A stretch of 64,000 nucleotides of DNA from positions 62,001-126,000 of the forward strand of contig JAFEDS010000021.1 in assembly GCA_018241505.1 (NCBI GenBank), given 5' to 3'. The notes beneath the pieces are model-generated. The model saw only the letters and a program-made list of their open reading frames with translations. It ran no database searches and was not told the DNA's origin. This DNA comes from Pseudomonadota bacterium. Its GTDB lineage: Bacteria > Pseudomonadota > Gammaproteobacteria > Steroidobacterales > Steroidobacteraceae. Within the stretch, counting starts at the first letter, position 1. The number at the start of each line of letters is the position of its first letter. Position numbers and translations under genes: made by a program. Below are positions 1 to 64,000 of this stretch, in pieces.

Positions 1-518
1 GCGAAGTAGCGATGGGTGGGCTCTGACAACACGTAACCTGACGCACGCGCGTCCCAGCGGATTTCCTGACCCCCAATGGCGGCCGGCCACATCAAATCCA
101 GTACCGGAGTGAATCGGGCGATGATGTCCACCGGTTGCTGGCCTTGCACCTCGTAGGTGATGAGGGTCCCGGGTTGCTCCAGCGGTACAAAAATCCTTTC
201 GCGCACCACGAAGTCCGGGCCCACGTAGATGCGGGTCACGGCTTCCGGGCTGTACTCGATGCGGCGTAGGATCGCTTTGCCGTCGATTTCAGTGACGCTC
301 TGCGGCCGCCGGAAAGAGACACCGAAAGATGTCAGGATTTGCAGGGGGTACGCCCAGCTCTCCAGGCCGTTCTCGGAATAGCCGAATGTGGCGGAGCGGC
401 GTCCGTGGACGGCCAGGAACCGGCTGGTGGGAGCGGAGTCACTGCTCCAGCTCAGCTCCGCGCCCGGCAGTACTGGCGAGCTGAGCAGCGCGAACAGCAG
501 AAGAGCACCCGCACGCAA
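1..518 (-). CDS. Exported glycogen-debranching-enzyme-like protein, N-terminal part (runs off left edge)
   Basis: Only the first 172 codons are in the window. The product begins with a short hydrophobic export signal (LLLFALLSSPVLPG) and continues into a beta-rich region with RFLAVHGRRSATFGY and ESWAYPLQILTSFGV. This resembles the N-terminal domain of secreted amylo-alpha-1,6-glucosidase-like proteins, which cut alpha-1,6 branches in glucans. The catalytic alpha/alpha barrel would lie outside the window, so activity cannot be judged. I chose a TTG start (516-518) because GAGGG lies nine bases upstream and a TATAAT hexamer lies just before that. The family call rests on overall resemblance only; another glycoside hydrolase with a similar N-domain is possible. 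Confidence 0.6.
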   Translation of the reverse strand, partial: MRAGALLLFALLSSPVLPGAELSWSSDSAPTSRFLAVHGRRSATFGYSENGLESWAYPLQILTSFGVSFRRPQSVTEIDGKAILRRIEYSPEAVTRIYVGPDFVVRERIFVPLEQPGTLITYEVQGQQPVDIIARFTPVLDLMWPAAIGGQEIRWDARASGYVLSEPTHRYF

Positions 519-550
519 CTGAATCGACCCTCAAAAGCCCGTTCCGCCGG

Positions 551-556
551 ATTATA
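551..556 (-). promoter_or_regulatory. Probable -10 box (TATAAT) of the debranching-enzyme-like gene
   Basis: The minus strand reads TATAAT exactly, 33 bases before the TTG start of the leftward gene, which would give a 5' leader of about 25 bases. No good -35 hexamer is visible 16 to 18 bases upstream, so the promoter may need an activator. Confidence 0.4.
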
Positions 557-632
557 TCGTGTCCGGTTGCCGGCTCTGCCGGCTTGCCCGCGGTGCTATC
601 TTGCTCGCCCCAGCGAATGGCCGGAGTTGCCA

Positions 633-962
633 ATGCAGATGTCCGATATCCCTTTTGGTGTCACGGATTGGGCGCAGTTGGAAGTCACAGAGCACAAGGG
701 CGAGCGCGGCGCCGCTCTCTGGCGCACACGGCACTTTGGCGGTATCCGTGTCCGCCTCGTCGAATACACACCGGGCTACCTGGCCGATCACTGGTGTCGC
801 AAGGGGCACATCCTTTTGTGCACCGAAGGGGAGCTGCTGACGGAGCTCGAGGACGGCCGCACCTTCACACTGCGGCCGGGAATGAGCTACCAGGTTGCCG
901 ACAACGCCGAGGCGCACCGTTCATCCACGAGCTTGGGCGCGAAGCTCTTTGTAGTCGACTGA
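633..962 (+). CDS. DHCW motif cupin fold protein
   Basis: A 109-residue single-domain cupin. The motif that names the family, DHWC in this copy (Asp52, His53, Trp54, Cys55), is followed by a typical cupin turn (EGELLTELEDGRTFTLRPGM) and a conserved AHRSST segment near the end. Members are small beta-barrel proteins of unknown biochemical role. The open frame extends further upstream, but ATG 633 is preceded by GGAG at a spacing of six bases and matches the usual family length. It stands alone, divergent from the debranching-like gene and convergent with the acyltransferase gene. Confidence 0.8.
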   Translation: MQMSDIPFGVTDWAQLEVTEHKGERGAALWRTRHFGGIRVRLVEYTPGYLADHWCRKGHILLCTEGELLTELEDGRTFTLRPGMSYQVADNAEAHRSSTSLGAKLFVVD

Positions 963-979
963 GGCGTGTTGGTTCCGGG

Positions 980-1750
980 TTATTGAGCCGATCCCGGCGC
1001 TTGTAGTGGCGCGCTGTCGCTGAATCCCGTGCGTGCGTCCAGCTCGATATGCATGGCAATGAGGCGCCGCTGCAACTCGAGCCGTGCCGACTCGGCCTGC
1101 TGTTCATCCATCTTGGGCGGCAGCTCGATGGGCTCGCCAATGAGAATCCTTATTTGGGCACCGGGCTTGGGAATGACCGTCCGGTCCCAGGAGCCGAGAA
1201 TCCAGGACTTCGATGCCGATGCGGCCACCGGCAGGAGCACCCCTGAGCTCTTGCGCGCCAATGTCAGAATCCCCAACTGCGCGATCCCGCGGGGTCCGCG
1301 CGAGCCATCGACGGCGAGACACGAGTTCAGGTGCCGGTCTTCACGCTGGGCCTTGATCATTTCCGCCAGCGCGCGCGCGCCGCCGGACCCGGATGAGCCG
1401 CGGGCGACACGGTACCCGAGCCCTCGTTCGACCTTCGTCATGAGGTCGCCGTCGCTGCTCTTCGAGCACATCAGCATCCAGCGGCCGCGGTGGGGCCGGC
1501 TGAAGTAGTATAGGAGTTGGAATGTACGGGCGTGGAGGAAAGCTCCGACGATCGGCTTGTCCCCTTTGAGCAAGTCCGTCAGGATCGGCTCGTTCTCAGT
1601 GGTGTAGTGCCAGGTTCGGGCCATGCCCCCATACACGCCTCGCGCGATCGGCGGCAGAATGTGGCGTACAACAAATTGTTTGACGGGTTTCTTGCGTTTG
1701 GCTGGGACTGCCGCGGGTGTGGTTGCGTCCAGAGCGTCCGAGTTGCTCAC
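980..1750 (-). CDS. DUF374-type lysophospholipid acyltransferase family protein
   Basis: A 256-residue protein related to the DUF374 branch of the LpxL/PlsC-like acyltransferases. It has a basic N-terminus, FLHARTFQLLYYFSRPHRG, a SSDGDLMTKVERGLGYRVARGSSGSGG stretch typical of the family (given here only as a landmark near residues 85-115), and AVDGSRGPRG near residue 155. Members are thought to acylate membrane or lipid A-like acceptors at the inner membrane. The GTG start (1748-1750) overlaps the stop of the HMG-CoA reductase gene by four bases (GTGA), so the two are probably translationally coupled. The substrate is unknown. Confidence 0.8.
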   Translation of the reverse strand: MSNSDALDATTPAAVPAKRKKPVKQFVVRHILPPIARGVYGGMARTWHYTTENEPILTDLLKGDKPIVGAFLHARTFQLLYYFSRPHRGRWMLMCSKSSDGDLMTKVERGLGYRVARGSSGSGGARALAEMIKAQREDRHLNSCLAVDGSRGPRGIAQLGILTLARKSSGVLLPVAASASKSWILGSWDRTVIPKPGAQIRILIGEPIELPPKMDEQQAESARLELQRRLIAMHIELDARTGFSDSAPLQAPGSAQ

Positions 1751-3036
1751 GATTCGTGGCTGCCGCTGCCGTTGGTCACACGCTTTTCGTTTGCCGTGGC
1801 GCCCTTGCGGCCGCCGGAGGCGTGGGCCGCGGCAAACTGGCCGCTGGCCATGGCGCCGACAATTGCCAGCTCGCCGGCCAACGCCACCGTCGCGCAGATT
1901 TCCGCAAACTTGCGCGCGTGGCCGCCACCTGCGCAGCCGAGCATCGACAAACACTCGTGTGCGGTGGGTAGATAGGTTCCGCCACCGACCGTGCCGACTA
2001 TGAGATTCGGCAGAGTAACCGATGCGTAAACCTCGTTTGCCGAGGTGCGTTCGACGCGTGTCAGGGCAGTAGTTGCTTCCGCGACGCAGGCGACATCTTG
2101 CCCGCATGCAATGAATATTGCGGCGAGGGCGTTCGCCACATTACCTTGTAGGCCGACCGCGCCGGTCTGCGCGGCTCCGTTGACGGCCTGCCGCCAGGCA
2201 CGCTCCATTTTTGCCGGCTCGGTACGCCAGTAGCGTTCCACCTGCTTGGGTGGAATGACTATCTCCGCGCTTACATTGCGCCCGCGCGTCGAGCGAAATG
2301 CCATGGGCGTGGCCCGCTTGTCCCCAGACATCATGGACTCGACGAGCCACGAGACAGGGGGTTTCGGCATGTTCGCCAACAGGTGCGCGCACACGGCCTG
2401 GGTTGCCAGGGTGACCATGTTCTGGCCCGCGGCATCGCCGGTCGAAAACTCAAACAGCACATACACGGTGTTGCCGACGATGGCGGTATTCGCAGCCAGC
2501 AGGCGGCAGAACCGCGACGTGCCGGCTGTTACTTCCTGCAGCGAGACCCGCTCCGAGGCCAACCAGCGCGCGAATTCCGCTGCCTGCGGCAGGTTCGCAA
2601 ATTCGAAGCACGGGGCGCGCCCCACTTGGCTGTCGCCGCATTGGGCGATGGCGCCGCCACTGCGGTTCATGACATTGAACGCGTGTTGGAAAGACGCTAC
2701 GAGCGTGCCCTCGCTCGTGGCGAAAGGCACGAAGAAATCGCCGTTGGCCGCGCTTCCAACAATGCGTATCGGGCCCGCAACACCCAAGGGTACGCGCGCA
2801 AAGCCGAGAAATCCTTCGATACTGCCGGCGAGCTTTTCAGGGGCGATTTCCGCGCCACGGCCACTGATCTGTTCGATCTCGTAGCCGGCCGCGCTGAGGC
2901 GGCGGCGGCGTTCCAGGACGGCTTCCTGCGATGGATCGGTTGTGGCCGGCAGGCGCTGACAGGGAAGTGGTCCGCCCACTGAAAGGTCGCAGGCGGCAAC
3001 CTCCGCCCCGGGCCGCAGGCCGCTGACATCATTCAC
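1747..3036 (-). CDS. Hydroxymethylglutaryl-CoA reductase
   Basis: A 429-residue HMG-CoA reductase, which converts HMG-CoA to mevalonate. All landmark residues are visible: VPLGVAGP near 82, catalytic Glu109 in ATSEG, Lys240 in GDKR, Asp314 in ACGQD, GTVGGGT near 348, and a candidate catalytic His405 near the end. The DKR and GTVGGGT motifs fit the class I-like enzymes. The GTG start (3034-3036) has GGAAAG eight bases upstream. Gammaproteobacteria usually make isoprenoids by the MEP route, so this gene is unexpected. No other mevalonate gene lies nearby; its partner is the overlapping acyltransferase gene. Confidence 0.92.
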   Translation of the reverse strand: MNDVSGLRPGAEVAACDLSVGGPLPCQRLPATTDPSQEAVLERRRRLSAAGYEIEQISGRGAEIAPEKLAGSIEGFLGFARVPLGVAGPIRIVGSAANGDFFVPFATSEGTLVASFQHAFNVMNRSGGAIAQCGDSQVGRAPCFEFANLPQAAEFARWLASERVSLQEVTAGTSRFCRLLAANTAIVGNTVYVLFEFSTGDAAGQNMVTLATQAVCAHLLANMPKPPVSWLVESMMSGDKRATPMAFRSTRGRNVSAEIVIPPKQVERYWRTEPAKMERAWRQAVNGAAQTGAVGLQGNVANALAAIFIACGQDVACVAEATTALTRVERTSANEVYASVTLPNLIVGTVGGGTYLPTAHECLSMLGCAGGGHARKFAEICATVALAGELAIVGAMASGQFAAAHASGGRKGATANEKRVTNGSGSHES

Positions 3037-3053
3037 TATTTACACTTTCCGAC

Positions 3054-3075
3054 AATCCGCCAAAAGGGGCGGATT
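3054..3075. promoter_or_regulatory. Inverted repeat upstream of the HMG-CoA reductase gene
   Basis: Perfect 8-base arms AATCCGCC and GGCGGATT are separated by six bases and lie 18 bases before the GTG start, overlapping where a promoter or leader hairpin would be. It could be an operator or a translation-affecting hairpin; the sequence alone does not decide. Confidence 0.4.
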
Positions 3076-3227
3076 TAGACCCCACCAGGTGGCGATCCTA
3101 CTCCGGTCGGCGCGCTCGCGTGCAAGAGTTGCAACGCCGCCGCTGGGCAGCCAGTGGGCGGCCGCACCGCTGCCCGTGCGGTGAGCCTCATGTCACGCTG
3201 TTGCTTTGCGGCGTGAAGTAACAGTGT

Positions 3228-3887
3228 TCAGAAATAGGTTACGGTGAGCAGCGGCGCCGTTTTGGCGCGGTCGGCGCCGGTTGAGTCGTCAATGGAGAAG
3301 AGGCCGACAATCGGCGGCCCCAGGTCCTCCAGTATCCGTACCTGGAAGTCCGCGAGGTTACGCCGCTGAGCCTCAACCATCAGGCCCGTTACGTCGATGG
3401 CAACGTACTTGCCCTGGTCCGCGGGACCGAGCTGTGGTGACAGAATCGTGTACGCCAGCGGTGGCTGTGCCGTCCGATCGAAATCCGTTGCCAGCATGGG
3501 CTGCTGAAAGCTCACCAACTCGATACGGACGGGAACCACTGCGTTGGTGGGCGCCAGGTCGTCAATAAAGACTTCGAGGAACGCGGAGTCGATACGGGCA
3601 TCGGCCGGAACACCGTTGGAACCGCCCAAGGGGAAATGCAAGAACGCCCGGGTCTCCGTGCCGGTGCCCGGATCGATGCCGACGAACACTTTTTGCACAC
3701 CCGGCCCCATGCCCTGGGTCACCGTGGCGGTCGTCGGGGATGTCTGCTCGATGTCGCCATCGAAGCCGGAATCGCTGTAGATCTGGGTTTGAAAGGTTTC
3801 CGGGGAGCTGTCACCACCGCCGCCGCCGCAACCGGCGAGAACGAGTAGGGCAGAGGCGATGGCGAGACGTAAGGTCTTGATAGGCAT
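3228..3887 (-). CDS. Putative lipoprotein with DNRLRE-like beta domain
   Basis: A 219-residue protein with a clear lipoprotein signal: MPIKTLRL, a hydrophobic stretch and the lipobox LAGC, followed by a poly-glycine linker (GGGGG). The rest is a beta-rich domain with TRAFLHFPLG, ADARIDSAFLEVF and IDVTGLMVEAQ, in the order seen in DNRLRE-type domains of surface proteins. That domain is associated with extracellular or cell-surface attachment; its role here is unknown. It stands alone between the HMG-CoA reductase and QueA-like genes. Confidence 0.65.
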   Translation of the reverse strand: MPIKTLRLAIASALLVLAGCGGGGGDSSPETFQTQIYSDSGFDGDIEQTSPTTATVTQGMGPGVQKVFVGIDPGTGTETRAFLHFPLGGSNGVPADARIDSAFLEVFIDDLAPTNAVVPVRIELVSFQQPMLATDFDRTAQPPLAYTILSPQLGPADQGKYVAIDVTGLMVEAQRRNLADFQVRILEDLGPPIVGLFSIDDSTGADRAKTAPLLTVTYF

Positions 3888-3966
3888 CGTGTTGTTCAGT
3901 GCGGCAAGTTACCTCGAGAAGTGTAGTACAGTCATTGCGGAACGTCTCAAAAGATTGCAGCACAGC

Positions 3967-5007
3967 TCACGCCGCATTACGTTCAATCAGCACGGAGTCC
4001 CCGAACTCGTGAGTTCGGTAGCTGTGGAAATCCAGTAGCTCGTCCATCTTTGCGAGCACGTGCCGAGGAACGAACGCGCGCAAAAGCTCGTGATGGCTGG
4101 TCCCGTTTTCGTGCGTGCCCGAGACGATGGCCTCGACTACTCGAAGGTGCGTTTCAGGCCCCAGTTTCAGGCGCGCGAGGCCGGGTCCGGCGAGGATCTG
4201 TCCGTTGGCCCATGCGGCAGCCTCGAGTGCTCTCACCACGGTGGTTCCAACCGCGATGATGCGGTCGCCCCGCATGCGCGCCGCGCTGATCGCCGCCGCC
4301 GTGATTTTCGGTATGTTATAGGGTTCGTCCAGGGGAAACCGCGCATCGAGACGCGGGTCGCCGGTAGATGACAGGCCCGCGGCATGTGTCAGTGTTGCGA
4401 AACCGATTCCCCGGGCCGCCAACGCCGCAACCGTTCCCCAACTCAACATGAAGCCCGCCGATGGCGGCTCAAAGGCGGCCGGCTGCGCGGCGATCGAGCT
4501 CCACGTGTCATGGAGCGCCAGGGGCTGGTGTACGTGCGCATACTGGATCGGCTTGCCGTGCCTGGCGAGACTCGCCCAGATTTCCTGGGGCGAGCCGTGC
4601 AGGTAGACGCAGATCAGGCGGGGGTGATCCAACAGTCGTTCAACCGTGGCTCGCAATCGGCCGAGCGCGAGTTGATCGCCAGGCCTCAGTTCGGGTGGCG
4701 GCAGCCGATCCTCGGTGCGGGTCCGATGGTCGCCGGCGCCGAATACAACCGCGGTGAAGCGATCTACCTGCGTGCGTTCCAGCGAGCGCCGAGCGGCCAG
4801 GCGCACTTCAATGGCTCGTCCCGTGGGGATATGTATGCCGCACAGGCTGGCGGGCAGCGTCGCCGCGTCGTTGGCCACAACCAGGTCACCGGGTTGCAGC
4901 AAGTCCACAAACTCCATCCTCAGCCGATGTTCGATGTTGCCACTTCGCCGTACAAACAGCAGTTTCGCATCCGGCGGGCGGTGAACCGGTTCATGTGCCG
5001 CGATCAC
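3967..5007 (-). CDS. QueA-like S-adenosylmethionine:tRNA ribosyltransferase-isomerase paralogue
   Basis: A 346-residue member of the QueA fold family, which in its canonical form transfers the ribosyl part of SAM to 7-aminomethyl-7-deazaguanine in tRNA. QueA landmarks are LLQPGDLVVANDAATLPASL near residue 38, an EPYNIP segment aligning with the canonical EXYXIP, and DRIIAVGTTVVRALE near 265. The canonical APTAGLHF pocket is changed to EPPSAGFMLS, and the N-terminal start region is also divergent. It is therefore probably a paralogue with altered specificity rather than the housekeeping enzyme. Its GTG start overlaps the stop of the upstream SDR gene by four bases, and both lie under a SoxR-type promoter. 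Confidence 0.75.
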   Translation of the reverse strand: MIAAHEPVHRPPDAKLLFVRRSGNIEHRLRMEFVDLLQPGDLVVANDAATLPASLCGIHIPTGRAIEVRLAARRSLERTQVDRFTAVVFGAGDHRTRTEDRLPPPELRPGDQLALGRLRATVERLLDHPRLICVYLHGSPQEIWASLARHGKPIQYAHVHQPLALHDTWSSIAAQPAAFEPPSAGFMLSWGTVAALAARGIGFATLTHAAGLSSTGDPRLDARFPLDEPYNIPKITAAAISAARMRGDRIIAVGTTVVRALEAAAWANGQILAGPGLARLKLGPETHLRVVEAIVSGTHENGTSHHELLRAFVPRHVLAKMDELLDFHSYRTHEFGDSVLIERNAA

Positions 5008-5681
5008 GATGCCAGCACTTCCGCAAGTTCCCGAGCCACGACTTCCGGTCGCTTCAGTGTCGCGACATCGGCGTCCGGCATTGCGGCTGCATGTAGCGCA
5101 GTGTCCATGTCACCGGGATCGAAGGAAATGAACCGTACGCCGGTGTCGGCCAGCTCCTGCTCCCAGATCGACGTCATATGGCGCAGCGCCGCCTTGCTTG
5201 CGCCATACGCGCCCCAACCCGGGTAGGGCGTCACCGCGGCGTCGCTCGAAATGTTCAACACCAAGGGCCTTCTGTGCTCGCGGGCGGATGCGGCCAGGGA
5301 GCCCAACAAGGCTTTGGTCAGGCGGAACGGGCCAACGACATTCGTCGCGAGCGCGCGCTCGAGGTCCTCGCACTCGGTGTCCGCCAGCAGTTGCAGCGGC
5401 ACGGGCCCGAGGTCCGATGCGTTGTTGATGAGAACATCGAGCCCGCCGAGTGCACCCAGAACCTGGAGCGCGATGCGGTGAATATCGGCCTCGACCGCAA
5501 CATCGCCCACGATCCCATGAACACGGCTGCCGTACTCCTGCGCGACCCGCGTCACACCGTCCGGCCGGCGCGCGACGAATGCGACATCAGCGCCGCGCGC
5601 GCTGAGCTCATGGACCAACGCGAGGCCGAGGCCGGCAGTGCCGCCCGTAATGGCTACTCGCTTACCCGCAAACTGCTGCAT
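5004..5681 (-). CDS. Short-chain dehydrogenase/reductase
   Basis: A 225-residue classical SDR. The Rossmann motif TGGTAGLG is near residue 10, NNAS near 82, the catalytic Ser in LNISSDAAV, and the YGASK catalytic Tyr-Lys pair near 155. Members reduce or oxidise small carbonyl compounds with NAD(P)H; no substrate can be assigned. The start ATG at 5681 is supported by GGGAG six bases upstream; an upstream in-frame ATG would add ten residues that look unrelated. It is the first gene of an operon with the QueA-like gene and is divergent from soxR. Confidence 0.85.
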   Translation of the reverse strand: MQQFAGKRVAITGGTAGLGLALVHELSARGADVAFVARRPDGVTRVAQEYGSRVHGIVGDVAVEADIHRIALQVLGALGGLDVLINNASDLGPVPLQLLADTECEDLERALATNVVGPFRLTKALLGSLAASAREHRRPLVLNISSDAAVTPYPGWGAYGASKAALRHMTSIWEQELADTGVRFISFDPGDMDTALHAAAMPDADVATLKRPEVVARELAEVLAS

Positions 5682-5709
5682 GCAAATCTCCCGTGTCTGG
5701 TTGCGATGC

Positions 5710-5740
5710 AAGGTAGAAGTTCAAGTGAACTTGAAGTCAA
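5710..5740 (-). promoter_or_regulatory. SoxR-type promoter and sox box of the SDR/QueA-like operon
   Basis: On the minus strand a -35 TTGACT (5740-5735) and a -10-like TACCTT (5715-5710) are separated by 19 bases, the overlong spacing that MerR-family activators correct by twisting DNA. The spacer carries a near-perfect palindrome, TTCAAGTGAACTTGAA on the plus strand (5720-5735), close to the enteric sox box CCTCAAGTTAACTTGAGG. It lies 28 bases before the SDR start and 27 bases before soxR. Confidence 0.8.
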
Positions 5741-5767
5741 GTACCGGCATTGCTACCCTCGGGCCGG

Positions 5768-6202
5768 ATGCAGGACGTATTGACCATTACCGAGATCTCC
5801 CGGCGCAGCGGCGTTGCCTCATCCGCACTGCGTTTCTACGAAGAACGCGGCTTGATCCATTCGCAGCGGGCAGGATCGGGACACCGCCGCTATCGGCGCG
5901 AGGTGTTGCGCCGCATAGCCTTCATTGTGTTTGCCCAGAAAATGGGGCTGTCGCTCGAGGAGATCGGCCAGGAGCTGGCCCGGCTGCCGGCGAACCGGGT
6001 GCCGCAGCGCGCGGACTGGGCCCGGCTTTCCGCGAGTTGGACGCGGCGGATCGATGAGCGTATTGCGGAGCTCGAGCGGCTTCGGGCGGGGCTCACGCGC
6101 TGTATCGGTTGTGGTTGCCTGTCACTGAAACAGTGCCAATTGTCCAATCCGGCCGATTCGGCGGCGCGATTGGGGCCGGGGCCGCGGTTCCTGATGCGCT
6201 AA
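5768..6202 (+). CDS. soxR: Redox-sensitive MerR-family activator SoxR
   Basis: A 144-residue MerR-family regulator. The winged helix covers residues 6-70 with ALRFYEERGLI and GHRRYRR. A dimerisation helix follows, and then the SoxR signature CIGCGCLSLKQC, whose Cys112, Cys115, Cys117 and Cys123 hold a [2Fe-2S] cluster. SoxR is switched on when this cluster is oxidised by redox-cycling compounds or nitric oxide. The ATG at 5768 fits SoxR length. The palindrome in the divergent promoter is the obvious target, so the SDR/QueA-like operon should be in its regulon, and soxR itself may be autoregulated. There is no soxS nearby, as expected outside enterics. Confidence 0.93.
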   Translation: MQDVLTITEISRRSGVASSALRFYEERGLIHSQRAGSGHRRYRREVLRRIAFIVFAQKMGLSLEEIGQELARLPANRVPQRADWARLSASWTRRIDERIAELERLRAGLTRCIGCGCLSLKQCQLSNPADSAARLGPGPRFLMR

Positions 6203-6211
6203 GATGCGCGG

Positions 6212-6919
6212 ATGAACGATTCCGACACGCGTTCCCTCTACCTGTTCGCGGACAGCCAGCCGTTGTTCTGGGAGGGCGGGGCCTTTCTGGCCGACCTGTG
6301 CCGCGGCGGCGCCAGCAGCCATCCCAACGTGGCCTACATCGGCGCGTCCAACGGCGATTCCGCGGACGCGCATGCAATTTTCACGGCTGCGTTCGCGCAG
6401 GTGCCAACGGCCAGTACGCATTGGGTGCGCGCCGACTTCAACAACGAGGATCGGGCCTTTCTCCACGAGGCCGATGTCATTGTGCTGGCCGGTGGCGATG
6501 TGGAGGCGGGTTGGGACGTATTCATCCGGACCGGCTTGCGCGAGTCGCTGCACAACTGCTATCGCGACGGCGCAATCCTGCTGGGAGTGTCCGCGGGCGC
6601 TGTGCAGTTTGGCAGGTACGCGACCGTAGCCGACAGCAATGGCGCGCAAAAGCTGGTGGAAACCCTCGGGCTGCTCAACGTCATTGTGGATGTACACGAT
6701 GAAAAGCGCGACTGGCACGGCTTGTCATCGACAATCCAACTGTTGGAAGGGGCGTTGCGCGGAATCGGCATCCCCCATGGCGCCGCCCTGGTGGTCCATC
6801 CCGATGGTACCTACGAACCGCTCGGCCGGCCTGTGGAAGAGTTTGTTCTGAGCGGCGGCCGCCTACGGCGCTCGGTGTTGCTGGCGGATATTCGTAACGG
6901 CGATGAGGTAGTCAGTTGA
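6212..6919 (+). CDS. Type 1 glutamine amidotransferase-like / peptidase S51 family protein
   Basis: A 235-residue cytoplasmic protein of the S51 (dipeptidase E/cyanophycinase) fold. The nucleophile elbow GVSAGAV places the probable catalytic Ser at 127; VLAGGDVEAGW near 92 and GIPHGAALVV near 190 fit the family. Members cleave Asp- or isoAsp-containing peptides; the substrate here is unknown. It starts nine bases after soxR and its stop overlaps the TTG start of the following hydrolase by three bases (TTGA), so the two form an operon that may be co-transcribed with soxR. Confidence 0.75.
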   Translation: MNDSDTRSLYLFADSQPLFWEGGAFLADLCRGGASSHPNVAYIGASNGDSADAHAIFTAAFAQVPTASTHWVRADFNNEDRAFLHEADVIVLAGGDVEAGWDVFIRTGLRESLHNCYRDGAILLGVSAGAVQFGRYATVADSNGAQKLVETLGLLNVIVDVHDEKRDWHGLSSTIQLLEGALRGIGIPHGAALVVHPDGTYEPLGRPVEEFVLSGGRLRRSVLLADIRNGDEVVS

Positions 6920-7701
6920 GCTCGTGGGGTCATGTCGAACAGTTCGGCCGGGCGGACGATCCGCCGGTGCTGTTACTGCATTCCCTGGCGACCCATGGCG
7001 CCATGTGGTCCGCGCAGATTCCTACCTGGGGCCGTTCCTTCCGCGTGATTGTCCCGGACCTGCCGGGCCATGGATCCACACCGGCCGATCCCACTCTGCA
7101 CCGTTTTGAGGACTTCGCGGCGAGCGTACTGCGGCTGCTCGACTCCCTGCGGATCGAGCGGATCGCACTGGTGGGGTTGTCGTTGGGCGGCATGATCGGG
7201 CAGGCACTGGCACTTCGGTATCCGGACAGGGTCGGCGCCCTCGTGCTGGCGCACACCTTTGCCCGTGTCAGCGGGCCGATGCTGCCGATCTGGAAACAGC
7301 GGCAGGCGACTGTTGAGTCGCAGGGCATGGAAGGCCAGGTGGCCCCGACCCTGGAGCGCTGGTTTACGCCGGCATTCCGCGCGGCTTCACCCCTGACGTT
7401 AGGTTGGATTGCGGACATGATTCGCGCCACGCAGCCGGCGGGGTATTGCGCCGTAGCGGAATGTATCCAACACCTGGACTATCTCAATCGACTCAGTGAG
7501 ATCGAGCAGCCGACCCTGGTCGTGGCGGGATCGGAAGACAAGGGCGCCTCGCCGGAAGTGGCGACCGAGATGCACGCGCGTCTGCCCCAGGCACGGCTGC
7601 TGATCCTGCCCGATGCGGGTCACCTGGGTTGCGTCGATCGGCCGGTTGAGTTCACTGAACGGGTCGGCGAATTTCTCCTCGAGACGAACCGCGCGCAATG
7701 A
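6916..7701 (+). CDS. Alpha/beta hydrolase (enol-lactonase-like)
   Basis: A 261-residue alpha/beta hydrolase. The oxyanion loop LLHSL is near residue 21, the nucleophile elbow GLSLGG places Ser89, VVAGSEDKGAS carries the candidate acid, and DAGHLG carries the catalytic His near 237. Overall it resembles 3-oxoadipate enol-lactonase (PcaD)-type enzymes, but no pathway partner is nearby, so only the fold and hydrolase activity are safe. The start is a TTG overlapping the preceding stop codon; no ATG fits the N-terminal strand. Confidence 0.8.
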   Translation: MSSWGHVEQFGRADDPPVLLLHSLATHGAMWSAQIPTWGRSFRVIVPDLPGHGSTPADPTLHRFEDFAASVLRLLDSLRIERIALVGLSLGGMIGQALALRYPDRVGALVLAHTFARVSGPMLPIWKQRQATVESQGMEGQVAPTLERWFTPAFRAASPLTLGWIADMIRATQPAGYCAVAECIQHLDYLNRLSEIEQPTLVVAGSEDKGASPEVATEMHARLPQARLLILPDAGHLGCVDRPVEFTERVGEFLLETNRAQ

Positions 7702-7966
7702 GCTTGGGCGCGCGACCAATTCCAGCTACACTAGCGGTTCACTCCCCAGCGGGGCTGACCTATGAAGTATCGATCCTGAAAATCGTCCGCCGTATCCGTT
7801 GACCCGGGTGCGGATTGCGATTGGCCGGCCCCCGGCCTCTCTACGTCTGGCGTAAACACGAGCGCGATGCTCGACCCAATGTGCTGCGGCGCCTTGGGCG
7901 ATTGCCCGTGCGTCCGCACGACGGCGCTGGCCGCCGCGCTACCCGCCGGCCTTTTCGGAGCAAGTC

Positions 7967-9841
7967 ATGTTTTCGATTTTTGAACGCTGGGTAAATCCAT
8001 TTCCCGCCGCCGTGCCCGCGCTGCCACGGAAGTTTCTGACCTTCCTGTGGATCTGCTCGCGCGGCATGCGGCGTTACATTGCCGCCATGATGCTTCTCAC
8101 CGCCGTCTTCGGCGCGTTTGAGGCATGGTTGTTCAGCGCTTTGGGGCAGGTTGTGGACTGGCTCGCCAAGATACCGCCGCAGGAGCTGTGGGCGCGCGAG
8201 CGGGGCCATCTGTTGTTGCTTGCGGGGATTCTCACCGCGAGCATTGCGCTTGCGGCGGGCCAGTCGCTCATCAAGCAACAGACACTGGCCGCGAACTTTG
8301 CCATGCGGTTGCGTTGGATTTTCCATCGCAACATGCTCGCGCAGAGCCTGAGTTTCTACCAGGACGAGTTCGCCGGACGGGTGGCGACCAAGGTCATGCA
8401 GACTGCGCTGGCGGTCCGCGACACCTGGATGATTGTCACAGACATCCTGGTGTACCTCGTCATCTACTTCGTCACCATCGGCCTGGTGGTGGGTGGTTTC
8501 AATCCGTTGTTGCTGGCGCCGTTCTCCATCTGGCTGGCGGTCTACCTGCTGTTCATCCGGTTCTTCGTACCGCGGCTGGCGAAGCTGGGCAAGGCGCAGG
8601 CTGACGCCCGCTCGTTGATGACCGGAAGAATCACGGATGCTTATACGAATATCACCACCGTGAAGTTGTTTTCGCACTCGAACCGTGAGTCTGCCTACGC
8701 GCAGGGTGCCATGGTCGAGTTTCTGCGCACCGTGTATCGCCAGATGCGCATGGTCACGAGCTTTGAAGTCATCAACCAACTGCTCACGGTGTTCATGATC
8801 GGCAGCATGGGCGGCATGACCTTGTGGATGTGGTCGCACGGCCAGCTCGGCGTGGGTGCCGTGGCGGCCGCCATCGCCATGGCAATGCGTCTCAGTGGTA
8901 TCTCCCACTGGATGATGTGGGAGATGTCCAATCTGTTCGAGCAGGTGGGTGTCGTTCAGGACGGTTTGAACACCTTGTCCCATAGCCCGAGTGTGGTCGA
9001 CGTGCCCGATGCGAAGCCCCTGGTCGCGACGCGCGGTGACATTCGATTCGAGCATGTCGACTTTTCCTATGGCGCGCAGAGCGAGGACAAACGTGTTATC
9101 CGCGGCTTGAACCTGCACATCCGGCCCGGTGAGAAGATCGGACTGGTGGGGCGTTCGGGTGCGGGCAAGAGCACGCTCGTCAACCTGTTGTTGAGGTTCT
9201 ATGACGTACCCGCGGGCCGGATCCTGATCGATGGGGTTGATATTGCTACGGTCACGCAGGAAAGCCTGCGTTCGCAAATCGGAATGGTGACGCAGGATAC
9301 GTCGCTGTTACATCGGTCGGTTCGCGAGAACATCCTGTACGGTCGTCCGGATGCCACCGAGACCCAGATGCTCGCTGCGGCCCGGCGCGCGGAGGCGATG
9401 GATTTCATCCTGGGCCTGAGCGACCCCGATGGCCGCACCGGTTTCGATGCACGCGTGGGTGAGCGTGGCGTCAAGTTGAGCGGCGGTCAGCGGCAGCGAA
9501 TCGCCATTGCGCGGGTAATGCTCAAGGACGCGCCGATCCTGCTGTTGGACGAGGCCACGAGCGCGCTCGACAGTGAAGTGGAGGCGGCCATTCAACAAAG
9601 CCTGTACCGGCTGATGGAGGGGAAAACGGTGATCGCGATTGCCCACCGGCTCTCCACCATCGCCGCCATGGACCGCTTGATTGTGATTGAAAAGGGACGG
9701 GTGGTGGAAGAAGGCAGCCATGAAGCGCTTCTGGCGCGGAATGGACTTTATGCGCGGCTGTGGGCGCATCAGAGCGGTGGGTTCCTGGGGCAGTCGGCGC
9801 ATCCGGCTGTGCCCGCGGCGGTGGAGTTGAGTGAAGAGTGA
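7967..9841 (+). CDS. ABC exporter, fused permease and ATPase
   Basis: A 624-residue half-transporter. About six membrane segments occupy residues 30-330, and the nucleotide-binding domain follows with Walker A GRSGAGKST, Q-loop TQD, signature LSGGQ, Walker B ILLLDEATSALD and H-loop AHR. It should act as a homodimer in the inner membrane. Its order and spacing resemble multidrug/lipid exporters of the MsbA/MDR type. No substrate-specific neighbour is present. GGAG seven bases before ATG supports the start; the 265 bases upstream hold no gene I can support. Confidence 0.9.
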   Translation: MFSIFERWVNPFPAAVPALPRKFLTFLWICSRGMRRYIAAMMLLTAVFGAFEAWLFSALGQVVDWLAKIPPQELWARERGHLLLLAGILTASIALAAGQSLIKQQTLAANFAMRLRWIFHRNMLAQSLSFYQDEFAGRVATKVMQTALAVRDTWMIVTDILVYLVIYFVTIGLVVGGFNPLLLAPFSIWLAVYLLFIRFFVPRLAKLGKAQADARSLMTGRITDAYTNITTVKLFSHSNRESAYAQGAMVEFLRTVYRQMRMVTSFEVINQLLTVFMIGSMGGMTLWMWSHGQLGVGAVAAAIAMAMRLSGISHWMMWEMSNLFEQVGVVQDGLNTLSHSPSVVDVPDAKPLVATRGDIRFEHVDFSYGAQSEDKRVIRGLNLHIRPGEKIGLVGRSGAGKSTLVNLLLRFYDVPAGRILIDGVDIATVTQESLRSQIGMVTQDTSLLHRSVRENILYGRPDATETQMLAAARRAEAMDFILGLSDPDGRTGFDARVGERGVKLSGGQRQRIAIARVMLKDAPILLLDEATSALDSEVEAAIQQSLYRLMEGKTVIAIAHRLSTIAAMDRLIVIEKGRVVEEGSHEALLARNGLYARLWAHQSGGFLGQSAHPAVPAAVELSEE

Positions 9842-9880
9842 CGCGCGCTCGGGCACTCGTATTGCTGGGAAGAGGGCACC

Positions 9881-10894
9881 ATGAAAACACGCAAGCTGGG
9901 CCGCCAAGGCCCTGAAGTTTCGGCACTGGGTCTGGGCTGCATGAGCATCGGTATTGCCGATGTCTACACCAGCAGCGTTCGTGACGACGATGACGCCGTT
10001 GCGTTGATTCATAGGGCCATGGACCTTGGAATCACGCTGCTCGACACGGCGGATGTGTACGGCAACTCCGAACGCCAGGTAGGCAAGGCGCTATCCGGCA
10101 AACGCCGCGACCAGGCTGTGCTCGCCACGAAGTTCGGCTTTGCCACGGGAGTCAGCGCGGCAGCGCGCAGGGACGCACCCGATCGCATGATCAACGGCAC
10201 CGCCGCGTACGTCAAAGAGGCTTGCGATGCCTCATTGCGGCGCTTGGGTGTCAGTCACATCGATCTGTATTACCTGCACCGCGTCGATCCCAATACCCCG
10301 ATTGAGGAGACCGTCGGTGCGATGGCGGAGCTGGTGAAACAGGGCAAAGTGGGCCACATCGGCCTGTCCGAGCCCTCGGTGGAGACCGTGCGCCGTGCCA
10401 TCAAAATACATCCGCTGGCCGCCATACAGACTGAGTATTCCCTGTGGAGCCGCGAGCCCGAGGCGCAGTTGCTGCCGTTGTTGCAGGAGCAGGGTATTGC
10501 GTTGGTGGCCTACAGCCCGCTGGGCCGCGGGTTTCTGGCTGACCGCTTCCGCAAGCCCGAAGACCTGGCGGCCGATGACTGGCGCCGCGGCAATCCGCGC
10601 TTCCAGGGTGAGAACTTCCAGAAAAATCTCGAGCTGGCCGAGCGTGTGAAGGCTATTGCTACGGAAAAAGGCTGTACACCCGCGCAGCTCGCCCTCGCAT
10701 GGCTGCTCGCGCGCCACCCCAACGTGATTCCGATTCCGGGTACGAGCAACCCCCGGCGACTCGAGGAAAATGTGCGTGCCGCAGACGTTGAGCTCACGGC
10801 AGGGGAGCTCGAACGAGTTGACGCCATCATGCCCCAGGGTGCCGCGGCGGGTTCCCGTTACAACGAGGCGATGTCAACACTACTCAACGGCTGA
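9881..10894 (+). CDS. Aldo/keto reductase
   Basis: A 337-residue (alpha/beta)8 barrel NADPH-dependent oxidoreductase. The catalytic tetrad is complete: Asp55 and Tyr60 in LLDTADVYG, Lys84 in LATKFG and His133 in YYLHR. The coenzyme-binding [18 protein letters not shown] segment near residue 280 is also present. It fits the group of bacterial enzymes that reduce aldehydes and ketones of broad range. It follows the ABC exporter gene by 39 bases with a GAGGG ribosome site, so the two may be co-transcribed, but a functional link is not evident. Confidence 0.9.
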
Positions 10895-10921
10895 CTGTTG
10901 AGTTGGTGCCGAGCTGCGCGC

Positions 10922-11596
10922 TTACTGCCCCCGGGTCGCAGGAACTTCCACCGGCGATGCGGGGCAGGTATCCCGCACGCCCTTGCCGCAGGACCGCGGC
11001 GTGAGGCCCCGCGTTAGACACACCCGCACTTCCGTCAGTTCGCCGCGGCCGCACGCAACAGACAACCCATCCGCGGGTATCGACGGGTTCGCGGCGTGAA
11101 AAGCCGATGAGATTTGCGCACCTGTCATCGACAGGCTGTGGCGCGGAGCTTCAAATCCCGAGGGCACGTGGATGGCCGCCAGCGCTTTATCCGCCGTTCG
11201 GAAGTATGCAATTGCACCCAATCCGCTGCAGGTACCGTGACGCTGCCACTCGTGCTCCATGAGGTTCTGACTGGGAAAGAGGCTGACTCCGAGCTGCCGG
11301 GCGTCCGGCGGCAATGGGTCGGTGGAGCAGAATTCGGGCCAGTTGCCGCTGTCATATTGCGGCCACAGCCCGTGGAGCACGAATCCGTAGCCTTTGCCGC
11401 TGCATTGGTGGCGGTCCTGGGGGTGGGTGAGGCAGTAGGTGGGCGACCAGGACAGCGTCAGGACATAATAATCAAACCGGCCGGGGGTACCGGCCGCGGG
11501 TTTGGCGTGGTGGTGGCGTGCAAATGCGACCGCGCAGGCCAGGGCCGTCAGGGCCGCAAGGGTAACCCGTAGCGCCTGGTTTCGTTGCTGTTTCAT
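10922..11596 (-). CDS. Secreted ribonuclease T2
   Basis: A 224-residue protein with a Sec signal peptide (residues 1-26, ending AFA) followed by a His-rich mature start. Both conserved active-site segments are intact: CAS1 HGLWPQY with His75 and CAS2 HEWQRHGTC with Glu116 and His120. RNase T2 enzymes cut RNA without strong base preference and act in the periplasm or outside the cell. Several Cys residues should form disulphides. GAGGG lies seven bases before the ATG. It is divergent from the glycosyltransferase gene. Confidence 0.92.
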   Translation of the reverse strand: MKQQRNQALRVTLAALTALACAVAFARHHHAKPAAGTPGRFDYYVLTLSWSPTYCLTHPQDRHQCSGKGYGFVLHGLWPQYDSGNWPEFCSTDPLPPDARQLGVSLFPSQNLMEHEWQRHGTCSGLGAIAYFRTADKALAAIHVPSGFEAPRHSLSMTGAQISSAFHAANPSIPADGLSVACGRGELTEVRVCLTRGLTPRSCGKGVRDTCPASPVEVPATRGQ

Positions 11597-11654
11597 GTCA
11601 GTACCCTCAGAATGGGCTGCAGCGAACCGGTCGCTTCAGGCCTCCCATAATAAT

Positions 11655-12806
11655 ATGGCACACGAGCTGGGTCGTATCGCTCTGGTCAGCACCTACAATC
11701 ACCTGAGCCGCAACAGCATGGAGCAGATGTTGAAGGCGGGCTTTCCGGAGTATGAGGTCGACAACTTTTCAGTCGACCAGATCGTCAAGAGTCACTGGTT
11801 CTGGTTTCCGCGCAATCTGTGGTATGTGGCGAAGGAGTGCGGCCGCGAGCTGTTGCGGGGACAAACTGCCCCGCGCCACGCCTTTTTCCGAACCACCCAT
11901 ACCTTCGGACGCCTGCGCGCGGCGATGCAGCAACACATCCGCCCGGACCGGCATTTGTTCTCGTTTCAGATGCAGTCGCTGTACAACACCAGCGTCCCGG
12001 GTGTGCCCCACTTTGTGTATACGGATCACACGCATCTGTCCAATCTCAACTATTCCGATTTCGATCGCCGGCATCTGCGCTCGCCGCAGTGGATCGAGTT
12101 GGAGCGCTCCATCTATGACAACGCGACCGTGGTGTTTACCCGCAGCACCGACATCCAGGCCGATCTCATCAAGTACTACGGCATCCCGGCGGAAAAGATC
12201 GAGTGTGTCTATGCCGGCAGCAACGTTGATGTCAAAAATGCGGGCGAACCTGACAACAACGGCTACAGTAACCGGCAGATCCTGTTTGTCGGTGTCGACT
12301 GGCTGCGCAAAGGCGGTGCCGAGCTGACCCGGGCCTTCAGGACCGTCCTCGAGTCGCATCCCGATGCGCAACTGGTCATTGCCGGCTCGGCTACGCCGGT
12401 CGATCTTCCCAACTGCCGGGTGCTCGGGAATGTGAATGCGAGCGAGCTGTCACGCTACTACTCGCAAAGCTCCATTTTCTGTCTGCCGACCAAACGTGAG
12501 CCGTTTGGCATCGCGTTCGTGGAAGCCATGATGCATCGTCTGCCGATTGTCGGAACGCGGGTCGGCGCCGTGCCGGACATGGTGGAAGACGGGGTCAACG
12601 GGTTCCTGGTGGAGCCCGGTCAATCGGACACCCTGGCCCGGGTGCTGTGCACGCTGCTGGATTCTCCGGAGCTGTGCCGGCAGTTCGGGCAGCGAAGCCA
12701 CGAGAGAGCGGTAGAGCGTTACACCTGGGCAGGCACCGGACAACGAATCCGCAGCCGGATACTGAAGGAGCTGGGGCTCGCCGCCGACACGCGGCTCACT
12801 GCCTAG
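11655..12806 (+). CDS. GT4-type glycosyltransferase
   Basis: A 383-residue GT-B fold enzyme. The C-terminal nucleotide-sugar domain has ILFVGVDWLRKGG near residue 213, LVIAGSATPVDLPNCRVLG near 240, and the signature KREPFGIAFVEAMMHRLPIV near 280 with the second Glu of the EX7E motif. A retained sugar transfer mechanism is expected; the acceptor is unknown. The open frame extends upstream, but ATG 11655 (MAHELGRIALVST) begins the first beta strand. It stands alone, with no polysaccharide cluster around it, and overlaps a small gene on the other strand by four bases at its end. Confidence 0.85.
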   Translation: MAHELGRIALVSTYNHLSRNSMEQMLKAGFPEYEVDNFSVDQIVKSHWFWFPRNLWYVAKECGRELLRGQTAPRHAFFRTTHTFGRLRAAMQQHIRPDRHLFSFQMQSLYNTSVPGVPHFVYTDHTHLSNLNYSDFDRRHLRSPQWIELERSIYDNATVVFTRSTDIQADLIKYYGIPAEKIECVYAGSNVDVKNAGEPDNNGYSNRQILFVGVDWLRKGGAELTRAFRTVLESHPDAQLVIAGSATPVDLPNCRVLGNVNASELSRYYSQSSIFCLPTKREPFGIAFVEAMMHRLPIVGTRVGAVPDMVEDGVNGFLVEPGQSDTLARVLCTLLDSPELCRQFGQRSHERAVERYTWAGTGQRIRSRILKELGLAADTRLTA

Positions 12807-13018
12807 GGTCTGCGGGGGCTCGGAGCTCGAATCGTTGGTCCGATCGCGGCTGTGGTCTCGACGATCCGGCGCGGCCGGTCCACGTGCAGCGTGGTCAGGA
12901 TGCTGCGGATGGAAAACCGCTGCAACACCCGCGCCGGCAGCTCACCGGCACATTGCATGCAGATCTGAGATTCGTATTCGGACACGATGCCGTGCCCGCA
13001 ATTCAGACACTTGTCCAT
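12803..13018 (-). CDS. Small zinc-ribbon-like protein
   Basis: A 71-residue protein that begins MDKCLNCGHGIV and continues to ICMQC, giving two CxxC pairs spaced as in a one-domain zinc ribbon, followed by a basic tail. I do not recognise a named family. Support for a real gene comes from the metal-site spacing and from GAGGGG nine bases before the ATG. It is convergent with the glycosyltransferase gene. It could instead be a chance frame. Confidence 0.5.
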   Translation of the reverse strand: MDKCLNCGHGIVSEYESQICMQCAGELPARVLQRFSIRSILTTLHVDRPRRIVETTAAIGPTIRAPSPRRP

Positions 13019-13072
13019 CCCGTTGCGCCCCTCACGCTCGACCGGTGACTTTTATTTTTGACCGGCGTTTGA

Positions 13073-13100
13073 TTGATACGCCCTTCCAGGTTGTTATGCA
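13073..13100 (+). promoter_or_regulatory. Possible promoter before the hybrid kinase gene
   Basis: TTGATA (13073-13078) and TATGCA (13095-13100) are separated by 16 bases, 43 bases before the ATG of the hybrid histidine kinase. Both hexamers are imperfect, so this is only a candidate. Confidence 0.3.
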
Positions 13101-13142
13101 ATACAGTTCGTACCTGCAGGCGCCCATGACACTCCATGCCGC

Positions 13143-15053
13143 ATGTCGGACACCGTCAAATATATAAACGCCTTGTGTATTGCCGCCGCCGCGGTCGCCC
13201 TGCGCTGGCTGCTGATTCCGCTCGTGGGACCCGATGCTCCGTACGCCACGATCATGGGCGCAGTTGCACTGACTGTGTGGCTGTGGGGTTGGGGTCCTGC
13301 TGTCGTGACGGCCGGCGTGGGTCTCATAGGTACGGGCCTGATGATCGGCAGACCTCTGGGAACACTGCCGGTCGACCGGCTGCATACGCTCGTGGGTTTC
13401 GTACTCTATGCGTCAACCTGCGGGCTGATCATCGGCCTGGGCGAAGAGATGCGCCGTACTCGCGATGCCTACCGGCGCTCCCAGGAGCGATTTCTGGGGT
13501 CGCAGGAAGCGGCGCTTCAGGGGTACTGCTGGCTGAATCCCGTGCGCGGCACCGGCGCCGAACCGATCGATTTCCAGCTCGAGTACATCAATCCGCTGGG
13601 GGCGGCCATCTGCAGGTCGAATCCGCATGAGGCGGCTGACCGGCAAATTTCCGCGGTCATGCCCGGTCCCTGCGAGGCCGGCTTGCTGACAGCGCTGCGT
13701 CGAGTGGTGATGAGCGGCGAACCCATCGATATGGAGCTTGCCGATCCCTCCACCTCACCGCGGACCTGGTTGCGATTCATGATCGTCAAGGTGGACGACG
13801 GGCTGGCCATGTCGTTTTCCGACATCACCCGGACTCGTCAGCTCTCCATGGAGCTGAAACAACGCGCCGCCGACCTGCAGAGGGCCAACGCCGCCAAAAG
13901 CCAGTTTCTGGCCACTCTGTCCCACGAGTTGCGCAATCCGCTGGCGCCGCTGCGCAACGGCCTTGCCATCATCCAGGAGCGCAACCCGCAGGGGCTCGGT
14001 GACGTCCCGGCGATGATGGAGCGGCAGTTGCGGATTGCTTCGCGGTTGATTGACGACCTGCTCGATGCCAGTCGCATCGATCGCGGCAGGTTGGGAATCC
14101 GCCGTGAAACCGTGAGGCTCGATGCCATTCTCGAGGCGGCCGTGGAGACTTCGCGGCCGCACCTGGCCGCTAAATTCCACGAGTTGGTGATACGGCATGC
14201 GCCTGAGACCGTACACATCGAAGCGGATGCCACCCGGCTGGCGCAGGTGGTTGCCAACTTGCTGAACAATGCGGCGAAGTTCACCCCGCCGCACGGCCGG
14301 ATCGTGCTCTCGGCGCGCGCCAAGGCAGGCTATGTGACCATCCGGGTGCAGGACAATGGTGTTGGCATTGCAGCGGCGGATCTCGAAGACATCTTCGACA
14401 TGTTCGTGCAACTCGAGCGCGGCAAGTCAGGTTCCGGCGAGGGCCTGGGGTTGGGACTGGCCCTGGCCCGCTCATTGGTCAGCCTGCACGGTGGACAGAT
14501 CACCGCGCACAGTGCCGGCGCCGACCAGGGAAGTGAATTCAGGGTGCGGTTGCCGTTGACCGCGCCGACGGTGCAACAACCGGTGGTGCTGCCGGCGGCG
14601 CGCGCCAGGCAGGACAGCCGCCGCATCCTGGTGGTCGATGATAACGTTGATGCGGCCAACAGCCTGGCGATGCTGTTGGAATTAAGAGGTCATCGCGTGC
14701 GCACCTGCTTTGATGGTGCCACCGCATTCGAGGCCGCGTGTGTCGCGAATCCCGATCTGGCTTTCATTGATCTCAACATGCCGCATCTCAACGGCATCGA
14801 GCTGTCACGGCAGATTCGCGCGCAGCCGTGGGGGCGTGCCGTGAAGTTGATTGCGCTCACCGGTATGGGGCAGCCCGAGGATCATGCGCGCACTCGCGCC
14901 GCCGGCTTCGATCAACACCTGATCAAGCCGGTCGATCCCGAAGAGCTGGCCAACGCAATTGACGCCAGTGCCATCGATACCAGTGGCACGCCGTCGGCTG
15001 CCAGTGGCAGGTCCGCAGCCGCGAGCACGGAAGGTATCGGCAGAGGACCGTAG
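13143..15053 (+). CDS. Membrane hybrid histidine kinase with PAS and receiver domains
   Basis: A 636-residue two-component protein. Three or so membrane segments lie in residues 8-100, a PAS-like sensor covers about 115-235, the HisKA domain has phosphorylatable His261 in SHELRNPLAPL, and the ATPase domain has NLLNNAAKF, DNGVGI and GEGLGLGLALA. A C-terminal receiver begins at RILVVDDN and carries its Asp in AFIDLNMP. The receiver without an output domain suggests a phosphorelay through another protein, or feedback. No dedicated regulator is adjacent. The last 142 bases overlap a gene on the opposite strand. Confidence 0.9.
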   Translation: MSDTVKYINALCIAAAAVALRWLLIPLVGPDAPYATIMGAVALTVWLWGWGPAVVTAGVGLIGTGLMIGRPLGTLPVDRLHTLVGFVLYASTCGLIIGLGEEMRRTRDAYRRSQERFLGSQEAALQGYCWLNPVRGTGAEPIDFQLEYINPLGAAICRSNPHEAADRQISAVMPGPCEAGLLTALRRVVMSGEPIDMELADPSTSPRTWLRFMIVKVDDGLAMSFSDITRTRQLSMELKQRAADLQRANAAKSQFLATLSHELRNPLAPLRNGLAIIQERNPQGLGDVPAMMERQLRIASRLIDDLLDASRIDRGRLGIRRETVRLDAILEAAVETSRPHLAAKFHELVIRHAPETVHIEADATRLAQVVANLLNNAAKFTPPHGRIVLSARAKAGYVTIRVQDNGVGIAAADLEDIFDMFVQLERGKSGSGEGLGLGLALARSLVSLHGGQITAHSAGADQGSEFRVRLPLTAPTVQQPVVLPAARARQDSRRILVVDDNVDAANSLAMLLELRGHRVRTCFDGATAFEAACVANPDLAFIDLNMPHLNGIELSRQIRAQPWGRAVKLIALTGMGQPEDHARTRAAGFDQHLIKPVDPEELANAIDASAIDTSGTPSAASGRSAAASTEGIGRGP

Positions 15054-15316
15054 AGGTGGGGAAACAGAGCACCTTGTCGAGACGCTTCCCAACGTAGTGA
15101 CGCGCCGAGATCGTGGGGATCCACGGCCAATAACACCAGGTTCGCCTGTCCCGAGCGATGCCGGCGCGCGCTTTCAGGTAGCTGTGCGGCGGTTGAAAAG
15201 TGGATGAAACCGTCGGCACGGTCCTGGGATGAGCCTGTGTAAACGCCTGCGCGCAGGGCAAGTTCCCATTCCGGGCGCAGGCACATGTGATAAATCAGCT
15301 CACGCGCATTGGGCAT
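14912..15316 (-). CDS. DUF952 domain-containing protein
   Basis: A 134-residue protein of the DUF952 family: ELIYHMC at the start, DGFIHFSTAAQL near 37, LLAVDP near 62 and FPHLYGPLPI near 86. The fold is related to ADP-ribosyltransferase-like proteins, but no activity is known. GGGAG lies eight bases before the ATG. Family members usually end soon after the LPL(G/A)ADG segment; here about 25 extra residues run antisense over the end of the hybrid kinase gene, a 142-base convergent overlap. Confidence 0.75.
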   Translation of the reverse strand: MPNARELIYHMCLRPEWELALRAGVYTGSSQDRADGFIHFSTAAQLPESARRHRSGQANLVLLAVDPHDLGASLRWEASRQGALFPHLYGPLPIPSVLAAADLPLAADGVPLVSMALASIALASSSGSTGLIRC

Positions 15317-15379
15317 AGCGATTGCTCCCTCAAATAACACACATCAATGACTCAGGCTCGGCCTGAGGGGAGTTGTTAT

Positions 15380-15682
15380 ATGAGTCGGTATGGTACCCGG
15401 ACGGCGCTTGCGCTCTCGATGTGGGCGATTATTGCCACTGGCTGCGCGATGCCCGAGCAACGGATGGATGCGGCGGCCAGCCGCGACGACACCCGTCGGG
15501 CACAGTTCGAGCACTGCCGCGATCAGGGGCGAACTGACTGCGACGCACTTCTCAACGCGCCGGTCAGCGCGGATGGCGACGTGCCCAGAGCATCCGTGCG
15601 CGAGCGCGAGCGGCGCCTGGCCTACGACCGCTGCGTCGACAAAGGCGGCTCGGACTGCGATGACTTGTTGCATCACGACTGA
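15380..15682 (+). CDS. Small putative lipoprotein
   Basis: A 100-residue protein with a signal peptide and lipobox ATGC, so likely lipid-anchored. The mature part holds two similar segments, FEHCRDQGRTDCDALL and YDRCVDKGGSDCDDLL, each with two Cys in C-x7-C spacing, an internal duplication. I do not recognise the family. The ATG at 15380 is preceded by GAGGGGAG at seven bases. Its last ten bases overlap the end of the MetE-like gene on the other strand. Confidence 0.6.
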   Translation: MSRYGTRTALALSMWAIIATGCAMPEQRMDAAASRDDTRRAQFEHCRDQGRTDCDALLNAPVSADGDVPRASVRERERRLAYDRCVDKGGSDCDDLLHHD

Positions 15683-16824
15683 CGTTTGACGGGCCAGAAT
15701 CGCTGGGACGCGATCCGGGCGCCCTCGGCCAGGGCGGCGAGCTTGGCCCACACGACATCCGGATCGACCCCGCCCGAACCGACGTGGATGCTGAATCCAC
15801 AGTCGGTTCCGGCCATGATGTTGTCGCGGCCGGCGAGATTGGCATAGCGCCCGATCCGCTGCGCCACCAACTCCGGGTGCTCGATATAGTTGGATTGAAC
15901 TTCAATGACACCCGGTATCAACAGCTTGCCTTCGGGCACCGGGACGTCTTCAAACATCGCCCACTCGTGCGCATGCCGCGGGTTCGCGGCCTCGAATTGA
16001 ATGGCATGCGGTTTCGCCTGCCAGATCAGATCGACAATATCCCTGAACGGCACATCGCAGTGATGCGGGCCGGGGTAGTTACCCCAACACAGGTGCATTC
16101 GCACCTTCTCCGCCGGAATGTTGACGAGCGCGTCATTCAGGGCCGCGATGTGCAGTTCCATCTGCTCGCGAAACTGCGCCAGGCTCAGGTTGGCATGCTG
16201 GGAGTGCCGGCCCATGGCCAGATCCGGGCAGTCGATCTGCAACAGGATGCCGGCGTTGACAATCGCCTCGTATTCCGGCCGCAAGGCAGCAGCGAGCGCG
16301 AACAAATACTGTTCGTGGCTCGGGTAGTAGTCGTTACGAAAAAAGTAACCCGTGACGCCGGGTGAGGCCGCGCTCATGAAAGAACCATGTGCGGCGTGCC
16401 TTCCCACTGCTGTCTTCAGCATCTGGATGTCTTCAGTAGGACCTGCAGCATCCTTCGGCGTGATGGGGCCATTACAGGCCGGCGTCTTGCGGTGTTTGCG
16501 GCCCGGATCCGCGAACACGCGCGCCTTGGTGCGCGGAAATTCCTCGATGTCCTGGAAGACGAAGGCATTGCCGCTGCCGCCAAAGCCGTTCAGGCGGTCT
16601 TTGATATAGGTGGCATAGCTCGGCTTGGGCCATTCACCGTCATTGACAATGTCGATGCCGGCCCCCACCTGACGGGCAACGGCCGCGTCGACGGCGCTGG
16701 CAACACGGGCGGCCAGGGCGGCCTGATCGATGGGAATCCCGTCTTCGCGGGCAAACATGATCGCAACGAGATCGTCCGGCCGGGGCAGGCTGCCCACGTG
16801 TGTGGTCAGAAAGCGATGTGCCAT
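15673..16824 (-). CDS. MetE-like cobalamin-independent methionine synthase family protein
   Basis: A 383-residue protein homologous to the C-terminal catalytic barrel of cobalamin-independent methionine synthase and to epoxyalkane:coenzyme M transferase. It has HVGSLPRP near residue 9, NDGEWPKPSY near 70, the zinc-ligand pair HLCWGN near 246, and GTDCGFS near 346 with the second Cys. It lacks the N-terminal half of MetE, so it is a thiol alkyl-transferase of unknown acceptor rather than a complete methionine synthase. GGGGA before ATG 16824 supports the start. An upstream ATG would add 15 residues with no family match. Confidence 0.8.
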   Translation of the reverse strand: MAHRFLTTHVGSLPRPDDLVAIMFAREDGIPIDQAALAARVASAVDAAVARQVGAGIDIVNDGEWPKPSYATYIKDRLNGFGGSGNAFVFQDIEEFPRTKARVFADPGRKHRKTPACNGPITPKDAAGPTEDIQMLKTAVGRHAAHGSFMSAASPGVTGYFFRNDYYPSHEQYLFALAAALRPEYEAIVNAGILLQIDCPDLAMGRHSQHANLSLAQFREQMELHIAALNDALVNIPAEKVRMHLCWGNYPGPHHCDVPFRDIVDLIWQAKPHAIQFEAANPRHAHEWAMFEDVPVPEGKLLIPGVIEVQSNYIEHPELVAQRIGRYANLAGRDNIMAGTDCGFSIHVGSGGVDPDVVWAKLAALAEGARIASQRFWPVKRQS

Positions 16825-17203
16825 TGAGGTCCCCTTTGGCATTGCCGACGCGCGGCAACCATAGCGCATGCGGACCTGCCGAAATAGGTAGAGACCGTCA
16901 CCTTTTTGCAGGAGGGCTCGCTACCGATGAGGGGGCGATAGCGGCTTGCCGTGTCGAAATCGCCTTGTGTCAGGCGTCCTTGGGACATATCTACCGTGAT
17001 GCCAGGGAGACCGCCGGATCATGCAAGCCTTCGAGAAATTCTATTCATCGGCAATGAGGATTGCCGCACCTGCGTTCATTCAGGATCCACTGACCCTGGA
17101 TGTGGTTGTCAACGCACCTGCGCTCACCCGGACGATTGCACACTGGCCGCATTGGCCGTGGCGCCGGCGCGCGAAGGCGGCTTAATCCTGCGATACTGGT
17201 GCA
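16825..17203. other. 379-base gap without a supported gene
   Basis: Between the divergent MetE-like and M28 peptidase genes I found no frame with both a ribosome site and recognisable protein character, and no convincing RNA gene. A GATACT hexamer (17192-17197) close to the peptidase start could be a -10 box. Confidence 0.5.
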
Positions 17204-18823
17204 ATGCAAAGCACCCAATGGATAGTCGCTTCCCTGGTCGCCGCGTGCGTGTCGTTCCCGGCGTTGCCCAAGTCTCCCGTAGACGGCTCCCTACTCAACA
17301 GAATCGCCGATCAGGGTTTCAATCACGGCGAAGTGGTCGAAACGGCCCAGTACCTGGCCGATCGTATCGGCGGCCGGATGACCAACTCGCCGGCCATGCG
17401 CACGGCGGAGCAGTGGACGCAGGGCCGCTTCAAGGCCTGGGGACTGAAGAATGTGCGCGCCGAAGGCTACGATTTTGGCCGTGGCTGGTGGATCGAATCG
17501 AGCCGCGTACGAATGTTGACACCGCGCGTGCTCGAATTGCGCGCCATTCCAATTGCCTGGACGCCGCCTACTCACGGCGCGATTGCCGCGCCCGTGATCG
17601 TGGCGCCCATGCGCACCGAGAAGGATTTCGCCGACTGGAAGGGCAAGTTGTCCGGCAAGATCGTGCTCGTATCCTGGCCGGCGCCCCTGGCGGAAGACCT
17701 GGAGGCGCCGTTCCATCGCCTCGATGACGCCAGCCTGGCGAAGTACGACCGCTTCAAAGAGCCCAACTACGATCCCGAGCTCGACCGGAAGTCAGTGGAT
17801 CGCTTGCTGTTCCGCCGCCGGCTAGATGACTTTTTGGCCGGGGAGGGTGCGGTAGCGGCCGCGACGATGTCCCGGAGTGCGGTTCGGCTCGTTCACGGCG
17901 AAGGCTACAGCTACCAGGTGGGAATGTCCCCGAAGCTGCCCCAGGTTGAATTGAGCTCTGAGGACTATCGGCGGATAGCCCGCCTCGCCCGACAGGGCGA
18001 GGTCAAACTCGAGATCGACAGCAATGTCCATTACGAGGACGCCGATCATCACGCCTACAATATTTTTGCCGATCTGCCCGGCAAGGATGCGAAGGCAGGT
18101 TACGTCATGGCCGGCGCTCACCTCGATAGTTGGGTTGCGGGTGATGGCGCCGCCGACAACGGCGTCGGTTCCGCGATTGTCATGGAAGCCGCGAGGATAC
18201 TCGCGGCGGTCGGTGTGCAGCCGAGGCGAACCATTCGTTTCGTACTGTGGAGCGGTGAGGAACAGGGCCTGATCGGTTCGGCCGCCTTCATCCAACAGCA
18301 CCTGGCCCACCGCCCGCTGCCCAAGGACCCCGAGGTCGCCGCCCTGGGGCCTTATTTTGGGCCACCGACCTATCCGTTGGAGCTCCTGCCGGGCTATCGC
18401 GACCTAGTGGGGTATTTCAATGTTGACAACGGGTCGGGCAAATTCCGCGGCATCTATGCTGAAGGCAACTTTGCCGCCATTCCGATTCTGAAAGAATGGT
18501 TGGCGCCGTTTTCGAGCCTCGGCGGTGCCGCCGTCGTGGCCGAGCCCACGGGCTCGACGGATCATCAGATGATGAGTGAGATCGGGCTGCCGGCCTTCCA
18601 GTTCGTCCAGGACCCGCTGGATTACGCCAGCACGACTCATCACACTGACGCGGACACGTTCGATCACCTGAGGCCGGACGACATTCGCCAGGCAGCGGTG
18701 ATCATGGCGACGGTGTTGCTCGATGCCGCCAACGCGGAAACGCCCTTACCGGGCAAGCCGGTCCCCACTCAGCCGAGTGTGACCGATCCGTTCCAGTACA
18801 AGGAGCCATCGAGGCCGCAATGA
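17204..18823 (+). CDS. Exported M28 family metallopeptidase
   Basis: A 539-residue protein with a Sec signal peptide ending near residue 22. A protease-associated domain probably covers about 110-260. The zinc aminopeptidase domain follows, with AGAHLDSW (His, Asp), AADNGVGSA (bridging Asp), SGEEQGL (general base and ligand Glu), STDHQ and HHTDADT (final His). These are the co-catalytic ligands of M28 peptidases, so it should be an active periplasmic or outer-surface aminopeptidase or carboxypeptidase. The stop overlaps the next gene's ATG by four bases (ATGA), an operon with the SLOG protein. Confidence 0.9.
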   Translation: MQSTQWIVASLVAACVSFPALPKSPVDGSLLNRIADQGFNHGEVVETAQYLADRIGGRMTNSPAMRTAEQWTQGRFKAWGLKNVRAEGYDFGRGWWIESSRVRMLTPRVLELRAIPIAWTPPTHGAIAAPVIVAPMRTEKDFADWKGKLSGKIVLVSWPAPLAEDLEAPFHRLDDASLAKYDRFKEPNYDPELDRKSVDRLLFRRRLDDFLAGEGAVAAATMSRSAVRLVHGEGYSYQVGMSPKLPQVELSSEDYRRIARLARQGEVKLEIDSNVHYEDADHHAYNIFADLPGKDAKAGYVMAGAHLDSWVAGDGAADNGVGSAIVMEAARILAAVGVQPRRTIRFVLWSGEEQGLIGSAAFIQQHLAHRPLPKDPEVAALGPYFGPPTYPLELLPGYRDLVGYFNVDNGSGKFRGIYAEGNFAAIPILKEWLAPFSSLGGAAVVAEPTGSTDHQMMSEIGLPAFQFVQDPLDYASTTHHTDADTFDHLRPDDIRQAAVIMATVLLDAANAETPLPGKPVPTQPSVTDPFQYKEPSRPQ

Positions 18824-19347
18824 CAGCGCGAACTTCCAACAGGGCGCGCCAGGTCTGCGTCCTCGGCAGCGCCGAGCCCGGCTCACGGGCGTATGAGCTG
18901 GCGGGTGACGCTGGCGAGAAGCTCGCGCGCCTTGGCATCACTGTCGTGAGCGGCTGCGGCAGCCCAGCCACGCGCGTCGCGGCTGAACGAGCGCTTGCTG
19001 CAGGCGGCACGGTCGTCAGCATCGTACCCTCCGATGACATCAATCTGCAGAACTGGCCCTGCACTGTGTTGATTCCGTGCGGAATGGGCGATGCGCGCAA
19101 TTTGTTGATGGCACTTGCCGGCGACGCCTGCATCGTCATCGGCGGCCGTGCGGGAACGATCTCGGAAGTCTGCCTGGCCTGGTTGCATCGGCGGCCGCTG
19201 TTGCCGCTGACCGGCTGCGGAGGATGGTCCGATCAACTGGAAAAAAATCCACCCGATGAGCGGGGAAATGCACCGATCCTATCGTGGGGCTCGATTGCGG
19301 AGCTGCACAAAAACCTGCACGCGCTGAGACTGAGTGCCATGGGCTAA
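18820..19347 (+). CDS. SLOG-fold (TIGR00725-like) nucleotide-binding protein
   Basis: A 175-residue Rossmann-like protein. The N-terminal VCVLGSAEPGS loop and the motif VIGGRAGTISEV near residue 105 correspond to the PGGxGTxxE signature of the LOG/SLOG superfamily. LOG enzymes release cytokinin-like bases from nucleotides, and other members bind nucleotide messengers; the exact role here is not known. It overlaps the M28 peptidase stop by four bases and precedes the SYLF gene by nine bases, suggesting a three-gene operon. Confidence 0.75.
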   Translation: MTARTSNRARQVCVLGSAEPGSRAYELAGDAGEKLARLGITVVSGCGSPATRVAAERALAAGGTVVSIVPSDDINLQNWPCTVLIPCGMGDARNLLMALAGDACIVIGGRAGTISEVCLAWLHRRPLLPLTGCGGWSDQLEKNPPDERGNAPILSWGSIAELHKNLHALRLSAMG

Positions 19348-19356
19348 ACTGAGCCC

Positions 19357-20067
19357 ATGCCCCGTTATTGCTTAGCTTCGCTCCTGCTGGCCGCTCTCCT
19401 GTCGGGGGCGGTGGACGCCGCGGATCCCAAGACCCTCACGGTACAGGAGCCTGGCGACCCCGCCACTGAAGCGCTGACGCGCGTCCACAATTCGATTCCC
19501 ATCGTTGAGCAGCTCAAAGCGGAACCCAAGGCGAATGAGCTCTTTGCCCAAGCCAAGGGCATTGTGATCGTTCCGAACTATATGCAGGCGGCGGTGGTAT
19601 TCGGTGCTCGCGGTGGCTTGGGATTGCTGCTCGTGCGCCGGGGCCTGAAGTGGAGCGATCCGGTGTTCTACAAAATCAGCGGCGGCAGCATCGGTGCGCA
19701 GATTGGCGAGACCCAGGGTGCGCTGGTCATGTTTCTCATGAGCGACAAGGCGATTGAGGCCTTCGCGAACAAGGCCAGCACCTGGTCCATGAACGCCGGC
19801 GCGGGGCTGGCCGCCGTGAGCTTTTCCAAACAAACACCCGAAACGGCGACCCTGACGGATGTAATAGTCTGGTCGGACAACAAGGGCATCTTCGGCGGCG
19901 CGGCGGTGGGTGCCAGCAAGATTTCGCGCGATGTGCCGGCGAACCAGGTCTATTACAAGGATCACGACATCACGGCGCAGCGCATTTTGAGCGGTGAAGT
20001 GAGCAGCCCGCAGTCAAAGCCGCTGCTCGATGTGTTGCCGGCACCCGCCGCAAAGCCACCTACCTGA
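19357..20067 (+). CDS. Exported SYLF-domain (YSC84-like) lipid-binding protein
   Basis: A 236-residue protein with a Sec signal (residues 1-21, ending VDA). The SYLF/Ysc84 domain spans about 50-215, with AKGIVIVPNYMQAAVVFG, FYKISGGSIGAQIG and SVNAG-like STWSMNAGAGLAA, then the family segment YSDNKGIFGG seen here as WSDNKGIFGGAAVG. SYLF proteins bind phosphoinositides or other lipids; bacterial ones are periplasmic and of unclear role. A Pro-rich tail follows. Confidence 0.85.
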   Translation: MPRYCLASLLLAALLSGAVDAADPKTLTVQEPGDPATEALTRVHNSIPIVEQLKAEPKANELFAQAKGIVIVPNYMQAAVVFGARGGLGLLLVRRGLKWSDPVFYKISGGSIGAQIGETQGALVMFLMSDKAIEAFANKASTWSMNAGAGLAAVSFSKQTPETATLTDVIVWSDNKGIFGGAAVGASKISRDVPANQVYYKDHDITAQRILSGEVSSPQSKPLLDVLPAPAAKPPT

Positions 20068-20154
20068 GCGTGCAACGTCTTCGGGCGTGACTATTTCATC
20101 ATTTGGTGCTGCGGCCGTTAGCGTGCCGCCGGGCGCGCATGCTACTCAATAGGC

Positions 20155-21480
20155 ATGAAGCAGAACAACATCGGCCGGCGCTCATTCCTTAAATCCTCGG
20201 CCCTGCTGGCCTCCATTGGACCGTTTGCGCAAGGTGCGGCGCCGCGATCCAGCCGGGCCCCCGGACCTGAAATCTTCTTCACCCGGGACGAATACATCAC
20301 GCGATGGACGCGCGTTCAGGCCGCGATGACTGCCGCAGGCTACGAGAATCTCCTGGTATGGCAGCGGTCCGCAAGCGCGTATGACCGGATCGGCGATGTC
20401 TACTGGCTCACGAACTTCTATACCAACGGCACGGGTCAGGATCCCTACAGTGAGGAGCTCGACGAGCCCTGGACGTTCGCGGCTGTACTCATGCGCAAGG
20501 GTCACGAGCCCGAGTTGCACATCGGCCTGCCGGAAGGAGCCTACGACGCTGCCAAGATCTTCTGCGGCAAAGTCGTCACGCACACACCGCACCAGACATT
20601 GAAGTTCGCCGAATATCTGCGCGCCGAGAAGATTCGAGGCCGGGTCGCTGTAGTGGGCGATGACGTCCTTCCCGGGAAGTTGGATCGTATTCTCCGCGCC
20701 AACACACCGAAGATCGAATGGGTTGCGGATGATACCTTTCTCGAGGCGCCCCAACTCATCAAGAGTCCCCGCGAGTTGGAGGCGTTTCACACCGCCGGTA
20801 CGTTGGTCACAGACGCCTTGAACGTGGCGATGGAGGCACTGATTTCAGGAGAACGGGCCTGCGAAGCAGCCGGCCGCGCCGCCGCCGTCATCATGCGTGG
20901 GGGCGGTGGGTTTCACCGTATATCCATCGCCCACGGCCCGGCGTTACAGCGCCCGCTGAGCTTCGATTTCTACGGCTACAACATGACCGCGCCGAGTCCT
21001 GGCGATGTGATTTCGATGTGGATCTACGGGCCGATCTTCGCGGGCTATTGGCTCGACCCGGGACGAACGGCCATCTGCGCGAAGCGCCCGACCGGTGCTC
21101 AAAAAACACTGGTTGAGAGCGGAGCCAAGCTCGTTGATGACATGGTCAAGGCGGTCGTACCGGGGATGACGGCCAGGGAGCTGGGTCTGCGTTGGGCCGA
21201 AATTGCCCGCAGCGGCGGCTACTTCGACGCTGAGAAGGACGAAATGTTTGGTCACGGGCTGGGCGCCAGCTTTCCGGCGTATGTGCTGCCGACGGGCGAT
21301 AGTGAAATCGGACCGTTCGGTTACAAGCGCCTGCAGGGACCCATCAAACCCGGAATGGTGCTGGCAGCCGAGGCATTTCTGACGCGCCCCGGCGTGGGCG
21401 TCGCGGCGTTCGAGCGCAACTTCGTAGTCACGGCTACGGGCGTTGAGGTGCTCGATAAGACGCCGATGCTTTTCTGGTAG
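20155..21480 (+). CDS. Tat-exported M24-fold (Xaa-Pro peptidase/creatinase-like) protein
   Basis: A 441-residue protein with a twin-arginine signal (GRRSFLK, residues 7-13). The N-terminal creatinase-like domain is followed by the pita-bread M24 domain. Four of five usual metal ligands are visible: Asp301 in GYWLDPGRT, His367 in FGHGLG, Glu406 in AAEAF and Glu420 in FERNF. The first Asp, expected at 289 by alignment with GDxVxxDxG, is Trp. It may therefore be a non-peptidase (creatinase-like) or use one metal. It converges with, and overlaps by 47 bases, the AraC gene, placing it beside the Rieske cluster. Confidence 0.75.
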   Translation: MKQNNIGRRSFLKSSALLASIGPFAQGAAPRSSRAPGPEIFFTRDEYITRWTRVQAAMTAAGYENLLVWQRSASAYDRIGDVYWLTNFYTNGTGQDPYSEELDEPWTFAAVLMRKGHEPELHIGLPEGAYDAAKIFCGKVVTHTPHQTLKFAEYLRAEKIRGRVAVVGDDVLPGKLDRILRANTPKIEWVADDTFLEAPQLIKSPRELEAFHTAGTLVTDALNVAMEALISGERACEAAGRAAAVIMRGGGGFHRISIAHGPALQRPLSFDFYGYNMTAPSPGDVISMWIYGPIFAGYWLDPGRTAICAKRPTGAQKTLVESGAKLVDDMVKAVVPGMTARELGLRWAEIARSGGYFDAEKDEMFGHGLGASFPAYVLPTGDSEIGPFGYKRLQGPIKPGMVLAAEAFLTRPGVGVAAFERNFVVTATGVEVLDKTPMLFW

Positions 21481-22540
21481 GAGTGGCGTTGCTGCGCACC
21501 TCGCGCGGCAGAACGGCGAAGTGCTTCTTGAACGCCGCGGTGAAATTCGTCGGCTCTTCGTAGCCGGTGCGCTCCGCAATCTCACTGACGGCCAGGTCGG
21601 TCGTTTCCAACAGCCGCCAGGCGTTGCGCAGCCGCAATTCCGTCTGATACTCGTGGACGGACACGCCGAACTGCTGTTTGAAGCCGAAATGCAGTTTGTT
21701 GCGGTTCATCCGGGTCTGGGCACACAGGGTCGCCAGTGTGAGCGCCGCCGCGGGGTCTGCTTCTATCTGATCCCGCACCTGCAGCAGTCGCGCGCGCTCC
21801 TGTTGAGTGATCCGGATCGACATGCGGGTCTCGGGCCTGGCGTGGCTCCAGTCGTGCATCAACAGCCGCAACAAATCGAGCGCAAGTGCCCTGACCGCCA
21901 GCCTGTGCCAGCCGCGGCTGGCCCGGGTGTTGAAAAATCGGCCGGCATGGGCGAGTGCGGGCCTGGATATCGGGAAGTGCCCCATGACGGTCTCACCGCG
22001 CGACCAGCTTGAAAGCAGAATGGCCGGCAGCTCGTCATCGGCAAGCTCGAGCCCGTTGCGCAAGTAGCTGCGGGTCATTGCCAGGGAGCAGTAACGGTAA
22101 GCAACACCCCCTTTGAACTGGGCGGTGACCGGTTCCCCCGGCGCCCGGATCATGAAGGAGCAGCGGGTACTCTGATCCGATACATGACTTTGCCGTGCGA
22201 CATAACCGGCTTCGCCGGCGAATGCGATCCTCAACCTCACTGAATAGTCGCCGCCGGTGGCGGTCAGGCGCCAGTCCTGATCAATGACCGCGTCGGTGAT
22301 GTGCAGGCACAAGCCGCGCTCGATTTCGTGAATCTCCTCGTATCCCGATCTGAACAGGACGGGGATGGGGGTGCCGCGCCTCTGCAGCGTGCGTCCATAA
22401 ACGATGCTGTCGATTCCTTCGCTGATGGCGGGATCGACCTTCTGGATTTCCGCGAGCTTGCGCCATAGATCGGTTTCACCCGGCAGGACCAGGATGGGTG
22501 CGGGCATGACAGGCGGCCCCAAGGCTTGTGACGATCTCAT
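21434..22540 (-). CDS. AraC-family transcriptional regulator
   Basis: A 368-residue regulator. The N-terminal 250 residues form a ligand-sensing domain with no family I can name. The C-terminal AraC HTH covers about 255-355, with LATLCAQTRMNRNKLHFGFKQ and VSEIAERTGYEEPTNFTAAF followed by FKKHFAVLPREVR. It is divergent from the Rieske operon and is its likely regulator. ATG 22540 is used; an internal ATG at 22507 is also possible, as neither has a strong ribosome site. Confidence 0.85.
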   Translation of the reverse strand: MRSSQALGPPVMPAPILVLPGETDLWRKLAEIQKVDPAISEGIDSIVYGRTLQRRGTPIPVLFRSGYEEIHEIERGLCLHITDAVIDQDWRLTATGGDYSVRLRIAFAGEAGYVARQSHVSDQSTRCSFMIRAPGEPVTAQFKGGVAYRYCSLAMTRSYLRNGLELADDELPAILLSSWSRGETVMGHFPISRPALAHAGRFFNTRASRGWHRLAVRALALDLLRLLMHDWSHARPETRMSIRITQQERARLLQVRDQIEADPAAALTLATLCAQTRMNRNKLHFGFKQQFGVSVHEYQTELRLRNAWRLLETTDLAVSEIAERTGYEEPTNFTAAFKKHFAVLPREVRSNATPTRKASASYRAPQRP

Positions 22541-22578
22541 TATTCACCGTTATAAAGCCTCGTGCACGCGCATTTCGC

Positions 22579-22598
22579 CGTCGCCAATTCCGGTGACG
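22579..22598. promoter_or_regulatory. Imperfect inverted repeat between the AraC and Rieske genes
   Basis: CGTCGCC and GGTGACG (six of seven complementary) are separated by six bases in the 134-base divergent region. It is a candidate operator, though AraC proteins more often use direct repeats. Confidence 0.25.
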
Positions 22599-22674
22599 AT
22601 TTCATCATCTCGGGTCGCCGTCATTAACGTCGACCGTGTCTGCGCCGGTAGATTTCAATGCGGGGGTAATTCAT

Positions 22675-23898
22675 ATGTATACGTCGTCCGAGCTGCACAG
22701 ACTGGTTCGTGAGCATCGACCGGGTTGGACTCTGGCGCAGCTTTTTTACACGGATCGGGACATCTTCGAGGTGGAGGTCGAACGCTTCCTGGGCCCCCAA
22801 TGGATGGTGGCGGGTCACGTCTCGGAGATTCCGAATCACGGCGACTATTTCGTTTTTGAGGCTCTTGGCGCGTCGGTCATTGTCGTTCGAGCGGCCGACG
22901 GCGAGATTCATGCGCTCCATAACGTGTGCCGGCATCGTGGGGCGAAGATTTGCGAGCAGCCCTCGGGCAGGGCGTCTCTTCTGCGTTGTCGCTATCACGG
23001 TTGGTCCTATCGACTCGACGGGCAGATCGCCGCATGGCGGCACATGCCGGAGCATCTCAACAAGAGTGAGCACGCGCTACGCCGGTGCGGCGTGTCGATC
23101 TTCGAAGGCCTGATTCTCGTCAGCCTGATGCCTGAAAAGGCACCTGATCCTGCGGTGATGTTGCAGCATGTCCGGCCGTATTGGAGTCGTTACGAGCTGG
23201 CGAAGACCCGAACGGCCGCAATCCGCCATTACCGTCTCCAGGGAAACTGGAAGCTCGGAATCGAGAATAATCTCGAGTGCTACCACTGCCTGCCGTCTCA
23301 TCCGGAATACACCACAACCAACGCGTTCGTGCGCGCCGACGAGCAGACGTCCGAGACAGTCGTCGAGTCGTTTGCAGCGTATCGCCAGTCCTGGGAAGAA
23401 CGGATGCGTGCTGCGGGGACGCTTACCGGGCGCAGCGAGATGATTACAACAGGCGGACAGCCGTGCCGCGCTGGAACTTGGCCGCTGGCGCCGGGAAAGC
23501 TGACGGGATCGCGGGACGGGCAGGGCGTCGCTCCCCTGTTGGGCCGGGTCGGCGGCTATGACGAGAGCGTCACCACGGGTTGCATTGGGTTTCTGTCCTA
23601 CATGGGCGCCATGTGCGACCACGCGGTTCAGGTGAACTATCTGCCGCAGAGTGTAGATGTCACGCTGGTCGTCTTGCGTTGGTTGGTCAGAGCCGACGCC
23701 GTCGAAGGCCGTGACTATGACGCAGACAACCTCTGTTGGCTGTGGGATGAGACGACCCGCCAGGACAAAAGCATCATTGAATTGAACGCAGCCGGAGTCG
23801 GCTCGCGCGGTTATGTCCCGGGCCCGTACTCGAACCTGGAGTCGATGACGCAGGACTTTGTCGACCGCTATCTGAAGCTCATGAGCGAGCCCGCATGA
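22675..23898 (+). CDS. Rieske non-heme iron oxygenase, alpha subunit (quaternary-amine subgroup)
   Basis: A 407-residue oxygenase. The Rieske centre is Cys85-x-His87 and Cys105-x2-His108. The mononuclear iron site has His204 and His209 in NNLECYHCLPSHPEY. The residue that bridges the two centres is Glu201 rather than Asp, as in carnitine monooxygenase CntA and related betaine or stachydrine demethylases. That points to C-N oxidation of a quaternary or other amine, though this is an inference. ATG 22675 has GGGGG eight bases upstream; an earlier GTG lacks a ribosome site. No reductase component is encoded in the cluster. The stop overlaps the MFS start by four bases. Confidence 0.88.
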   Translation: MYTSSELHRLVREHRPGWTLAQLFYTDRDIFEVEVERFLGPQWMVAGHVSEIPNHGDYFVFEALGASVIVVRAADGEIHALHNVCRHRGAKICEQPSGRASLLRCRYHGWSYRLDGQIAAWRHMPEHLNKSEHALRRCGVSIFEGLILVSLMPEKAPDPAVMLQHVRPYWSRYELAKTRTAAIRHYRLQGNWKLGIENNLECYHCLPSHPEYTTTNAFVRADEQTSETVVESFAAYRQSWEERMRAAGTLTGRSEMITTGGQPCRAGTWPLAPGKLTGSRDGQGVAPLLGRVGGYDESVTTGCIGFLSYMGAMCDHAVQVNYLPQSVDVTLVVLRWLVRADAVEGRDYDADNLCWLWDETTRQDKSIIELNAAGVGSRGYVPGPYSNLESMTQDFVDRYLKLMSEPA

Positions 23899-25133
23899 CG
23901 GTTTATGTAGTACTGCTGCTCTTTCTCGCCAACGTTGCCAACTATGGGCAGCGCATGATTGTGTCGATTCTGCTGCCTGCCATCAAAAGCGAGGTGATGT
24001 TGACCGACGGGCAGTTGGGTATTCTCGTCGGCGGCGGATTTGCGCTCTTCTACGCTCTGGCCGGTGTGCCGCTGTCCCGCTTCGCCGATCGGCATGGGCG
24101 TGTGAAGTGGTTGTCGATTGCTATTGCGTTCTGGAGCGTGGCGACGGGCATGTTCGGGCTCGCGCGCAGCTTTGTACAGATGCTCGCGGCGCGCGTTGCG
24201 CTGGGCGTTGGTCAGTCGGTCTGTATCCCGGTTTCCCACTCGTTACTGATTGATCATGTGCGTCCGGAAAGCCGTCCTTTCGCGTTGGGTATCCATTCGA
24301 CCGGCGGAGTAGTGGGTGCGACGCTGTCGTTGGTCCTTGGTGGCTGGTTGGAGGCGAGGGTGGGCTGGCGGCAGGCGCTCACGCTGAGCGCCGTATCCGG
24401 CGTGGTGCTCGCACTGTTGGTTGCCGTAACACTGCGCGACCCGCGCAAAGCTACTCCTGATGCCGGAGTTGTTGTTGATACGGCGCTGCCGCTGCGGACG
24501 GTCATCCGGCGCCTTCTGTCGCTTCGATCCTATGTTCTGGTGCTGTTGGCGGTGTGCATAAGCATGCTCGTTGAGTTCGGGTTGAGCCAATGGCTGCCGT
24601 CATACTATGTCCGTGAGTTCTCGCTTCCGGTCGCCGAAGTCGGTTTTCGGTACGGCCTCACGGCAGCGATTGGAGGCATCCCCGGAAGCCTGTTGGGCGG
24701 ATGGCTCACCGCGCGTCTCACGAGGCACGACATACGCTGGCTCGTCTGGTTCCCCGCAATGATGTACACGCTGGCGCTGCCAATCGGGCTGAGCATGTTG
24801 TTGGCGTCGTCCGTACAGATCGCGCTGCTGCTCAATGGCCTGTATGCATTTACGGTCTACACAACCAGTGGCGCCCTGTGGGCCGCATGCTTTGCACACG
24901 TTGCCCCCGCCATGCGCGCCACCACGAGCGCCGTTACGCTCTTCGTGGCTGGTGTCACCGGCATGGCGCTGGGGCCGACCCTGGTCGGCGGAATGAGCGA
25001 TGTACTCAGCTCCTCGCAGGCGGGCGGCCATTCCCTACGAACTTCCCTGGTGTTTGTTGAGTGCCTGGCGGTGGGCGTCATTGTGTCGCTGCTGTTCGCC
25101 GGCCGGTTCATAGCGCGCGAGGATCAACCATGA
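23895..25133 (+). CDS. MFS transporter (Spinster-like)
   Basis: A 412-residue membrane protein with about twelve hydrophobic segments. The first helix runs into NVANYGQRMIVSILLPAI, like the NYxDR motif of Spinster-type carriers; the loop 2-3 motif is SRFADRHGRVKW, and ARVALGVGQS lies in helix 4. It should move a small organic molecule across the inner membrane. Four-base ATGA overlaps at both ends couple it to the Rieske and FAD-oxidoreductase genes, so its substrate is probably the cluster's substrate or product. Confidence 0.88.
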   Translation: MTVYVVLLLFLANVANYGQRMIVSILLPAIKSEVMLTDGQLGILVGGGFALFYALAGVPLSRFADRHGRVKWLSIAIAFWSVATGMFGLARSFVQMLAARVALGVGQSVCIPVSHSLLIDHVRPESRPFALGIHSTGGVVGATLSLVLGGWLEARVGWRQALTLSAVSGVVLALLVAVTLRDPRKATPDAGVVVDTALPLRTVIRRLLSLRSYVLVLLAVCISMLVEFGLSQWLPSYYVREFSLPVAEVGFRYGLTAAIGGIPGSLLGGWLTARLTRHDIRWLVWFPAMMYTLALPIGLSMLLASSVQIALLLNGLYAFTVYTTSGALWAACFAHVAPAMRATTSAVTLFVAGVTGMALGPTLVGGMSDVLSSSQAGGHSLRTSLVFVECLAVGVIVSLLFAGRFIAREDQP

Positions 25134-27019
25134 CCGAATCCATCTCCCGTCGCGACTTTGTCAACGGCGTACTGGTCGGCGCCGGGGCAGGTTTGTTGAC
25201 GCGCGCCGCGCCGGCGGCGACCGCTACGGCAGCGCCGGACTACGGGCCATCAGGCTCAGCTTGGACCGGCTATGGCGGCGTCGGGGACTATCGCTGGTCC
25301 AACGGCAACACCGAAGCAGTGCGGGATGCCGCACACGGGATTCGCGATCACCGCTATCCCGATCCCGATCTGCCGGTGCGGGAGACCTACGACCTGTTGG
25401 TCGTTGGCGGTGGCTTTTCGGGCACGACCGCGGCCTACGAATTCAACAAGCTCAGAAAGCCCGGCCAGAGCTGCCTCGTACTCGAGAACCATCCGATTTT
25501 CGGTGGCGAAGCCAAACAGAATGAGTTTGACGTCGACGGACACCGATTGGTGGCGCCGCAAGGGTCCAACGGCGCTCTGGCGGTAAAAGAGAACGACCAC
25601 ATCACCGGTCGTTACGAAGTGTACGCGGAGTACTACCGCGAGCTTGGAATGCCGGCGCACTACGATCTCGAACCTGTCGCCGGAGGCGCTGAAAAATACA
25701 CTCTGCCCAACGATCATTTCGATCCCATGCTGCTCGAGCGGCAGTACCCGACGGGTTACTTCTTCAAGGGCCATGGCTGGTCCGCCAATCCCATCGCGAC
25801 GGGGTTTACCAACACCCCGTGGCCTGCGGCAGTGCGCCGGGAGATCGACGACTTTGCCAACAATCGGCGTGACCTCGTCTCAAAACAGGCGGATGCCGAT
25901 CGTTGGCTCGACTCCATCACTTACTTCGAGCTGCTCGACAAGTTAGGCTACGGTCCGGAAGTCAAGCGGTATATCGATCCGCTGCTGGGAGTTGGCAACT
26001 TCGGAGTCTGCGGTAACGCGGTATCCGCCTACGCTGCCAAGCGACTCACCCTTCCCGGGACGATTCCGAGCAACACACCGAACCGCTTTGTCGATGTCTC
26101 GGTAGTGTCCTTTCCCGGCGGAAACGCCGCAATCATGCGCAAGATGTGGGCCCGCATGCTGCCGGATGCGATCAGCGGTGATGGTTCGCTGGCGGCGGTT
26201 GCCACCGGCGCAGTCAATTTCGGTGCGCTGGATCGTGAGGGTAGCCCGATCCGTCTTCGACTGCAGTCAACCGCAGTTCATGTGCGCCACGATGGCGATC
26301 CGGCCAGCGCGGGTTCAGTGCTGGTGACGTATGTGCAGGGCGGAAAGCTATTTCGCGTCCGGGCCAAGGCTGTCGTCATGGGCTCGGGCGGATGGGTCAA
26401 TCGAAATATCGTCCAGGACCTGCCGCCCGCCCACATTGAAGCCTACAAGCACTTCCGCTATGGCCCGGTGCTGACAGCCAACGTCGCTGTACGGCATTGG
26501 CGCTTCTTTGACAAGTTGGGATTCATTGCAGCGAGGTGGTTTTCGGGGCTCGGGTGGCATGTGTGCGTCCGGCGCAATGTCGCTCTGCGACCGGGGGCGC
26601 CGCCGCTCACTCCGGACAGCCCTCTCGTACTGACTTTCTACATCCCCATTCTCCAGCCTGATGTCGATCCGATGGCACAGGGGATGGCCGCTCGCGCACA
26701 GCTTCTGTCCACTTCCTACGCGGAGTATGAACGGCAGTTGCGTGAGCAGATGTCCGAGATGTTCGGACCCTCGGGATTCGATGCGCGGCGTGACATCGCC
26801 GGCATCGTGCTCAACCGCTGGGGCCATGCTTACATGGCTCCGTACAAGGGCTTCTTCTTTAGTACCGACGGCCAGCCGGCTCCCCCTGAGGTCATTCGCA
26901 AGCCGCACGGCCGCATCTTCTTTGCACATTCGGAATTGCAGGGAAACATGAACATGGCGCACGCAATGCTGGAAGGCAGACGCGGGGCGCGAGCCGCCGT
27001 GGAGGCCTGCAAATCATGA
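25130..27019 (+). CDS. Tat-exported FAD-dependent oxidoreductase, spermidine-dehydrogenase-like
   Basis: A 629-residue flavoprotein. The twin-arginine signal SRRDFVNGVLVGAGAG (residues 6-21) matches the start of spermidine dehydrogenase SpdH, and a Rossmann FAD-binding motif VVGGGFSGTTAAYEF follows near residue 95 with FGGEAKQNEF soon after. SpdH-type enzymes oxidise polyamines or similar amines in the periplasm; the specificity of this one is not proven. The real start is ATG 25130, overlapping the MFS stop. The stop overlaps the TonB receptor's ATG. Confidence 0.8.
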   Translation: MTESISRRDFVNGVLVGAGAGLLTRAAPAATATAAPDYGPSGSAWTGYGGVGDYRWSNGNTEAVRDAAHGIRDHRYPDPDLPVRETYDLLVVGGGFSGTTAAYEFNKLRKPGQSCLVLENHPIFGGEAKQNEFDVDGHRLVAPQGSNGALAVKENDHITGRYEVYAEYYRELGMPAHYDLEPVAGGAEKYTLPNDHFDPMLLERQYPTGYFFKGHGWSANPIATGFTNTPWPAAVRREIDDFANNRRDLVSKQADADRWLDSITYFELLDKLGYGPEVKRYIDPLLGVGNFGVCGNAVSAYAAKRLTLPGTIPSNTPNRFVDVSVVSFPGGNAAIMRKMWARMLPDAISGDGSLAAVATGAVNFGALDREGSPIRLRLQSTAVHVRHDGDPASAGSVLVTYVQGGKLFRVRAKAVVMGSGGWVNRNIVQDLPPAHIEAYKHFRYGPVLTANVAVRHWRFFDKLGFIAARWFSGLGWHVCVRRNVALRPGAPPLTPDSPLVLTFYIPILQPDVDPMAQGMAARAQLLSTSYAEYERQLREQMSEMFGPSGFDARRDIAGIVLNRWGHAYMAPYKGFFFSTDGQPAPPEVIRKPHGRIFFAHSELQGNMNMAHAMLEGRRGARAAVEACKS

Positions 27020-29226
27020 CTCGTTCTCTAATTTTGATGAGCACATTGACCTGTATGGGAATGGCCGCCTCCGCCGCCGCGGCTGATGACGACACGTTAG
27101 GCGAGGTTGTCGTTACCGCGCAGAGACGTTCCGAGCGGCTGCAGGACGTTCCTGCGGCGATTACGGCATTGAATGGAGATTCTCTCAACGAATTGCACCT
27201 GCAGGGCAACGCTGATCTGGCGCAGCGGGTTCCCAGCCTGTCATTCGATGTGTTGGGCCCCGGTGAGTCGACGCTTTCGATCCGCGGGTTGGGCACGGCC
27301 TACGGATTGGCTCCCGCCGTCTCGTACTACTTGAATGAGACACCCTTGGACATCCGGACGGATGGTTATGCGGGTGCTCCTGACATCGACTTCTTCGACG
27401 TCGAGCGCATCGAAGTGCTGCGCGGGCCGCAGGGAACTCTGTACGGATCGAGTGCAATGGGCGGTGCGCTGCGCATACTCACGGTGCAGCCGAACCCGGC
27501 AGCCGTCGCCGTCAATGCGGAAATCGGCGGTTCCTACATGGAGCGGGGTGGGGCTGGATATTCGGCCAAATCTGCAGTGAACCTCCCTCTGTCGACGGAC
27601 GCCGCGGTCCGTCTCGTAGGTACGTATGAGCACGTTCCCGGTTATATAAACCGCGTCCTCCCGGGGGACTACAGCGCAGCGGAGCCCGTGACCCCGCTCG
27701 CCGCGCGACGCACAAACGACGCGGACATCAAAAGCGCGCGCGTCATTGCAAGTTGGAAACCCTTTGATGGGCTGACGATTACGCCCAGCTTCGCCATCTC
27801 CCGCATCGAGGCCTCAGACAAGCTGACAACGTACAGCAACCTGCCGGACTTTACGATTGCCGGCTACATCCCTTCACCCACCACGAGCCGCCTGACCGTG
27901 GGCAATCTGGCCGTGACTTACGATGCCGGCTTTGCCAGCATTCTGTCATCGACCTCAGTGCTCTCGCGGGCGGTCGACGCGCTGAATGACTTCACGTTGT
28001 TCTGGGCGAACCTGGCACCTGCGTTCGGTCTGACCTATCCACCCAACACACCGGGGACCGACCTCACCACGTCCCGCAATTCCGGCTTCGTACAAGAAAT
28101 CAGGCTGACCTCACCCGCGGAACAGCGGCTCCGCTGGGTCGCTGGCGTGTACTTCAGCCACTTCCGCCAGCATTCGACGGAAACCACCGGAAGCGCGGAT
28201 TTCGCGGCGGCGATCGGCCAGACCGACAGCCCGATCCTGTATCACTTCGATCAGGCCGTCATTGACCAGCAGGCTGCGGTCTTTGCCGACCTCACTTATA
28301 AAATTCTGCCGCAGGTCGAGATCACCGCGGGAGAACGTTATTACGAGCTGCGCGACAGTCTGGAAAACGAGCAGGATGGCGCGATTGCACCGCCGAGCCA
28401 GCCGCTGGTGCATGCGAAAGCCAGCGGCAGCAGCCCCCGTGTTGTGTTGACTTACCATCCGGTCGCTGACGCCACTGTCTATGCGACTGCGGCGCGCGGC
28501 TACCGCCCGGGCGGTCCGAACGTGGGCCTTCCAGAGGGTGTGGGCTGCACACTCAATAGCGCGTATCGGCCGCTGTACGATCCCGATTCCGTCTGGAACT
28601 ATGAGTTGGGTGCCAAGTCCGAGTTCCTGCAGCGCCGGCTGTCTGTCGATGTGGCGGTGTACCGCATCGACTGGAAGAACGTGCAGCAGGCGATCACCGA
28701 TCCCGGCTGTGGTTCTCTCTTTGTTGCCAACGCCGGTAGCGCCAGAAGCAAGGGTGTCGAAGCGGAAATCAACGCTCGGCCGCTCGATGCCTTGCGTGTA
28801 TGGTTGAGTGGGTCATACACGGACGCGAAGTATCAGTCCATAGCGGCTGCGTTTCAGGGTTCGAGCGCGGTGCTCGCTGGTGATGCGGTACCCGATGTTC
28901 CGAAGCGCAAAGTGAATGTAGGCGGCGAGTACACACGGTCGTTCGGAAACTACCAGAGCTATCTGCGGCTCGACTGGAGTCACCTGGGCGCGGTGCCAAC
29001 CGGCTTTACGTACAAGGACGTGCGTCCGGCATACAGCACGCTGGATGGCGCGATTGGAGTGCGGGGTGAGCGCTACGAGGTGTCCTTGTATGGGCACAAC
29101 CTTACCAACACGGACGGCATCCTGAGCATCGGGGTAGGTGCTACTGACAGTTACGGAGCGGTGTTCAATTCGCGCATCTTCATTCCGCCACGTACGGTGG
29201 GAATCGATCTCAAGATGCATCTCTGA
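27016..29226 (+). CDS. TonB-dependent outer-membrane receptor
   Basis: A 736-residue receptor with a signal peptide ending near residue 23 and a TonB box GEVVVTAQRR directly after. The plug domain (about 40-160) has LSIRGLGTAYG, VERIEVLRGPQGTLYGSSAMGG, and the beta barrel follows to the end, with the C-terminal strand GIDLKMHL. It should import a large or scarce compound across the outer membrane. Its place inside the Rieske operon, coupled by a four-base overlap, makes it the probable uptake step of that pathway. GGAGG lies ten bases before the ATG. Confidence 0.92.
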   Translation: MTRSLILMSTLTCMGMAASAAAADDDTLGEVVVTAQRRSERLQDVPAAITALNGDSLNELHLQGNADLAQRVPSLSFDVLGPGESTLSIRGLGTAYGLAPAVSYYLNETPLDIRTDGYAGAPDIDFFDVERIEVLRGPQGTLYGSSAMGGALRILTVQPNPAAVAVNAEIGGSYMERGGAGYSAKSAVNLPLSTDAAVRLVGTYEHVPGYINRVLPGDYSAAEPVTPLAARRTNDADIKSARVIASWKPFDGLTITPSFAISRIEASDKLTTYSNLPDFTIAGYIPSPTTSRLTVGNLAVTYDAGFASILSSTSVLSRAVDALNDFTLFWANLAPAFGLTYPPNTPGTDLTTSRNSGFVQEIRLTSPAEQRLRWVAGVYFSHFRQHSTETTGSADFAAAIGQTDSPILYHFDQAVIDQQAAVFADLTYKILPQVEITAGERYYELRDSLENEQDGAIAPPSQPLVHAKASGSSPRVVLTYHPVADATVYATAARGYRPGGPNVGLPEGVGCTLNSAYRPLYDPDSVWNYELGAKSEFLQRRLSVDVAVYRIDWKNVQQAITDPGCGSLFVANAGSARSKGVEAEINARPLDALRVWLSGSYTDAKYQSIAAAFQGSSAVLAGDAVPDVPKRKVNVGGEYTRSFGNYQSYLRLDWSHLGAVPTGFTYKDVRPAYSTLDGAIGVRGERYEVSLYGHNLTNTDGILSIGVGATDSYGAVFNSRIFIPPRTVGIDLKMHL

Positions 29227-29243
29227 AATCGACAGGGGGTCCA

Positions 29244-30176
29244 ATGTTGCGGTTGATGTTTTTGCTGATGATGGTGGGCTTGGCTGCGGCGGCGCAAGCT
29301 GCCGTGATAGAGCGCCAGGATGGTTTCGTGAACGCCCACGGGGTACTCATCTACTACGAAAGCATTGGACAGGGCGCGCCGCTGATGATCCTGCACGGTG
29401 GTCCGGGCTCATCGCACGGTTATTTCCTGCCGCACTTGCTGCCCCTGGCGGCTGGGCGCCGCCTGGTCTTTATTGACGAGCGCGGCTCGGGCCGGTCGCA
29501 GCGCCTACCGGATCCCAAGGGTTACACTCTCGACAACATGGTGAGTGATGTCGAGGACGTTCGCGTCGCGCTCAACCTGGGCAAAATCGACGTCCTGGGC
29601 CATTCGTTCGGCGGACTGCTGGCGCAGGCCTACGCGATCCAACACCCCGATGCGGTTCGTCGCTTGATTCTGGCGGGTACCGGCTCGAGCGCGGCCCGCA
29701 TCGACGCGGACTTTGTGGGCATCAAGAATGCCCTGGAGCCAGGCTTGCGCAAGCGCATCGAGGCATTGGAACACAGCGGTATATTCGATCAGAGCGGGGC
29801 TCAACTCCAGGAGTACCGCAAGCTGGCCGACGAGGCGGAGGGGCCCTACAACTTTTATCGTCACCCACCGTCGTGGGACACGGCCGGCGAGGAGCTGGGC
29901 TGGGATGTTTTGCGCGAGATGTGGGTGACCCGCAGCGATTTCCATATAGACGGGAATCTGAAGGGCATCGACCTCACGCCTGGCCTGAGGCGATTGCAGA
30001 TCCCGACGCTCATCATCTACGGTGACCACGATCTGGTGAGCACCGCGACGGCACAGGAGACGGCCGCGGCGATTGCCGGCTCACGGGTTCTCAAAGTACG
30101 CGACAGTGGCCACAACCAGTTTGTGGATCAGCCGGTTGTGTTTCTCGGGGCCGTAGCGGATTTTCTAGGGCACTAA
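29244..30176 (+). CDS. Exported alpha/beta hydrolase, proline iminopeptidase (S33)-like
   Basis: A 310-residue protein with a Sec signal ending near residue 20 (AQA). Its hydrolase core has HGGPGSS (51-57), nucleophile Ser121 in GHSFGG, an acid in YGDHD and a final His in DSGHNQF. The HGGPG motif and cap domain are typical of S33 prolyl iminopeptidases, which release N-terminal proline, but amide or ester hydrolases share the fold. It follows the TonB receptor by 17 bases with a GGGGG site, so it is the last gene of that operon. It overlaps the phytanoyl dioxygenase gene end by 12 bases. Confidence 0.85.
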   Translation: MLRLMFLLMMVGLAAAAQAAVIERQDGFVNAHGVLIYYESIGQGAPLMILHGGPGSSHGYFLPHLLPLAAGRRLVFIDERGSGRSQRLPDPKGYTLDNMVSDVEDVRVALNLGKIDVLGHSFGGLLAQAYAIQHPDAVRRLILAGTGSSAARIDADFVGIKNALEPGLRKRIEALEHSGIFDQSGAQLQEYRKLADEAEGPYNFYRHPPSWDTAGEELGWDVLREMWVTRSDFHIDGNLKGIDLTPGLRRLQIPTLIIYGDHDLVSTATAQETAAAIAGSRVLKVRDSGHNQFVDQPVVFLGAVADFLGH

Positions 30177-31019
30177 TCTGAGGAGCACCCGCTTCACCCG
30201 ATCGGCAATGCACGTGGGATGCAGACGGTACCGCCATTTCCCGAATGCTCCAAAATGAAGTATCCAGGCACGCCGATACTCATTCGTACGGTTGGCCCCT
30301 GCGCAGTGAAATGTGAGCGGATGATGGATTGCGACGCCTCCGGCGGTCACGGGGCAGGGGCGGGCGTCGGTCTCGTCCACATCGGCTAGCGCGAGCGTTG
30401 AGCCGAGGGTGCGGTTGCTCGAGGCGGCATACCTCTTCGATACCTCTGTGTGCGGAATGAAGCCCCTGCGATGACTGCCGGGGATGTACAACATGCATCC
30501 ATTCTCGATGGTGGCCGCCTGCAACGGGATCCAGAAGTGGATTGAGCGTAATGGAATCGGGGTGTGAGCGTACGCCTCGTCCTGGTGCCAGTGAGTGGGG
30601 GCGTTGCTTTGCGGCAGCTTGTAGATTGCATGGTCAAAGAGGAAGCCGGCAGGCGCACCTAGAAGCTCACGTGCGATAGCTCTGCAGCGCGCAAATACCG
30701 GAGTGTCTTTCAGGCGCGGCTCGAGGGCGGTGGGCTGATTGATTTCCGGCGAGCGCAATGGCGTCCCGGACCGGTGCGCGCCGGATAGCTCAATGGCGAG
30801 CTCGCCTAGCGAATCGAAGCGTGCGAACAACGGGTCCAGCAAAGAACCGATGTGGGCCAGTTCCTCGGCAGTGGTGATATTGTCCAACGACAGATAGCCA
30901 TCGTGGTCGAACTTCGTTTTCAGCAGTCCTGGCACGGTATTCGTCAATACTGCGGCCTGATTCACTTCGAACCTGCCCTCATGTGAGCGAATGTCTGCGG
31001 CGGATGATTGCCCGGCCAT
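30165..31019 (-). CDS. Phytanoyl-CoA dioxygenase (PhyH) family protein
   Basis: A 284-residue Fe(II)/2-oxoglutarate oxygenase. The metal triad is visible: His145-x-Asp147 in HWHQDEAY and distal His238 in HHPLTFHCAG, with an Arg-containing NEYRRAW that may bind 2-oxoglutarate. PhyH enzymes hydroxylate acyl-CoAs and many natural products; bacterial members include ectoine hydroxylase. It is convergent with the S33 hydrolase and may extend the same pathway, although it is on the other strand. Confidence 0.88.
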   Translation of the reverse strand: MAGQSSAADIRSHEGRFEVNQAAVLTNTVPGLLKTKFDHDGYLSLDNITTAEELAHIGSLLDPLFARFDSLGELAIELSGAHRSGTPLRSPEINQPTALEPRLKDTPVFARCRAIARELLGAPAGFLFDHAIYKLPQSNAPTHWHQDEAYAHTPIPLRSIHFWIPLQAATIENGCMLYIPGSHRRGFIPHTEVSKRYAASSNRTLGSTLALADVDETDARPCPVTAGGVAIHHPLTFHCAGANRTNEYRRAWILHFGAFGKWRYRLHPTCIADRVKRVLLRLVP

Positions 31020-31202
31020 GCTGCGGTTGGCATCGTGAATTATGCGTATTGAACCAGAGCCGCGCGGCTGTCAGCAGGGGTGGCGTGAGTTTTGAATGTT
31101 GCGTTGCGCCGGGCTGTGTAGGTAATTTCCGCAGCCGTGCCGGGCGCTGGGCTGTGCGCAGACTCACACTTCGTTACCGCTCGATTGCCTATTCTCGTCA
31201 CA

Positions 31203-33443
31203 ATGTTCCCCGCTCCAGGGGACCTGGGGAATCATCTATTGCGGCGCACTGCCGAAAAACTGCTGTCGTCATACTATGAGCTGATTTGCTCATTGCTGCC
31301 GGGCTGCCTGGGTGTTGGCATCGCCGATGGAGAGTTCGGTGACGCGGGTGGCAGAGGGGATTTCGACGGCAGCGCGTTCTGCGCATGGCTGCAAGCCAAA
31401 CATGCCGATATCGCGAGCTCAGCGGATCTGAGCTGCGCCCGGATGCGCCGCGCGGGGCAGTTTGAGATCGGGCTGGCATTGGTTGATTCGACACGCAAGC
31501 TGATTGCGGTAGTGGGTGTGGCTGTGCCGCTCGCTGCCGCCAAGGCATTGGGTGGCAACCCGGGGAAAGCGCTGCGCCAGCGCTTGCAGCCGGTGTTGGA
31601 TTGTCTGCATCGTGAGCTAGCGAGCGCGGCGCGTGCCAAGAGCAAGGTCGCGACGCTATCCGAACGTACCCGTGATCTCGAGTGGTTGTTCCAAATTGCC
31701 GGCGAGCTCAAATCCGCCGGCAGCAATGCCGGGGCGTTACAGCACCTGATTTCGACCGCCGCGGACCGCATCAAAGCCGACTTCGCCTGTCTCATTGTTC
31801 CGGGGCAGCACCTGTTGGTTCAACATGCGCCCTCCGACGCGCTGCAAGCGAACGCGTACGAGCAGGTTCGAGCGAAGGTCCAGGAGCATATTCTGAGCTG
31901 GGCCGCGAAGCACCGTCGACCGCTGATTGTCAATGGCGCGGGAAGTCAGGGAGCGAAGCTGCCTCCCTGCAAGCTGCTGGCAGTGCCGCTGCTGCCTGCC
32001 AAAGGGCCGGTCATTGGTGCATTGTTGTTTGTCAACTCAGCAGCCGCGACGCCATTCCTCAAGCGGCACGGATTTCTCGCCGCGGACATCGCGCGCCATG
32101 CCGTGCAGTTGCTGCAGAGCCAGTACGATCTGGCTACAGGGCTGCTCACCCGAACCGCCCTGGAGCAGACTTTCGGCCTCCTGCCGGGCGCAGTGAAGTC
32201 TGCGCCGCAGACCGTGCTGCATGTTGACATCGATCGACTGCATGTTATCAACAATGTGCAGGGATTTCCGGCTGGAGATGAGGTCATACTGCGGCTGGCC
32301 GCGTTTCTCGCGCCACCCTTGATACCCCGAGACGCCTTGATCGCACGGCTGGCCGGCGATCAGTTCGCCATCGTGCTTCCCAACACCCGAGCCGACCGCG
32401 CTGTCGCTGTGGCGGTTGAGCTGCAACGACAGTTGACCGCCGCGTTCTCTGCTTCGGCGCCTGATAGTCAGCCGCCGTCGCTCAGTGGCGGTGTCGCCGA
32501 GATTGTTGATAGCCGGCTCGGCTTGGGCCCGGCGCTGGTATCAGCCGAAGCGGCTTGCCGGACCGCGAAGGAGCACGGCGGGAATCGGATCGAGACTTAT
32601 ACCTGCGACGATGCGAGCGTCATGCGCCGCTTCGGCGATGCGCGCAAGGCCTGGTCGCTGGAGGATGCGCTGGAAAGCAATCGATTCGAGCTGTTTGCGC
32701 AGTCCATTGTGCCACTGTCGAATCCGGAGCTGTCGAGCGGTTATGAGGTGCTGCTGCGGCTGCGGAATGAAGATGGGTCCGTGGATGGGCCCGACAGCTT
32801 CCTGCCGGCTGCCCAGCGCTATCAAATGATGCCCGCTATCGACCGGTGGGTGTTGGACCACACCCTGAGCACTGTTGAGTCCTATGCGGGAGTGCTGGTT
32901 CGCCGCGGCGTGAAAATCTCCTGGAATCTCACGGGACACTCCCTCGGTGACGCTCAATTCATCGACTACCTGCTGAAGCGAGTCAAAAGCTCGCGCCTGC
33001 CTCCCGGATTGATGAATATAGAAATCACCGAACAGTCGGCCGTGCGCAATCTGCCCGCCGCCGTGCAGTTGATGAAAAGGCTACGCGAGGTGGGTTGTGG
33101 TGTGGCGCTGGACGATTTTGGAACCGGTACCAGCTCACTGACCTACCTGCGCGATCTGCCTGTGAGCCGCGTGAAGATTGATGGCAGTTTTGTCCGGGAC
33201 ATCATGACTAATCGCCGCGCCGCCGCGACCCTCAAGTCAATTGTCGAGCTGATACGACCGTACGATGTGGAGATTGTTGCCGAGTATGTTGAAAATGCGG
33301 ACGTGGCGGCCAAGGCCCGCCAGCTCGGTATCGACTATGGCCAGGGATATGCATTCGGCAAGCCCCGGTCCCTGACATTGGAGCTGGAGGCGTTGAAGCA
33401 GGACGAGTCGCGCAAGCTGCATCGATTGGCGCTGGAGATCTGA
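31203..33443 (+). CDS. Cyclic-di-GMP phosphodiesterase: GAF, degenerate GGDEF and EAL domains
   Basis: About 746 residues. A GAF-like sensor (about 170-310) precedes a GGDEF-like domain whose active loop is AGDQF instead of GGDEF, so it should not synthesise c-di-GMP. The EAL domain is complete: YEVLLRL, WNLTG, NIEITEQ, ALDDFGTGTSSL, RVKIDGSF, AEYVEN and DYGQGYAFGKP, so phosphodiesterase activity is likely. The start is uncertain: ATG 31203 lacks a clear ribosome site, and GTG 31137 in the same frame is possible. Cytoplasmic; no membrane segment seen. Confidence 0.85.
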   Translation: MFPAPGDLGNHLLRRTAEKLLSSYYELICSLLPGCLGVGIADGEFGDAGGRGDFDGSAFCAWLQAKHADIASSADLSCARMRRAGQFEIGLALVDSTRKLIAVVGVAVPLAAAKALGGNPGKALRQRLQPVLDCLHRELASAARAKSKVATLSERTRDLEWLFQIAGELKSAGSNAGALQHLISTAADRIKADFACLIVPGQHLLVQHAPSDALQANAYEQVRAKVQEHILSWAAKHRRPLIVNGAGSQGAKLPPCKLLAVPLLPAKGPVIGALLFVNSAAATPFLKRHGFLAADIARHAVQLLQSQYDLATGLLTRTALEQTFGLLPGAVKSAPQTVLHVDIDRLHVINNVQGFPAGDEVILRLAAFLAPPLIPRDALIARLAGDQFAIVLPNTRADRAVAVAVELQRQLTAAFSASAPDSQPPSLSGGVAEIVDSRLGLGPALVSAEAACRTAKEHGGNRIETYTCDDASVMRRFGDARKAWSLEDALESNRFELFAQSIVPLSNPELSSGYEVLLRLRNEDGSVDGPDSFLPAAQRYQMMPAIDRWVLDHTLSTVESYAGVLVRRGVKISWNLTGHSLGDAQFIDYLLKRVKSSRLPPGLMNIEITEQSAVRNLPAAVQLMKRLREVGCGVALDDFGTGTSSLTYLRDLPVSRVKIDGSFVRDIMTNRRAAATLKSIVELIRPYDVEIVAEYVENADVAAKARQLGIDYGQGYAFGKPRSLTLELEALKQDESRKLHRLALEI

Positions 33444-33483
33444 CCGCGGGTGTTGGAACAGGAGTGTCAGGACATCGCGGTCA
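33441..33483. terminator. Inverted repeat joining two convergent stop codons
   Basis: TGACCGCG (33441-33448) and CGCGGTCA (33476-33483) are perfect complements around a 27-base loop. Each arm contains the stop codon of one of the two converging genes. There is no T-run, so a bidirectional terminator is only a possibility. Confidence 0.35.
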
Positions 33484-33783
33484 CCTGTGCTCCGGCATGT
33501 TGGAATGCGGATTCATGTGAGAATGCCTCATATCCGGACAAGCGCTCGCACGCATCAATTCCGTGTGGATTTTGTTCATTTCGGCGCGACACTCGGTCAA
33601 GGTGTTTTCCGAGCGCAGGCAAGCTGCCGACTGCTCATGGACGACAGCCGTCTTTTCACGTGTTTCCTTGGTGAGGGGCGGGCATTCGCGTTTCGCGGTT
33701 TCGGCACCACTTGCGCTGAAGGCGCAGGCCATCATTGTCGCTGCCACCAGGGCGCTGAGTATAGGTTTGTTGTGTGTGCTCAC
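33481..33783 (-). CDS. Small secreted Cys-containing protein
   Basis: A 100-residue protein with a Sec signal peptide ending near residue 26 (ASGA). The mature part has four Cys (CPP, AACL, TECR, ACPD), charged helical segments and a His/Met-rich tail (RHSHMNPHSNMPEHR) that could bind metal. I do not recognise the family. The GTG start has GGAG nine bases upstream. It is divergent from the alcohol dehydrogenase gene across a region that carries two TACGTAG-type motifs. Confidence 0.6.
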   Translation of the reverse strand: MSTHNKPILSALVAATMMACAFSASGAETAKRECPPLTKETREKTAVVHEQSAACLRSENTLTECRAEMNKIHTELMRASACPDMRHSHMNPHSNMPEHR

Positions 33784-33853
33784 GGCCCGTTTCTCCAGTT
33801 AGAGACTCGATGCGACAATGCGGCGCCGCAGGCGCGGCGACCATTGTGGGGAA

Positions 33854-33893
33854 TGCGTAGTTCCGGAGCAAACGACGCTGCAGCGACTACGTA
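33854..33893. promoter_or_regulatory. Pair of inverted TACGTAG-type motifs
   Basis: TGCGTAGT (33854-33861) and ACTACGTA (33886-33893, reading TACGTAGT on the minus strand) face each other in the divergent region before the alcohol dehydrogenase gene. They resemble the FixJ-type site GTAMGTAG and recur in five other intergenic regions of the island. Confidence 0.4.
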
Positions 33894-34002
33894 ATAGTGC
33901 ATATTGAGTGTGACGACCCGGTCGCGTCATCTCCGGCCGTGCGATAATCCACGAAACAATGGGATGCCCCGGGTCGGGTCAGTACGATCCACGGAGACGA
34001 CG

Positions 34003-35025
34003 GTGAGCGAAACTATGTTGGCCATGCGGTTGAGTCGGAGCGGGGGCGCCCTGTTGCCCCAGGTGGTGCCTCGTCCGGAGCTTCGAGCAAACGACGTGCT
34101 ATTGGAAATTCTGGCTTGCGGTGTCTGTCGGACAGATCTGCATCTGTTGGATGGTGAGTTGCCCAACGTACGATATCCGATAACGCCTGGGCACGAGATT
34201 GTCGGGAGGGTAGTTGAGGTGGGTTCTTCGGCTGTTGGTGTTGCCGTCGGTGATCGGGTCGGTGTTCCTTGGCTCGGCTACACCTGCGGGCAGTGCCGAT
34301 ACTGCCTCGCGGGAAACGAAAACCTATGCGACTTCGCCCGTTTCACCGGTTACACCCTCGACGGCGGGTACGCGGAGTTTGTTGTGGCGGATGCCCGGTT
34401 CTGCCTCCCGTTGCCCTCTCGGTATACGGACGCGGAGGCAGCCCCTTTGTTGTGCGCGGGTCTGATCGGGTACAGGGCATATCGCGCGGCGGGGACTGGC
34501 CGCAATCTGGGGCTGTACGGCTTTGGCGCGGCCGCTCATTTGCTCGCGCAGGTTGCTCTGGCAGATGGCTGGCAGGTGTTCGCACTGACCCGCCCCGGCG
34601 ACCTCGAAAGTCAACGTTTTGCCCGTTCACTGGGAGTGACCTGGGCTGGTGACTCAACTACCGTACCACCTGAACCGTTGGATGCCGCCATCATCTTTGC
34701 GGCCGTCGGGGCTTTGGTTCCGGTAGCTCTGCGCGCATCTCGAAAGGGAGGGCGCGTCGTGTGCGCAGGTATCCACATGAGTGACATTCCAAGCTTTCCG
34801 TATGAATTGCTGTGGGGTGAGCGTACGATTTGCTCTGTCGCCAATCTCACTCGCACCGACGGTGCGGACTTCATGAAAGTGGCGGCGCGCGTTCAATTAC
34901 GCCCCCAGGTTGAGGTGTTTGCCCTGTCTGCGGCTAATGAAGCCCTCGAGAAGCTTCGAGGCGGGGCGTTGACCGGTGCCGCGGTGCTCACACCGGCAGC
35001 TCGCATTGGGAATTGTGCGTATTGA
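34003..35025 (+). CDS. Zinc-dependent alcohol dehydrogenase
   Basis: A 340-residue medium-chain dehydrogenase. The catalytic zinc site is in CGVCRTDLHLLDGE and PGHEIVG; the structural zinc Cys set is CGQCRYCLAGNENLC; the cofactor domain has LYGFGAAAHLLAQVA near residue 170. The AdhA-like layout suits ethanol or acetaldehyde turnover under low oxygen, as in other stress islands, which is inference. The GTG start at 34003 has GGAGA five bases upstream; longer readings of the frame lack a ribosome site and family similarity. Confidence 0.9.
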   Translation: MSETMLAMRLSRSGGALLPQVVPRPELRANDVLLEILACGVCRTDLHLLDGELPNVRYPITPGHEIVGRVVEVGSSAVGVAVGDRVGVPWLGYTCGQCRYCLAGNENLCDFARFTGYTLDGGYAEFVVADARFCLPLPSRYTDAEAAPLLCAGLIGYRAYRAAGTGRNLGLYGFGAAAHLLAQVALADGWQVFALTRPGDLESQRFARSLGVTWAGDSTTVPPEPLDAAIIFAAVGALVPVALRASRKGGRVVCAGIHMSDIPSFPYELLWGERTICSVANLTRTDGADFMKVAARVQLRPQVEVFALSAANEALEKLRGGALTGAAVLTPAARIGNCAY

Positions 35026-35081
35026 GCGAGCAGCTACTGGCTGTCACCCTGGGCTGGCAAGGGGATGCCTGGAGAGCAATC

Positions 35082-35984
35082 ATGCAGTCTATCAATTCGA
35101 TCCTGGTCGTGGTCGATGTGAGCCCAACGGCCGCGGATGCCGTTGCGAAGGCCGTTGCGCTGGCGAGAAGGTTTAAAGCGCGTATTGAGCTGTACATGTG
35201 CGATGCGGAGCGGGCTTTCATGCTCTCGCAGGCTTATGTGCCAGCGGGGGTGCAGGAAGCGCGACGCTCGTGCATGGTGCAGAGCCGCCGCTACCTGGAA
35301 TCCTTGAAGGAGTCCGCCAATGCACCTGATGTGACCATCACAGTCGATTCGGCTTGTGAGAGTCCCTTGTATGAAAGCATCGTGCGCAAGGTCCTGCGCG
35401 AGCAGCCAGATCTTGTCATCAAGAACGTAATCCGCACCAACGGCCAGCGTGCGGCGCAGTTCGATGCAACTGACTGGCAGTTGATGCGGACCTGTCCTAC
35501 AGCGCTCATGTTGACGCGCGGGAGGGCGTGGAAGCCAGCGCCCACATTCGCGGCAGCCATAGACGTTTCCGCTGCGGAAAGCGCGGGGCTGGCCCAAGGA
35601 ATACTCAGCGCAGCCCAAGCGATCCTGCAATCAGCCGGCGGGGAGCTGGAAGTGGTTTACGCGGAGGCGCTCGATCTACAAGATGAAGAACGTGAGAAGG
35701 GCGCGCGCACCCTGCAAGATTTGACGGCGCAGGTCCCAGAATTGAGCCCGCACGTACACATCCTCGCCGGCAACCCCGAGGTGAGTTTGCCGCGTTTCGC
35801 CGAGCATCGAAAATACGATGCGATTCTGCTGGGCGCGTTGACGCACAAGCCGGGATACACATCGCAGGTGGGCACGCTCACCTCGAGGCTGATGGATGCG
35901 CTCGATTGCGACTTCATTCTGTTGAAATCCAGTGCTTACCGCAGTCCGCTTGCGGCTTCCGCGGCACGGACTACTGCCGCCTGA
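35082..35984 (+). CDS. Tandem universal stress protein (UspE-like)
   Basis: A 300-residue protein with two Usp domains in tandem, as in UspE. The first begins SILVVVDVSPTAADA, the second FAAAIDVSAAESA near 165, and it closes with the UspE-like tail LMDALDCDFILLKSS. The ATP-loop pattern G-x2-G-x9-GS is not intact. The ATG at 35082 is preceded by GGAGAG; earlier in-frame codons overlap the alcohol dehydrogenase end. It follows that gene by 56 bases and may be co-transcribed. Confidence 0.85.
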   Translation: MQSINSILVVVDVSPTAADAVAKAVALARRFKARIELYMCDAERAFMLSQAYVPAGVQEARRSCMVQSRRYLESLKESANAPDVTITVDSACESPLYESIVRKVLREQPDLVIKNVIRTNGQRAAQFDATDWQLMRTCPTALMLTRGRAWKPAPTFAAAIDVSAAESAGLAQGILSAAQAILQSAGGELEVVYAEALDLQDEEREKGARTLQDLTAQVPELSPHVHILAGNPEVSLPRFAEHRKYDAILLGALTHKPGYTSQVGTLTSRLMDALDCDFILLKSSAYRSPLAASAARTTAA

Positions 35985-36019
35985 CAATCGAAGCAGCGCC
36001 GCAAGTCGAACCGGCGCGA

Positions 36020-36035
36020 CTGACGGCTTCGTCAG
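36020..36035. terminator. Short hairpin between convergent genes
   Basis: CTGACG and CGTCAG around a GCTT loop form a six-base stem between the convergent Usp and CBS genes. No T-run follows, so termination is uncertain. Confidence 0.3.
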
Positions 36036-36038
36036 ATC

Positions 36039-36494
36039 TCAGGCTGTCTCGCTGCGCTGCACGGCGCGGTGTGTTTGAGATTTCATCAGCTCGGCAAGCT
36101 CGTGAAGCTCTGACGCGACCGCGGGCAGGAGGTCATCCAGTGTTACGATACCCACGAGCGCGCCGTTGGCGTCGGTCACGGGAGCTCTGCGCACGGCTCG
36201 CGCGTTCATGGCGTCGATACCATCCGAAAGGCTCGTCTCAACACCTAGGCACAGCGGATTTGTCGACATGACATCGCCGACGGTCAGGCAATGCAGATCG
36301 GCCCCCTTGAACACCTGGCCGCGCACGATGTCACGGTCCGTCAACATCCCGACCGCTCGACGCTGTGGGTCGTGAGGGTTCAGCACGACCAATGAGCCCA
36401 CCTTGTTTTCACGCATGAGCATGGCAGCCTGCGCCAAGGGCTGGTCGGGGTGTGTGACAATTACACGGGTCGTTCTGATGTCGCCGATATTCAT
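36039..36494 (-). CDS. CBS-domain pair protein
   Basis: A 151-residue protein made almost wholly of two CBS motifs: VGMLTDRDIVRGQVF near residue 48 and VGIVTLDDLLPAVA near 113, with the conserved RRAPVTDANG between. Such Bateman modules bind adenine nucleotides and report energy state. No catalytic domain is attached, so it probably regulates a partner. It is divergent from a second CBS gene across a region with a 16-base palindrome. Confidence 0.9.
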   Translation of the reverse strand: MNIGDIRTTRVIVTHPDQPLAQAAMLMRENKVGSLVVLNPHDPQRRAVGMLTDRDIVRGQVFKGADLHCLTVGDVMSTNPLCLGVETSLSDGIDAMNARAVRRAPVTDANGALVGIVTLDDLLPAVASELHELAELMKSQTHRAVQRSETA

Positions 36495-36519
36495 GATTCT
36501 CGCTTCCGAATGGACTGCG

Positions 36520-36535
36520 GCGCTATTGATAGCGC
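36520..36535. promoter_or_regulatory. 16-base palindrome between divergent CBS genes
   Basis: GCGCTATTGATAGCGC has 7-base arms around TG and lies 26 bases upstream of one CBS gene and about 98 bases upstream of the other. Its shape fits a dimeric operator; no regulator can be assigned. Confidence 0.4.
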
Positions 36536-36632
36536 GCGCGCTCCCTTGTGGCCATCAGCAAAGATACGGATGGCCAAGTTGCTCGGGCGGTGACTGAATG
36601 TGAGACCGGAATACCGGACGGAGGTCTATCAA

Positions 36633-37070
36633 ATGAACGTGGGGCAAATCAGTGGCGGTCGGCTCGTGACAGTCTCACAGCACTCTATGGTGTCGGAGGT
36701 GGCTCGAATGATGGCCGCGAATCACGTAGGAGCTGTGATTGTCACGGAGAATGCGGATGATGAATCGCCGATGGTCGGGCTCATTACCGATCGAGATATT
36801 GTGAATGCCCAGTTGGATCAGACCAAAGATCTCAACAGCCTCAGTGCGGAAGCGGTCATGACGCGCAAGGTACTGACTCTGAGTCCGGGAGACTCCCTCG
36901 ATGGCGCGATCGCACACATGCGTGCCAGAAATGTGCGCAGAGCACCGATCGTTAGCGCGGGGGGTGTTCCGGTTGGTATGGTGTCCACCGACGATCTCAT
37001 TGCTCAAATGTCGTTCAAACTTTGCAGCATTGCCGGCATCGTGGCCAAGCAGTCCCAAAGGGAGCGCTGA
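36633..37070 (+). CDS. CBS-domain pair protein (operon leader)
   Basis: A 145-residue protein with two CBS motifs: VGLITDRDIVNAQLD near residue 46 and VGMVSTDDLIAQM near 118, plus RRAPIVSAGG. It should bind an adenine nucleotide. GGAGG eight bases before ATG 36633 supports the start. It is the first gene of a run CBS-HlyD-RbbA-permease-phosphorylase with gaps or overlaps of only a few bases, which suggests that energy-state sensing is tied to that operon. Confidence 0.9.
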   Translation: MNVGQISGGRLVTVSQHSMVSEVARMMAANHVGAVIVTENADDESPMVGLITDRDIVNAQLDQTKDLNSLSAEAVMTRKVLTLSPGDSLDGAIAHMRARNVRRAPIVSAGGVPVGMVSTDDLIAQMSFKLCSIAGIVAKQSQRER

Positions 37071-37072
37071 GT

Positions 37073-38209
37073 GTGTCCGTTGCTCTCCAGCAGCCGCCCG
37101 TAAACCTGCCATCGGCGCCTGCGTTGCAGCCGCAGCCGGCCTTGCAACCTGCCCCCGACCTGCATCCGGTGCCGGTTGTCTCGACGCTGCCAGCCATTCC
37201 AGGCGACGCTTCAAACCGGCGGCGCTGGCGCGGTCCGGTGCGGTGGTTATTGTTTGTCCTGCTGATTGCTGGCGGCGCCGCTCTCTATTTCTGGAAACAC
37301 ACCGGCGGCACCGTACTTCCCGCGGGCATCGTGTCGTCCAACGGGCGGCTGGAGGCCACTGAGATCGACATCGCGACGAAGCTCGCCGGCCGCATCAGCG
37401 AAGTGTTGGTTCAGGAGGGCGACTTCGTTGAGCGGGGGCAGATTGTTGCGCGCATGGATACAAATGTGCTGCAGGCGCAGTTCCGTGAGGCCCAGGCGGA
37501 TGCCAATCGCGCCAAGATGGCCCTCGCCACGGCGAATGCGGTTGTCGACCAACGGCGCAATGAGCTGACGCTTGCACAGAGCATCCTACGGCGTTCCAAG
37601 CAACTGGTGGACGGCCATTTCATCAGCGTGGAGAAGCTCGACAGCGACCAGGCGCAGTTCAATGTAGCCAGTGCGACGCTGACTGCCGCGGTTTCCCAGG
37701 TCTCCATCGCCAAGGCGGCGCTGCAGGCCGCTGGAGCGGCCATCGAGCGGATCCAGGCCGATATTGACGACAGCGTACTGCGCGCGCCGACTGCAGGTCG
37801 CGCTCAATATCGCCTCGCGCAGCCGGGAGAAGTCCTCCCCGCGGGCGGCAAAGTCATCGGAATGTTGGATCTCGCCGACGTCTACATGACCTTGTTCCTG
37901 CCGGAAGATTCCGCCGGACGGCTGGCAATCGGCTCTGAAGCGCGGCTCGTATTTGATGCCGCCCCACAGTACGTGGTTCCTGCCCGCATCACTTTCGTTG
38001 CGACCGAAGCGCAATTCACACCCAAGACGGTGGAGACGGCCACCGAGCGGCAGAAGCTCGTCTTCAGGATAAAGGCGCAGTTGGATCCCGATCTGCTGCG
38101 CAAGCATTGGACGCAGGTGAAGGCGGGTGTTCCTGGCACCGGCTATGTCAGGGTCAATCCTGCTTCGGTCTGGCCCCAGACGCTGGCAATTCGCCTCCCG
38201 GCGCCATGA
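37073..38209 (+). CDS. HlyD-family membrane fusion protein (YhiI-like)
   Basis: A 378-residue protein with a Pro-rich cytoplasmic start, one membrane helix (LLFVLLIAGGAALYF, about 55-70), a lipoyl-like half (NGRLEATEIDIATKLAGRI and later DDSVLRAPTAGRAQY) around a coiled-coil of roughly 100 residues, and a beta-barrel domain. It should link an inner-membrane ABC system to the periplasm. The GTG start lies two bases after the CBS stop with GGGAG eight bases upstream. Order with the next two genes matches the E. coli yhiI-rbbA-yhhJ arrangement. Confidence 0.87.
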   Translation: MSVALQQPPVNLPSAPALQPQPALQPAPDLHPVPVVSTLPAIPGDASNRRRWRGPVRWLLFVLLIAGGAALYFWKHTGGTVLPAGIVSSNGRLEATEIDIATKLAGRISEVLVQEGDFVERGQIVARMDTNVLQAQFREAQADANRAKMALATANAVVDQRRNELTLAQSILRRSKQLVDGHFISVEKLDSDQAQFNVASATLTAAVSQVSIAKAALQAAGAAIERIQADIDDSVLRAPTAGRAQYRLAQPGEVLPAGGKVIGMLDLADVYMTLFLPEDSAGRLAIGSEARLVFDAAPQYVVPARITFVATEAQFTPKTVETATERQKLVFRIKAQLDPDLLRKHWTQVKAGVPGTGYVRVNPASVWPQTLAIRLPAP

Positions 38210-40905
38210 GCGCGGCGGTCCGGGTCGCGCGGGTCAGCTTGCGATACAAGGCCACGATTGCACTGCAGGATGTCAGTCTCGGGATTCCCACCGGAGAGCT
38301 CATCGGCTTCATTGGACCCGATGGCGTAGGCAAGTCGAGTCTGCTGGGCTTGATTGCCGGAGCGCGTCGGATCCAGTCGGGCTCGGTTGAGGCGTTGGGT
38401 GGCAACATGGCGGATCCTGAGCACCGCGGCCGGGTCTGCTCCCGCATCGCCTACATGCCCCAGGGCCTCGGCCGCAATCTGTACCCGAGTCTATCGGTCT
38501 TTGAGAATGTTGATTTTTTCGGACGCCTGTTCGGTCTCGACAGCGCGGCGCGGAAGCGGCGTATCGCCGACTTGCTCAGCGCGGTGGGAATAGGCGAATT
38601 CCAGGATCGCCTTGCCGGCGCGCTGTCCGGAGGCATGAAGCAGAAACTCGGCTTGTGCTGCGCGCTGATCCACGATCCCGATCTGCTGATTCTCGATGAG
38701 CCCACCACGGGTATCGACCCATTGTCGCGCCGCCAGTTCTGGCAGCTCATCTCGGGCATTCGGGCGCGGCGGCCAGGCCTCACGGTTTTGGTGGCAACAG
38801 CCTATTTCGATGAGGCTCAGACCTTCGATCAACTCGTTGTCATGAGTGACGGACGCATACTGGCTGTCGGTACGCCTGCTGCACTCATGCAACAGTATCG
38901 CGCGGCAAATCTGGAGGATCTGTATGCGCGCCTTCTCGGAGGTTCGGTGGACGACTGGTCGATGGCCGCCGACCGACCCGCCGGCGACATTCCGCGGGAG
39001 CCCGCGATCGAGGCGCGCGGGTTGACTCGCCGGTTCGGTGATTTCGTGGCCGTCGACAATATCGAGCTGGAGATTCGTCGCGGTGAAATTTTCGGCTTTC
39101 TGGGTCCGAACGGCTGCGGCAAGACCACGACCATGAAGATGTTGACCGGTCTGCTGCCCGCCTCCAGCGGCGTAACCCGCCTGTTGGGTCAACCGGTGGA
39201 TGTCCGCGATCTGAGCCTGCGTCGTCGCGTAGGATTCATGTCGCAATCGTTCTCGTTGTATTCGGAGCTCACGGTGCGTCAGAACCTCGAGCTGCATGCC
39301 CATTTGTTCCAGTTGCGCAAGCGAGCGGCGGTGCAGCGGATGGCATACCTGGCGGAGCAGTTCGGGCTGAAGCCATATCTCGATGAGGGCGCAGAGCGGC
39401 TGCCGCTTGGCGTACGTCAACGCCTGTCGCTTGCAGTCGCGCTCATCCATGAGCCGGAACTGCTGATTCTCGATGAGCCCACCTCAGGGGTGGATCCCAT
39501 GGCGCGGGATCACTTCTGGCATCTGCTTCTCGGGCTCGCCCGTGACCGGGGTATCACAATCCTCATTTCCACGCACTTCATGAATGAGGCGTCGCGGTGC
39601 GACCGGATCGCGTTGATGTACGAAGGCAAAATTCTCACAACAGGGGCTCCTGCGGACATCGTTCGAGACGCCCGGGCGCGGACACTCGAGGAGGCATTCA
39701 TCACCCGTCTCAGTCAGATTGTATCGGTACCTGGGGAATCTGCGACTGTAGAGGTGTCCTCGCCTGGACGAAGCGGTCAAGCAGACACCGGGTTCACACT
39801 GCATCGCCTGTGGACCTACGCCCGCCGCGAGTGGATGGAAATCCGCCGCGACCCGATCCGACTCGCTTTCGCGCTCATCGGCCCCATCGTACTCATGATT
39901 GTCTTCGGGTACGGAATCACATTCGACGTCGAGCACCTTTCGTACGCCGTACTCGACTACGATCGCTCGTCCGACAGCAGAAACTACCTGGAGGGGTTCT
40001 CGAGCTCCCGGTATTTCGCCCCACACCAGGATGTTCGCGACGCGCAAGATCTCGAGAGACGCATGCGCGACGGCGAGCTGCGATTTGTCATTGAGATACC
40101 TCCCGCGTTCGGGCGCGACTTGCAAGCGGGGCGCTCACCGGAAGTGGCGGTGTGGGTCGATGGAGCTTTTCCTTTCCGCGCCGAGACGACGCGAGCCTAT
40201 GTCGAAGGCGTGCACCGGATGTATCTCGACCGCCTACTCACCGCGCAACAGACTATCTCGCCCGCTCGAATCGAGGCGCGATTCCGCTACAACCAGGACT
40301 TTCGCAGCGTATACACGGTAGTTCCGGGCACTATTATGATGCTCCTTCTGTTCATGCCCGCGATCATGACGGCTCTCGGTGTGGTCCGGGAGAAGGAGCT
40401 TGGATCCATTGTCAACTTTCATGTGACGCCGACCACCAAGCTGGAGTTTCTGTTAGGCAAGCAATTGCCTTACATTGCGCTGGGATTGACCAACTTCGCA
40501 ATACTGCTCGCACTGGCTGTCGGGTTGTTCCAGGTGCCCGTCAAAGGCAGCCTGCCGGCGTTGGTGCTCGGCGCGGTCATCTATGTCATTTCCAGCACTG
40601 CATTCGGGCTGCTGATCTCCAATTTCGTGAAGACCCAGATTGCCGCCATCTTCGCCACGGCCATTATTACCACGGTGCCGGCCATCGAGTATTCGGGATT
40701 CATTACACCTGTGTCTTCGCTGTCGACCGATGCTCACATCATCGGCGGCGCCTTCGCCAGCACTTATTTTCTGCACTTGAGCCTCGGAACGTTCACGAAG
40801 GCACTGGATCTGGCGGGCGTGAGCCTGGATCTGCTCGCCCTGATGCTCATAGCCACGGTCATCACGATATTCGCCCGCGCGGCCCTTCCTGCACAGGAGG
40901 CGTGA
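38206..40905 (+). CDS. rbbA: RbbA-like ABC transporter: two ATPase domains and ABC-2 permease
   Basis: An 899-residue protein close to the length of E. coli RbbA. The first ATPase domain has Walker A GPDGVGKSS, signature LSGGM and LLILDEPTTGID; the second has GPNGCGKTT, a degenerate signature LPLGV and LLILDEPTSGVD. From about 540 onward an ABC-2 permease follows with one early helix (LAFALIGPIVLMIVFGYGI) and a cluster of C-terminal helices. RbbA has also been described as a ribosome-associated ATPase in E. coli. ATG 38206 overlaps the HlyD stop by four bases. Confidence 0.87.
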   Translation: MSAAVRVARVSLRYKATIALQDVSLGIPTGELIGFIGPDGVGKSSLLGLIAGARRIQSGSVEALGGNMADPEHRGRVCSRIAYMPQGLGRNLYPSLSVFENVDFFGRLFGLDSAARKRRIADLLSAVGIGEFQDRLAGALSGGMKQKLGLCCALIHDPDLLILDEPTTGIDPLSRRQFWQLISGIRARRPGLTVLVATAYFDEAQTFDQLVVMSDGRILAVGTPAALMQQYRAANLEDLYARLLGGSVDDWSMAADRPAGDIPREPAIEARGLTRRFGDFVAVDNIELEIRRGEIFGFLGPNGCGKTTTMKMLTGLLPASSGVTRLLGQPVDVRDLSLRRRVGFMSQSFSLYSELTVRQNLELHAHLFQLRKRAAVQRMAYLAEQFGLKPYLDEGAERLPLGVRQRLSLAVALIHEPELLILDEPTSGVDPMARDHFWHLLLGLARDRGITILISTHFMNEASRCDRIALMYEGKILTTGAPADIVRDARARTLEEAFITRLSQIVSVPGESATVEVSSPGRSGQADTGFTLHRLWTYARREWMEIRRDPIRLAFALIGPIVLMIVFGYGITFDVEHLSYAVLDYDRSSDSRNYLEGFSSSRYFAPHQDVRDAQDLERRMRDGELRFVIEIPPAFGRDLQAGRSPEVAVWVDGAFPFRAETTRAYVEGVHRMYLDRLLTAQQTISPARIEARFRYNQDFRSVYTVVPGTIMMLLLFMPAIMTALGVVREKELGSIVNFHVTPTTKLEFLLGKQLPYIALGLTNFAILLALAVGLFQVPVKGSLPALVLGAVIYVISSTAFGLLISNFVKTQIAAIFATAIITTVPAIEYSGFITPVSSLSTDAHIIGGAFASTYFLHLSLGTFTKALDLAGVSLDLLALMLIATVITIFARAALPAQEA

Positions 40906-40907
40906 GT

Positions 40908-42041
40908 GTGGACCGGCTGAGCAGCATCTATCGTCTCGCGTTGAAGGAGCTGGCGAGCCTGTCACGCGATGTTGCACTCGTGGGCCTAATCATCTACGCA
41001 TTCACGTACGCCGTGTACGGTCCTGCCAAAGGTGCCCGTATGGAGCTGCGTGATGCTTCCGTCGCAATTGTCGACGAAGACCATTCCGTGCTGTCGGCCC
41101 GTTTAGGGGATGCACTGCTTCCGCCTCTGTTTCAGCCTCCGCGCTATCTCGATCGCGCGCAGATCGACGCAGCCATGGATGCAGGCAAATACACGTTCAT
41201 TGTGGACATTCCCCCGCGCTTCCAAGCCGATGTTCAGGCAGGGCGGCAACCCGCGATGCAAGTCAACATCGACGCCACTGCGATGAGCCAGGCGGGCCGG
41301 GGCGCTGGCTACATAGCAAACATATTCGCCGGGGAGATTGCTAGATTTGTCGGTGCCGCCACCGTACAAACCCAGCCGGTGCGCCTGATCGTGCGCTCAA
41401 AATTCAACGCGAACCTGCTCGATACCTGGTTCCTGGGAGTCTCCCAGATCATCAGCAATATAACGCTCCTGGCGGTCATTCTTTCCGGAGCTGCGGTGGT
41501 GCGGGAGCGGGAACACGGCACGATCGAGCATCTGCTGGTCCTGCCCCTGCGACCCAGCGATGTCATGCTTGCGAAGATCGTGGCCAACGGCTTCACCATT
41601 GTGGTTGTGGCGACCCTCTCGCTGTGGATCATTGTGCAGGGCCTGTTACAGGTGCCGATTGCAGGCTCCGTTGCGCTGTTCATTCTGGATGCCGTCGTGT
41701 ATCTGTTTTCGGTGACCTCACTGGGAATTCTGCTGGCCACCCTCGCGCGCTCCATGCCGCAATTCGGCCTGTTGGCATTTCTGGTTTTCCTGGTGCTCAA
41801 CATGCTGTCCGGAGGGGCCACACCGCTCGACAGCATGCCGGACTGGCTGCAATCGATCATACAATTGTCACCCGCCGTGCACTTCGTCAATACCGCGCTT
41901 GCGATCCTCTATCGTGGCGCGGATTTGCGCGCTGCGGGAGGTGAAATGCTGGTGACGGCGGGTATCGGCGTGCTGTTCTTTGCGGTTGCCCTGAGTCGCT
42001 TCCGGAAGATGATTGCCATTGTGCAATTGCGAGGTGTCTGA
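40908..42041 (+). CDS. ABC-2 type permease (YhhJ-like)
   Basis: A 377-residue membrane protein: one N-terminal helix (VALVGLIIYAFTYAVYG), a large periplasmic domain, then five C-terminal helices including GVSQIISNITLLAVILSGAAVVREREHGTIEHLLVLPL (landmark only, about 183-220). It pairs with the RbbA permease half. GTG 40908 is chosen over GTG 40902 because AGGAGG lies seven bases before it. The following gene overlaps its stop by one base. Confidence 0.85.
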   Translation: MDRLSSIYRLALKELASLSRDVALVGLIIYAFTYAVYGPAKGARMELRDASVAIVDEDHSVLSARLGDALLPPLFQPPRYLDRAQIDAAMDAGKYTFIVDIPPRFQADVQAGRQPAMQVNIDATAMSQAGRGAGYIANIFAGEIARFVGAATVQTQPVRLIVRSKFNANLLDTWFLGVSQIISNITLLAVILSGAAVVREREHGTIEHLLVLPLRPSDVMLAKIVANGFTIVVVATLSLWIIVQGLLQVPIAGSVALFILDAVVYLFSVTSLGILLATLARSMPQFGLLAFLVFLVLNMLSGGATPLDSMPDWLQSIIQLSPAVHFVNTALAILYRGADLRAAGGEMLVTAGIGVLFFAVALSRFRKMIAIVQLRGV

Positions 42042-43738
42042 TGCTCGGAGAGTTTCTGCAAGAGGCGCGCGTAGCCTACTTTTCGATGGAGATTGCGTTA
42101 CGCAGTGAAATTCCCACCTATGCCGGCGGTCTGGGTGTGTTGGCCGGAGACACGCTGCGGTCGTCTGCGGATTTGGGCCTGCCGCTCGTCGCCGTGACGT
42201 TGGTGAGTCGCACCGGGTATTTTCATCAGGATATCGACGCGTCTGGCAACCAGCAGGAGCGGCCGGAGGGCTGGGACCCCGCACGCTGGGCTCGAAAGCT
42301 GGATGCCCAAGTGGCCGTCCGAATCGAAAATCGGGCTGTGTGGGTGGGCGCGTGGCTGTATGTCATCGAAAGCAACCTCGGCGGCCGCTCACCGGTGATC
42401 TTGCTCGACACGGATCTTGCTGAAAACGAACCGCCCGACCGGCAGATCACGGACGTTCTCTATGGGGGCGATGATGCCTACCGCTTGAAACAAGAGATGG
42501 TGCTCGGCATGGCCGGTGTGCGCATTCTGCGCGCTCTGGGGTTCGTCATCAGTGCCTATCACATGAATGAGGGACATTCAGCGTTGCTCGGCATCGAGCT
42601 CCTGCGCACCCACGCTTACCCGCCGGATGATCTGCGGGCAGGGGAATTCCCTTACGATCTGCCGCGAGTGCGGGAACAGTGCCGCTTCACAACTCATACG
42701 CCTGTGGATGCCGGGCACGACCGGTTTGCCTATTCTCTCGTCGAGCGGCTGTTCACGAGTGACACCTACGAAAGCCATTCGGGCGGTGGCGCTGCCGGTC
42801 CCGTTGATTTCGCGGTTCTGCGTGAGCTCGCGGGCCAGGACAGTCTCAACATGACCCGACTCGCTCTCGCGGTGAGCGATTTCGTGAATGGGGTGGCGAA
42901 ACGACATGCTGAAGTGTCCGCGAGGATGTTTCCGGGATACCGGGTTCGGGCGATCACCAACGGCGTGCATCCCTATACCTGGACCGCCAAAAGTTTCCGC
43001 GCGCTCTTTGACCAGTATGTGCCTGGCTGGTGCCATGAACCGGAGCTTCTGAGTCGGGCCGATGCAATTCCAGACGCGGAGGTCCTCGCTGCGCACACCG
43101 CAGCCAAAAAAACACTGTTCGACAGCGTGCGCGCACTTACAGGGGCGGTCCTTCGAGAGAGTGTTGCAACGCTCGGCTTCGCCAGGCGCATGACTGCCTA
43201 CAAACGTCCCGATCTGTTGTTTACCGACCTCGAACGATTGAAATCCATCGCGCGCGAGCATCCGATCCAGGTGGTATTGGCGGGCAAGGCCCACCCGCGG
43301 GATGAGGAAGGCAAGCGGCTCATTCGGCTGCTGCACGAGCATGCACGCGCGCTATCCGGCGCCGTCCCGGTGGTCTTTCTGGCGAACTATGATCTGGCGT
43401 TAGCCCAACAGCTCGTTGCTGGCTGCGACATTTGGCTGAACACGCCTCTGCCACCCATGGAGGCTTCCGGTACCAGCGGTATGAAGGCGGCTTTCAATGG
43501 TGTGCCGAGTCTGTCCATTCCGGACGGATGGTGGATTGAAGGCTGCATCGAAGGCGTGACAGGCTGGTCCGTGGAAGATTCGAGCTCGCTGTACGACAAG
43601 CTTGCCCAGGTAGTATTGCCTTGCTTCTACGGGCCGCGCTGGGTGGCTGTCATGAAGGGGACCCTCACGAAGAACCCTATGTATTTCAACACGCAGCGGA
43701 TGATGCGCCGATATGCCACGGAGGCTTACCTGCGCTGA
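42041..43738 (+). CDS. Alpha-glucan (glycogen) phosphorylase family protein
   Basis: A 565-residue PLP-dependent phosphorylase, which releases glucose-1-phosphate from glycogen. It has YFSMEIALRSEIPTYAGGLG at the start, HMNEGHSALL near 178, RFTTHTPVDAGHD near 220, RRMTAYKRPDLL near 380 and the PLP-lysine region EASGTSGMKAAFNG near 475. It is shorter than classical GlgP and fits the compact alpha-glucan phosphorylase family. Its ATG overlaps the permease stop (TGATG), so glycogen breakdown is co-expressed with an ABC system, an unusual pairing. Confidence 0.9.
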   Translation: MLGEFLQEARVAYFSMEIALRSEIPTYAGGLGVLAGDTLRSSADLGLPLVAVTLVSRTGYFHQDIDASGNQQERPEGWDPARWARKLDAQVAVRIENRAVWVGAWLYVIESNLGGRSPVILLDTDLAENEPPDRQITDVLYGGDDAYRLKQEMVLGMAGVRILRALGFVISAYHMNEGHSALLGIELLRTHAYPPDDLRAGEFPYDLPRVREQCRFTTHTPVDAGHDRFAYSLVERLFTSDTYESHSGGGAAGPVDFAVLRELAGQDSLNMTRLALAVSDFVNGVAKRHAEVSARMFPGYRVRAITNGVHPYTWTAKSFRALFDQYVPGWCHEPELLSRADAIPDAEVLAAHTAAKKTLFDSVRALTGAVLRESVATLGFARRMTAYKRPDLLFTDLERLKSIAREHPIQVVLAGKAHPRDEEGKRLIRLLHEHARALSGAVPVVFLANYDLALAQQLVAGCDIWLNTPLPPMEASGTSGMKAAFNGVPSLSIPDGWWIEGCIEGVTGWSVEDSSSLYDKLAQVVLPCFYGPRWVAVMKGTLTKNPMYFNTQRMMRRYATEAYLR

Positions 43739-43759
43739 CGCTTTGCGGAAACTCCCTAT

Positions 43760-44356
43760 CGTCACGAACGGCCACCGGTGAGACATTGGTGGGCGCCATG
43801 GATAAGCGACAGCACTTTTCACTCTCGTATTTTGCGGGCACCCACGCGGTATCGGTGCGCTCGGCTACACGCAACAACAGCCCACAGAGGATCGCTACCT
43901 GCTGAAGCATGGCGAGTTGCCCGTCTGGATGTTCTGATGGGCGGTCGGGGGGCGGAGCAGCTCATTTTCAAAGAGCTCTCGACCGGCGCGCAGAACGATC
44001 TGCAGCGAGCAACGGCGATGGCCCGTCAAATGGTCACACTGTACGGGATGAGCGACGCACTCGGGCCCGCGGCATTTGAACCCTCAGCGGCGCCGCTGTT
44101 TCTCCCGGAAGGAGCTACGCAACGCCGTGGCGAATACAGCGAGCGAACGGCTGAGGCGATTGACGAAGAGGTTCGCGGGTTGCTTTTGGCATCGGCGGAA
44201 CGTGTTCGCAAGACTTTGACTGCGCACCGGGCCGAGCTACAGACACTTGCCGGCGAGCTCCTGCGGCACGAAGTGATCGACCGGCAGACATTGACGAATC
44301 TGTTACGAGCAGCGGAAGCACCGGTTGCGGCTACCGTTCGTTCACACGTCGCGTGA
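43760..44356 (+). pseudogene. ftsH: Remnant of ftsH (M41 protease domain, frameshifted)
   Basis: Only the last third of an FtsH metalloprotease can be found. Pieces lie in different frames: a damaged HExGH region near 43762-43775, LVGAM near 43790, PRGIGALGY...PTEDRYLL from 43842, then after a frameshift near 43920 the segment RLDVLMGGRGAEQLIF and STGAQNDLQRATAMARQMVTLYGMS to the C-terminus. FtsH is normally about 640 residues with an AAA ATPase, absent here. The fragment is therefore non-functional as a protease. It sits between the phosphorylase gene and a convergent GNAT gene. Confidence 0.85.
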
Positions 44357-44872
44357 GGCCTCAACCAGGCATTGGTCATCGAGGCACGAGGACGTCTTCA
44401 TACCGAGCCAGTGCGCAAGTTCAATCATCTTCGCGTTGTCAGCCAGGATTTCGCCGTGCAGCCGATGCACGCCTTTCGCATGGGCGTACTCGAACAACAG
44501 CCCCATGAGCGTTGCGCCAACTCCGCGTGCCTGCCACGCATCCGCTACGGCAACCGCAAATTCGCTATCTGAGCCACCACGGTCCTGCGCGTATCGGGCG
44601 ACTCCGATGATTTCCTCGTTGGGTGGCTCGCCTGTCAACGCCACAAATGCCATATCATTCACATAGTCGACGTGCACGAATTGTCGCAGTAGCTCCGCCG
44701 GCAGCTCTTTCATCGCATTCATCATGCGGCGGTAACGCGATTCGGGGCTGAGTCGGATAACGAACCGGCGCTCCCGGTCTTCGTCGTCGGGACGGATGGG
44801 ACGCACGAGATACGACACGCCATCGCGGGTCTTGGCAGACCGTTCCCATTCGGAAGGATAGATGGCGGTCAT
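44342..44872 (-). CDS. GNAT acetyltransferase
   Basis: A 176-residue acetyltransferase with the acetyl-CoA loop DAWQARGVGATLM near residue 111, preceded by SEFAVAVAD and followed by LHGEILADNAKMIELAHWLGM. It resembles the C-terminal acetyltransferase domain of Pat-type protein lysine acetyltransferases standing alone, which often regulate metabolic enzymes; that function is inferred. It begins four bases after the FixJ-type regulator stop, so the two form an operon. Its end overlaps the ftsH remnant by 15 bases. Confidence 0.85.
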   Translation of the reverse strand: MTAIYPSEWERSAKTRDGVSYLVRPIRPDDEDRERRFVIRLSPESRYRRMMNAMKELPAELLRQFVHVDYVNDMAFVALTGEPPNEEIIGVARYAQDRGGSDSEFAVAVADAWQARGVGATLMGLLFEYAHAKGVHRLHGEILADNAKMIELAHWLGMKTSSCLDDQCLVEASRDV

Positions 44873-44876
44873 CCGT

Positions 44877-45491
44877 TCAATGTGCCGTGAGAGAACGGGT
44901 TATTCTCACGAGGTGTGCAAGCGAGGGCGCGTGCATCTTCTCCATGAGCCGGGCACGATGGATCTCCACGGTTCGCTGGCTGATGCTGAGGTCGAAGGCA
45001 ACTACTTTGTTGGAGGAGCCGCGCGCTACGTGCTCCAGAACCTCCCGCTCGCGGGGTGTCAACGAGTCATACCTCGCCCGGATGGACTGCACTTGCGTGA
45101 GTTGACTTTGCGCTTCGGCGTTTTGCCGCAGAGCCCGTTGTACCCGCTCGAGGAGCTCCTGATCGTGGAAGGGCTTTTCAACGAAGTCGAAGGCGCCGTG
45201 TTGCATGGCCTCGACCGCCATGGAGACATCTCCATGACCGGTGATGAAGATGACCGGCAGGATCGAGCCTCGGGTCGTCAGCTCGCGCTGCATTGCCGGT
45301 CCGCTCATCCCGGGCATGCGGACATCCAGCAGGACGCAGCCGGTTGCCTCATCCGCGTGATGATCGAGAAAAGTCTGTGCTGAGTCGCAGGTGATCACCT
45401 GCAGGCCCACCGACTTCAACAGAAGCTGCAGTGAATTGCGTACGGCGCTGTCGTCATCGACCACGTAAACGCAAGCGGTTGGCATCTTCAT
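44877..45491 (-). CDS. FixJ-family response regulator
   Basis: A 204-residue regulator. The receiver has the acidic pair in VDDD, phosphorylation site Asp56 in LLDVRMPGMSG, Thr84 in FITGHGD and Lys106 in VEKPF. A Q-rich linker leads to a LuxR-type HTH with LTPREREVLEHVARGSSNK and RTVEIHRARLMEKM. This is the FixJ/StyR/TodT layout. The only PAS kinase in the island (53878-55026) is FixL-like, so the two probably form a pair although they are about 9 kb apart. GGGAGA precedes the ATG. Two inverted TACGTAG-type motifs lie just upstream, suggesting autoregulation. Confidence 0.9.
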   Translation of the reverse strand: MKMPTACVYVVDDDSAVRNSLQLLLKSVGLQVITCDSAQTFLDHHADEATGCVLLDVRMPGMSGPAMQRELTTRGSILPVIFITGHGDVSMAVEAMQHGAFDFVEKPFHDQELLERVQRALRQNAEAQSQLTQVQSIRARYDSLTPREREVLEHVARGSSNKVVAFDLSISQRTVEIHRARLMEKMHAPSLAHLVRITRSLTAH

Positions 45492-45548
45492 GACATATCT
45501 CCCTACCGGTCCGTAGCGCTAGGTTTGCCACGAGACGGCCTGTGGGAA

Positions 45549-45579
45549 ATACGTAGAGTTCGCAAAGCTACCTAGGTAC
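45549..45579. promoter_or_regulatory. Inverted TACGTAG/GTACCTAG motifs before the FixJ-type gene
   Basis: ATACGTAG (45549-45556) and CTAGGTAC (45572-45579, GTACCTAG on the minus strand) face each other. Flanks also match: GGAAA precedes each motif on its own strand (GGAAATACGTAG and GGAAAGTACCTAG). Candidate binding sites of the regulator. Confidence 0.5.
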
Positions 45580-45601
45580 TTTCCGAAGTCGGGCCCGGAA
45601 C

Positions 45602-46588
45602 TCATTGAGCGAGCGTTTGTGCCAGCTCGAACAGGCGCCGGTCCAGGGGGCGTAGAGCACCGTTCAGGGCTGCCAGGGGCGTGCTCGTGACCTTGCCGTT
45701 CACGATTCCCAGCGTCAGCCCGAATTCGCCCGCGACGGCGTGTTCCGCCGCCGCCGCGCCCAATTGGCTGGCAATGATCCGGTCTTGGATACGCGGTGCG
45801 CCGCCACGCTGGATGTGCCCGAGCTTGGTTACCCGCAGCTCGAATCCCAGCCGTTCCCGATGAGTGTGAAAGTGGTTTGCCAGCGCGTCCGCGTTGTAGC
45901 GCGCCCCTTCGGCGACCACGACAATTGCGTGACTCTTGCCGCGGTCGTAGGCGGCAACGATCTGTGCGGCAATGGCCTCCGCCTCCTGCTCGATCTCAGG
46001 TAGCACTATTGCTTCCGCGCCGCCGGCAATGCCGGCAGCCAGCGCGAGGTGTCCGCTATCGCGGCCCATCACTTCGACCAGAAATACGCGTCTGTGCGCC
46101 GAAGCAGTGACGCGCAGCCTGTCGATCGCATCGAGCGCGGTATCCAGGGCCGTGGTAGCCCCGATCGCGACGTCACTACTCGGCAGATCGTTGTCGATGG
46201 TAGACGCAATTGCAATGATGTGTGCTCCATGACGCGCCAGCTTGCGAGCGCCTTCGTGCGTCCCGTTGCCTCCGATGACAATGAGAGTATCGAGCCGAAG
46301 CGTCTCAATCTGTCTGATGGCAGCCGAACAGCCTTCGTCGCTTTTCAAACGTTCGCAGCGTGAGGTACCGAGCACGGTGCCGCCGCGATCAATGATGCCG
46401 CCAACCGAGCGCGCATCCAAGCGCTGGAAGTTGGCATCGATGAGGCCTGTGTAGCCTTGGCGGATGCCGAGCACTTCCCATCGGTGGGCGAGGGCGGATC
46501 TGACTACCGCGCGGATTGCCGCATTCATGCCGGGCGCGTCGCCGCCGCTCGTGAGAACACCTATGCGCCTGGGTTCCTGTGTGATCAT
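45602..46588 (-). CDS. 6-phosphofructokinase-like kinase
   Basis: A 328-residue PFK with GVLTSGGDAPGMNAAIR at the start, RGGTVLGTSR near 68, catalytic TIDND (130-134), MGRDSGHLAL near 175 and LGHIQRGGAPR near 255. The ATP/Mg loop reads GGNGT (106-110), where E. coli PfkA has GGDGS. The Gly fits ATP rather than pyrophosphate use, but Asn108 replaces the Mg-binding Asp103, which is unusual. GAGG five bases before the ATG. It follows the L,D-transpeptidase gene by seven bases at the end of a four-gene operon starting with two Usp genes. Confidence 0.9.
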   Translation of the reverse strand: MITQEPRRIGVLTSGGDAPGMNAAIRAVVRSALAHRWEVLGIRQGYTGLIDANFQRLDARSVGGIIDRGGTVLGTSRCERLKSDEGCSAAIRQIETLRLDTLIVIGGNGTHEGARKLARHGAHIIAIASTIDNDLPSSDVAIGATTALDTALDAIDRLRVTASAHRRVFLVEVMGRDSGHLALAAGIAGGAEAIVLPEIEQEAEAIAAQIVAAYDRGKSHAIVVVAEGARYNADALANHFHTHRERLGFELRVTKLGHIQRGGAPRIQDRIIASQLGAAAAEHAVAGEFGLTLGIVNGKVTSTPLAALNGALRPLDRRLFELAQTLAQ

Positions 46589-46595
46589 GATGTCC

Positions 46596-48035
46596 TCAAC
46601 GGTGATTGATGTGCGAGCGCTGATTCATAGCTGACTGAGTGGGTACGACTGCGGGCAATCCCATCAACTGCTCGAGCCGGCGGTCGTGTCCATAAATATC
46701 GTCAAAAAACACCGTGGTTCCATCCTCTTGTGCCAGAGCCGTTGCATACACGATCATCACGCGAATGGGCGTTTTCAGCTTGACGCGAAGAGTCTCTGTA
46801 CCGTTCATGGCGGCGGTGATGGCTTCCGCGGTCCAAGTGTCGCCTGCGTTACGCAGCACATGAGTGGCCAGCAGTACCGGGTCGCTAACGCGTATGCAGC
46901 CGTGGCTGAACGCCCGACGCGACCGGGCAAAGAGTTGGCGCGCCGGCGTCGAGTGCAAATAGACGTTGTACTCGTTGGGAAGCATGAACTTGATCAGGCC
47001 CAGGGCATTGTCCGCGCCCGGTTGCTGCCGTAGACGCAATTTGCCCGCTTCCAGCAGATCCAGGTTCTGCGCTGTAAACGGTACGACCGGGGCGGAATCT
47101 CCGGGGCCGGCGACGAGCTCGAGGTGTTGCTTCTGCCAGAAGTCACGTTTACGGCGTAGCTCCGGCAGCATTTCCTTCTTTGTGATGCTGTACGGGATAT
47201 CCCAGTACGGACGGAAGACGACGTACCGGAGGTCCGCGGCAAATACAGGAGTGCGGAATCGGGGAAAGGCGCGCCCGACGATGACATCCATCTGCGCGAT
47301 CTCCGCTTTGAGGTCGCGCGTGGTTTGAAAAGCAAACAGCCTGAATTGCGGAATGTTGACAATGATCGGCGGAGTGGAAAACTCGGGTAGCCAACGCCAG
47401 CGTTCCAGGGTGAGCTCAATCTTGCGGATCTGCTGTTCCTGTAAGGGATTGGCGCCGACGGGCTGCTGGGTCCCCGCCGAACGATAGCGGGCCAACGTTT
47501 CTTTCAACAGCCGGTAGTGTTCGTAAGGGGGCTCCACGGAGCTCAGCACCGGTGCAATGTCAGGGGCACTCGCCAGGGCCGTGAGAATCTGTGCATAGGG
47601 AAGAGGCCGTCGCTTGATTCCGAAATCAAAGCCGGCATCGCGCGGATCCACGCGCCCGAAGTGAATATCGTTCAGAAATCGGATGGCGGCGCCGGTCAGC
47701 CCGAGATCGAATTCAGCGGTGGACGCAATGGCCGGCTGTCGCGGATACAGGGCATCAAAGCCACTGCAGTCCAGATACTCAATGGACCTGAGGCCGTAGC
47801 TCTCGGCCGAGCAGAGGCTCTTCACCAAGGCAAGCGCCTGAGGAGTCAATGAGCCGTCGTGGATCCACAGAGGTTTGAAATCGCGCTGACTATATATTTC
47901 TCGTATCGGGCCCGTTTGTTCGATGCGCCCGCGGAGGTCATCGGCTGTGACGCCACGCTGTGAGGCGTGCACGCTGCTCGTGCCCAGCTCGAAAAGACAC
48001 CAGAGCAGACTTGCAAAACGTCCGAAGCACACCAT
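46596..48035 (-). CDS. L,D-transpeptidase, YcbB/LdtD type
   Basis: A 479-residue exported protein with an N-terminal signal segment, a scaffold region of about 200 residues with LRSIEYLDCSGF and RVDPRDAGFDFG, and a YkuD catalytic domain with IVGRAFPRFRTPVF, YLHSTPARQLF and the active-site motif SHGCIRVSDP. LdtD-type enzymes form 3-3 cross-links in peptidoglycan and help cells survive envelope stress. It is 15 bases after a UspE-like gene and 7 before the PFK gene. Confidence 0.9.
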   Translation of the reverse strand: MVCFGRFASLLWCLFELGTSSVHASQRGVTADDLRGRIEQTGPIREIYSQRDFKPLWIHDGSLTPQALALVKSLCSAESYGLRSIEYLDCSGFDALYPRQPAIASTAEFDLGLTGAAIRFLNDIHFGRVDPRDAGFDFGIKRRPLPYAQILTALASAPDIAPVLSSVEPPYEHYRLLKETLARYRSAGTQQPVGANPLQEQQIRKIELTLERWRWLPEFSTPPIIVNIPQFRLFAFQTTRDLKAEIAQMDVIVGRAFPRFRTPVFAADLRYVVFRPYWDIPYSITKKEMLPELRRKRDFWQKQHLELVAGPGDSAPVVPFTAQNLDLLEAGKLRLRQQPGADNALGLIKFMLPNEYNVYLHSTPARQLFARSRRAFSHGCIRVSDPVLLATHVLRNAGDTWTAEAITAAMNGTETLRVKLKTPIRVMIVYATALAQEDGTTVFFDDIYGHDRRLEQLMGLPAVVPTQSAMNQRSHINHR

Positions 48036-48050
48036 GGGGCGCGCCCGTCC

Positions 48051-49037
48051 CTATGCGGCCTTCCGGCCGTTGCCGGCAAAGGCGCGTGATCCGACTGCCG
48101 ACTTGAACCCTCGTGGCTTCACAACCAACACATCGCAATCGAGTTTATCGAGCGCGCTCTCCGCCGTGCTGCCGATGAAGAGGCGCTTCAGCCTCGACCG
48201 TGACACCGCGCCCATGACGACCAGGCCGGCTCGCGTAGTTTTTGCAACCTCGCATAGCTCGTTCGCTATGACTCCCATTCGAAGGTGACGCGCGCGTACA
48301 GGCACGCCGGCAGCTACAGCCAGGCGCGCGAGCTCGCTGGTGACGAGCTGCGCATACGCCCTTTCCGCCTCCGGGGGGGCAATCGCGGGAATGGCCATCG
48401 CAGTGGGCAGCGGCACGATCTCGAGCAAAGGAGTGTAAGCATGAAACACATGCAAGGATCCCTTTATCAATTGCGCGACCGTGTTTCCGAGATCCAACAG
48501 TCGCATGTCGAGATCGGCGGGCTTTGCATGGGTATGGAAGGGATCAACGGCCGCAAGTACGGCTGAACCTGCGTATGAGCGCGCCGATTTTACCAGCAGC
48601 AAGGGGCAGGGACATTGACGAATCAGCTCCCAGTCCGTATTCCGCAACAGCAGACGCTCTGTAAAGCCATGTGGCCGCGTGCCGGCAATCACCAGATCGG
48701 CACGGGTGCGTTCGGCGCGGCGCACTACCGCCTCGTGGGCTGGATAATCGGCATTGGCATGTTGGGTCACGTCAATGCCACGAAGAGTTGCCATGCGCGC
48801 AAACTGCTGCAGGCGTTGTTCCGCGGTGCGTAACTTGGTCATGATGAGCTTCCCGACCGTGCCCGCCGGCAGTGCGGCGGCGGCGCGGTCGGTCCGCACG
48901 GGAATATCAACAGCGTGAAATAATTCCAGCTTCGCGTGAGCAGCACGAGCAAGCTCTGCCGCCTTGCGCAGCTCGGTGCGGGGAGGGTGGTGCAGGTCGC
49001 GAATCGCGACGAGAATGCGGTTGATGGAGTTGGCCAT
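48051..49037 (-). CDS. Tandem universal stress protein (UspE-like)
   Basis: A 328-residue double Usp protein. The first domain begins NRILVAIRDLHHPP, the second AVLAAVDPFHTHAKP near 158; the close VVMGAVSRSRLKRLFIGSTAE and LDKLDCDVLVVKPRGF is typical of UspE. It keeps a G-x2-S...GST-type nucleotide loop only in part. It is the second gene of an operon usp-uspE-ldt-pfk. It resembles the UspE-like gene at 59362-60348 in length and layout, suggesting duplication. Confidence 0.9.
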   Translation of the reverse strand: MANSINRILVAIRDLHHPPRTELRKAAELARAAHAKLELFHAVDIPVRTDRAAAALPAGTVGKLIMTKLRTAEQRLQQFARMATLRGIDVTQHANADYPAHEAVVRRAERTRADLVIAGTRPHGFTERLLLRNTDWELIRQCPCPLLLVKSARSYAGSAVLAAVDPFHTHAKPADLDMRLLDLGNTVAQLIKGSLHVFHAYTPLLEIVPLPTAMAIPAIAPPEAERAYAQLVTSELARLAVAAGVPVRARHLRMGVIANELCEVAKTTRAGLVVMGAVSRSRLKRLFIGSTAESALDKLDCDVLVVKPRGFKSAVGSRAFAGNGRKAA

Positions 49038-49050
49038 GATTTCGCTCTTT

Positions 49051-49938
49051 TCAGGGAATCATCAGGACGTCCACGGGGCAGTGGTAGGCAATCTGCGTCC
49101 CGATGCATCCCATCAGGGGATGGTCTGGGGCAAGCGGCGTTTGCTCGTGCCTGCCAATCACGACGACCTGGGCCGCATGTCGGGCGACTTCAGCCAATAC
49201 GGTCGGCAAGGGTGTCCCGCGCACCAGGTGCATATGGATCGTAGCGGCCGTTTCGTCGCCCGACCAAGGCGGATTTGCGGCATATTTCGCCGCCATCTCT
49301 GCATCTGCGTAGCACGTCGCGATAGCTTCAGGACTGACGCCACTCAGTTTGAGACGTTCGAGATAGGGGACTTCGTAGGTCCGTACTATGTGGCAGTCTC
49401 CGCTGGAGACGATCGCAGTGGCCCAGTGAACGATCCTCCGCGCCTGTTCCGATGATGGACCAATTGCAGCGACGGATGTGTTGTACGGCTTTGCATCCTC
49501 ACGGCGCACGAGGAGCAGAGGCACTTCGAGCCTCGAGACGAGTTTCATGGTCGTCGCGCCCAATGCCATTTGCGCGTTGCCTGCGGTATGCTCGCCATGA
49601 GCACCCAGGACCAACATTCCGGGCTGATACTGCGTGACGCAGCGGGCAATGGCTTGGCTCGCCTTACCCTGATGCAGTTCCGCAACGACATGGACCGAGA
49701 ACTCGGCTGCGAGTCGGTCCTTCGCCCGGTTCAGGAGCATCCCGGCATTCTTCGATATGTCGGTATAGTGTTGCTGCGCCATGGGAGCGCTGTTGGAGAA
49801 CAGAGTCCAGTCCGGAGTCGCATGAATGATGCGCAACTCCGCTCCCTGCTGGGCCGCTATCCGGCCCGCCCGGGCCAGGGCGGCATTACCCGCGGCTGAG
49901 AAGTCGGTGGCGGCGAGAATCCTGGAAAGTGTGCGCAT
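49051..49938 (-). CDS. Tandem universal stress protein
   Basis: A 295-residue protein with two Usp domains. The first starts SRILAATDFSAAGNA and has VLGAHGEHTAGNAQMALGATTMKL, a recognisable Usp nucleotide loop; the second starts TSVAAIGPSSEQA near 155 and ends VVVIGRHEQTPL...CPVDVLMIP. ATG 49938 begins the first strand; an in-frame upstream start would add 15 unrelated residues. It is the first gene of the usp-uspE-ldt-pfk operon, divergent from the quinone reductase gene. Confidence 0.85.
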   Translation of the reverse strand: MRTLSRILAATDFSAAGNAALARAGRIAAQQGAELRIIHATPDWTLFSNSAPMAQQHYTDISKNAGMLLNRAKDRLAAEFSVHVVAELHQGKASQAIARCVTQYQPGMLVLGAHGEHTAGNAQMALGATTMKLVSRLEVPLLLVRREDAKPYNTSVAAIGPSSEQARRIVHWATAIVSSGDCHIVRTYEVPYLERLKLSGVSPEAIATCYADAEMAAKYAANPPWSGDETAATIHMHLVRGTPLPTVLAEVARHAAQVVVIGRHEQTPLAPDHPLMGCIGTQIAYHCPVDVLMIP

Positions 49939-50028
49939 GAGGGGACCTGTGCGTTGGCTATGCGCCACAGATTGCCGCGCCACGGGCGCTGCGGCATCGG
50001 GGCAAACCCCTATTCCAAGGGTGAATGT

Positions 50029-50036
50029 CTAGGTAC
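50029..50036. promoter_or_regulatory. GTACCTAG motif in a divergent promoter region
   Basis: CTAGGTAC (GTACCTAG on the minus strand) is identical to the right-hand site before the FixJ-type gene. It lies 90 bases from the leftward usp start and 67 from the rightward quinone reductase start. Confidence 0.4.
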
Positions 50037-50103
50037 AAATGCGGATTCGCGCTGTCCGGGCCGGGAAGCACAGTGTGGCCAACAGGATGCCCGGGTACTG
50101 CGT

Positions 50104-50691
50104 GTGTCAAAGCGAATTCTGATTATCGATGGCCATCCCGACTCCCGTGCGGAGCGGTATGTGCACGCGTTGTCAAAGGCGTATTTCGATGGAGCGCGCC
50201 TGGGCGGGCACGAGGTTCGCAGTATCATCGTCAGTGAACTGCAGTTTCCCCTGCTGCGTACGAGCGAGGATTTCCGGGACGGCGAAGCACCGGAGTCGAT
50301 TCGTCGCTGTCAGGAGCTCATTGCCTGGGCCAACCACATCGTCATCTTGTTTCCGCTGTGGCTGGGCTCGATGCCGGCGTTGCTCAAGGCATTTCTGGAA
50401 CAGGCGCTTCGGCCGGGTTTCGCATTTGACGAGTCGGCACACGATGGATTTCCGAAGAAGCTGCTGAGCGGCAGAAGCGCGAGGATCATTGTCACTATGG
50501 GCATGCCTGCGCTGTTCTACCGTTGGTATTTTCGTGCTCATAGTCTCAGGAGTCTGCAGCGAAATGTGTTGCGTTTCTGTGGCTTTCGGCCGGTGAACGC
50601 CTGTGTGGTCGGGATGGTTGAAAGCATGACCAGTGCGCAGCGGGGCGAGTGGCTGGCCAAGGTTCAGCAGCTCGGCCTGCGGGGCGAATGA
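50104..50691 (+). CDS. Flavodoxin-fold NAD(P)H:quinone reductase (KefF-like)
   Basis: A 195-residue flavoprotein of the Flavodoxin_2/NQO1 type: RILIIDGHPDS binds the FMN/FAD phosphate, FPLWLGSMPALLKAFLEQ near residue 80 and a TMGMPA loop near 130 complete the flavin site. It should reduce quinones by two electrons, protecting against redox cycling. The GTG start at 50104 begins the first strand; the ribosome site is weak. It is followed by a cytochrome c gene after 17 bases. Confidence 0.8.
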   Translation: MSKRILIIDGHPDSRAERYVHALSKAYFDGARLGGHEVRSIIVSELQFPLLRTSEDFRDGEAPESIRRCQELIAWANHIVILFPLWLGSMPALLKAFLEQALRPGFAFDESAHDGFPKKLLSGRSARIIVTMGMPALFYRWYFRAHSLRSLQRNVLRFCGFRPVNACVVGMVESMTSAQRGEWLAKVQQLGLRGE

Positions 50692-50708
50692 TCGGCAGGA
50701 GAACTGTC

Positions 50709-51386
50709 ATGCGGCGAAACCAACTCGGACTGATCTTGGCGGCACTGTTGTTACCGGCGCTGGCTTGGGCTTTCACCAGTGCAAAGCAGGAGCTGGCGCA
50801 GGCGCTGCGCAATGTTCCGGACATGAAGCGCGGCGCGCAATTGTACCGGCAATGTGCGGCCTGTCACGGCCCGGACGGTGCGGGCACCAAGGATGGCAAC
50901 AACCCACGAATCGCCGGGCAGCATGTCGCGGTGTTGGTGAAACAACTGGTCGATTACCGGCACAACCGTCGCTGGGATATTCACATGGAGCACTACGCGG
51001 GTAAGGATTTGCTCGCAGATGCTCAGTCCCTGAAGGATGTTTCTGCCTATATCCATCGGCTGGAGCCCGCCGCGCCGCCCGGAAGAGGCGGTGGCGAGCT
51101 GGCCTCTCACGGCGCCAACGTTTATGGACGACTATGCGAGTCCTGCCACGGGGAGAGTGCGCTCGGGAACCGGCAGAAGATGGTGCCGCGCATTGCCGGC
51201 CAACACTACGATTATCTCATGCGACAGATTTATGATGGTGCCGACGGGCGCCGTCCTAACTTTTCCCCGGTGCACATCCGCCTTTTTGGACGCCTCGATC
51301 GACGCGACATAGTCGGACTCTCAGACTACCTCTCGCGGTTGGAGCCGGGTCAGCACGGGACCGGAACAGTTGCTCTTGCCCAGTAG
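50709..51386 (+). CDS. Periplasmic diheme cytochrome c (c4-like)
   Basis: A 225-residue protein with a Sec signal (residues 1-21) and two heme c sites, Cys49-x2-Cys52-His53 (CAACH) and Cys143-x2-Cys146-His147 (CESCH), each followed by NPRIAGQH/VPRIAGQH repeats. This internal duplication is typical of cytochrome c4. It carries electrons to terminal oxidases. AGGAG seven bases before ATG 50709 supports the start. Its last 17 bases overlap the P-type ATPase gene. Confidence 0.9.
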   Translation: MRRNQLGLILAALLLPALAWAFTSAKQELAQALRNVPDMKRGAQLYRQCAACHGPDGAGTKDGNNPRIAGQHVAVLVKQLVDYRHNRRWDIHMEHYAGKDLLADAQSLKDVSAYIHRLEPAAPPGRGGGELASHGANVYGRLCESCHGESALGNRQKMVPRIAGQHYDYLMRQIYDGADGRRPNFSPVHIRLFGRLDRRDIVGLSDYLSRLEPGQHGTGTVALAQ

Positions 51387-53865
51387 CCCACCGCAGGGGC
51401 TGAGTGAACCCGAAGCGATTGCGCGTCTGAGCGCGGAGGGACCGAACGCACTTCCGGATTCACAGCGGCGTTCCAGCTTGCACATTGTCGCTGAGGTGCT
51501 GCGGGAACCAATGTTTGCGCTGCTGGTGGGAGCAGCGGTTCTGTATGGTCTCCTCGGGGAGCTGACGGATGCTCTGGTGCTTTTGTGTTTCGCCTGTGCG
51601 TCAGTCTCGATCGCCGTTGTGCAGGAGACCCGCAGTGAACGGGTGTTGGAATCGTTGCGTGATCTGACGAGCCCGCGTGCACTGGTTATCCGTAGCGGCG
51701 AACGCCGCCGCATCGCGGGGCGGGACGTGGTGCGTGAGGACGTCGTCGTGATTGCGACTGGGGACCGGGTTCCTGCGGATGCACGCGTGATTTGCGCGAA
51801 TGACCTATACGCTGATGAGTCCCTGCTGACTGGCGAATCCGTTCCCGTTCAGAAGCGAGCCGACGGTTCCACTCTGGTCTTTTCCGGAACTCTGATTGTC
51901 CGGGGTACCGGCGTGGGTGTCGTCATTGCGACGGGTGTTCGTTCTCAAATCGGACAAATCGGCCATTCGCTCGTTGGAATGCCGGTCGAAAAGCCGCGCC
52001 TGCAAGCACAGACTCAGCGGGTCGTTCTATGGGCTGCTGTCGTCGGCGCCTTGGTCAGCGTCCTGGCTGCCGTTCTCTATGGAATGATTCACGGAGAGTG
52101 GCTACAGGCGCTTCTCGCCGGAATTGCACTCGGCATGTCCGTGTTGCCCGAGGAGTTTCCTCTCGTGCTCACGGTGTTCATGGTAATGGGTGCATGGCGT
52201 CTGTCACGAGCGAATGTGTTGACTCGCCGGCCTCCCGCCATAGAGACGCTCGGAGCTGCGACCGTTCTGTGCTCCGACAAGACCGGTACATTGACGGAGA
52301 ACCGGATGTCAGTCGCGCTCATCCGCGGGGCCGACTCACAATGGCAGCTCGGCGACTCTCCCGGCGGGCTCGATGCATCGGCGGTGCTCAAACGCATCGT
52401 GGAGGCCGCGGACCTTGCCAGTGTGCCGGAATCTTCCGACCCAATGGATCTGGCAGTGGCGGCACTGGGCAGCAGATCAATACCCCATAGCCGCCGTGAG
52501 CTCGTGCGCAGCTATCCATTGACACCCGAGTTGCTCGCCGTGACGGGCGTCTGGCGGGTCCCCGACCGAGCCGCCGTTGCTGCCGCGAAGGGAGCGCCGG
52601 AAGCGATTGCGCGACTATGTCATTTGAATGGACGCGAGAGTGGCGCACTACTGGCCCAGGTCGACGAGCTGGGTGCTCGGGGCATGAGAGTCCTTGCCGT
52701 GGCCACCTGCGCTGATATCCCTGAGCGGTTGCCCGATGCCCCGACACAGTTTCATTTCAAATACCTGGGCATCATCGGCTTTGCTGATCCCGTGCGTGCC
52801 GGCGTCCCGCAAGCCGTCGATGAATGCCGAGCCGCGGGAATTCGCGTAGTCATGATCACAGGTGACTATCCGGTCACGGCGCGCGCTATTGCAGAGCAAG
52901 CTCACATCGACACCGCCTCAGTAGTTTGCGGTGACGAGCTCGATGCCCTCAGTGATGAAGCCTTGCGTCGAAGGGCCGCGCACGTTGCGGTCTTCGCCCG
53001 CATCAATCCACAGCAGAAACTACGGATTGTCCAGGCGCTCAAAGCCAACGGTGACGTTGTAGCAATGACTGGGGATGGCGTGAACGACGCGCCGGCATTG
53101 AAAGCCGCGCACATAGGCATTGCCATGGGTGGCCGAGGCACGGATGTCGCGAGGGAGGCCGCTTCTTTAGTTCTCTTAGATGATGATTTCAGCTCAATGG
53201 TGCACGCAATTCGCCAGGGACGCCGCATCTACGACAACCTGCGCAAGGCCATGGCCTTCATAGTCGCGATTCACGTGCCCATCGCCGGCCTCGCGATTCT
53301 GACAATTGCTTCAGGCCACGAGCTGCTGCTGACGCCTATGCTCATCGCCTTGCTGGAGTTGATCATTGACCCGGCCTGCTCGGTGGTGTTGGAGGCGGAA
53401 CGGGAGGAGCCCGATGTCATGACCCGGCCGCCCCGCAACCCCGACGCCCGATTGCTGTCCCGATCAGTTATCGGCTGGAGTCTGATGCAGGGCCTGATGG
53501 CGCTGGGAGTCGTCTCCACCGTGTTCCTGGTTGCCAGTCGCCGCGGCGGTATCGAGTTTACCGAAGTGCGGACCGTGACCTATGTGAGCTTGATTCTGAC
53601 CATCGTGGTGTTGGTGCTCACCAATCGTTCATTCAGCACGTCGCTGCGGATGGTGCTGGCGAAGCCGAACCCGACAATGTGGTGGGGGCTGGCGGCGGCG
53701 GTCGGGGTGCTCGGATTGATGCTGTCCCTGGACCGGCTGCGCGACTTCCTGACCTTGGGCCCTCTGCATCCGCATGATCTGGCCGTGCTGGCCGGAGTGG
53801 CTCTCGTGCTCATGTTCCTGTTGCAGACACTGAAGCGGGTCTGGCACTCGCGTCTGTGGCTTTGA
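51370..53865 (+). CDS. Cation-transporting P-type ATPase (P2-like)
   Basis: An 831-residue P-type ATPase. Seen in order: actuator motif LTGES (153-157), membrane motif PEEFP (260-264), phosphorylation site DKTGTLT (Asp303), KGAPEA near 400, and TGDGVNDAPALKAA near 573, with about ten membrane helices. The family includes Ca/Mn and Na/K pumps; PEEFP instead of PEGLP means the ion cannot be assigned. The start is a TTG overlapping the cytochrome gene by 17 bases; TTG 51376 is equally possible. Confidence 0.88.
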   Translation: MLLPSSPPQGLSEPEAIARLSAEGPNALPDSQRRSSLHIVAEVLREPMFALLVGAAVLYGLLGELTDALVLLCFACASVSIAVVQETRSERVLESLRDLTSPRALVIRSGERRRIAGRDVVREDVVVIATGDRVPADARVICANDLYADESLLTGESVPVQKRADGSTLVFSGTLIVRGTGVGVVIATGVRSQIGQIGHSLVGMPVEKPRLQAQTQRVVLWAAVVGALVSVLAAVLYGMIHGEWLQALLAGIALGMSVLPEEFPLVLTVFMVMGAWRLSRANVLTRRPPAIETLGAATVLCSDKTGTLTENRMSVALIRGADSQWQLGDSPGGLDASAVLKRIVEAADLASVPESSDPMDLAVAALGSRSIPHSRRELVRSYPLTPELLAVTGVWRVPDRAAVAAAKGAPEAIARLCHLNGRESGALLAQVDELGARGMRVLAVATCADIPERLPDAPTQFHFKYLGIIGFADPVRAGVPQAVDECRAAGIRVVMITGDYPVTARAIAEQAHIDTASVVCGDELDALSDEALRRRAAHVAVFARINPQQKLRIVQALKANGDVVAMTGDGVNDAPALKAAHIGIAMGGRGTDVAREAASLVLLDDDFSSMVHAIRQGRRIYDNLRKAMAFIVAIHVPIAGLAILTIASGHELLLTPMLIALLELIIDPACSVVLEAEREEPDVMTRPPRNPDARLLSRSVIGWSLMQGLMALGVVSTVFLVASRRGGIEFTEVRTVTYVSLILTIVVLVLTNRSFSTSLRMVLAKPNPTMWWGLAAAVGVLGLMLSLDRLRDFLTLGPLHPHDLAVLAGVALVLMFLLQTLKRVWHSRLWL

Positions 53866-53877
53866 CTTCCCGCCTGA

Positions 53878-55026
53878 TCAGGCCGAGACCGGTTCGGCTC
53901 GCATCGCGGGCAGTTGCACCTTGAAACAGGCACCCCGCGGCTCATTCGGACTATATTCGAGCCGCCCATCATGGGCAGTCACAATCGTGCGGCTGATGGG
54001 CAGGCCGAGCCCGGTCCCTGTGGGCTTGGTCGAGCAGAAGGGGTCGAACATCCGATTCACAATGGCCTCCTGCACACCGCCCCCGTTGTCGCACACGGAG
54101 ATCTCAACATCGCCCGCACCGGTTCTGCGCGTTTGCACAACCAGCTCGCCCGTTTCGACCTGCGCCAGGGCCAGGGAGTCGAGCGCATTGTGGACGAGAT
54201 TCATCACCACCTGCTGGATCTGCGAGCTGTCAAGAACCACCTGCGGCAGATTCGGCTGCAGATCGCGGCGATAGTCAACGCCATGCGCCTTGGCGTCGGA
54301 CTCGATCAGCAGGTTCAGCTCGGCTATGACCTGGTTCACGTCGGAGGGGACACGCGTGGGGCGCTCGCTTTTGGCGAGGCCTCTCAGCTTGCGGATGATG
54401 TTGCCCGCACGTACCGCCTGTTCGGCGATCTGCTTCAATGCACCTTGCACTTCCTCGACATCCGGATCGGCTCCGCCCAACAACCGGTCGCAGGCATGAG
54501 CGTAGGTCGCTATCGCGGCGAGAGGTTGGTTCAGCTCGTGAGCGATGCCGGAGGCCATTTCGCCGACTGTGGCAAGGCGTGCGACATGCATCAGCCGGTC
54601 CTGAAGACGATGGGCCTCGGCTTCCGATTCATGCTGTGCCGAGTTATCACGGACGAAACCAACGAAGCGCGGCGGATTGGATTCGGGAATCAGTCCGACA
54701 GCGAGGGACGCTGGAAAAAGCGTACCGTTCTTGCGCCTCACCTCTATTTCATGTCCGCGTCCGATGATGCGTGGAATACAGGACGCCAGGTATTGAGCCA
54801 AATGGCTGCCGTGCGACTGTCGATCTTCGTCGTTCATCAGGATGTCGACTGTGCATCCGAGGACTTCGTGCGCCTCATAGCCGAAGATTCTTTCGGCTGC
54901 GCGACTGAAGGTCAGGATGGTCCCGATGTGATCGATGACCACGATTGCGTCGACCGCGGCATCAAGCAGCGCCTGCAGTTCGAATGCGGTATCGGTAGCG
55001 GTCGCAAGAGGCGGGGCGGCGTTCAT
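53878..55026 (-). CDS. FixL-like PAS sensor histidine kinase lacking the heme histidine
   Basis: A 382-residue cytoplasmic kinase. The PAS domain (about 15-135) aligns without gaps to rhizobial FixL across DRxxHxSxxxxY to FVGFVRD, but where FixL has the heme-ligand His in DPHIIG this protein has PRIIG (Arg86). The HisKA domain has GEMASGIAHELNQPLAAI and the ATPase domain has VMNLVHNALDSL, DNGGGV and GTGLGL. It is likely to sense something other than heme-bound oxygen. ATG 55026 fits the family start. It lies downstream of the PRTase and broken CHAD genes on the same strand. Confidence 0.88.
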   Translation of the reverse strand: MNAAPPLATATDTAFELQALLDAAVDAIVVIDHIGTILTFSRAAERIFGYEAHEVLGCTVDILMNDEDRQSHGSHLAQYLASCIPRIIGRGHEIEVRRKNGTLFPASLAVGLIPESNPPRFVGFVRDNSAQHESEAEAHRLQDRLMHVARLATVGEMASGIAHELNQPLAAIATYAHACDRLLGGADPDVEEVQGALKQIAEQAVRAGNIIRKLRGLAKSERPTRVPSDVNQVIAELNLLIESDAKAHGVDYRRDLQPNLPQVVLDSSQIQQVVMNLVHNALDSLALAQVETGELVVQTRRTGAGDVEISVCDNGGGVQEAIVNRMFDPFCSTKPTGTGLGLPISRTIVTAHDGRLEYSPNEPRGACFKVQLPAMRAEPVSA

Positions 55027-55096
55027 GATTCGGCACCATGTTGTTCCTGTGCGCCGCGCCAATCTGTACGTATCTTCCGAACGGACAGCCTCGATC

Positions 55097-55943
55097 TCAA
55101 CGCAGTGTCCTCCATTCTTTGTGAATTCGCTTGGTGAACTTCGCGGGAGATTCACTGAAGATGCGTTCACCGAGGGTCCAGAGTTTCTGTCGGAGCGCAC
55201 TCTGTTTCCGGTCAGCCAGGCGAGCGATGTGTCCGGAGGGGGCGCCACTCAACAGAACCGATAGGTCATGCATGGTACCCAGGCACGCTGCAAAGCTTTT
55301 CAATTGCCGCGCCTCGAAGTCCGCATGCGAGCTCAGCTTTCCCAGGAACTCGCACATGTATAGCAGGCCCTTCGATCGTTTCCGCAATTCGTGAAGGTGC
55401 GCGTCGGTCGGTGCCTCCCGTGCAGCTTCAAACGCGTCCCTTGCGCCGGTATATTCGTGGCGCAGCCCTCGCGACAACACTTTCCAACCGGCGTGGAATC
55501 CGGGCCAGCCCGCCACGGAGTTTTGGACAGTCATCAGCTTCAGCGCCATTGAGCGACGCGTTTTCGCAGTAAGTCTTCCGAGCGGCCCGCAAACGCCTGC
55601 GCAGCGGAATTGAGTACGCGGCGCGGTAGGCGGCAGTTCGACGCCGCAGCAACTGCTGGCAAGTCGTCAACATCACCTTGGCGTCCCGCACGTTCGCGAG
55701 CGAATGGCTGGTCTGTTTCAGTTTCCGCCTTGCCTGCGCATACCCCGCATGGCCGATGTCCGCGCGCACCAGTCTCAGCAGCGCTCGCATTCGCTTGATG
55801 TGGGTCCGGATTTCATGCACTGCTTCGTCTGTCAGGGGTTTCGATAGTGCAGCCGTCAGAAGCTGCACGCACGGTTGGGCCAGCTCGGTCAATGCAGCTT
55901 GGATGGCACGGCGCACATTCTCGCGAGGATTGAGCGTGCGCAT
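55097..55943 (-). pseudogene. CHAD-domain protein gene split by a frameshift
   Basis: Two overlapping frames together make one CHAD protein. The first half (55943 to about 55540) has VHEIRTHIKRMRALLRLVR and SLANVRDAKVM; the second half, in another frame (about 55530 to 55097), has LRHEYTGARDAFEAA, HELRKRSKGLLYM and LSVLLSG. CHAD domains are helical, basic and bind polyphosphate. The frame changes in the 55428-55549 overlap. It may be a true pseudogene, a sequencing error or a shift site. It follows the PRTase gene by 12 bases. Confidence 0.75.
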
Positions 55944-55955
55944 GTGCCTCCGATG

Positions 55956-56648
55956 TCAACTACGGGAGTCGGGCTGGCGGTCATGCTGAACCCTTCTATC
56001 CGCCGCCGCCCGGCAGCGGGCCAGCAACTCGCACACCTCAAAATCTTCAACCTGCGTGAAATCATCGTACCAGGCGCCAACCGATGACAGACGCGGCTCA
56101 ATTCTGAGAGCGATTACTTCATCTGCTTCCGCGCGCACGAGTGCGTGCCCTGCGTCCGAGGCGACCGGCGCCGCCACGATGACACGAGATGCCCCCAATC
56201 GGTTGGCTTCGCGTACGGCAGCCAACATGGTACACCCTGTTGCCAGACCGTCATCTACGAGAAGCACGTCGAGACCCTTCAGGTTGAGCGGTAGCAGGCC
56301 CGCACGATAGATCCGCTCCCGGCGCCGCAGTTCCACTCGCTGCAGGCGTGCCAACTCGGCGAACTGTTGTGTTGAGACTTCAAACGGCGGATTGGATTCG
56401 CGAACTACGGTCTTGCCGGCGATGGCGCCGATGGCGAACTCGGGGTTGTCGGGCATTGCGATCTTGCGAACCGGCATCACATCCAAAGGTGCGCCCAGTA
56501 CCCGGGAAATTTCAAATGCAACCGGCACGCCACCCCGAGGTAGCCCCAACACGACGCCCGGAGCGGCGAGGCTGCGCCTGCGAATCGCTGCGCCGAGCTG
56601 GATTCCAGCCGTCTTGCGGTCGGCAAACGTGAATGACGAGGAAGTCAT
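55956..56648 (-). CDS. Phosphoribosyltransferase family protein
   Basis: A 230-residue PRTase-fold protein. The PRPP-binding motif is VLLVDDGLATGCTMLAA near residue 123; upstream are FADRKTAGIQLG and LGLPRGGVPVAFEI, and PVRKIAMPDNPEFAIGA. These are typical of stand-alone PRTases found in stress islands; the base substrate, if any, is unknown. ATG 56648 is used; an upstream in-frame TTG is possible. It heads an operon PRTase-CHAD-FixL-like kinase. Confidence 0.85.
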   Translation of the reverse strand: MTSSSFTFADRKTAGIQLGAAIRRRSLAAPGVVLGLPRGGVPVAFEISRVLGAPLDVMPVRKIAMPDNPEFAIGAIAGKTVVRESNPPFEVSTQQFAELARLQRVELRRRERIYRAGLLPLNLKGLDVLLVDDGLATGCTMLAAVREANRLGASRVIVAAPVASDAGHALVRAEADEVIALRIEPRLSSVGAWYDDFTQVEDFEVCELLARCRAAADRRVQHDRQPDSRS

Positions 56649-56698
56649 GACCAGAAAGTTAGGACGCAATTGTGGTTGCTGCCATGCGTGGTTTCCGC

Positions 56699-56706
56699 AT
56701 ACGTAC
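56699..56706. promoter_or_regulatory. GTACGTAT motif in a divergent promoter region
   Basis: ATACGTAC (GTACGTAT on the minus strand) lies 50 bases from the PRTase start and 85 from the DUF4136 start. Seven of eight bases match GTAMGTAG. Confidence 0.3.
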
Positions 56707-56791
56707 TAACCACCGTAGGCACGATTACGGATGCCTCGCAGGCATCTTGCTGCGCATACTGAGCGCCGGTTGTAGATGGAGCTCACAAAAG

Positions 56792-57358
56792 ATGAACAGA
56801 CTTGGATCTCATGTACTCGCGTGTCTGGCTGCGACGCTGCTCGCCGGTCTCACACAGACGAGTTGCTCCACCTTGAGAGTGGGAGCTGATTTCGACCACT
56901 CGGCGGTGTTCTCCGGTTATCGCACCTACAACCTGATGGCGCGCGAGCACCACGGTAGCGGCAACCCGCTGGTTGTCCAGCGTGCGCGGGACGCCATCGA
57001 GGCCGAATTGACACGTAAAGGATTTACAGCGGTCGCGGCGGGGGACCCGACCGACTTTGTCGTTGATTTCACAATCGGCGCGAGAGACCGCACCGACGTT
57101 CAGTCGATCCCCGGGAGTTACGTTGCACACGGATGGTGGGACGCACGAGGCTGGTGGGAACCGTATTGGGGGAGCCAGGTGGATGTGCGCAACTACAAGG
57201 AAGGCACTCTATCAATCGATGTTTTCGACATGCGAACCCACCGGCCCGTCTGGCACGGCTGGGCTAAAAAGGAGCTGAGCCGTTCCGACCTGGAGCATTC
57301 CGAGGCACCCATCCGCGCTGCCGTATCTGCCGTACTGCAGCCGTTTCCGCCACACTGA
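56792..57358 (+). CDS. DUF4136 lipoprotein
   Basis: A 188-residue protein with a signal peptide and lipobox TSCS. The mature part has the DUF4136 pattern: FDHSAVFSGYRTYNL, RDAIEAELTRKGFTAV, ADFVVDF-like DFVVDFTIGARD and TLSIDVFDMRTHRPVWHGWA. Members are periplasmic lipid-anchored proteins of unknown function, common beside stress genes. A GGAG ten bases before ATG 56792 supports the start. It is followed by a CBS and an OsmC gene in a short operon. Confidence 0.85.
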   Translation: MNRLGSHVLACLAATLLAGLTQTSCSTLRVGADFDHSAVFSGYRTYNLMAREHHGSGNPLVVQRARDAIEAELTRKGFTAVAAGDPTDFVVDFTIGARDRTDVQSIPGSYVAHGWWDARGWWEPYWGSQVDVRNYKEGTLSIDVFDMRTHRPVWHGWAKKELSRSDLEHSEAPIRAAVSAVLQPFPPH

Positions 57359-57376
57359 TTTCACAGGAGACATCGT

Positions 57377-57832
57377 ATGAATGCTGGAGAACTTTGCAAA
57401 CGGGAACCCGTGACCGTGCGGGAGTTTGATGAGGTCACCGACGCTGCGAAGCGAATGCGCGAACAGCATGTCGGTTATCTGGTTGTCGTCGAGCCTGTAG
57501 TGGCCGATGGAGGGTATGAGCCCGTCGGCGTTCTTACCGACAGGGACATTGCAATCGGTGTCGTGGCGCGTGGGGTAGATCCGCGTGCGTTGCGCGTGGG
57601 CGATCTCATGACGCGCGATCCGGTTGTGATTGAGGAGGAAAGTTCCGTCGAAGAAGCCCTGAACGAAATGCGCCGCATTGGCGTGCGCCGCCTGCCTGTA
57701 GTCCGAAAAAATGGGCGATTGGTGGGCGTGCTGTCGATGGATGAGATACTCGAGACACTCGCGGCACAGATGTCAACGGTGTCGCGATCTATCAAGAACG
57801 AGCAGCGCCTCGAGACCGAACTGCGCAGGTAG
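57377..57832 (+). CDS. CBS-domain pair protein
   Basis: A 151-residue Bateman module: VGVLTDRDIAIGVVARG near residue 51 and VGVLSMDEILETLA near 113, with RRLPVVRKNG between. The third CBS protein in the island. AGGAG before the ATG. The C-terminal tail is charged and helical. It lies between the DUF4136 and OsmC genes with short gaps. Confidence 0.9.
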   Translation: MNAGELCKREPVTVREFDEVTDAAKRMREQHVGYLVVVEPVVADGGYEPVGVLTDRDIAIGVVARGVDPRALRVGDLMTRDPVVIEEESSVEEALNEMRRIGVRRLPVVRKNGRLVGVLSMDEILETLAAQMSTVSRSIKNEQRLETELRR

Positions 57833-57837
57833 GTAAT

Positions 57838-58281
57838 ATGCATCCGTATCCGCATACCTACATCGCGTCGGCAGCAGGTGACCCTGCCGGCTTGGTCAGC
57901 GTCACGTCTCCACAGGTTGAGGCATTCGACTCAGCAGCACCGCCCGAGTTCGATGGTCCTGGAGACGTATGGTCTCCGGAAACTTTGCTGTGCGCATCCG
58001 TCGCCGACTGCTTTATTCTGACTTTCCGCGCCGTTGCGCGAGCGGCGCGGTTCGAGTGGATAGGGCTTACTTGTCGCGTCGAAGGCGTTCTGGAACGCGC
58101 CGATCAAGTCGCGCAGTTCACTCGCTTTATCACATATGCGAAGCTGCGGATTTCCGCGGGCGTGGACGAAGAATGGGCACGTGAGCTCTTGGAGAGAGCG
58201 GAACGAGGCTGTCTAGTGGCCAACTCGCTGCGAGGTTCACGTAAGCTGGTTGCGCAGATTTCCGTCGCTATGGAGGCCTAG
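57838..58281 (+). CDS. OsmC/Ohr-family protein
   Basis: A 147-residue peroxide-detoxifying protein fold. The two reactive Cys are in place, Cys58 in CASVADCFILTF and Cys125 in AERGCLVANSL; E. coli OsmC uses similarly spaced Cys59 and Cys125. It should reduce organic hydroperoxides. It starts five bases after the CBS stop, in the same operon, and overlaps the small gene on the other strand by four bases. Confidence 0.88.
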   Translation: MHPYPHTYIASAAGDPAGLVSVTSPQVEAFDSAAPPEFDGPGDVWSPETLLCASVADCFILTFRAVARAARFEWIGLTCRVEGVLERADQVAQFTRFITYAKLRISAGVDEEWARELLERAERGCLVANSLRGSRKLVAQISVAMEA

Positions 58282-58451
58282 TTCAGGCGCCCGTGAGTAG
58301 CTGCACTGGCTTGTGCAACCACCGCATCCCGCCACTGACGCTTGCACAGCGCCGCCGCGTGGCGGTCGGATGTGGCGGTGACTGCTCGCAACCACAGAGC
58401 AGGTGATTCCTCGACGTACCACAACGGTAGATTGGGCTTACGTGTGCTCAT
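58278..58451 (-). CDS. Small hypothetical protein
   Basis: A 57-residue frame beginning MSTRKPNLPLWYVEES, basic and aromatic, with no family I recognise. The support is GGAGG six bases before the ATG and a location exactly abutting the OsmC gene on the other strand. A TACGTAG-type motif (GTAAGTAG) lies 95 bases upstream. It may be a regulator-sized small protein or a chance frame. Confidence 0.45.
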   Translation of the reverse strand: MSTRKPNLPLWYVEESPALWLRAVTATSDRHAAALCKRQWRDAVVAQASAATHGRLN

Positions 58452-58545
58452 GAAATCCTCCGCGCTCTGCCTGCTGATTGGTTCTGCTGGTGAACACTCT
58501 CCATTGCGGCGATCCCGTCGCCAAGTCGTACTCTCATCGACCGGC

Positions 58546-58553
58546 GTAAGTAG
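58546..58553. promoter_or_regulatory. GTAAGTAG motif between two small genes
   Basis: An exact match to the FixJ-type consensus GTAMGTAG as I recall it, placed between the leftward 57-residue gene and the rightward 30-residue membrane protein gene. Confidence 0.45.
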
Positions 58554-58727
58554 TTTCACGGAGTCATCCTGAACGATGACTGACCCGAATTGGGCGATAA
58601 GTATTACTCCGAATCGCCGTGGGCAGCGTTTCGGCGCAATTTCGAAACTCATCGCACAATTGGAGCCGGCCATGTCGTCCAGGTTGATTGTGATCGGCGC
58701 CGAGCGCCGCAGGCGGAGGAGCCTGAA

Positions 58728-58820
58728 ATGAAAGCACACGCGCGCCACGTCACGCTTGTCATTGTGCTCGGTGTCATCATGCTCATCGTAGCGGCCATTG
58801 CCGGAGGACTCGGATTATGA
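58728..58820 (+). CDS. 30-residue single-pass membrane protein
   Basis: The product is a short basic head (MKAHARHV) followed by one hydrophobic helix of about 20 residues (LVIVLGVIMLIVAAIAGG). A strong GGAGGAG ribosome site lies six bases before the ATG. Small proteins of this shape often sit with stress regulons and modulate membrane complexes; no function can be assigned. Confidence 0.6.
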   Translation: MKAHARHVTLVIVLGVIMLIVAAIAGGLGL

Positions 58821-58909
58821 GACGCGGGTCGTCGTGGCAGATCAGGGTGAGGCCCGCGGCGCGGTTCAGTCACCGCTGCAGCGGGGAATCTCGCCGTTGG
58901 CCGTACGAA

Positions 58910-59359
58910 TCAGCTTTTTGCACCGACGGCGCGCACCAGCAGAAGTGCGACCGGCGTGTGCCGCACGAGGTATTCCGCATCGCTGCCGAGGACGATCCGG
59001 CGCAAGCCGCGACGACCGTGGGTACCACAAACGATGATGTCGGCGGCCCAGTCGTTCGCCGCTTTGACGATGAGCTCTCCTGCCGCGGTGCCGAATGCTT
59101 CGATCAACTGCGTGTCGGCCGCCACCCCGGCCCGCTGCACCGTTTCCAGTGCGCTCGCCAGAACCGACTTGCCTGAGATACACAGGCCTTCGATGACATT
59201 TTCGGTTACAACGGCGTAGGGCGACACCATCACAAACTCGTCCACAACATGCACGATCCGGATACGGGCACCCTGGTCGACGGCTAGTCTGATCGCCTCC
59301 TGCAAACCTCGCTCAGCCGTTTCGCTGCCATCGACGGGAACCAGAACTTTCTTGTACAT
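58910..59359 (-). CDS. Single-domain universal stress protein with nucleotide loop
   Basis: A 149-residue Usp. KKVLVPVDGSETAERGL begins the first strand, and the ATP-binding loop GTHGRRGLRRIVLGSDAEYL (the G-x2-G-x9-GS pattern) is intact, so it probably binds ATP. It starts two bases after the stop of a UspE-like gene, in an operon with it. Confidence 0.92.
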   Translation of the reverse strand: MYKKVLVPVDGSETAERGLQEAIRLAVDQGARIRIVHVVDEFVMVSPYAVVTENVIEGLCISGKSVLASALETVQRAGVAADTQLIEAFGTAAGELIVKAANDWAADIIVCGTHGRRGLRRIVLGSDAEYLVRHTPVALLLVRAVGAKS

Positions 59360-59361
59360 GG

Positions 59362-60348
59362 CTAGATACCTGGAAGATACGGAAGCGCCGCGAACCGTAC
59401 TCCGCGGGTGCGTTTTTGCACCCGGGGCGCGAATCCCGGTGGTTTGACAATCAACATGTCGCAGTCGAGCGAATCCAACAACGCCTCCGCGGTATTGCCG
59501 AAGAAGAAGCGCTGGACTCCCGATCTGGCGATGGCCCCCATGACAACGATGCTGCTGTGAGTCTTGCGCGCTGTCTGCTCGATGGCGTCAATGGGGGGGC
59601 GTGCGATCAGATGGCATCGAGACTTGGGAATCCGCGCTGTCGCCGTTGTGCGCTCGAAGGCTTGCTTGGCGGCGCGGCGTGCATCTGCTGCCATCTGACG
59701 CATGACGGCGTCGCTCATGTGGCGGCTCGGTGGAAACTGCAACGGGAAGGAATTGAATGCGTTCACGGCGTGCAGGGGGCCGTGGAGTGCCTTCGCCAGG
59801 GTGCTGGCAACAGCCAGGATCTCGCGATCCAGAGTCTCAGGCTTGGAAAACGTATGTTCGGGATCGACCGCCGCGAGCACCGCCGAGCGCCGATAGGGCG
59901 CCGGGGTTTTGACCAACAGCACCGGCAGCGTGCTCGTTCGCAGCAGCTCCCAGTCGGTTAGTTGCAACAAACCGGGTGTCACATGCGCCTTGGCGTGTCG
60001 CTCGGCGACGATCAGATCTGCACCTTGATGGGCAGCGCGACGCATGATCGCCTCGTAGACCGGAAAGTCCCAGCTCGCCGACACGTCAACATCCAGTCCT
60101 CCCCGGGCGCGCAGTTTTCGTGCCACCTTCTCGAGCTGCTCAATGTTGTCGTTGCGCGTGGTTCGCTCAATCTGTGGAATGGACAGCGCCGGTGAATAGG
60201 CATCGACGTATAGCGGTGTCGAAATGGCGTGAAAGAGCTCGAGGCGCGCACCGAAGGCGCGCGCCAGTTGCGCGGCCTTGTCAACGGCGGGAAGCGTTTT
60301 CGCCGCAGGATCTTTGACGGCCACCAGAATTCGGTGAATCGCGCGCAT
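59362..60348 (-). CDS. Tandem universal stress protein (UspE-like)
   Basis: A 328-residue double Usp protein, HRILVAVKDPAAK at the start, AVLAAVDPEHTFSKPE near 156 and the close VVMGAIARSGVQRFFFGNTAEALLDSLDCDMLIVKPPGF (landmark only). It is the paralogue of the UspE-like gene at 48051-49037, with the same length. Downstream and coupled is a single-domain Usp gene. A GTACCTAT motif lies upstream at 60422-60429. Confidence 0.9.
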   Translation of the reverse strand: MRAIHRILVAVKDPAAKTLPAVDKAAQLARAFGARLELFHAISTPLYVDAYSPALSIPQIERTTRNDNIEQLEKVARKLRARGGLDVDVSASWDFPVYEAIMRRAAHQGADLIVAERHAKAHVTPGLLQLTDWELLRTSTLPVLLVKTPAPYRRSAVLAAVDPEHTFSKPETLDREILAVASTLAKALHGPLHAVNAFNSFPLQFPPSRHMSDAVMRQMAADARRAAKQAFERTTATARIPKSRCHLIARPPIDAIEQTARKTHSSIVVMGAIARSGVQRFFFGNTAEALLDSLDCDMLIVKPPGFAPRVQKRTRGVRFAALPYLPGI

Positions 60349-60421
60349 GAGCCTCTCCTGATCTGCTTCGGCTCATGATGCTCCTGACGAGCCGCGCCGC
60401 GCAGTCAGGAAAACCACGTAT

Positions 60422-60429
60422 GTACCTAT
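60422..60429. promoter_or_regulatory. GTACCTAT motif upstream of the UspE-like gene
   Basis: Seven of eight bases match the GTACCTAG sites at 45572 and 50029. It overlaps the 3' end of the beta-CASP gene, 74 bases before the UspE-like start. The weakest of the set. Confidence 0.25.
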
Positions 60430-61802
60430 ACCTCTACACGCTCTGCGTCAGCCGGAATCCGAGCCTCCCAGCCGAGTCGACTCTTGATCGCGGCTGCGAG
60501 GCCGCCGCAAGAACGGGGCTCGCCATGCACCAGAAACAGGTGGCGTGGGGCCGCGCTTAGCTGTGATAGCCAGCCAAGGAGAGCGGACTGATCGGCATGC
60601 GCGGAGAACCCACCCAGCGTTGCGATCCGTGCGCGCACCGGTACGTCCTCGCCAAACAGGCGGACGCTCCTGGCCCCGTCCACCAGCTCGCGCCCCAGGG
60701 TTCCCATGGCCTGGAATCCCACAATCAGGACTGTTGTATGTGGATTGGGTAACCGCTGCCGCAGATGATGCCGAATCCGTCCGCCATCGCACATGCCGCT
60801 GCCGGCCAGGATCACTGCACCGGCTTCAATGCGGTTGAGGGCTATGGAGTCCTGCACATGGTCGGTGAAATGCACACGAATGGAAGGGGCGCCGGGAGCC
60901 GCGCCGCCGGCGGCAAGGCGGCGCGCTTCGTCATTGAACAGCTCCAGATGATGGGCCGTAATGGCTGTGACTTGCTGCGCCATGGGGGAATCCACGAAGA
61001 CATTCAGTTTGCCCACGCGACTGTCGCGAGCCAATCGATTGAGGTAGTAAAGCAGCTCCTGAGCACGCCCCACGGCAAACGACGGAACGAGCACCACTCC
61101 GCTGCTCAAGGCTGGATTGAGGATGCCGGTCAGCTCATCGAGGGTGTCCGGCAGAGACTTGTGATTGCGGTCACCGTAGGTCGATTCCAACAGCAATACA
61201 TCCGCTTCCCGGATCACTGCGGGATCCCGGAGTATCGGCCTGCCGGTTTGACCAAGGTCTCCGGACACCACGACCTTCTTAGACCGCCCGCCTTCCGTGA
61301 TGGACAGCTCGACAATGGCCGATCCCAGTATGTGCCCCGCGTCCCGGAGAATGACCTCCACGCCGGGAGCCAGCTTACTGGGTACATCGTAGGGAATAGG
61401 TTGTACCTGCTTCAGCACGTGATCGACATCATCGACATCATAGGCAACCCGCGGATCCCTATGTCTGCGAGTGGCGCGTTCCGCCTCCATCTCCTGAAGG
61501 TGAGCACTGTCGAGCAGCAGAACTGGCAGCAGATCGCGCGTTGCCGAGGTCGTGTAAATCGGGCCCTTGAAACCCTGAGCCCCCAACCGCGGAAGCAGTC
61601 CGCTGTGATCCAGATGCGCGTGAGTCAGGATCACGAAATCGATGCCGAGAGGATCGAAGGCGAAGGGTTCGAGATTGCGGGCTCGCGTGGCGGCATGCCC
61701 TTGAAACAGGCCGCAATCCACCAGGAACCGGGTCGCCGAAGTCTCGAACAGGAAGCATGAGCCAGTGACTTGCTGAGCAGCTCCGCAGAAGGTGATGTGC
61801 AT
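60426..61802 (-). CDS. Metallo-beta-lactamase/beta-CASP RNA-processing hydrolase
   Basis: A 458-residue protein. The metal motif THAHLDHSG is near residue 60, with LRDAGHILGSA, SGDLGQTG, and beta-CASP signatures PSFAVGRAQEL, GSGMCDGGRIRHHL, and FSAHADQSALLGWL. These are the features of RNase J/CPSF73-type nucleases, which cut or degrade RNA. It starts six bases after the PRPP-synthetase-like stop in an operon with that gene and PEP synthase. The RNA target is unknown. Confidence 0.9.
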   Translation of the reverse strand: MHITFCGAAQQVTGSCFLFETSATRFLVDCGLFQGHAATRARNLEPFAFDPLGIDFVILTHAHLDHSGLLPRLGAQGFKGPIYTTSATRDLLPVLLLDSAHLQEMEAERATRRHRDPRVAYDVDDVDHVLKQVQPIPYDVPSKLAPGVEVILRDAGHILGSAIVELSITEGGRSKKVVVSGDLGQTGRPILRDPAVIREADVLLLESTYGDRNHKSLPDTLDELTGILNPALSSGVVLVPSFAVGRAQELLYYLNRLARDSRVGKLNVFVDSPMAQQVTAITAHHLELFNDEARRLAAGGAAPGAPSIRVHFTDHVQDSIALNRIEAGAVILAGSGMCDGGRIRHHLRQRLPNPHTTVLIVGFQAMGTLGRELVDGARSVRLFGEDVPVRARIATLGGFSAHADQSALLGWLSQLSAAPRHLFLVHGEPRSCGGLAAAIKSRLGWEARIPADAERVEV

Positions 61803-61808
61803 GGCCGC

Positions 61809-62789
61809 TCAGCCGACGGGTGGCCAACGAGTCAACAAAGGAGTGATGGGCTGGCCGTGCTTCATGCGCAATATTGCCTCACCAAACAATGGGGCGATCG
61901 ACAAGCTGCGAATCTTCGCTGTAACCTCGCGAGGTCCCACACTGTCTGTAACAACAACGTCCGTGATCGACTCCGCGCCGGCAACTTCCCCGATGCCCGC
62001 CGGACAGGGCGCATGAGTGACCGCGGCGTGCACCGCTACCGCTCCGGCCTCACGACATCTGTCCGCGGCCCGAACCAACGTGCCGCCGGTGGCGCACAGA
62101 TCATCCACGATCAATGCGACTCGGCCGTCGAGCTCACCCACCAGCCGGCCGGTGTTGACTTTTCCCAATGCACGCCGTTTTTCGAGAAAGGCCAACTCAA
62201 CCGGCCGGCCGGAGGCCGCTTCCAGCATTTCCTGAAATAGCTGCGCTCTTTTGATGCCACCGACGTCTGGCGATACTACGGTGAGGTGGGCAGCGCCCAT
62301 TCGAGCCGCGAAATGATCCGCGATCATCGGCAGCGCACTCAAATGATCGGTCGGGACTCCGAATGCATTGTCGAAAGCGGCAGGGCTGTGCACATCGAGC
62401 GCAATGACGCGGTCGGCACCTGAGGCCTCCAGCAACCGGGCAACGTATCGCGTGTTGACGGGGTCCCGCGGCTGCGTCCGTCGCTCCTTACGAGCGTAGG
62501 CGAGATAGGGAATCATCACGATTCGTTCAGTCGCTCCTGCATCCCGCAATCCGTTCAACAGAAACAGAAGCCGTACGAAGCGGTTGGCCACGGACGAGCT
62601 CGCAGAGGGCGCCAGCGATTGCATGATGTAGACCGGCCGGCCGCGCATCGACTCGAGGGGCCGCAGCTTGAATTCGCCGTCCTCGAAATTGCGTTCCTCT
62701 ATCTCCGAGAGTTGCATATGCGCAACGCTGCAGGTTGCCAGCGCCAGCTCGCGACTCTCGCTGAGAGTGCAGAATCGAGGTTGCATCAT
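61809..62789 (-). CDS. Ribose-phosphate pyrophosphokinase-like protein
   Basis: A 326-residue Prs-family protein: NFEDGEFKLRPLESMRG near residue 34, IPYLAYARKERRTQPRDPV near 93 and the PRPP-binding loop ALIVDDLCATGGTL near 224. Prs makes PRPP from ribose-5-phosphate and ATP; some paralogues are inactive or regulatory, so this second-type copy may be alternative to the housekeeping enzyme. The ATG overlaps the PEP synthase stop by four bases. Confidence 0.85.
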   Translation of the reverse strand: MMQPRFCTLSESRELALATCSVAHMQLSEIEERNFEDGEFKLRPLESMRGRPVYIMQSLAPSASSSVANRFVRLLFLLNGLRDAGATERIVMIPYLAYARKERRTQPRDPVNTRYVARLLEASGADRVIALDVHSPAAFDNAFGVPTDHLSALPMIADHFAARMGAAHLTVVSPDVGGIKRAQLFQEMLEAASGRPVELAFLEKRRALGKVNTGRLVGELDGRVALIVDDLCATGGTLVRAADRCREAGAVAVHAAVTHAPCPAGIGEVAGAESITDVVVTDSVGPREVTAKIRSLSIAPLFGEAILRMKHGQPITPLLTRWPPVG

Positions 62790-64000
62790 GCCGCTTGAAT
62801 CTGGCGGCTTGCGAGCTGTTGCTCGATCTCGAGGACCCGTCGGGTCACGCTCACGACACTGTCCGGATTCAGACTGATGGAGTCGATTCCCAGGCGCACC
62901 AGGAAGTCCGCGAATTCGGGGAAGTCTGAGGGGGCCTGGCCGCAGAGACCCGAGTGCCGGTCATTGCGCCGGCATCCCTCGACTGCCAGGCGGATCATCT
63001 GTTTGACCCCGGCGTCACGCTCATCGAAGTCGAAGGCGACAATGGACGAGTCCCGATCGACGCCGAGGGTGAGTTGTGTCAGATCGTTCGAGCCGATGGA
63101 GAACCCGTCGAACACCCGGCTGAATTCGTCAATCAACATCACGTTGTTCGGAATTTCGCACATCACATAGATGTCGAGTCCGTCTTTGCCGCGTTCCAGC
63201 CCGAGTGAGCGCATACGCTCGATGACTTTGACTCCTTCCTCCACTCGGCGGCAGAAAGGAATCATGAGCTTGACGTTGCTGAATCCCATGGTTTCGCGTA
63301 CGCGCTTCATTGCCGCGCACTCCAAAGCGAACCCTTCAGCGTAGGCAGGGTGCGCATAACGTGAGGCGCCTCGGAAGCCCAGCATGGGGTTGTCTTCGAC
63401 AGGTTCGAACCAATGACCACCCAGCAGGCCGGCGTACTCATTGGTTTTGAAGTCGGACATCCGAACGATGACGGGCTTCGGATAAAACGCCGCCGCAATC
63501 GTCGCAATACCCTCGGAGAGCTTGCGCACAAAGAATTCCGCCGGCGATGGGTCGTTACTCGCGAGCTCCAGAACTGCGCGCCGCTCAGTCTCGTCCGCCA
63601 CGCGTTGCGGATACAGCAGGGCCATTGGATGGGCCTTGATGTGTTCGGCAATGACAAACTCCATGCGCGCGAGTCCCACGCCATCGTTGGGAAGGAAGCT
63701 GCTCTGCAGGGCCAGGTCGGGGTTGCCGAGAATGACCATGATCTTTGTTTTCGGGCGCGGCAGGTTCGTCACATCCGTCCGCCTGACTTCGAAGGGCAGC
63801 CGTCCCTCATAGACTTTACCCACATCGCCTTCGGCACATGAAACAGTGACCGCTTGTCCGTTGCTCAAAGTCTCAGTGGCATTCTCGCAGCCAATGACGG
63901 CGGGAATTCCGAACTCGCGCGCAACGATGGCCGCATGGCAGGTGCGGCCGCCCCGATTGGTCACGATGGCCGCGGCTATTTTCATGACCGGCTCCCAGTC
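62786..64000 (-). CDS. ppsA: Phosphoenolpyruvate synthase, C-terminal part (runs off right edge)
   Basis: The visible 404 codons are the end of PpsA. The phosphohistidine domain shows NRGGRTCHAAI with the catalytic His, and the PEP-binding barrel has NPMLGFRGASRY, MIPFCRR, GSNDLTQLTLGVDRDS and GLCGQAPSDF with the catalytic Cys. PpsA makes PEP from pyruvate and ATP (gluconeogenesis). The reading frame is open to the window edge (DWEPVMK), so the N-terminal ATP-grasp domain lies outside. It heads the operon with the Prs-like and beta-CASP genes. Confidence 0.93.
   Translation of the reverse strand, partial: DWEPVMKIAAAIVTNRGGRTCHAAIVAREFGIPAVIGCENATETLSNGQAVTVSCAEGDVGKVYEGRLPFEVRRTDVTNLPRPKTKIMVILGNPDLALQSSFLPNDGVGLARMEFVIAEHIKAHPMALLYPQRVADETERRAVLELASNDPSPAEFFVRKLSEGIATIAAAFYPKPVIVRMSDFKTNEYAGLLGGHWFEPVEDNPMLGFRGASRYAHPAYAEGFALECAAMKRVRETMGFSNVKLMIPFCRRVEEGVKVIERMRSLGLERGKDGLDIYVMCEIPNNVMLIDEFSRVFDGFSIGSNDLTQLTLGVDRDSSIVAFDFDERDAGVKQMIRLAVEGCRRNDRHSGLCGQAPSDFPEFADFLVRLGIDSISLNPDSVVSVTRRVLEIEQQLASRQIQAA

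Follow-up and report, generated by a model that had tools for sequence, protein, structure and literature searches.

Positions 20155..31019 of the window, the 64,000-nucleotide stretch of DNA that was analysed, hold eight open reading frames (ORFs), in the order M24-fold protein (forward strand), AraC-family regulator (reverse), Rieske oxygenase, MFS transporter, SpdH-like flavoprotein, TonB-dependent receptor (TBDR) and S33 hydrolase (all forward) and PhyH-type oxygenase (reverse) (Table 1). The first-pass annotation had named these eight genes and their families, and all are confirmed: each is present in the ORF list of the window where it had been placed and matches in Pfam (M24 PF00557, AraC HTH_18, Rieske and Ring_hydroxyl_A, MFS_1, FAD flavoprotein, TonB receptor, alpha/beta hydrolase and PhyH). 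The four-base overlaps reported across the run from the Rieske gene to the TonB receptor are likewise borne out, with ATGA at the Rieske–MFS, MFS–SpdH and SpdH–TBDR junctions. The S33 gene follows the receptor gene after a gap of 17 bases and meets the PhyH gene convergently with a 12-base overlap; M24 and PhyH lie on transcripts separate from the Rieske operon in the window. The starts of the AraC and Rieske genes (ATG 22507 and ATG 22675) were chosen by eye against a congeneric genome, G043, using for the regulator an orthologue of 56% identity.

Table 1 Features of the locus, in window coordinates
Feature	Position	Strand	Remarks
Operator-like site upstream of M24	20087..20123	+	GTGACTATTTCATCAT-N14-GTTAGCG
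M24-fold protein	20155..21480	+	Tat-type signal; D301, H367, E406 and E420 kept; first metal-ligand Asp absent
AraC-family regulator	21434..22507	-	Divergent from Rieske operon; likely ATG 22507; longest ORF from 22540
Weaker second copy of 16-base site, upstream of likely AraC start	22528..22543	+	2 mismatches
Operator-like site upstream of Rieske operon	22593..22629	+	GTGACGATTTCATCAT-N14-ATTAACG
Group V Rieske oxygenase alpha subunit	22675..23898	+	Motif ENNLECYHC; likely ATG 22675; longest ORF from GTG 22636
MFS transporter	23895..25133	+	ORF list and Pfam
SpdH-like flavoprotein	25130..27019	+	Tat-type signal; predicted haem-b ligands H69 and H566
TonB-dependent receptor	27016..29226	+	ORF list and Pfam
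S33 / proline-iminopeptidase-like hydrolase	29244..30176	+	Sec-type signal; TIGR01250 166.4 bits, cut-off 167.65
PhyH-type oxygenase	30165..31019	-	Convergent with S33; probably outside the unit

A seven-gene block conserved in a congeneric genome

The neighbourhood search in related genomes that the first-pass annotation had proposed recovered a seven-gene block in one other genome. G043 carries an AraC gene beside the run Rieske–MFS–SpdH–TBDR–S33–M24, in which M24 has been relocated to the operon end, behind S33; identities to the window proteins are 56% (AraC), 62% (Rieske), 63% (MFS), 67% (SpdH), 70% (TBDR), 47% (S33) and 49% (M24). The record, JAFEFN010000003.1 from a metagenome-assembled proteobacterium, was fetched twice (as L069 and L089) and is the only one with the full block among 50 scanned loci, several of which end early at contig ends. 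The 20 kb around the block in G043 contain no match to the genes that flank the cluster in the window (M28, LOG, YSC84, GGDEF and ADH), nor to PhyH. At E 1e-30, M24 has a match in two of 148 relatives (the window genome and G043) and, among 398 phylum genomes with the best four or fewer candidates scored in each, in the window genome alone; the receptor is found at E 1e-90 in two of the 398, one of them again the window genome (best 2–4 candidates per genome), and absences in these phylum searches are incomplete, being based on the best 2–4 candidates per genome.

By this comparison, AraC, Rieske, MFS, SpdH-like, TBDR, S33 and M24 are one predicted unit, with PhyH outside it. The first-pass annotation had counted PhyH as a member, a candidacy that we rejected: the G043 block lacks the gene and its 20 kb of surroundings hold no match, no operator-like site lies upstream of it, and its best solved match is EvdO2. 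PhyH is probably a bystander.

A shared operator-like site

The M24 upstream region and the AraC–Rieske intergenic region have in common GTGAC[T/G]ATTTCATCAT, with 15 of 16 bases identical, compared with 13 in the best of 30 shuffles. In both window sites this is followed at equal spacing by a TTANCG block, a candidate −35 element or second half-site, and the same arrangement precedes the Rieske gene of G043. Across the 7.88 Mb of the window genome, ATTTCATCAT-N15-TTANCG occurs twice with no mismatch (upstream of M24 and of Rieske), never with one and five times with two, the zero mismatches following by construction from a pattern derived from the three sites themselves. When up to two mismatches are allowed, the pattern has a single match in G043, before the Rieske gene, as expected if M24 has become part of the operon there.

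Taken by itself, the G043 region matches the window sites no better than shuffled sequence: the two comparisons give 14 and 13 of 16 bases, and the best shuffles likewise 14 and 13. Among 1690 window tile-strands compared with the AraC–Rieske intergenic sequence, 15 of 16 bases are reached only by the M24 upstream region and by positions 36076-36150 (two overlapping tiles), an unrelated match that makes the 16-mer alone not overwhelming. The 31-base pattern, with up to three mismatches, has four matches in the window, and one of 100 shuffles reached the same count. The case for the predicted site therefore lies in a two-part pattern that is rare in both genomes and stands before exactly these genes. 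A sigma-70 scan found one candidate against a shuffle mean of 3.1. The first-pass annotation had raised the possibility that the cluster genes lack common regulation; the site found before both M24 and the Rieske operon speaks against this, though in silico only, and we infer that the AraC regulator is paired with this predicted site.

The Rieske oxygenase

The Rieske alpha subunit has a bridging glutamate, E214 in ENNLECYHC (from the alignment, numbered from GTG 22636), where that of CntA is E205 (PMC7948474), and a CxxC beside the iron site (C215/C218). A glutamate bridge and quaternary ammonium substrates are described for Group V Rieske enzymes (PMC7948474, PMC10952381), with a Cys-X-X-Cys near the iron site in some members (PMC10952381), and the enzymes of the group named in these papers have carnitine, choline, betaines and benzalkonium as substrates. 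At the position of CntA residue 203 the window protein has asparagine (N212), not the tyrosine of CntA; asparagine in place of tyrosine or phenylalanine here is given as a mark of the demethylating clade Vb, that of GbcA and Stc2 (PMC7948474). A tryptophan aligned with Stc2 W353 is also kept (counted on the 4qup alignment, by offset from the cysteine pair).

The closest solved sequences are Stc2/3n0q, at 215 bits over about 400 residues versus 107 bits over about 200 for CntA, and the score against the GbcA model NF058607 (276.7 bits) lies below the curated cut-off of 670. In a full-length tree the window and G043 proteins are sister to 31 proteins, mostly of the ENY type, with fair support (93/92). 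A second tree, built from 220 N-terminal columns and including Stc2, 3n0q and CntA, gives the pair a two-member branch of its own (100/100), excluded from an 11-row clade (99/98) that holds Stc2, 3n0q and the Rieske protein of another locus of the window genome (L168); nor does the pair fall with CntA, whose placement rests on long branches. The pair itself sits on a long branch in the trees. We considered assignment to CntA and rejected it on the asparagine at position 203 and the tree placement. In the earlier description of a CntA-like enzyme with glutamate bridging, the bridge thus stands and the likeness to CntA does not, the protein being nearer to Stc2/3n0q and in neither clade. Because the enzyme falls outside the Stc2/GbcA clade and does not join CntA, its chemistry is carried over by motif. 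No reductase is encoded within the cluster; four PF00970 places lie elsewhere in the window genome.

The SpdH-like flavoprotein

The flavoprotein matches spermidine dehydrogenase 7d9j at E 7e-51 and, by profile, nearly the whole length of Pseudomonas aeruginosa SpdH (PaSpdH) at E about 1e-81. With an RR motif at its N terminus and both haem ligands in place, its earlier naming as an SpdH-like Tat flavoprotein holds: the haem-b axial ligands of PaSpdH, H54 and H562 (PMC12564564), align with H69 and H566, as counted on the alignment. The middle third (profile positions about 150–300) aligns poorly, so the substrate of PaSpdH is not transferable to the window protein. The family is large, with at least eight matches in the window genome, where eight candidates were scored, and, at E 1e-40, a match in 47 of the 148 relatives, and the distant PaSpdH is the only functionally named, solved full-length relative; to our knowledge, few of its members have been tested. 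In three of the six sphingomonad loci with ORFs listed (L092, L093 and L118), a Pfam-checked TonB receptor gene directly precedes the SpdH relative, and in L094 a similar ORF, outside the Pfam check, does so. An AraC gene also stands beside the pair in L118, from Rhizorhabdus, where we found no operator-like site. The SpdH–TBDR pair therefore also exists apart from a window-like Rieske gene.

Two hydrolases

S33 scores narrowly below the curated cut-off of the proline iminopeptidase family TIGR01250 (Table 1). TIGR01250 is a broad subfamily. Judged by eye, both hydrolases carry export signals in the window, Sec-type in S33 and Tat-type in M24. In G043, S33 starts directly behind the receptor gene and M24 overlaps S33 by ATGA; neither has a signal by eye, and both hydrolases look cytoplasmic. 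The two seem to have changed compartment together between species, which suggests that they act successively and leaves the place of hydrolysis unfixed. The order given in the first-pass annotation, periplasmic hydrolysis and then dealkylation inside, becomes doubtful with the signal-less proteins of G043.

Prolidases and aminopeptidase P of the M24 fold have five metal ligands (D, D, H, E and E). The first Asp is absent from M24 of the window, of G043 and of the three Rhizobiaceae relatives shown, and D301, H367, E406 and E420 are kept in six of six alignment rows. We rejected a working dinuclear prolidase on the absent Asp, and the protein is probably not an ordinary dipeptidase. Its best solved matches are Xaa-Pro dipeptidases, with creatinase and DoeA also among the profile matches. 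A structure model built from two alignment rows has a pLDDT of 46. Relatives occur on plasmids in 15 records (32–34% identity in the ten listed); the four examined come from Rhizobiaceae islands of the amino-acid ABC / 5-oxoprolinase kind, a context that is suggestive of small-molecule hydrolysis and not decisive.

Related Rieske loci

The window genome has two further Rieske loci of this kind of chemistry. One, on contig 7 (L167), combines AraC, Rieske, DMGDH-type, hydrolase, acetamidase/formamidase-family, MFS and TBDR genes. The other (L168) is a betaine cluster of known type, with a GbdR-like regulator (420 bits versus a cut-off of 480), a GbcA-like Rieske enzyme (435 versus 670), a DMGDH-type gene and a sarcosine oxidase alpha that scores above its cut-off. 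Elsewhere, genome G059 has a run of SpdH, Rieske, PotF-like substrate-binding protein, TBDR and acid phosphatase genes (L137), and contig 5 of G043 brings together within about 13 kb (L153) a Rieske gene, an AmaA-like oxidase, MADH-type heavy and light chains, both below their cut-offs, and an SpdH-like gene. Group V Rieske genes lie beside PotF-, PotG- and PotH-like genes, aminotransferases and FAD enzymes in L135 (by profile) and in L126 and L129 (by similarity to L135), and DMGDH-type genes lie near Rieske genes in L143–L145.

An amine-linked gene (DMGDH-type at 200 bits or more, PotF/G-type at 400 bits or more, or SpdH) is present in 9 of 20 Rieske loci of relatives (L126–L145) and absent from 11, with thresholds fixed after the scores were known and with four of the loci (L134, L135, L137 and L143) also having given profile rows. 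A TonB receptor is encoded in seven of the same 20. Kits of this sort may thus form a wider family within the bacterial order, as the related loci suggest.

A proposed amine regulon and its alternatives

We consider it probable, with moderate confidence, that the seven genes form an AraC-controlled regulon for the uptake and degradation of a quaternary or tertiary N-alkylated amine. The TonB receptor would bring the compound into the periplasm, where the exported SpdH-like flavo-haem dehydrogenase would oxidise a C–N bond with the respiratory chain as electron acceptor; the MFS carrier would take substrate or product into the cytoplasm; and the Group V Rieske enzyme, served by a reductase encoded elsewhere, would remove an N-alkyl group oxidatively. 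S33 and M24, acting in sequence, would hydrolyse an ester or amide link, in the periplasm of the window organism and in the cytoplasm of G043. Gene content, block conservation, the shared site, the Rieske motif class, the haem ligands and the export-signal-like N termini are in silico observations; transport direction, reaction order, regulator–site pairing and substrate class we infer. The amine uptake and degradation unit that the first-pass annotation had proposed is well supported because the seven-gene block is conserved, a site is shared, the Group V marks and SpdH haem ligands are present, and amine genes lie by part of the relatives. Counting against the regulon are the block's occurrence in just one other genome, the 11 of 20 related Rieske loci without an amine neighbour and the lack of a reductase in the cluster.

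A non-amine substrate (terpenoid, aromatic or ester), with the Rieske enzyme hydroxylating carbon and the SpdH-like protein serving as a dehydrogenase of alcohols or other compounds within a family that has diversified, appears unlikely. The breadth of that family leaves room for it, and TonB and Rieske genes serve aromatic degradation too in the parts of the literature covered, but the glutamate bridge and CxxC are those of Group V, known for quaternary ammonium substrates (PMC7948474, PMC10952381), and amine genes surround part of the related loci. The idea of a proline compound is a guess from the S33 and M24 fold families. In its fullest form, which we hold to be distinctly improbable, the substrate would be proline betaine, or a different N-methylated cyclic imino acid, in conjugated form; S33 (proline-iminopeptidase-like) and M24 (prolidase fold) would free the imino acid, which the Rieske enzyme would demethylate in the manner of Stc2 and the SpdH-like protein would oxidise as a secondary amine. 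The near-cut-off TIGR01250 score, the Xaa-Pro dipeptidases as best solved M24 matches, and the Stc2-like asparagine and tryptophan of the Rieske enzyme are consistent with such a route; however, TIGR01250 is broad, the Rieske protein lies outside the Stc2 clade, and M24, lacking the first metal Asp, is unlikely to be an ordinary prolidase; creatinase and DoeA are also among its profile matches. That the neighbourhood is a chance adjoining of separate small units is already disfavoured and highly improbable: the window has M24 and PhyH each on a transcript of its own and sphingomonads have the SpdH–TBDR pair without a window-like Rieske gene, yet seven genes have stayed together across a rearrangement in G043 and a rare common site precedes both transcription units.

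Within the favoured amine regulon, we put forward only tentatively, as a rather doubtful extension, a new route in which one TonB-imported conjugated betaine would be the substrate both of a flavo-haem amine dehydrogenase in the periplasm and of a Group V Rieske demethylase, from a new subclade, in the cytoplasm; M24, degenerate at its metal site, would be a non-peptidase amide hydrolase, and both hydrolases would switch compartment together between species. If the regulon is real, it would link a Group V Rieske enzyme to TonB uptake and an exported flavo-haem amine dehydrogenase and would widen the reach of that group to larger or conjugated amines; with its predicted operator, it would also be concrete enough to test.

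Comparison with known systems

No described system with this gene combination was found in the covered parts of the literature searched, in line with the first-pass statement that no such pathway was known. GbcA and Stc2 (Group Vb) share with the window Rieske enzyme the glutamate bridge, the CxxC and the asparagine at CntA-203, and are its best full-length solved relatives; unlike them, it lies on a separate branch, scores far under the GbcA cut-off and has no DMGDH-type gene in its cluster, which instead brings a TBDR, an MFS carrier, an SpdH-like protein and two hydrolases. CntA (Group Va) shares the bridge and the CxxC, whereas the window protein has asparagine for Tyr203, matches it over half its length only and does not join it in the tree. 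P. aeruginosa SpdH (7d9f–7d9j) is alike in the nearly whole-length profile match, the N-terminal RR motif and both haem-b histidines; the window gene differs in its operon with TBDR and Rieske genes and in its poorly aligning middle third. The paralogous cluster L167 comes close in content, with AraC, a Group V Rieske enzyme, MFS, TBDR, an alpha/beta hydrolase, an amide-hydrolase-type protein and an FAD dehydrogenase, but a DMGDH-type and an acetamidase/formamidase-family protein replace the SpdH-like and M24 proteins of the window, the Rieske proteins and receptors are 33% and 28% identical, and the MFS carriers give no match at E 1e-4. The parts all come from known families, and this sister cluster has the same logic; it is for the combination that we found no description.

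Additional gene sets in the window's genome and a relative

The genome from which the window derives (G000, 7.9 Mb) contains a kit parallel to the window cluster (L167), comprising genes for an AraC regulator, a Group V Rieske oxygenase with the motif ENARECYHC, FAD monooxygenase-type and DMGDH-type proteins, an alpha/beta hydrolase, an acetamidase/formamidase-family protein, an MFS carrier and a TonB-dependent receptor. Searches of this genome returned 18 Ring_hydroxyl_A matches (2 of them within the window Rieske gene) and at least 8 spermidine dehydrogenase (SpdH)-like matches at an E value of 1e-40 (8 candidates scored). The congeneric relative G043 has a second amine island (L153), in which a prolyl oligopeptidase, a Group V Rieske protein, an AmaA-like oxidase, MADH-type heavy and light chains, an amidohydrolase and an SpdH-like gene lie inside about 16 kb.

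Locations of the two additional gene sets
Locus	Genome	Contig	Positions
L167	G000	7	550001-568000
L153	G043	5	622001-642000

Neighbourhoods of individual genes in other genomes

A conserved island on Rhizobiaceae plasmids (L149-L152) carries an M24 protein related to that of the window, together with a second Xaa-Pro peptidase family protein, a VOC protein, an amino-acid ABC transporter and 5-oxoprolinase genes. Group V Rieske genes of relatives (L126, L135 and L129) are adjoined by PotF-, PotG- and PotH-like genes, with a GntE/GSA-like aminotransferase and CrtO-like FAD proteins also encoded beside them; the Rieske frame of the related genome G065 (L126) contains a single in-frame TAG.

Intergenic sequence match

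At window positions 36076-36150, GATTTCATCAGCTCGG shares 15 of 16 bases with the stretch between the AraC and Rieske genes. The operator-like two-block pattern, with up to 3 mismatches allowed, had no match in this interval, and the agreement is probably due to chance.

Comparison with sphingomonad SpdH-like proteins

As judged by eye, a lipobox-like Cys follows the RR motif in the sphingomonad SpdH-like proteins of L090, L091 and L094, whereas the window SpdH-like protein lacks this residue.
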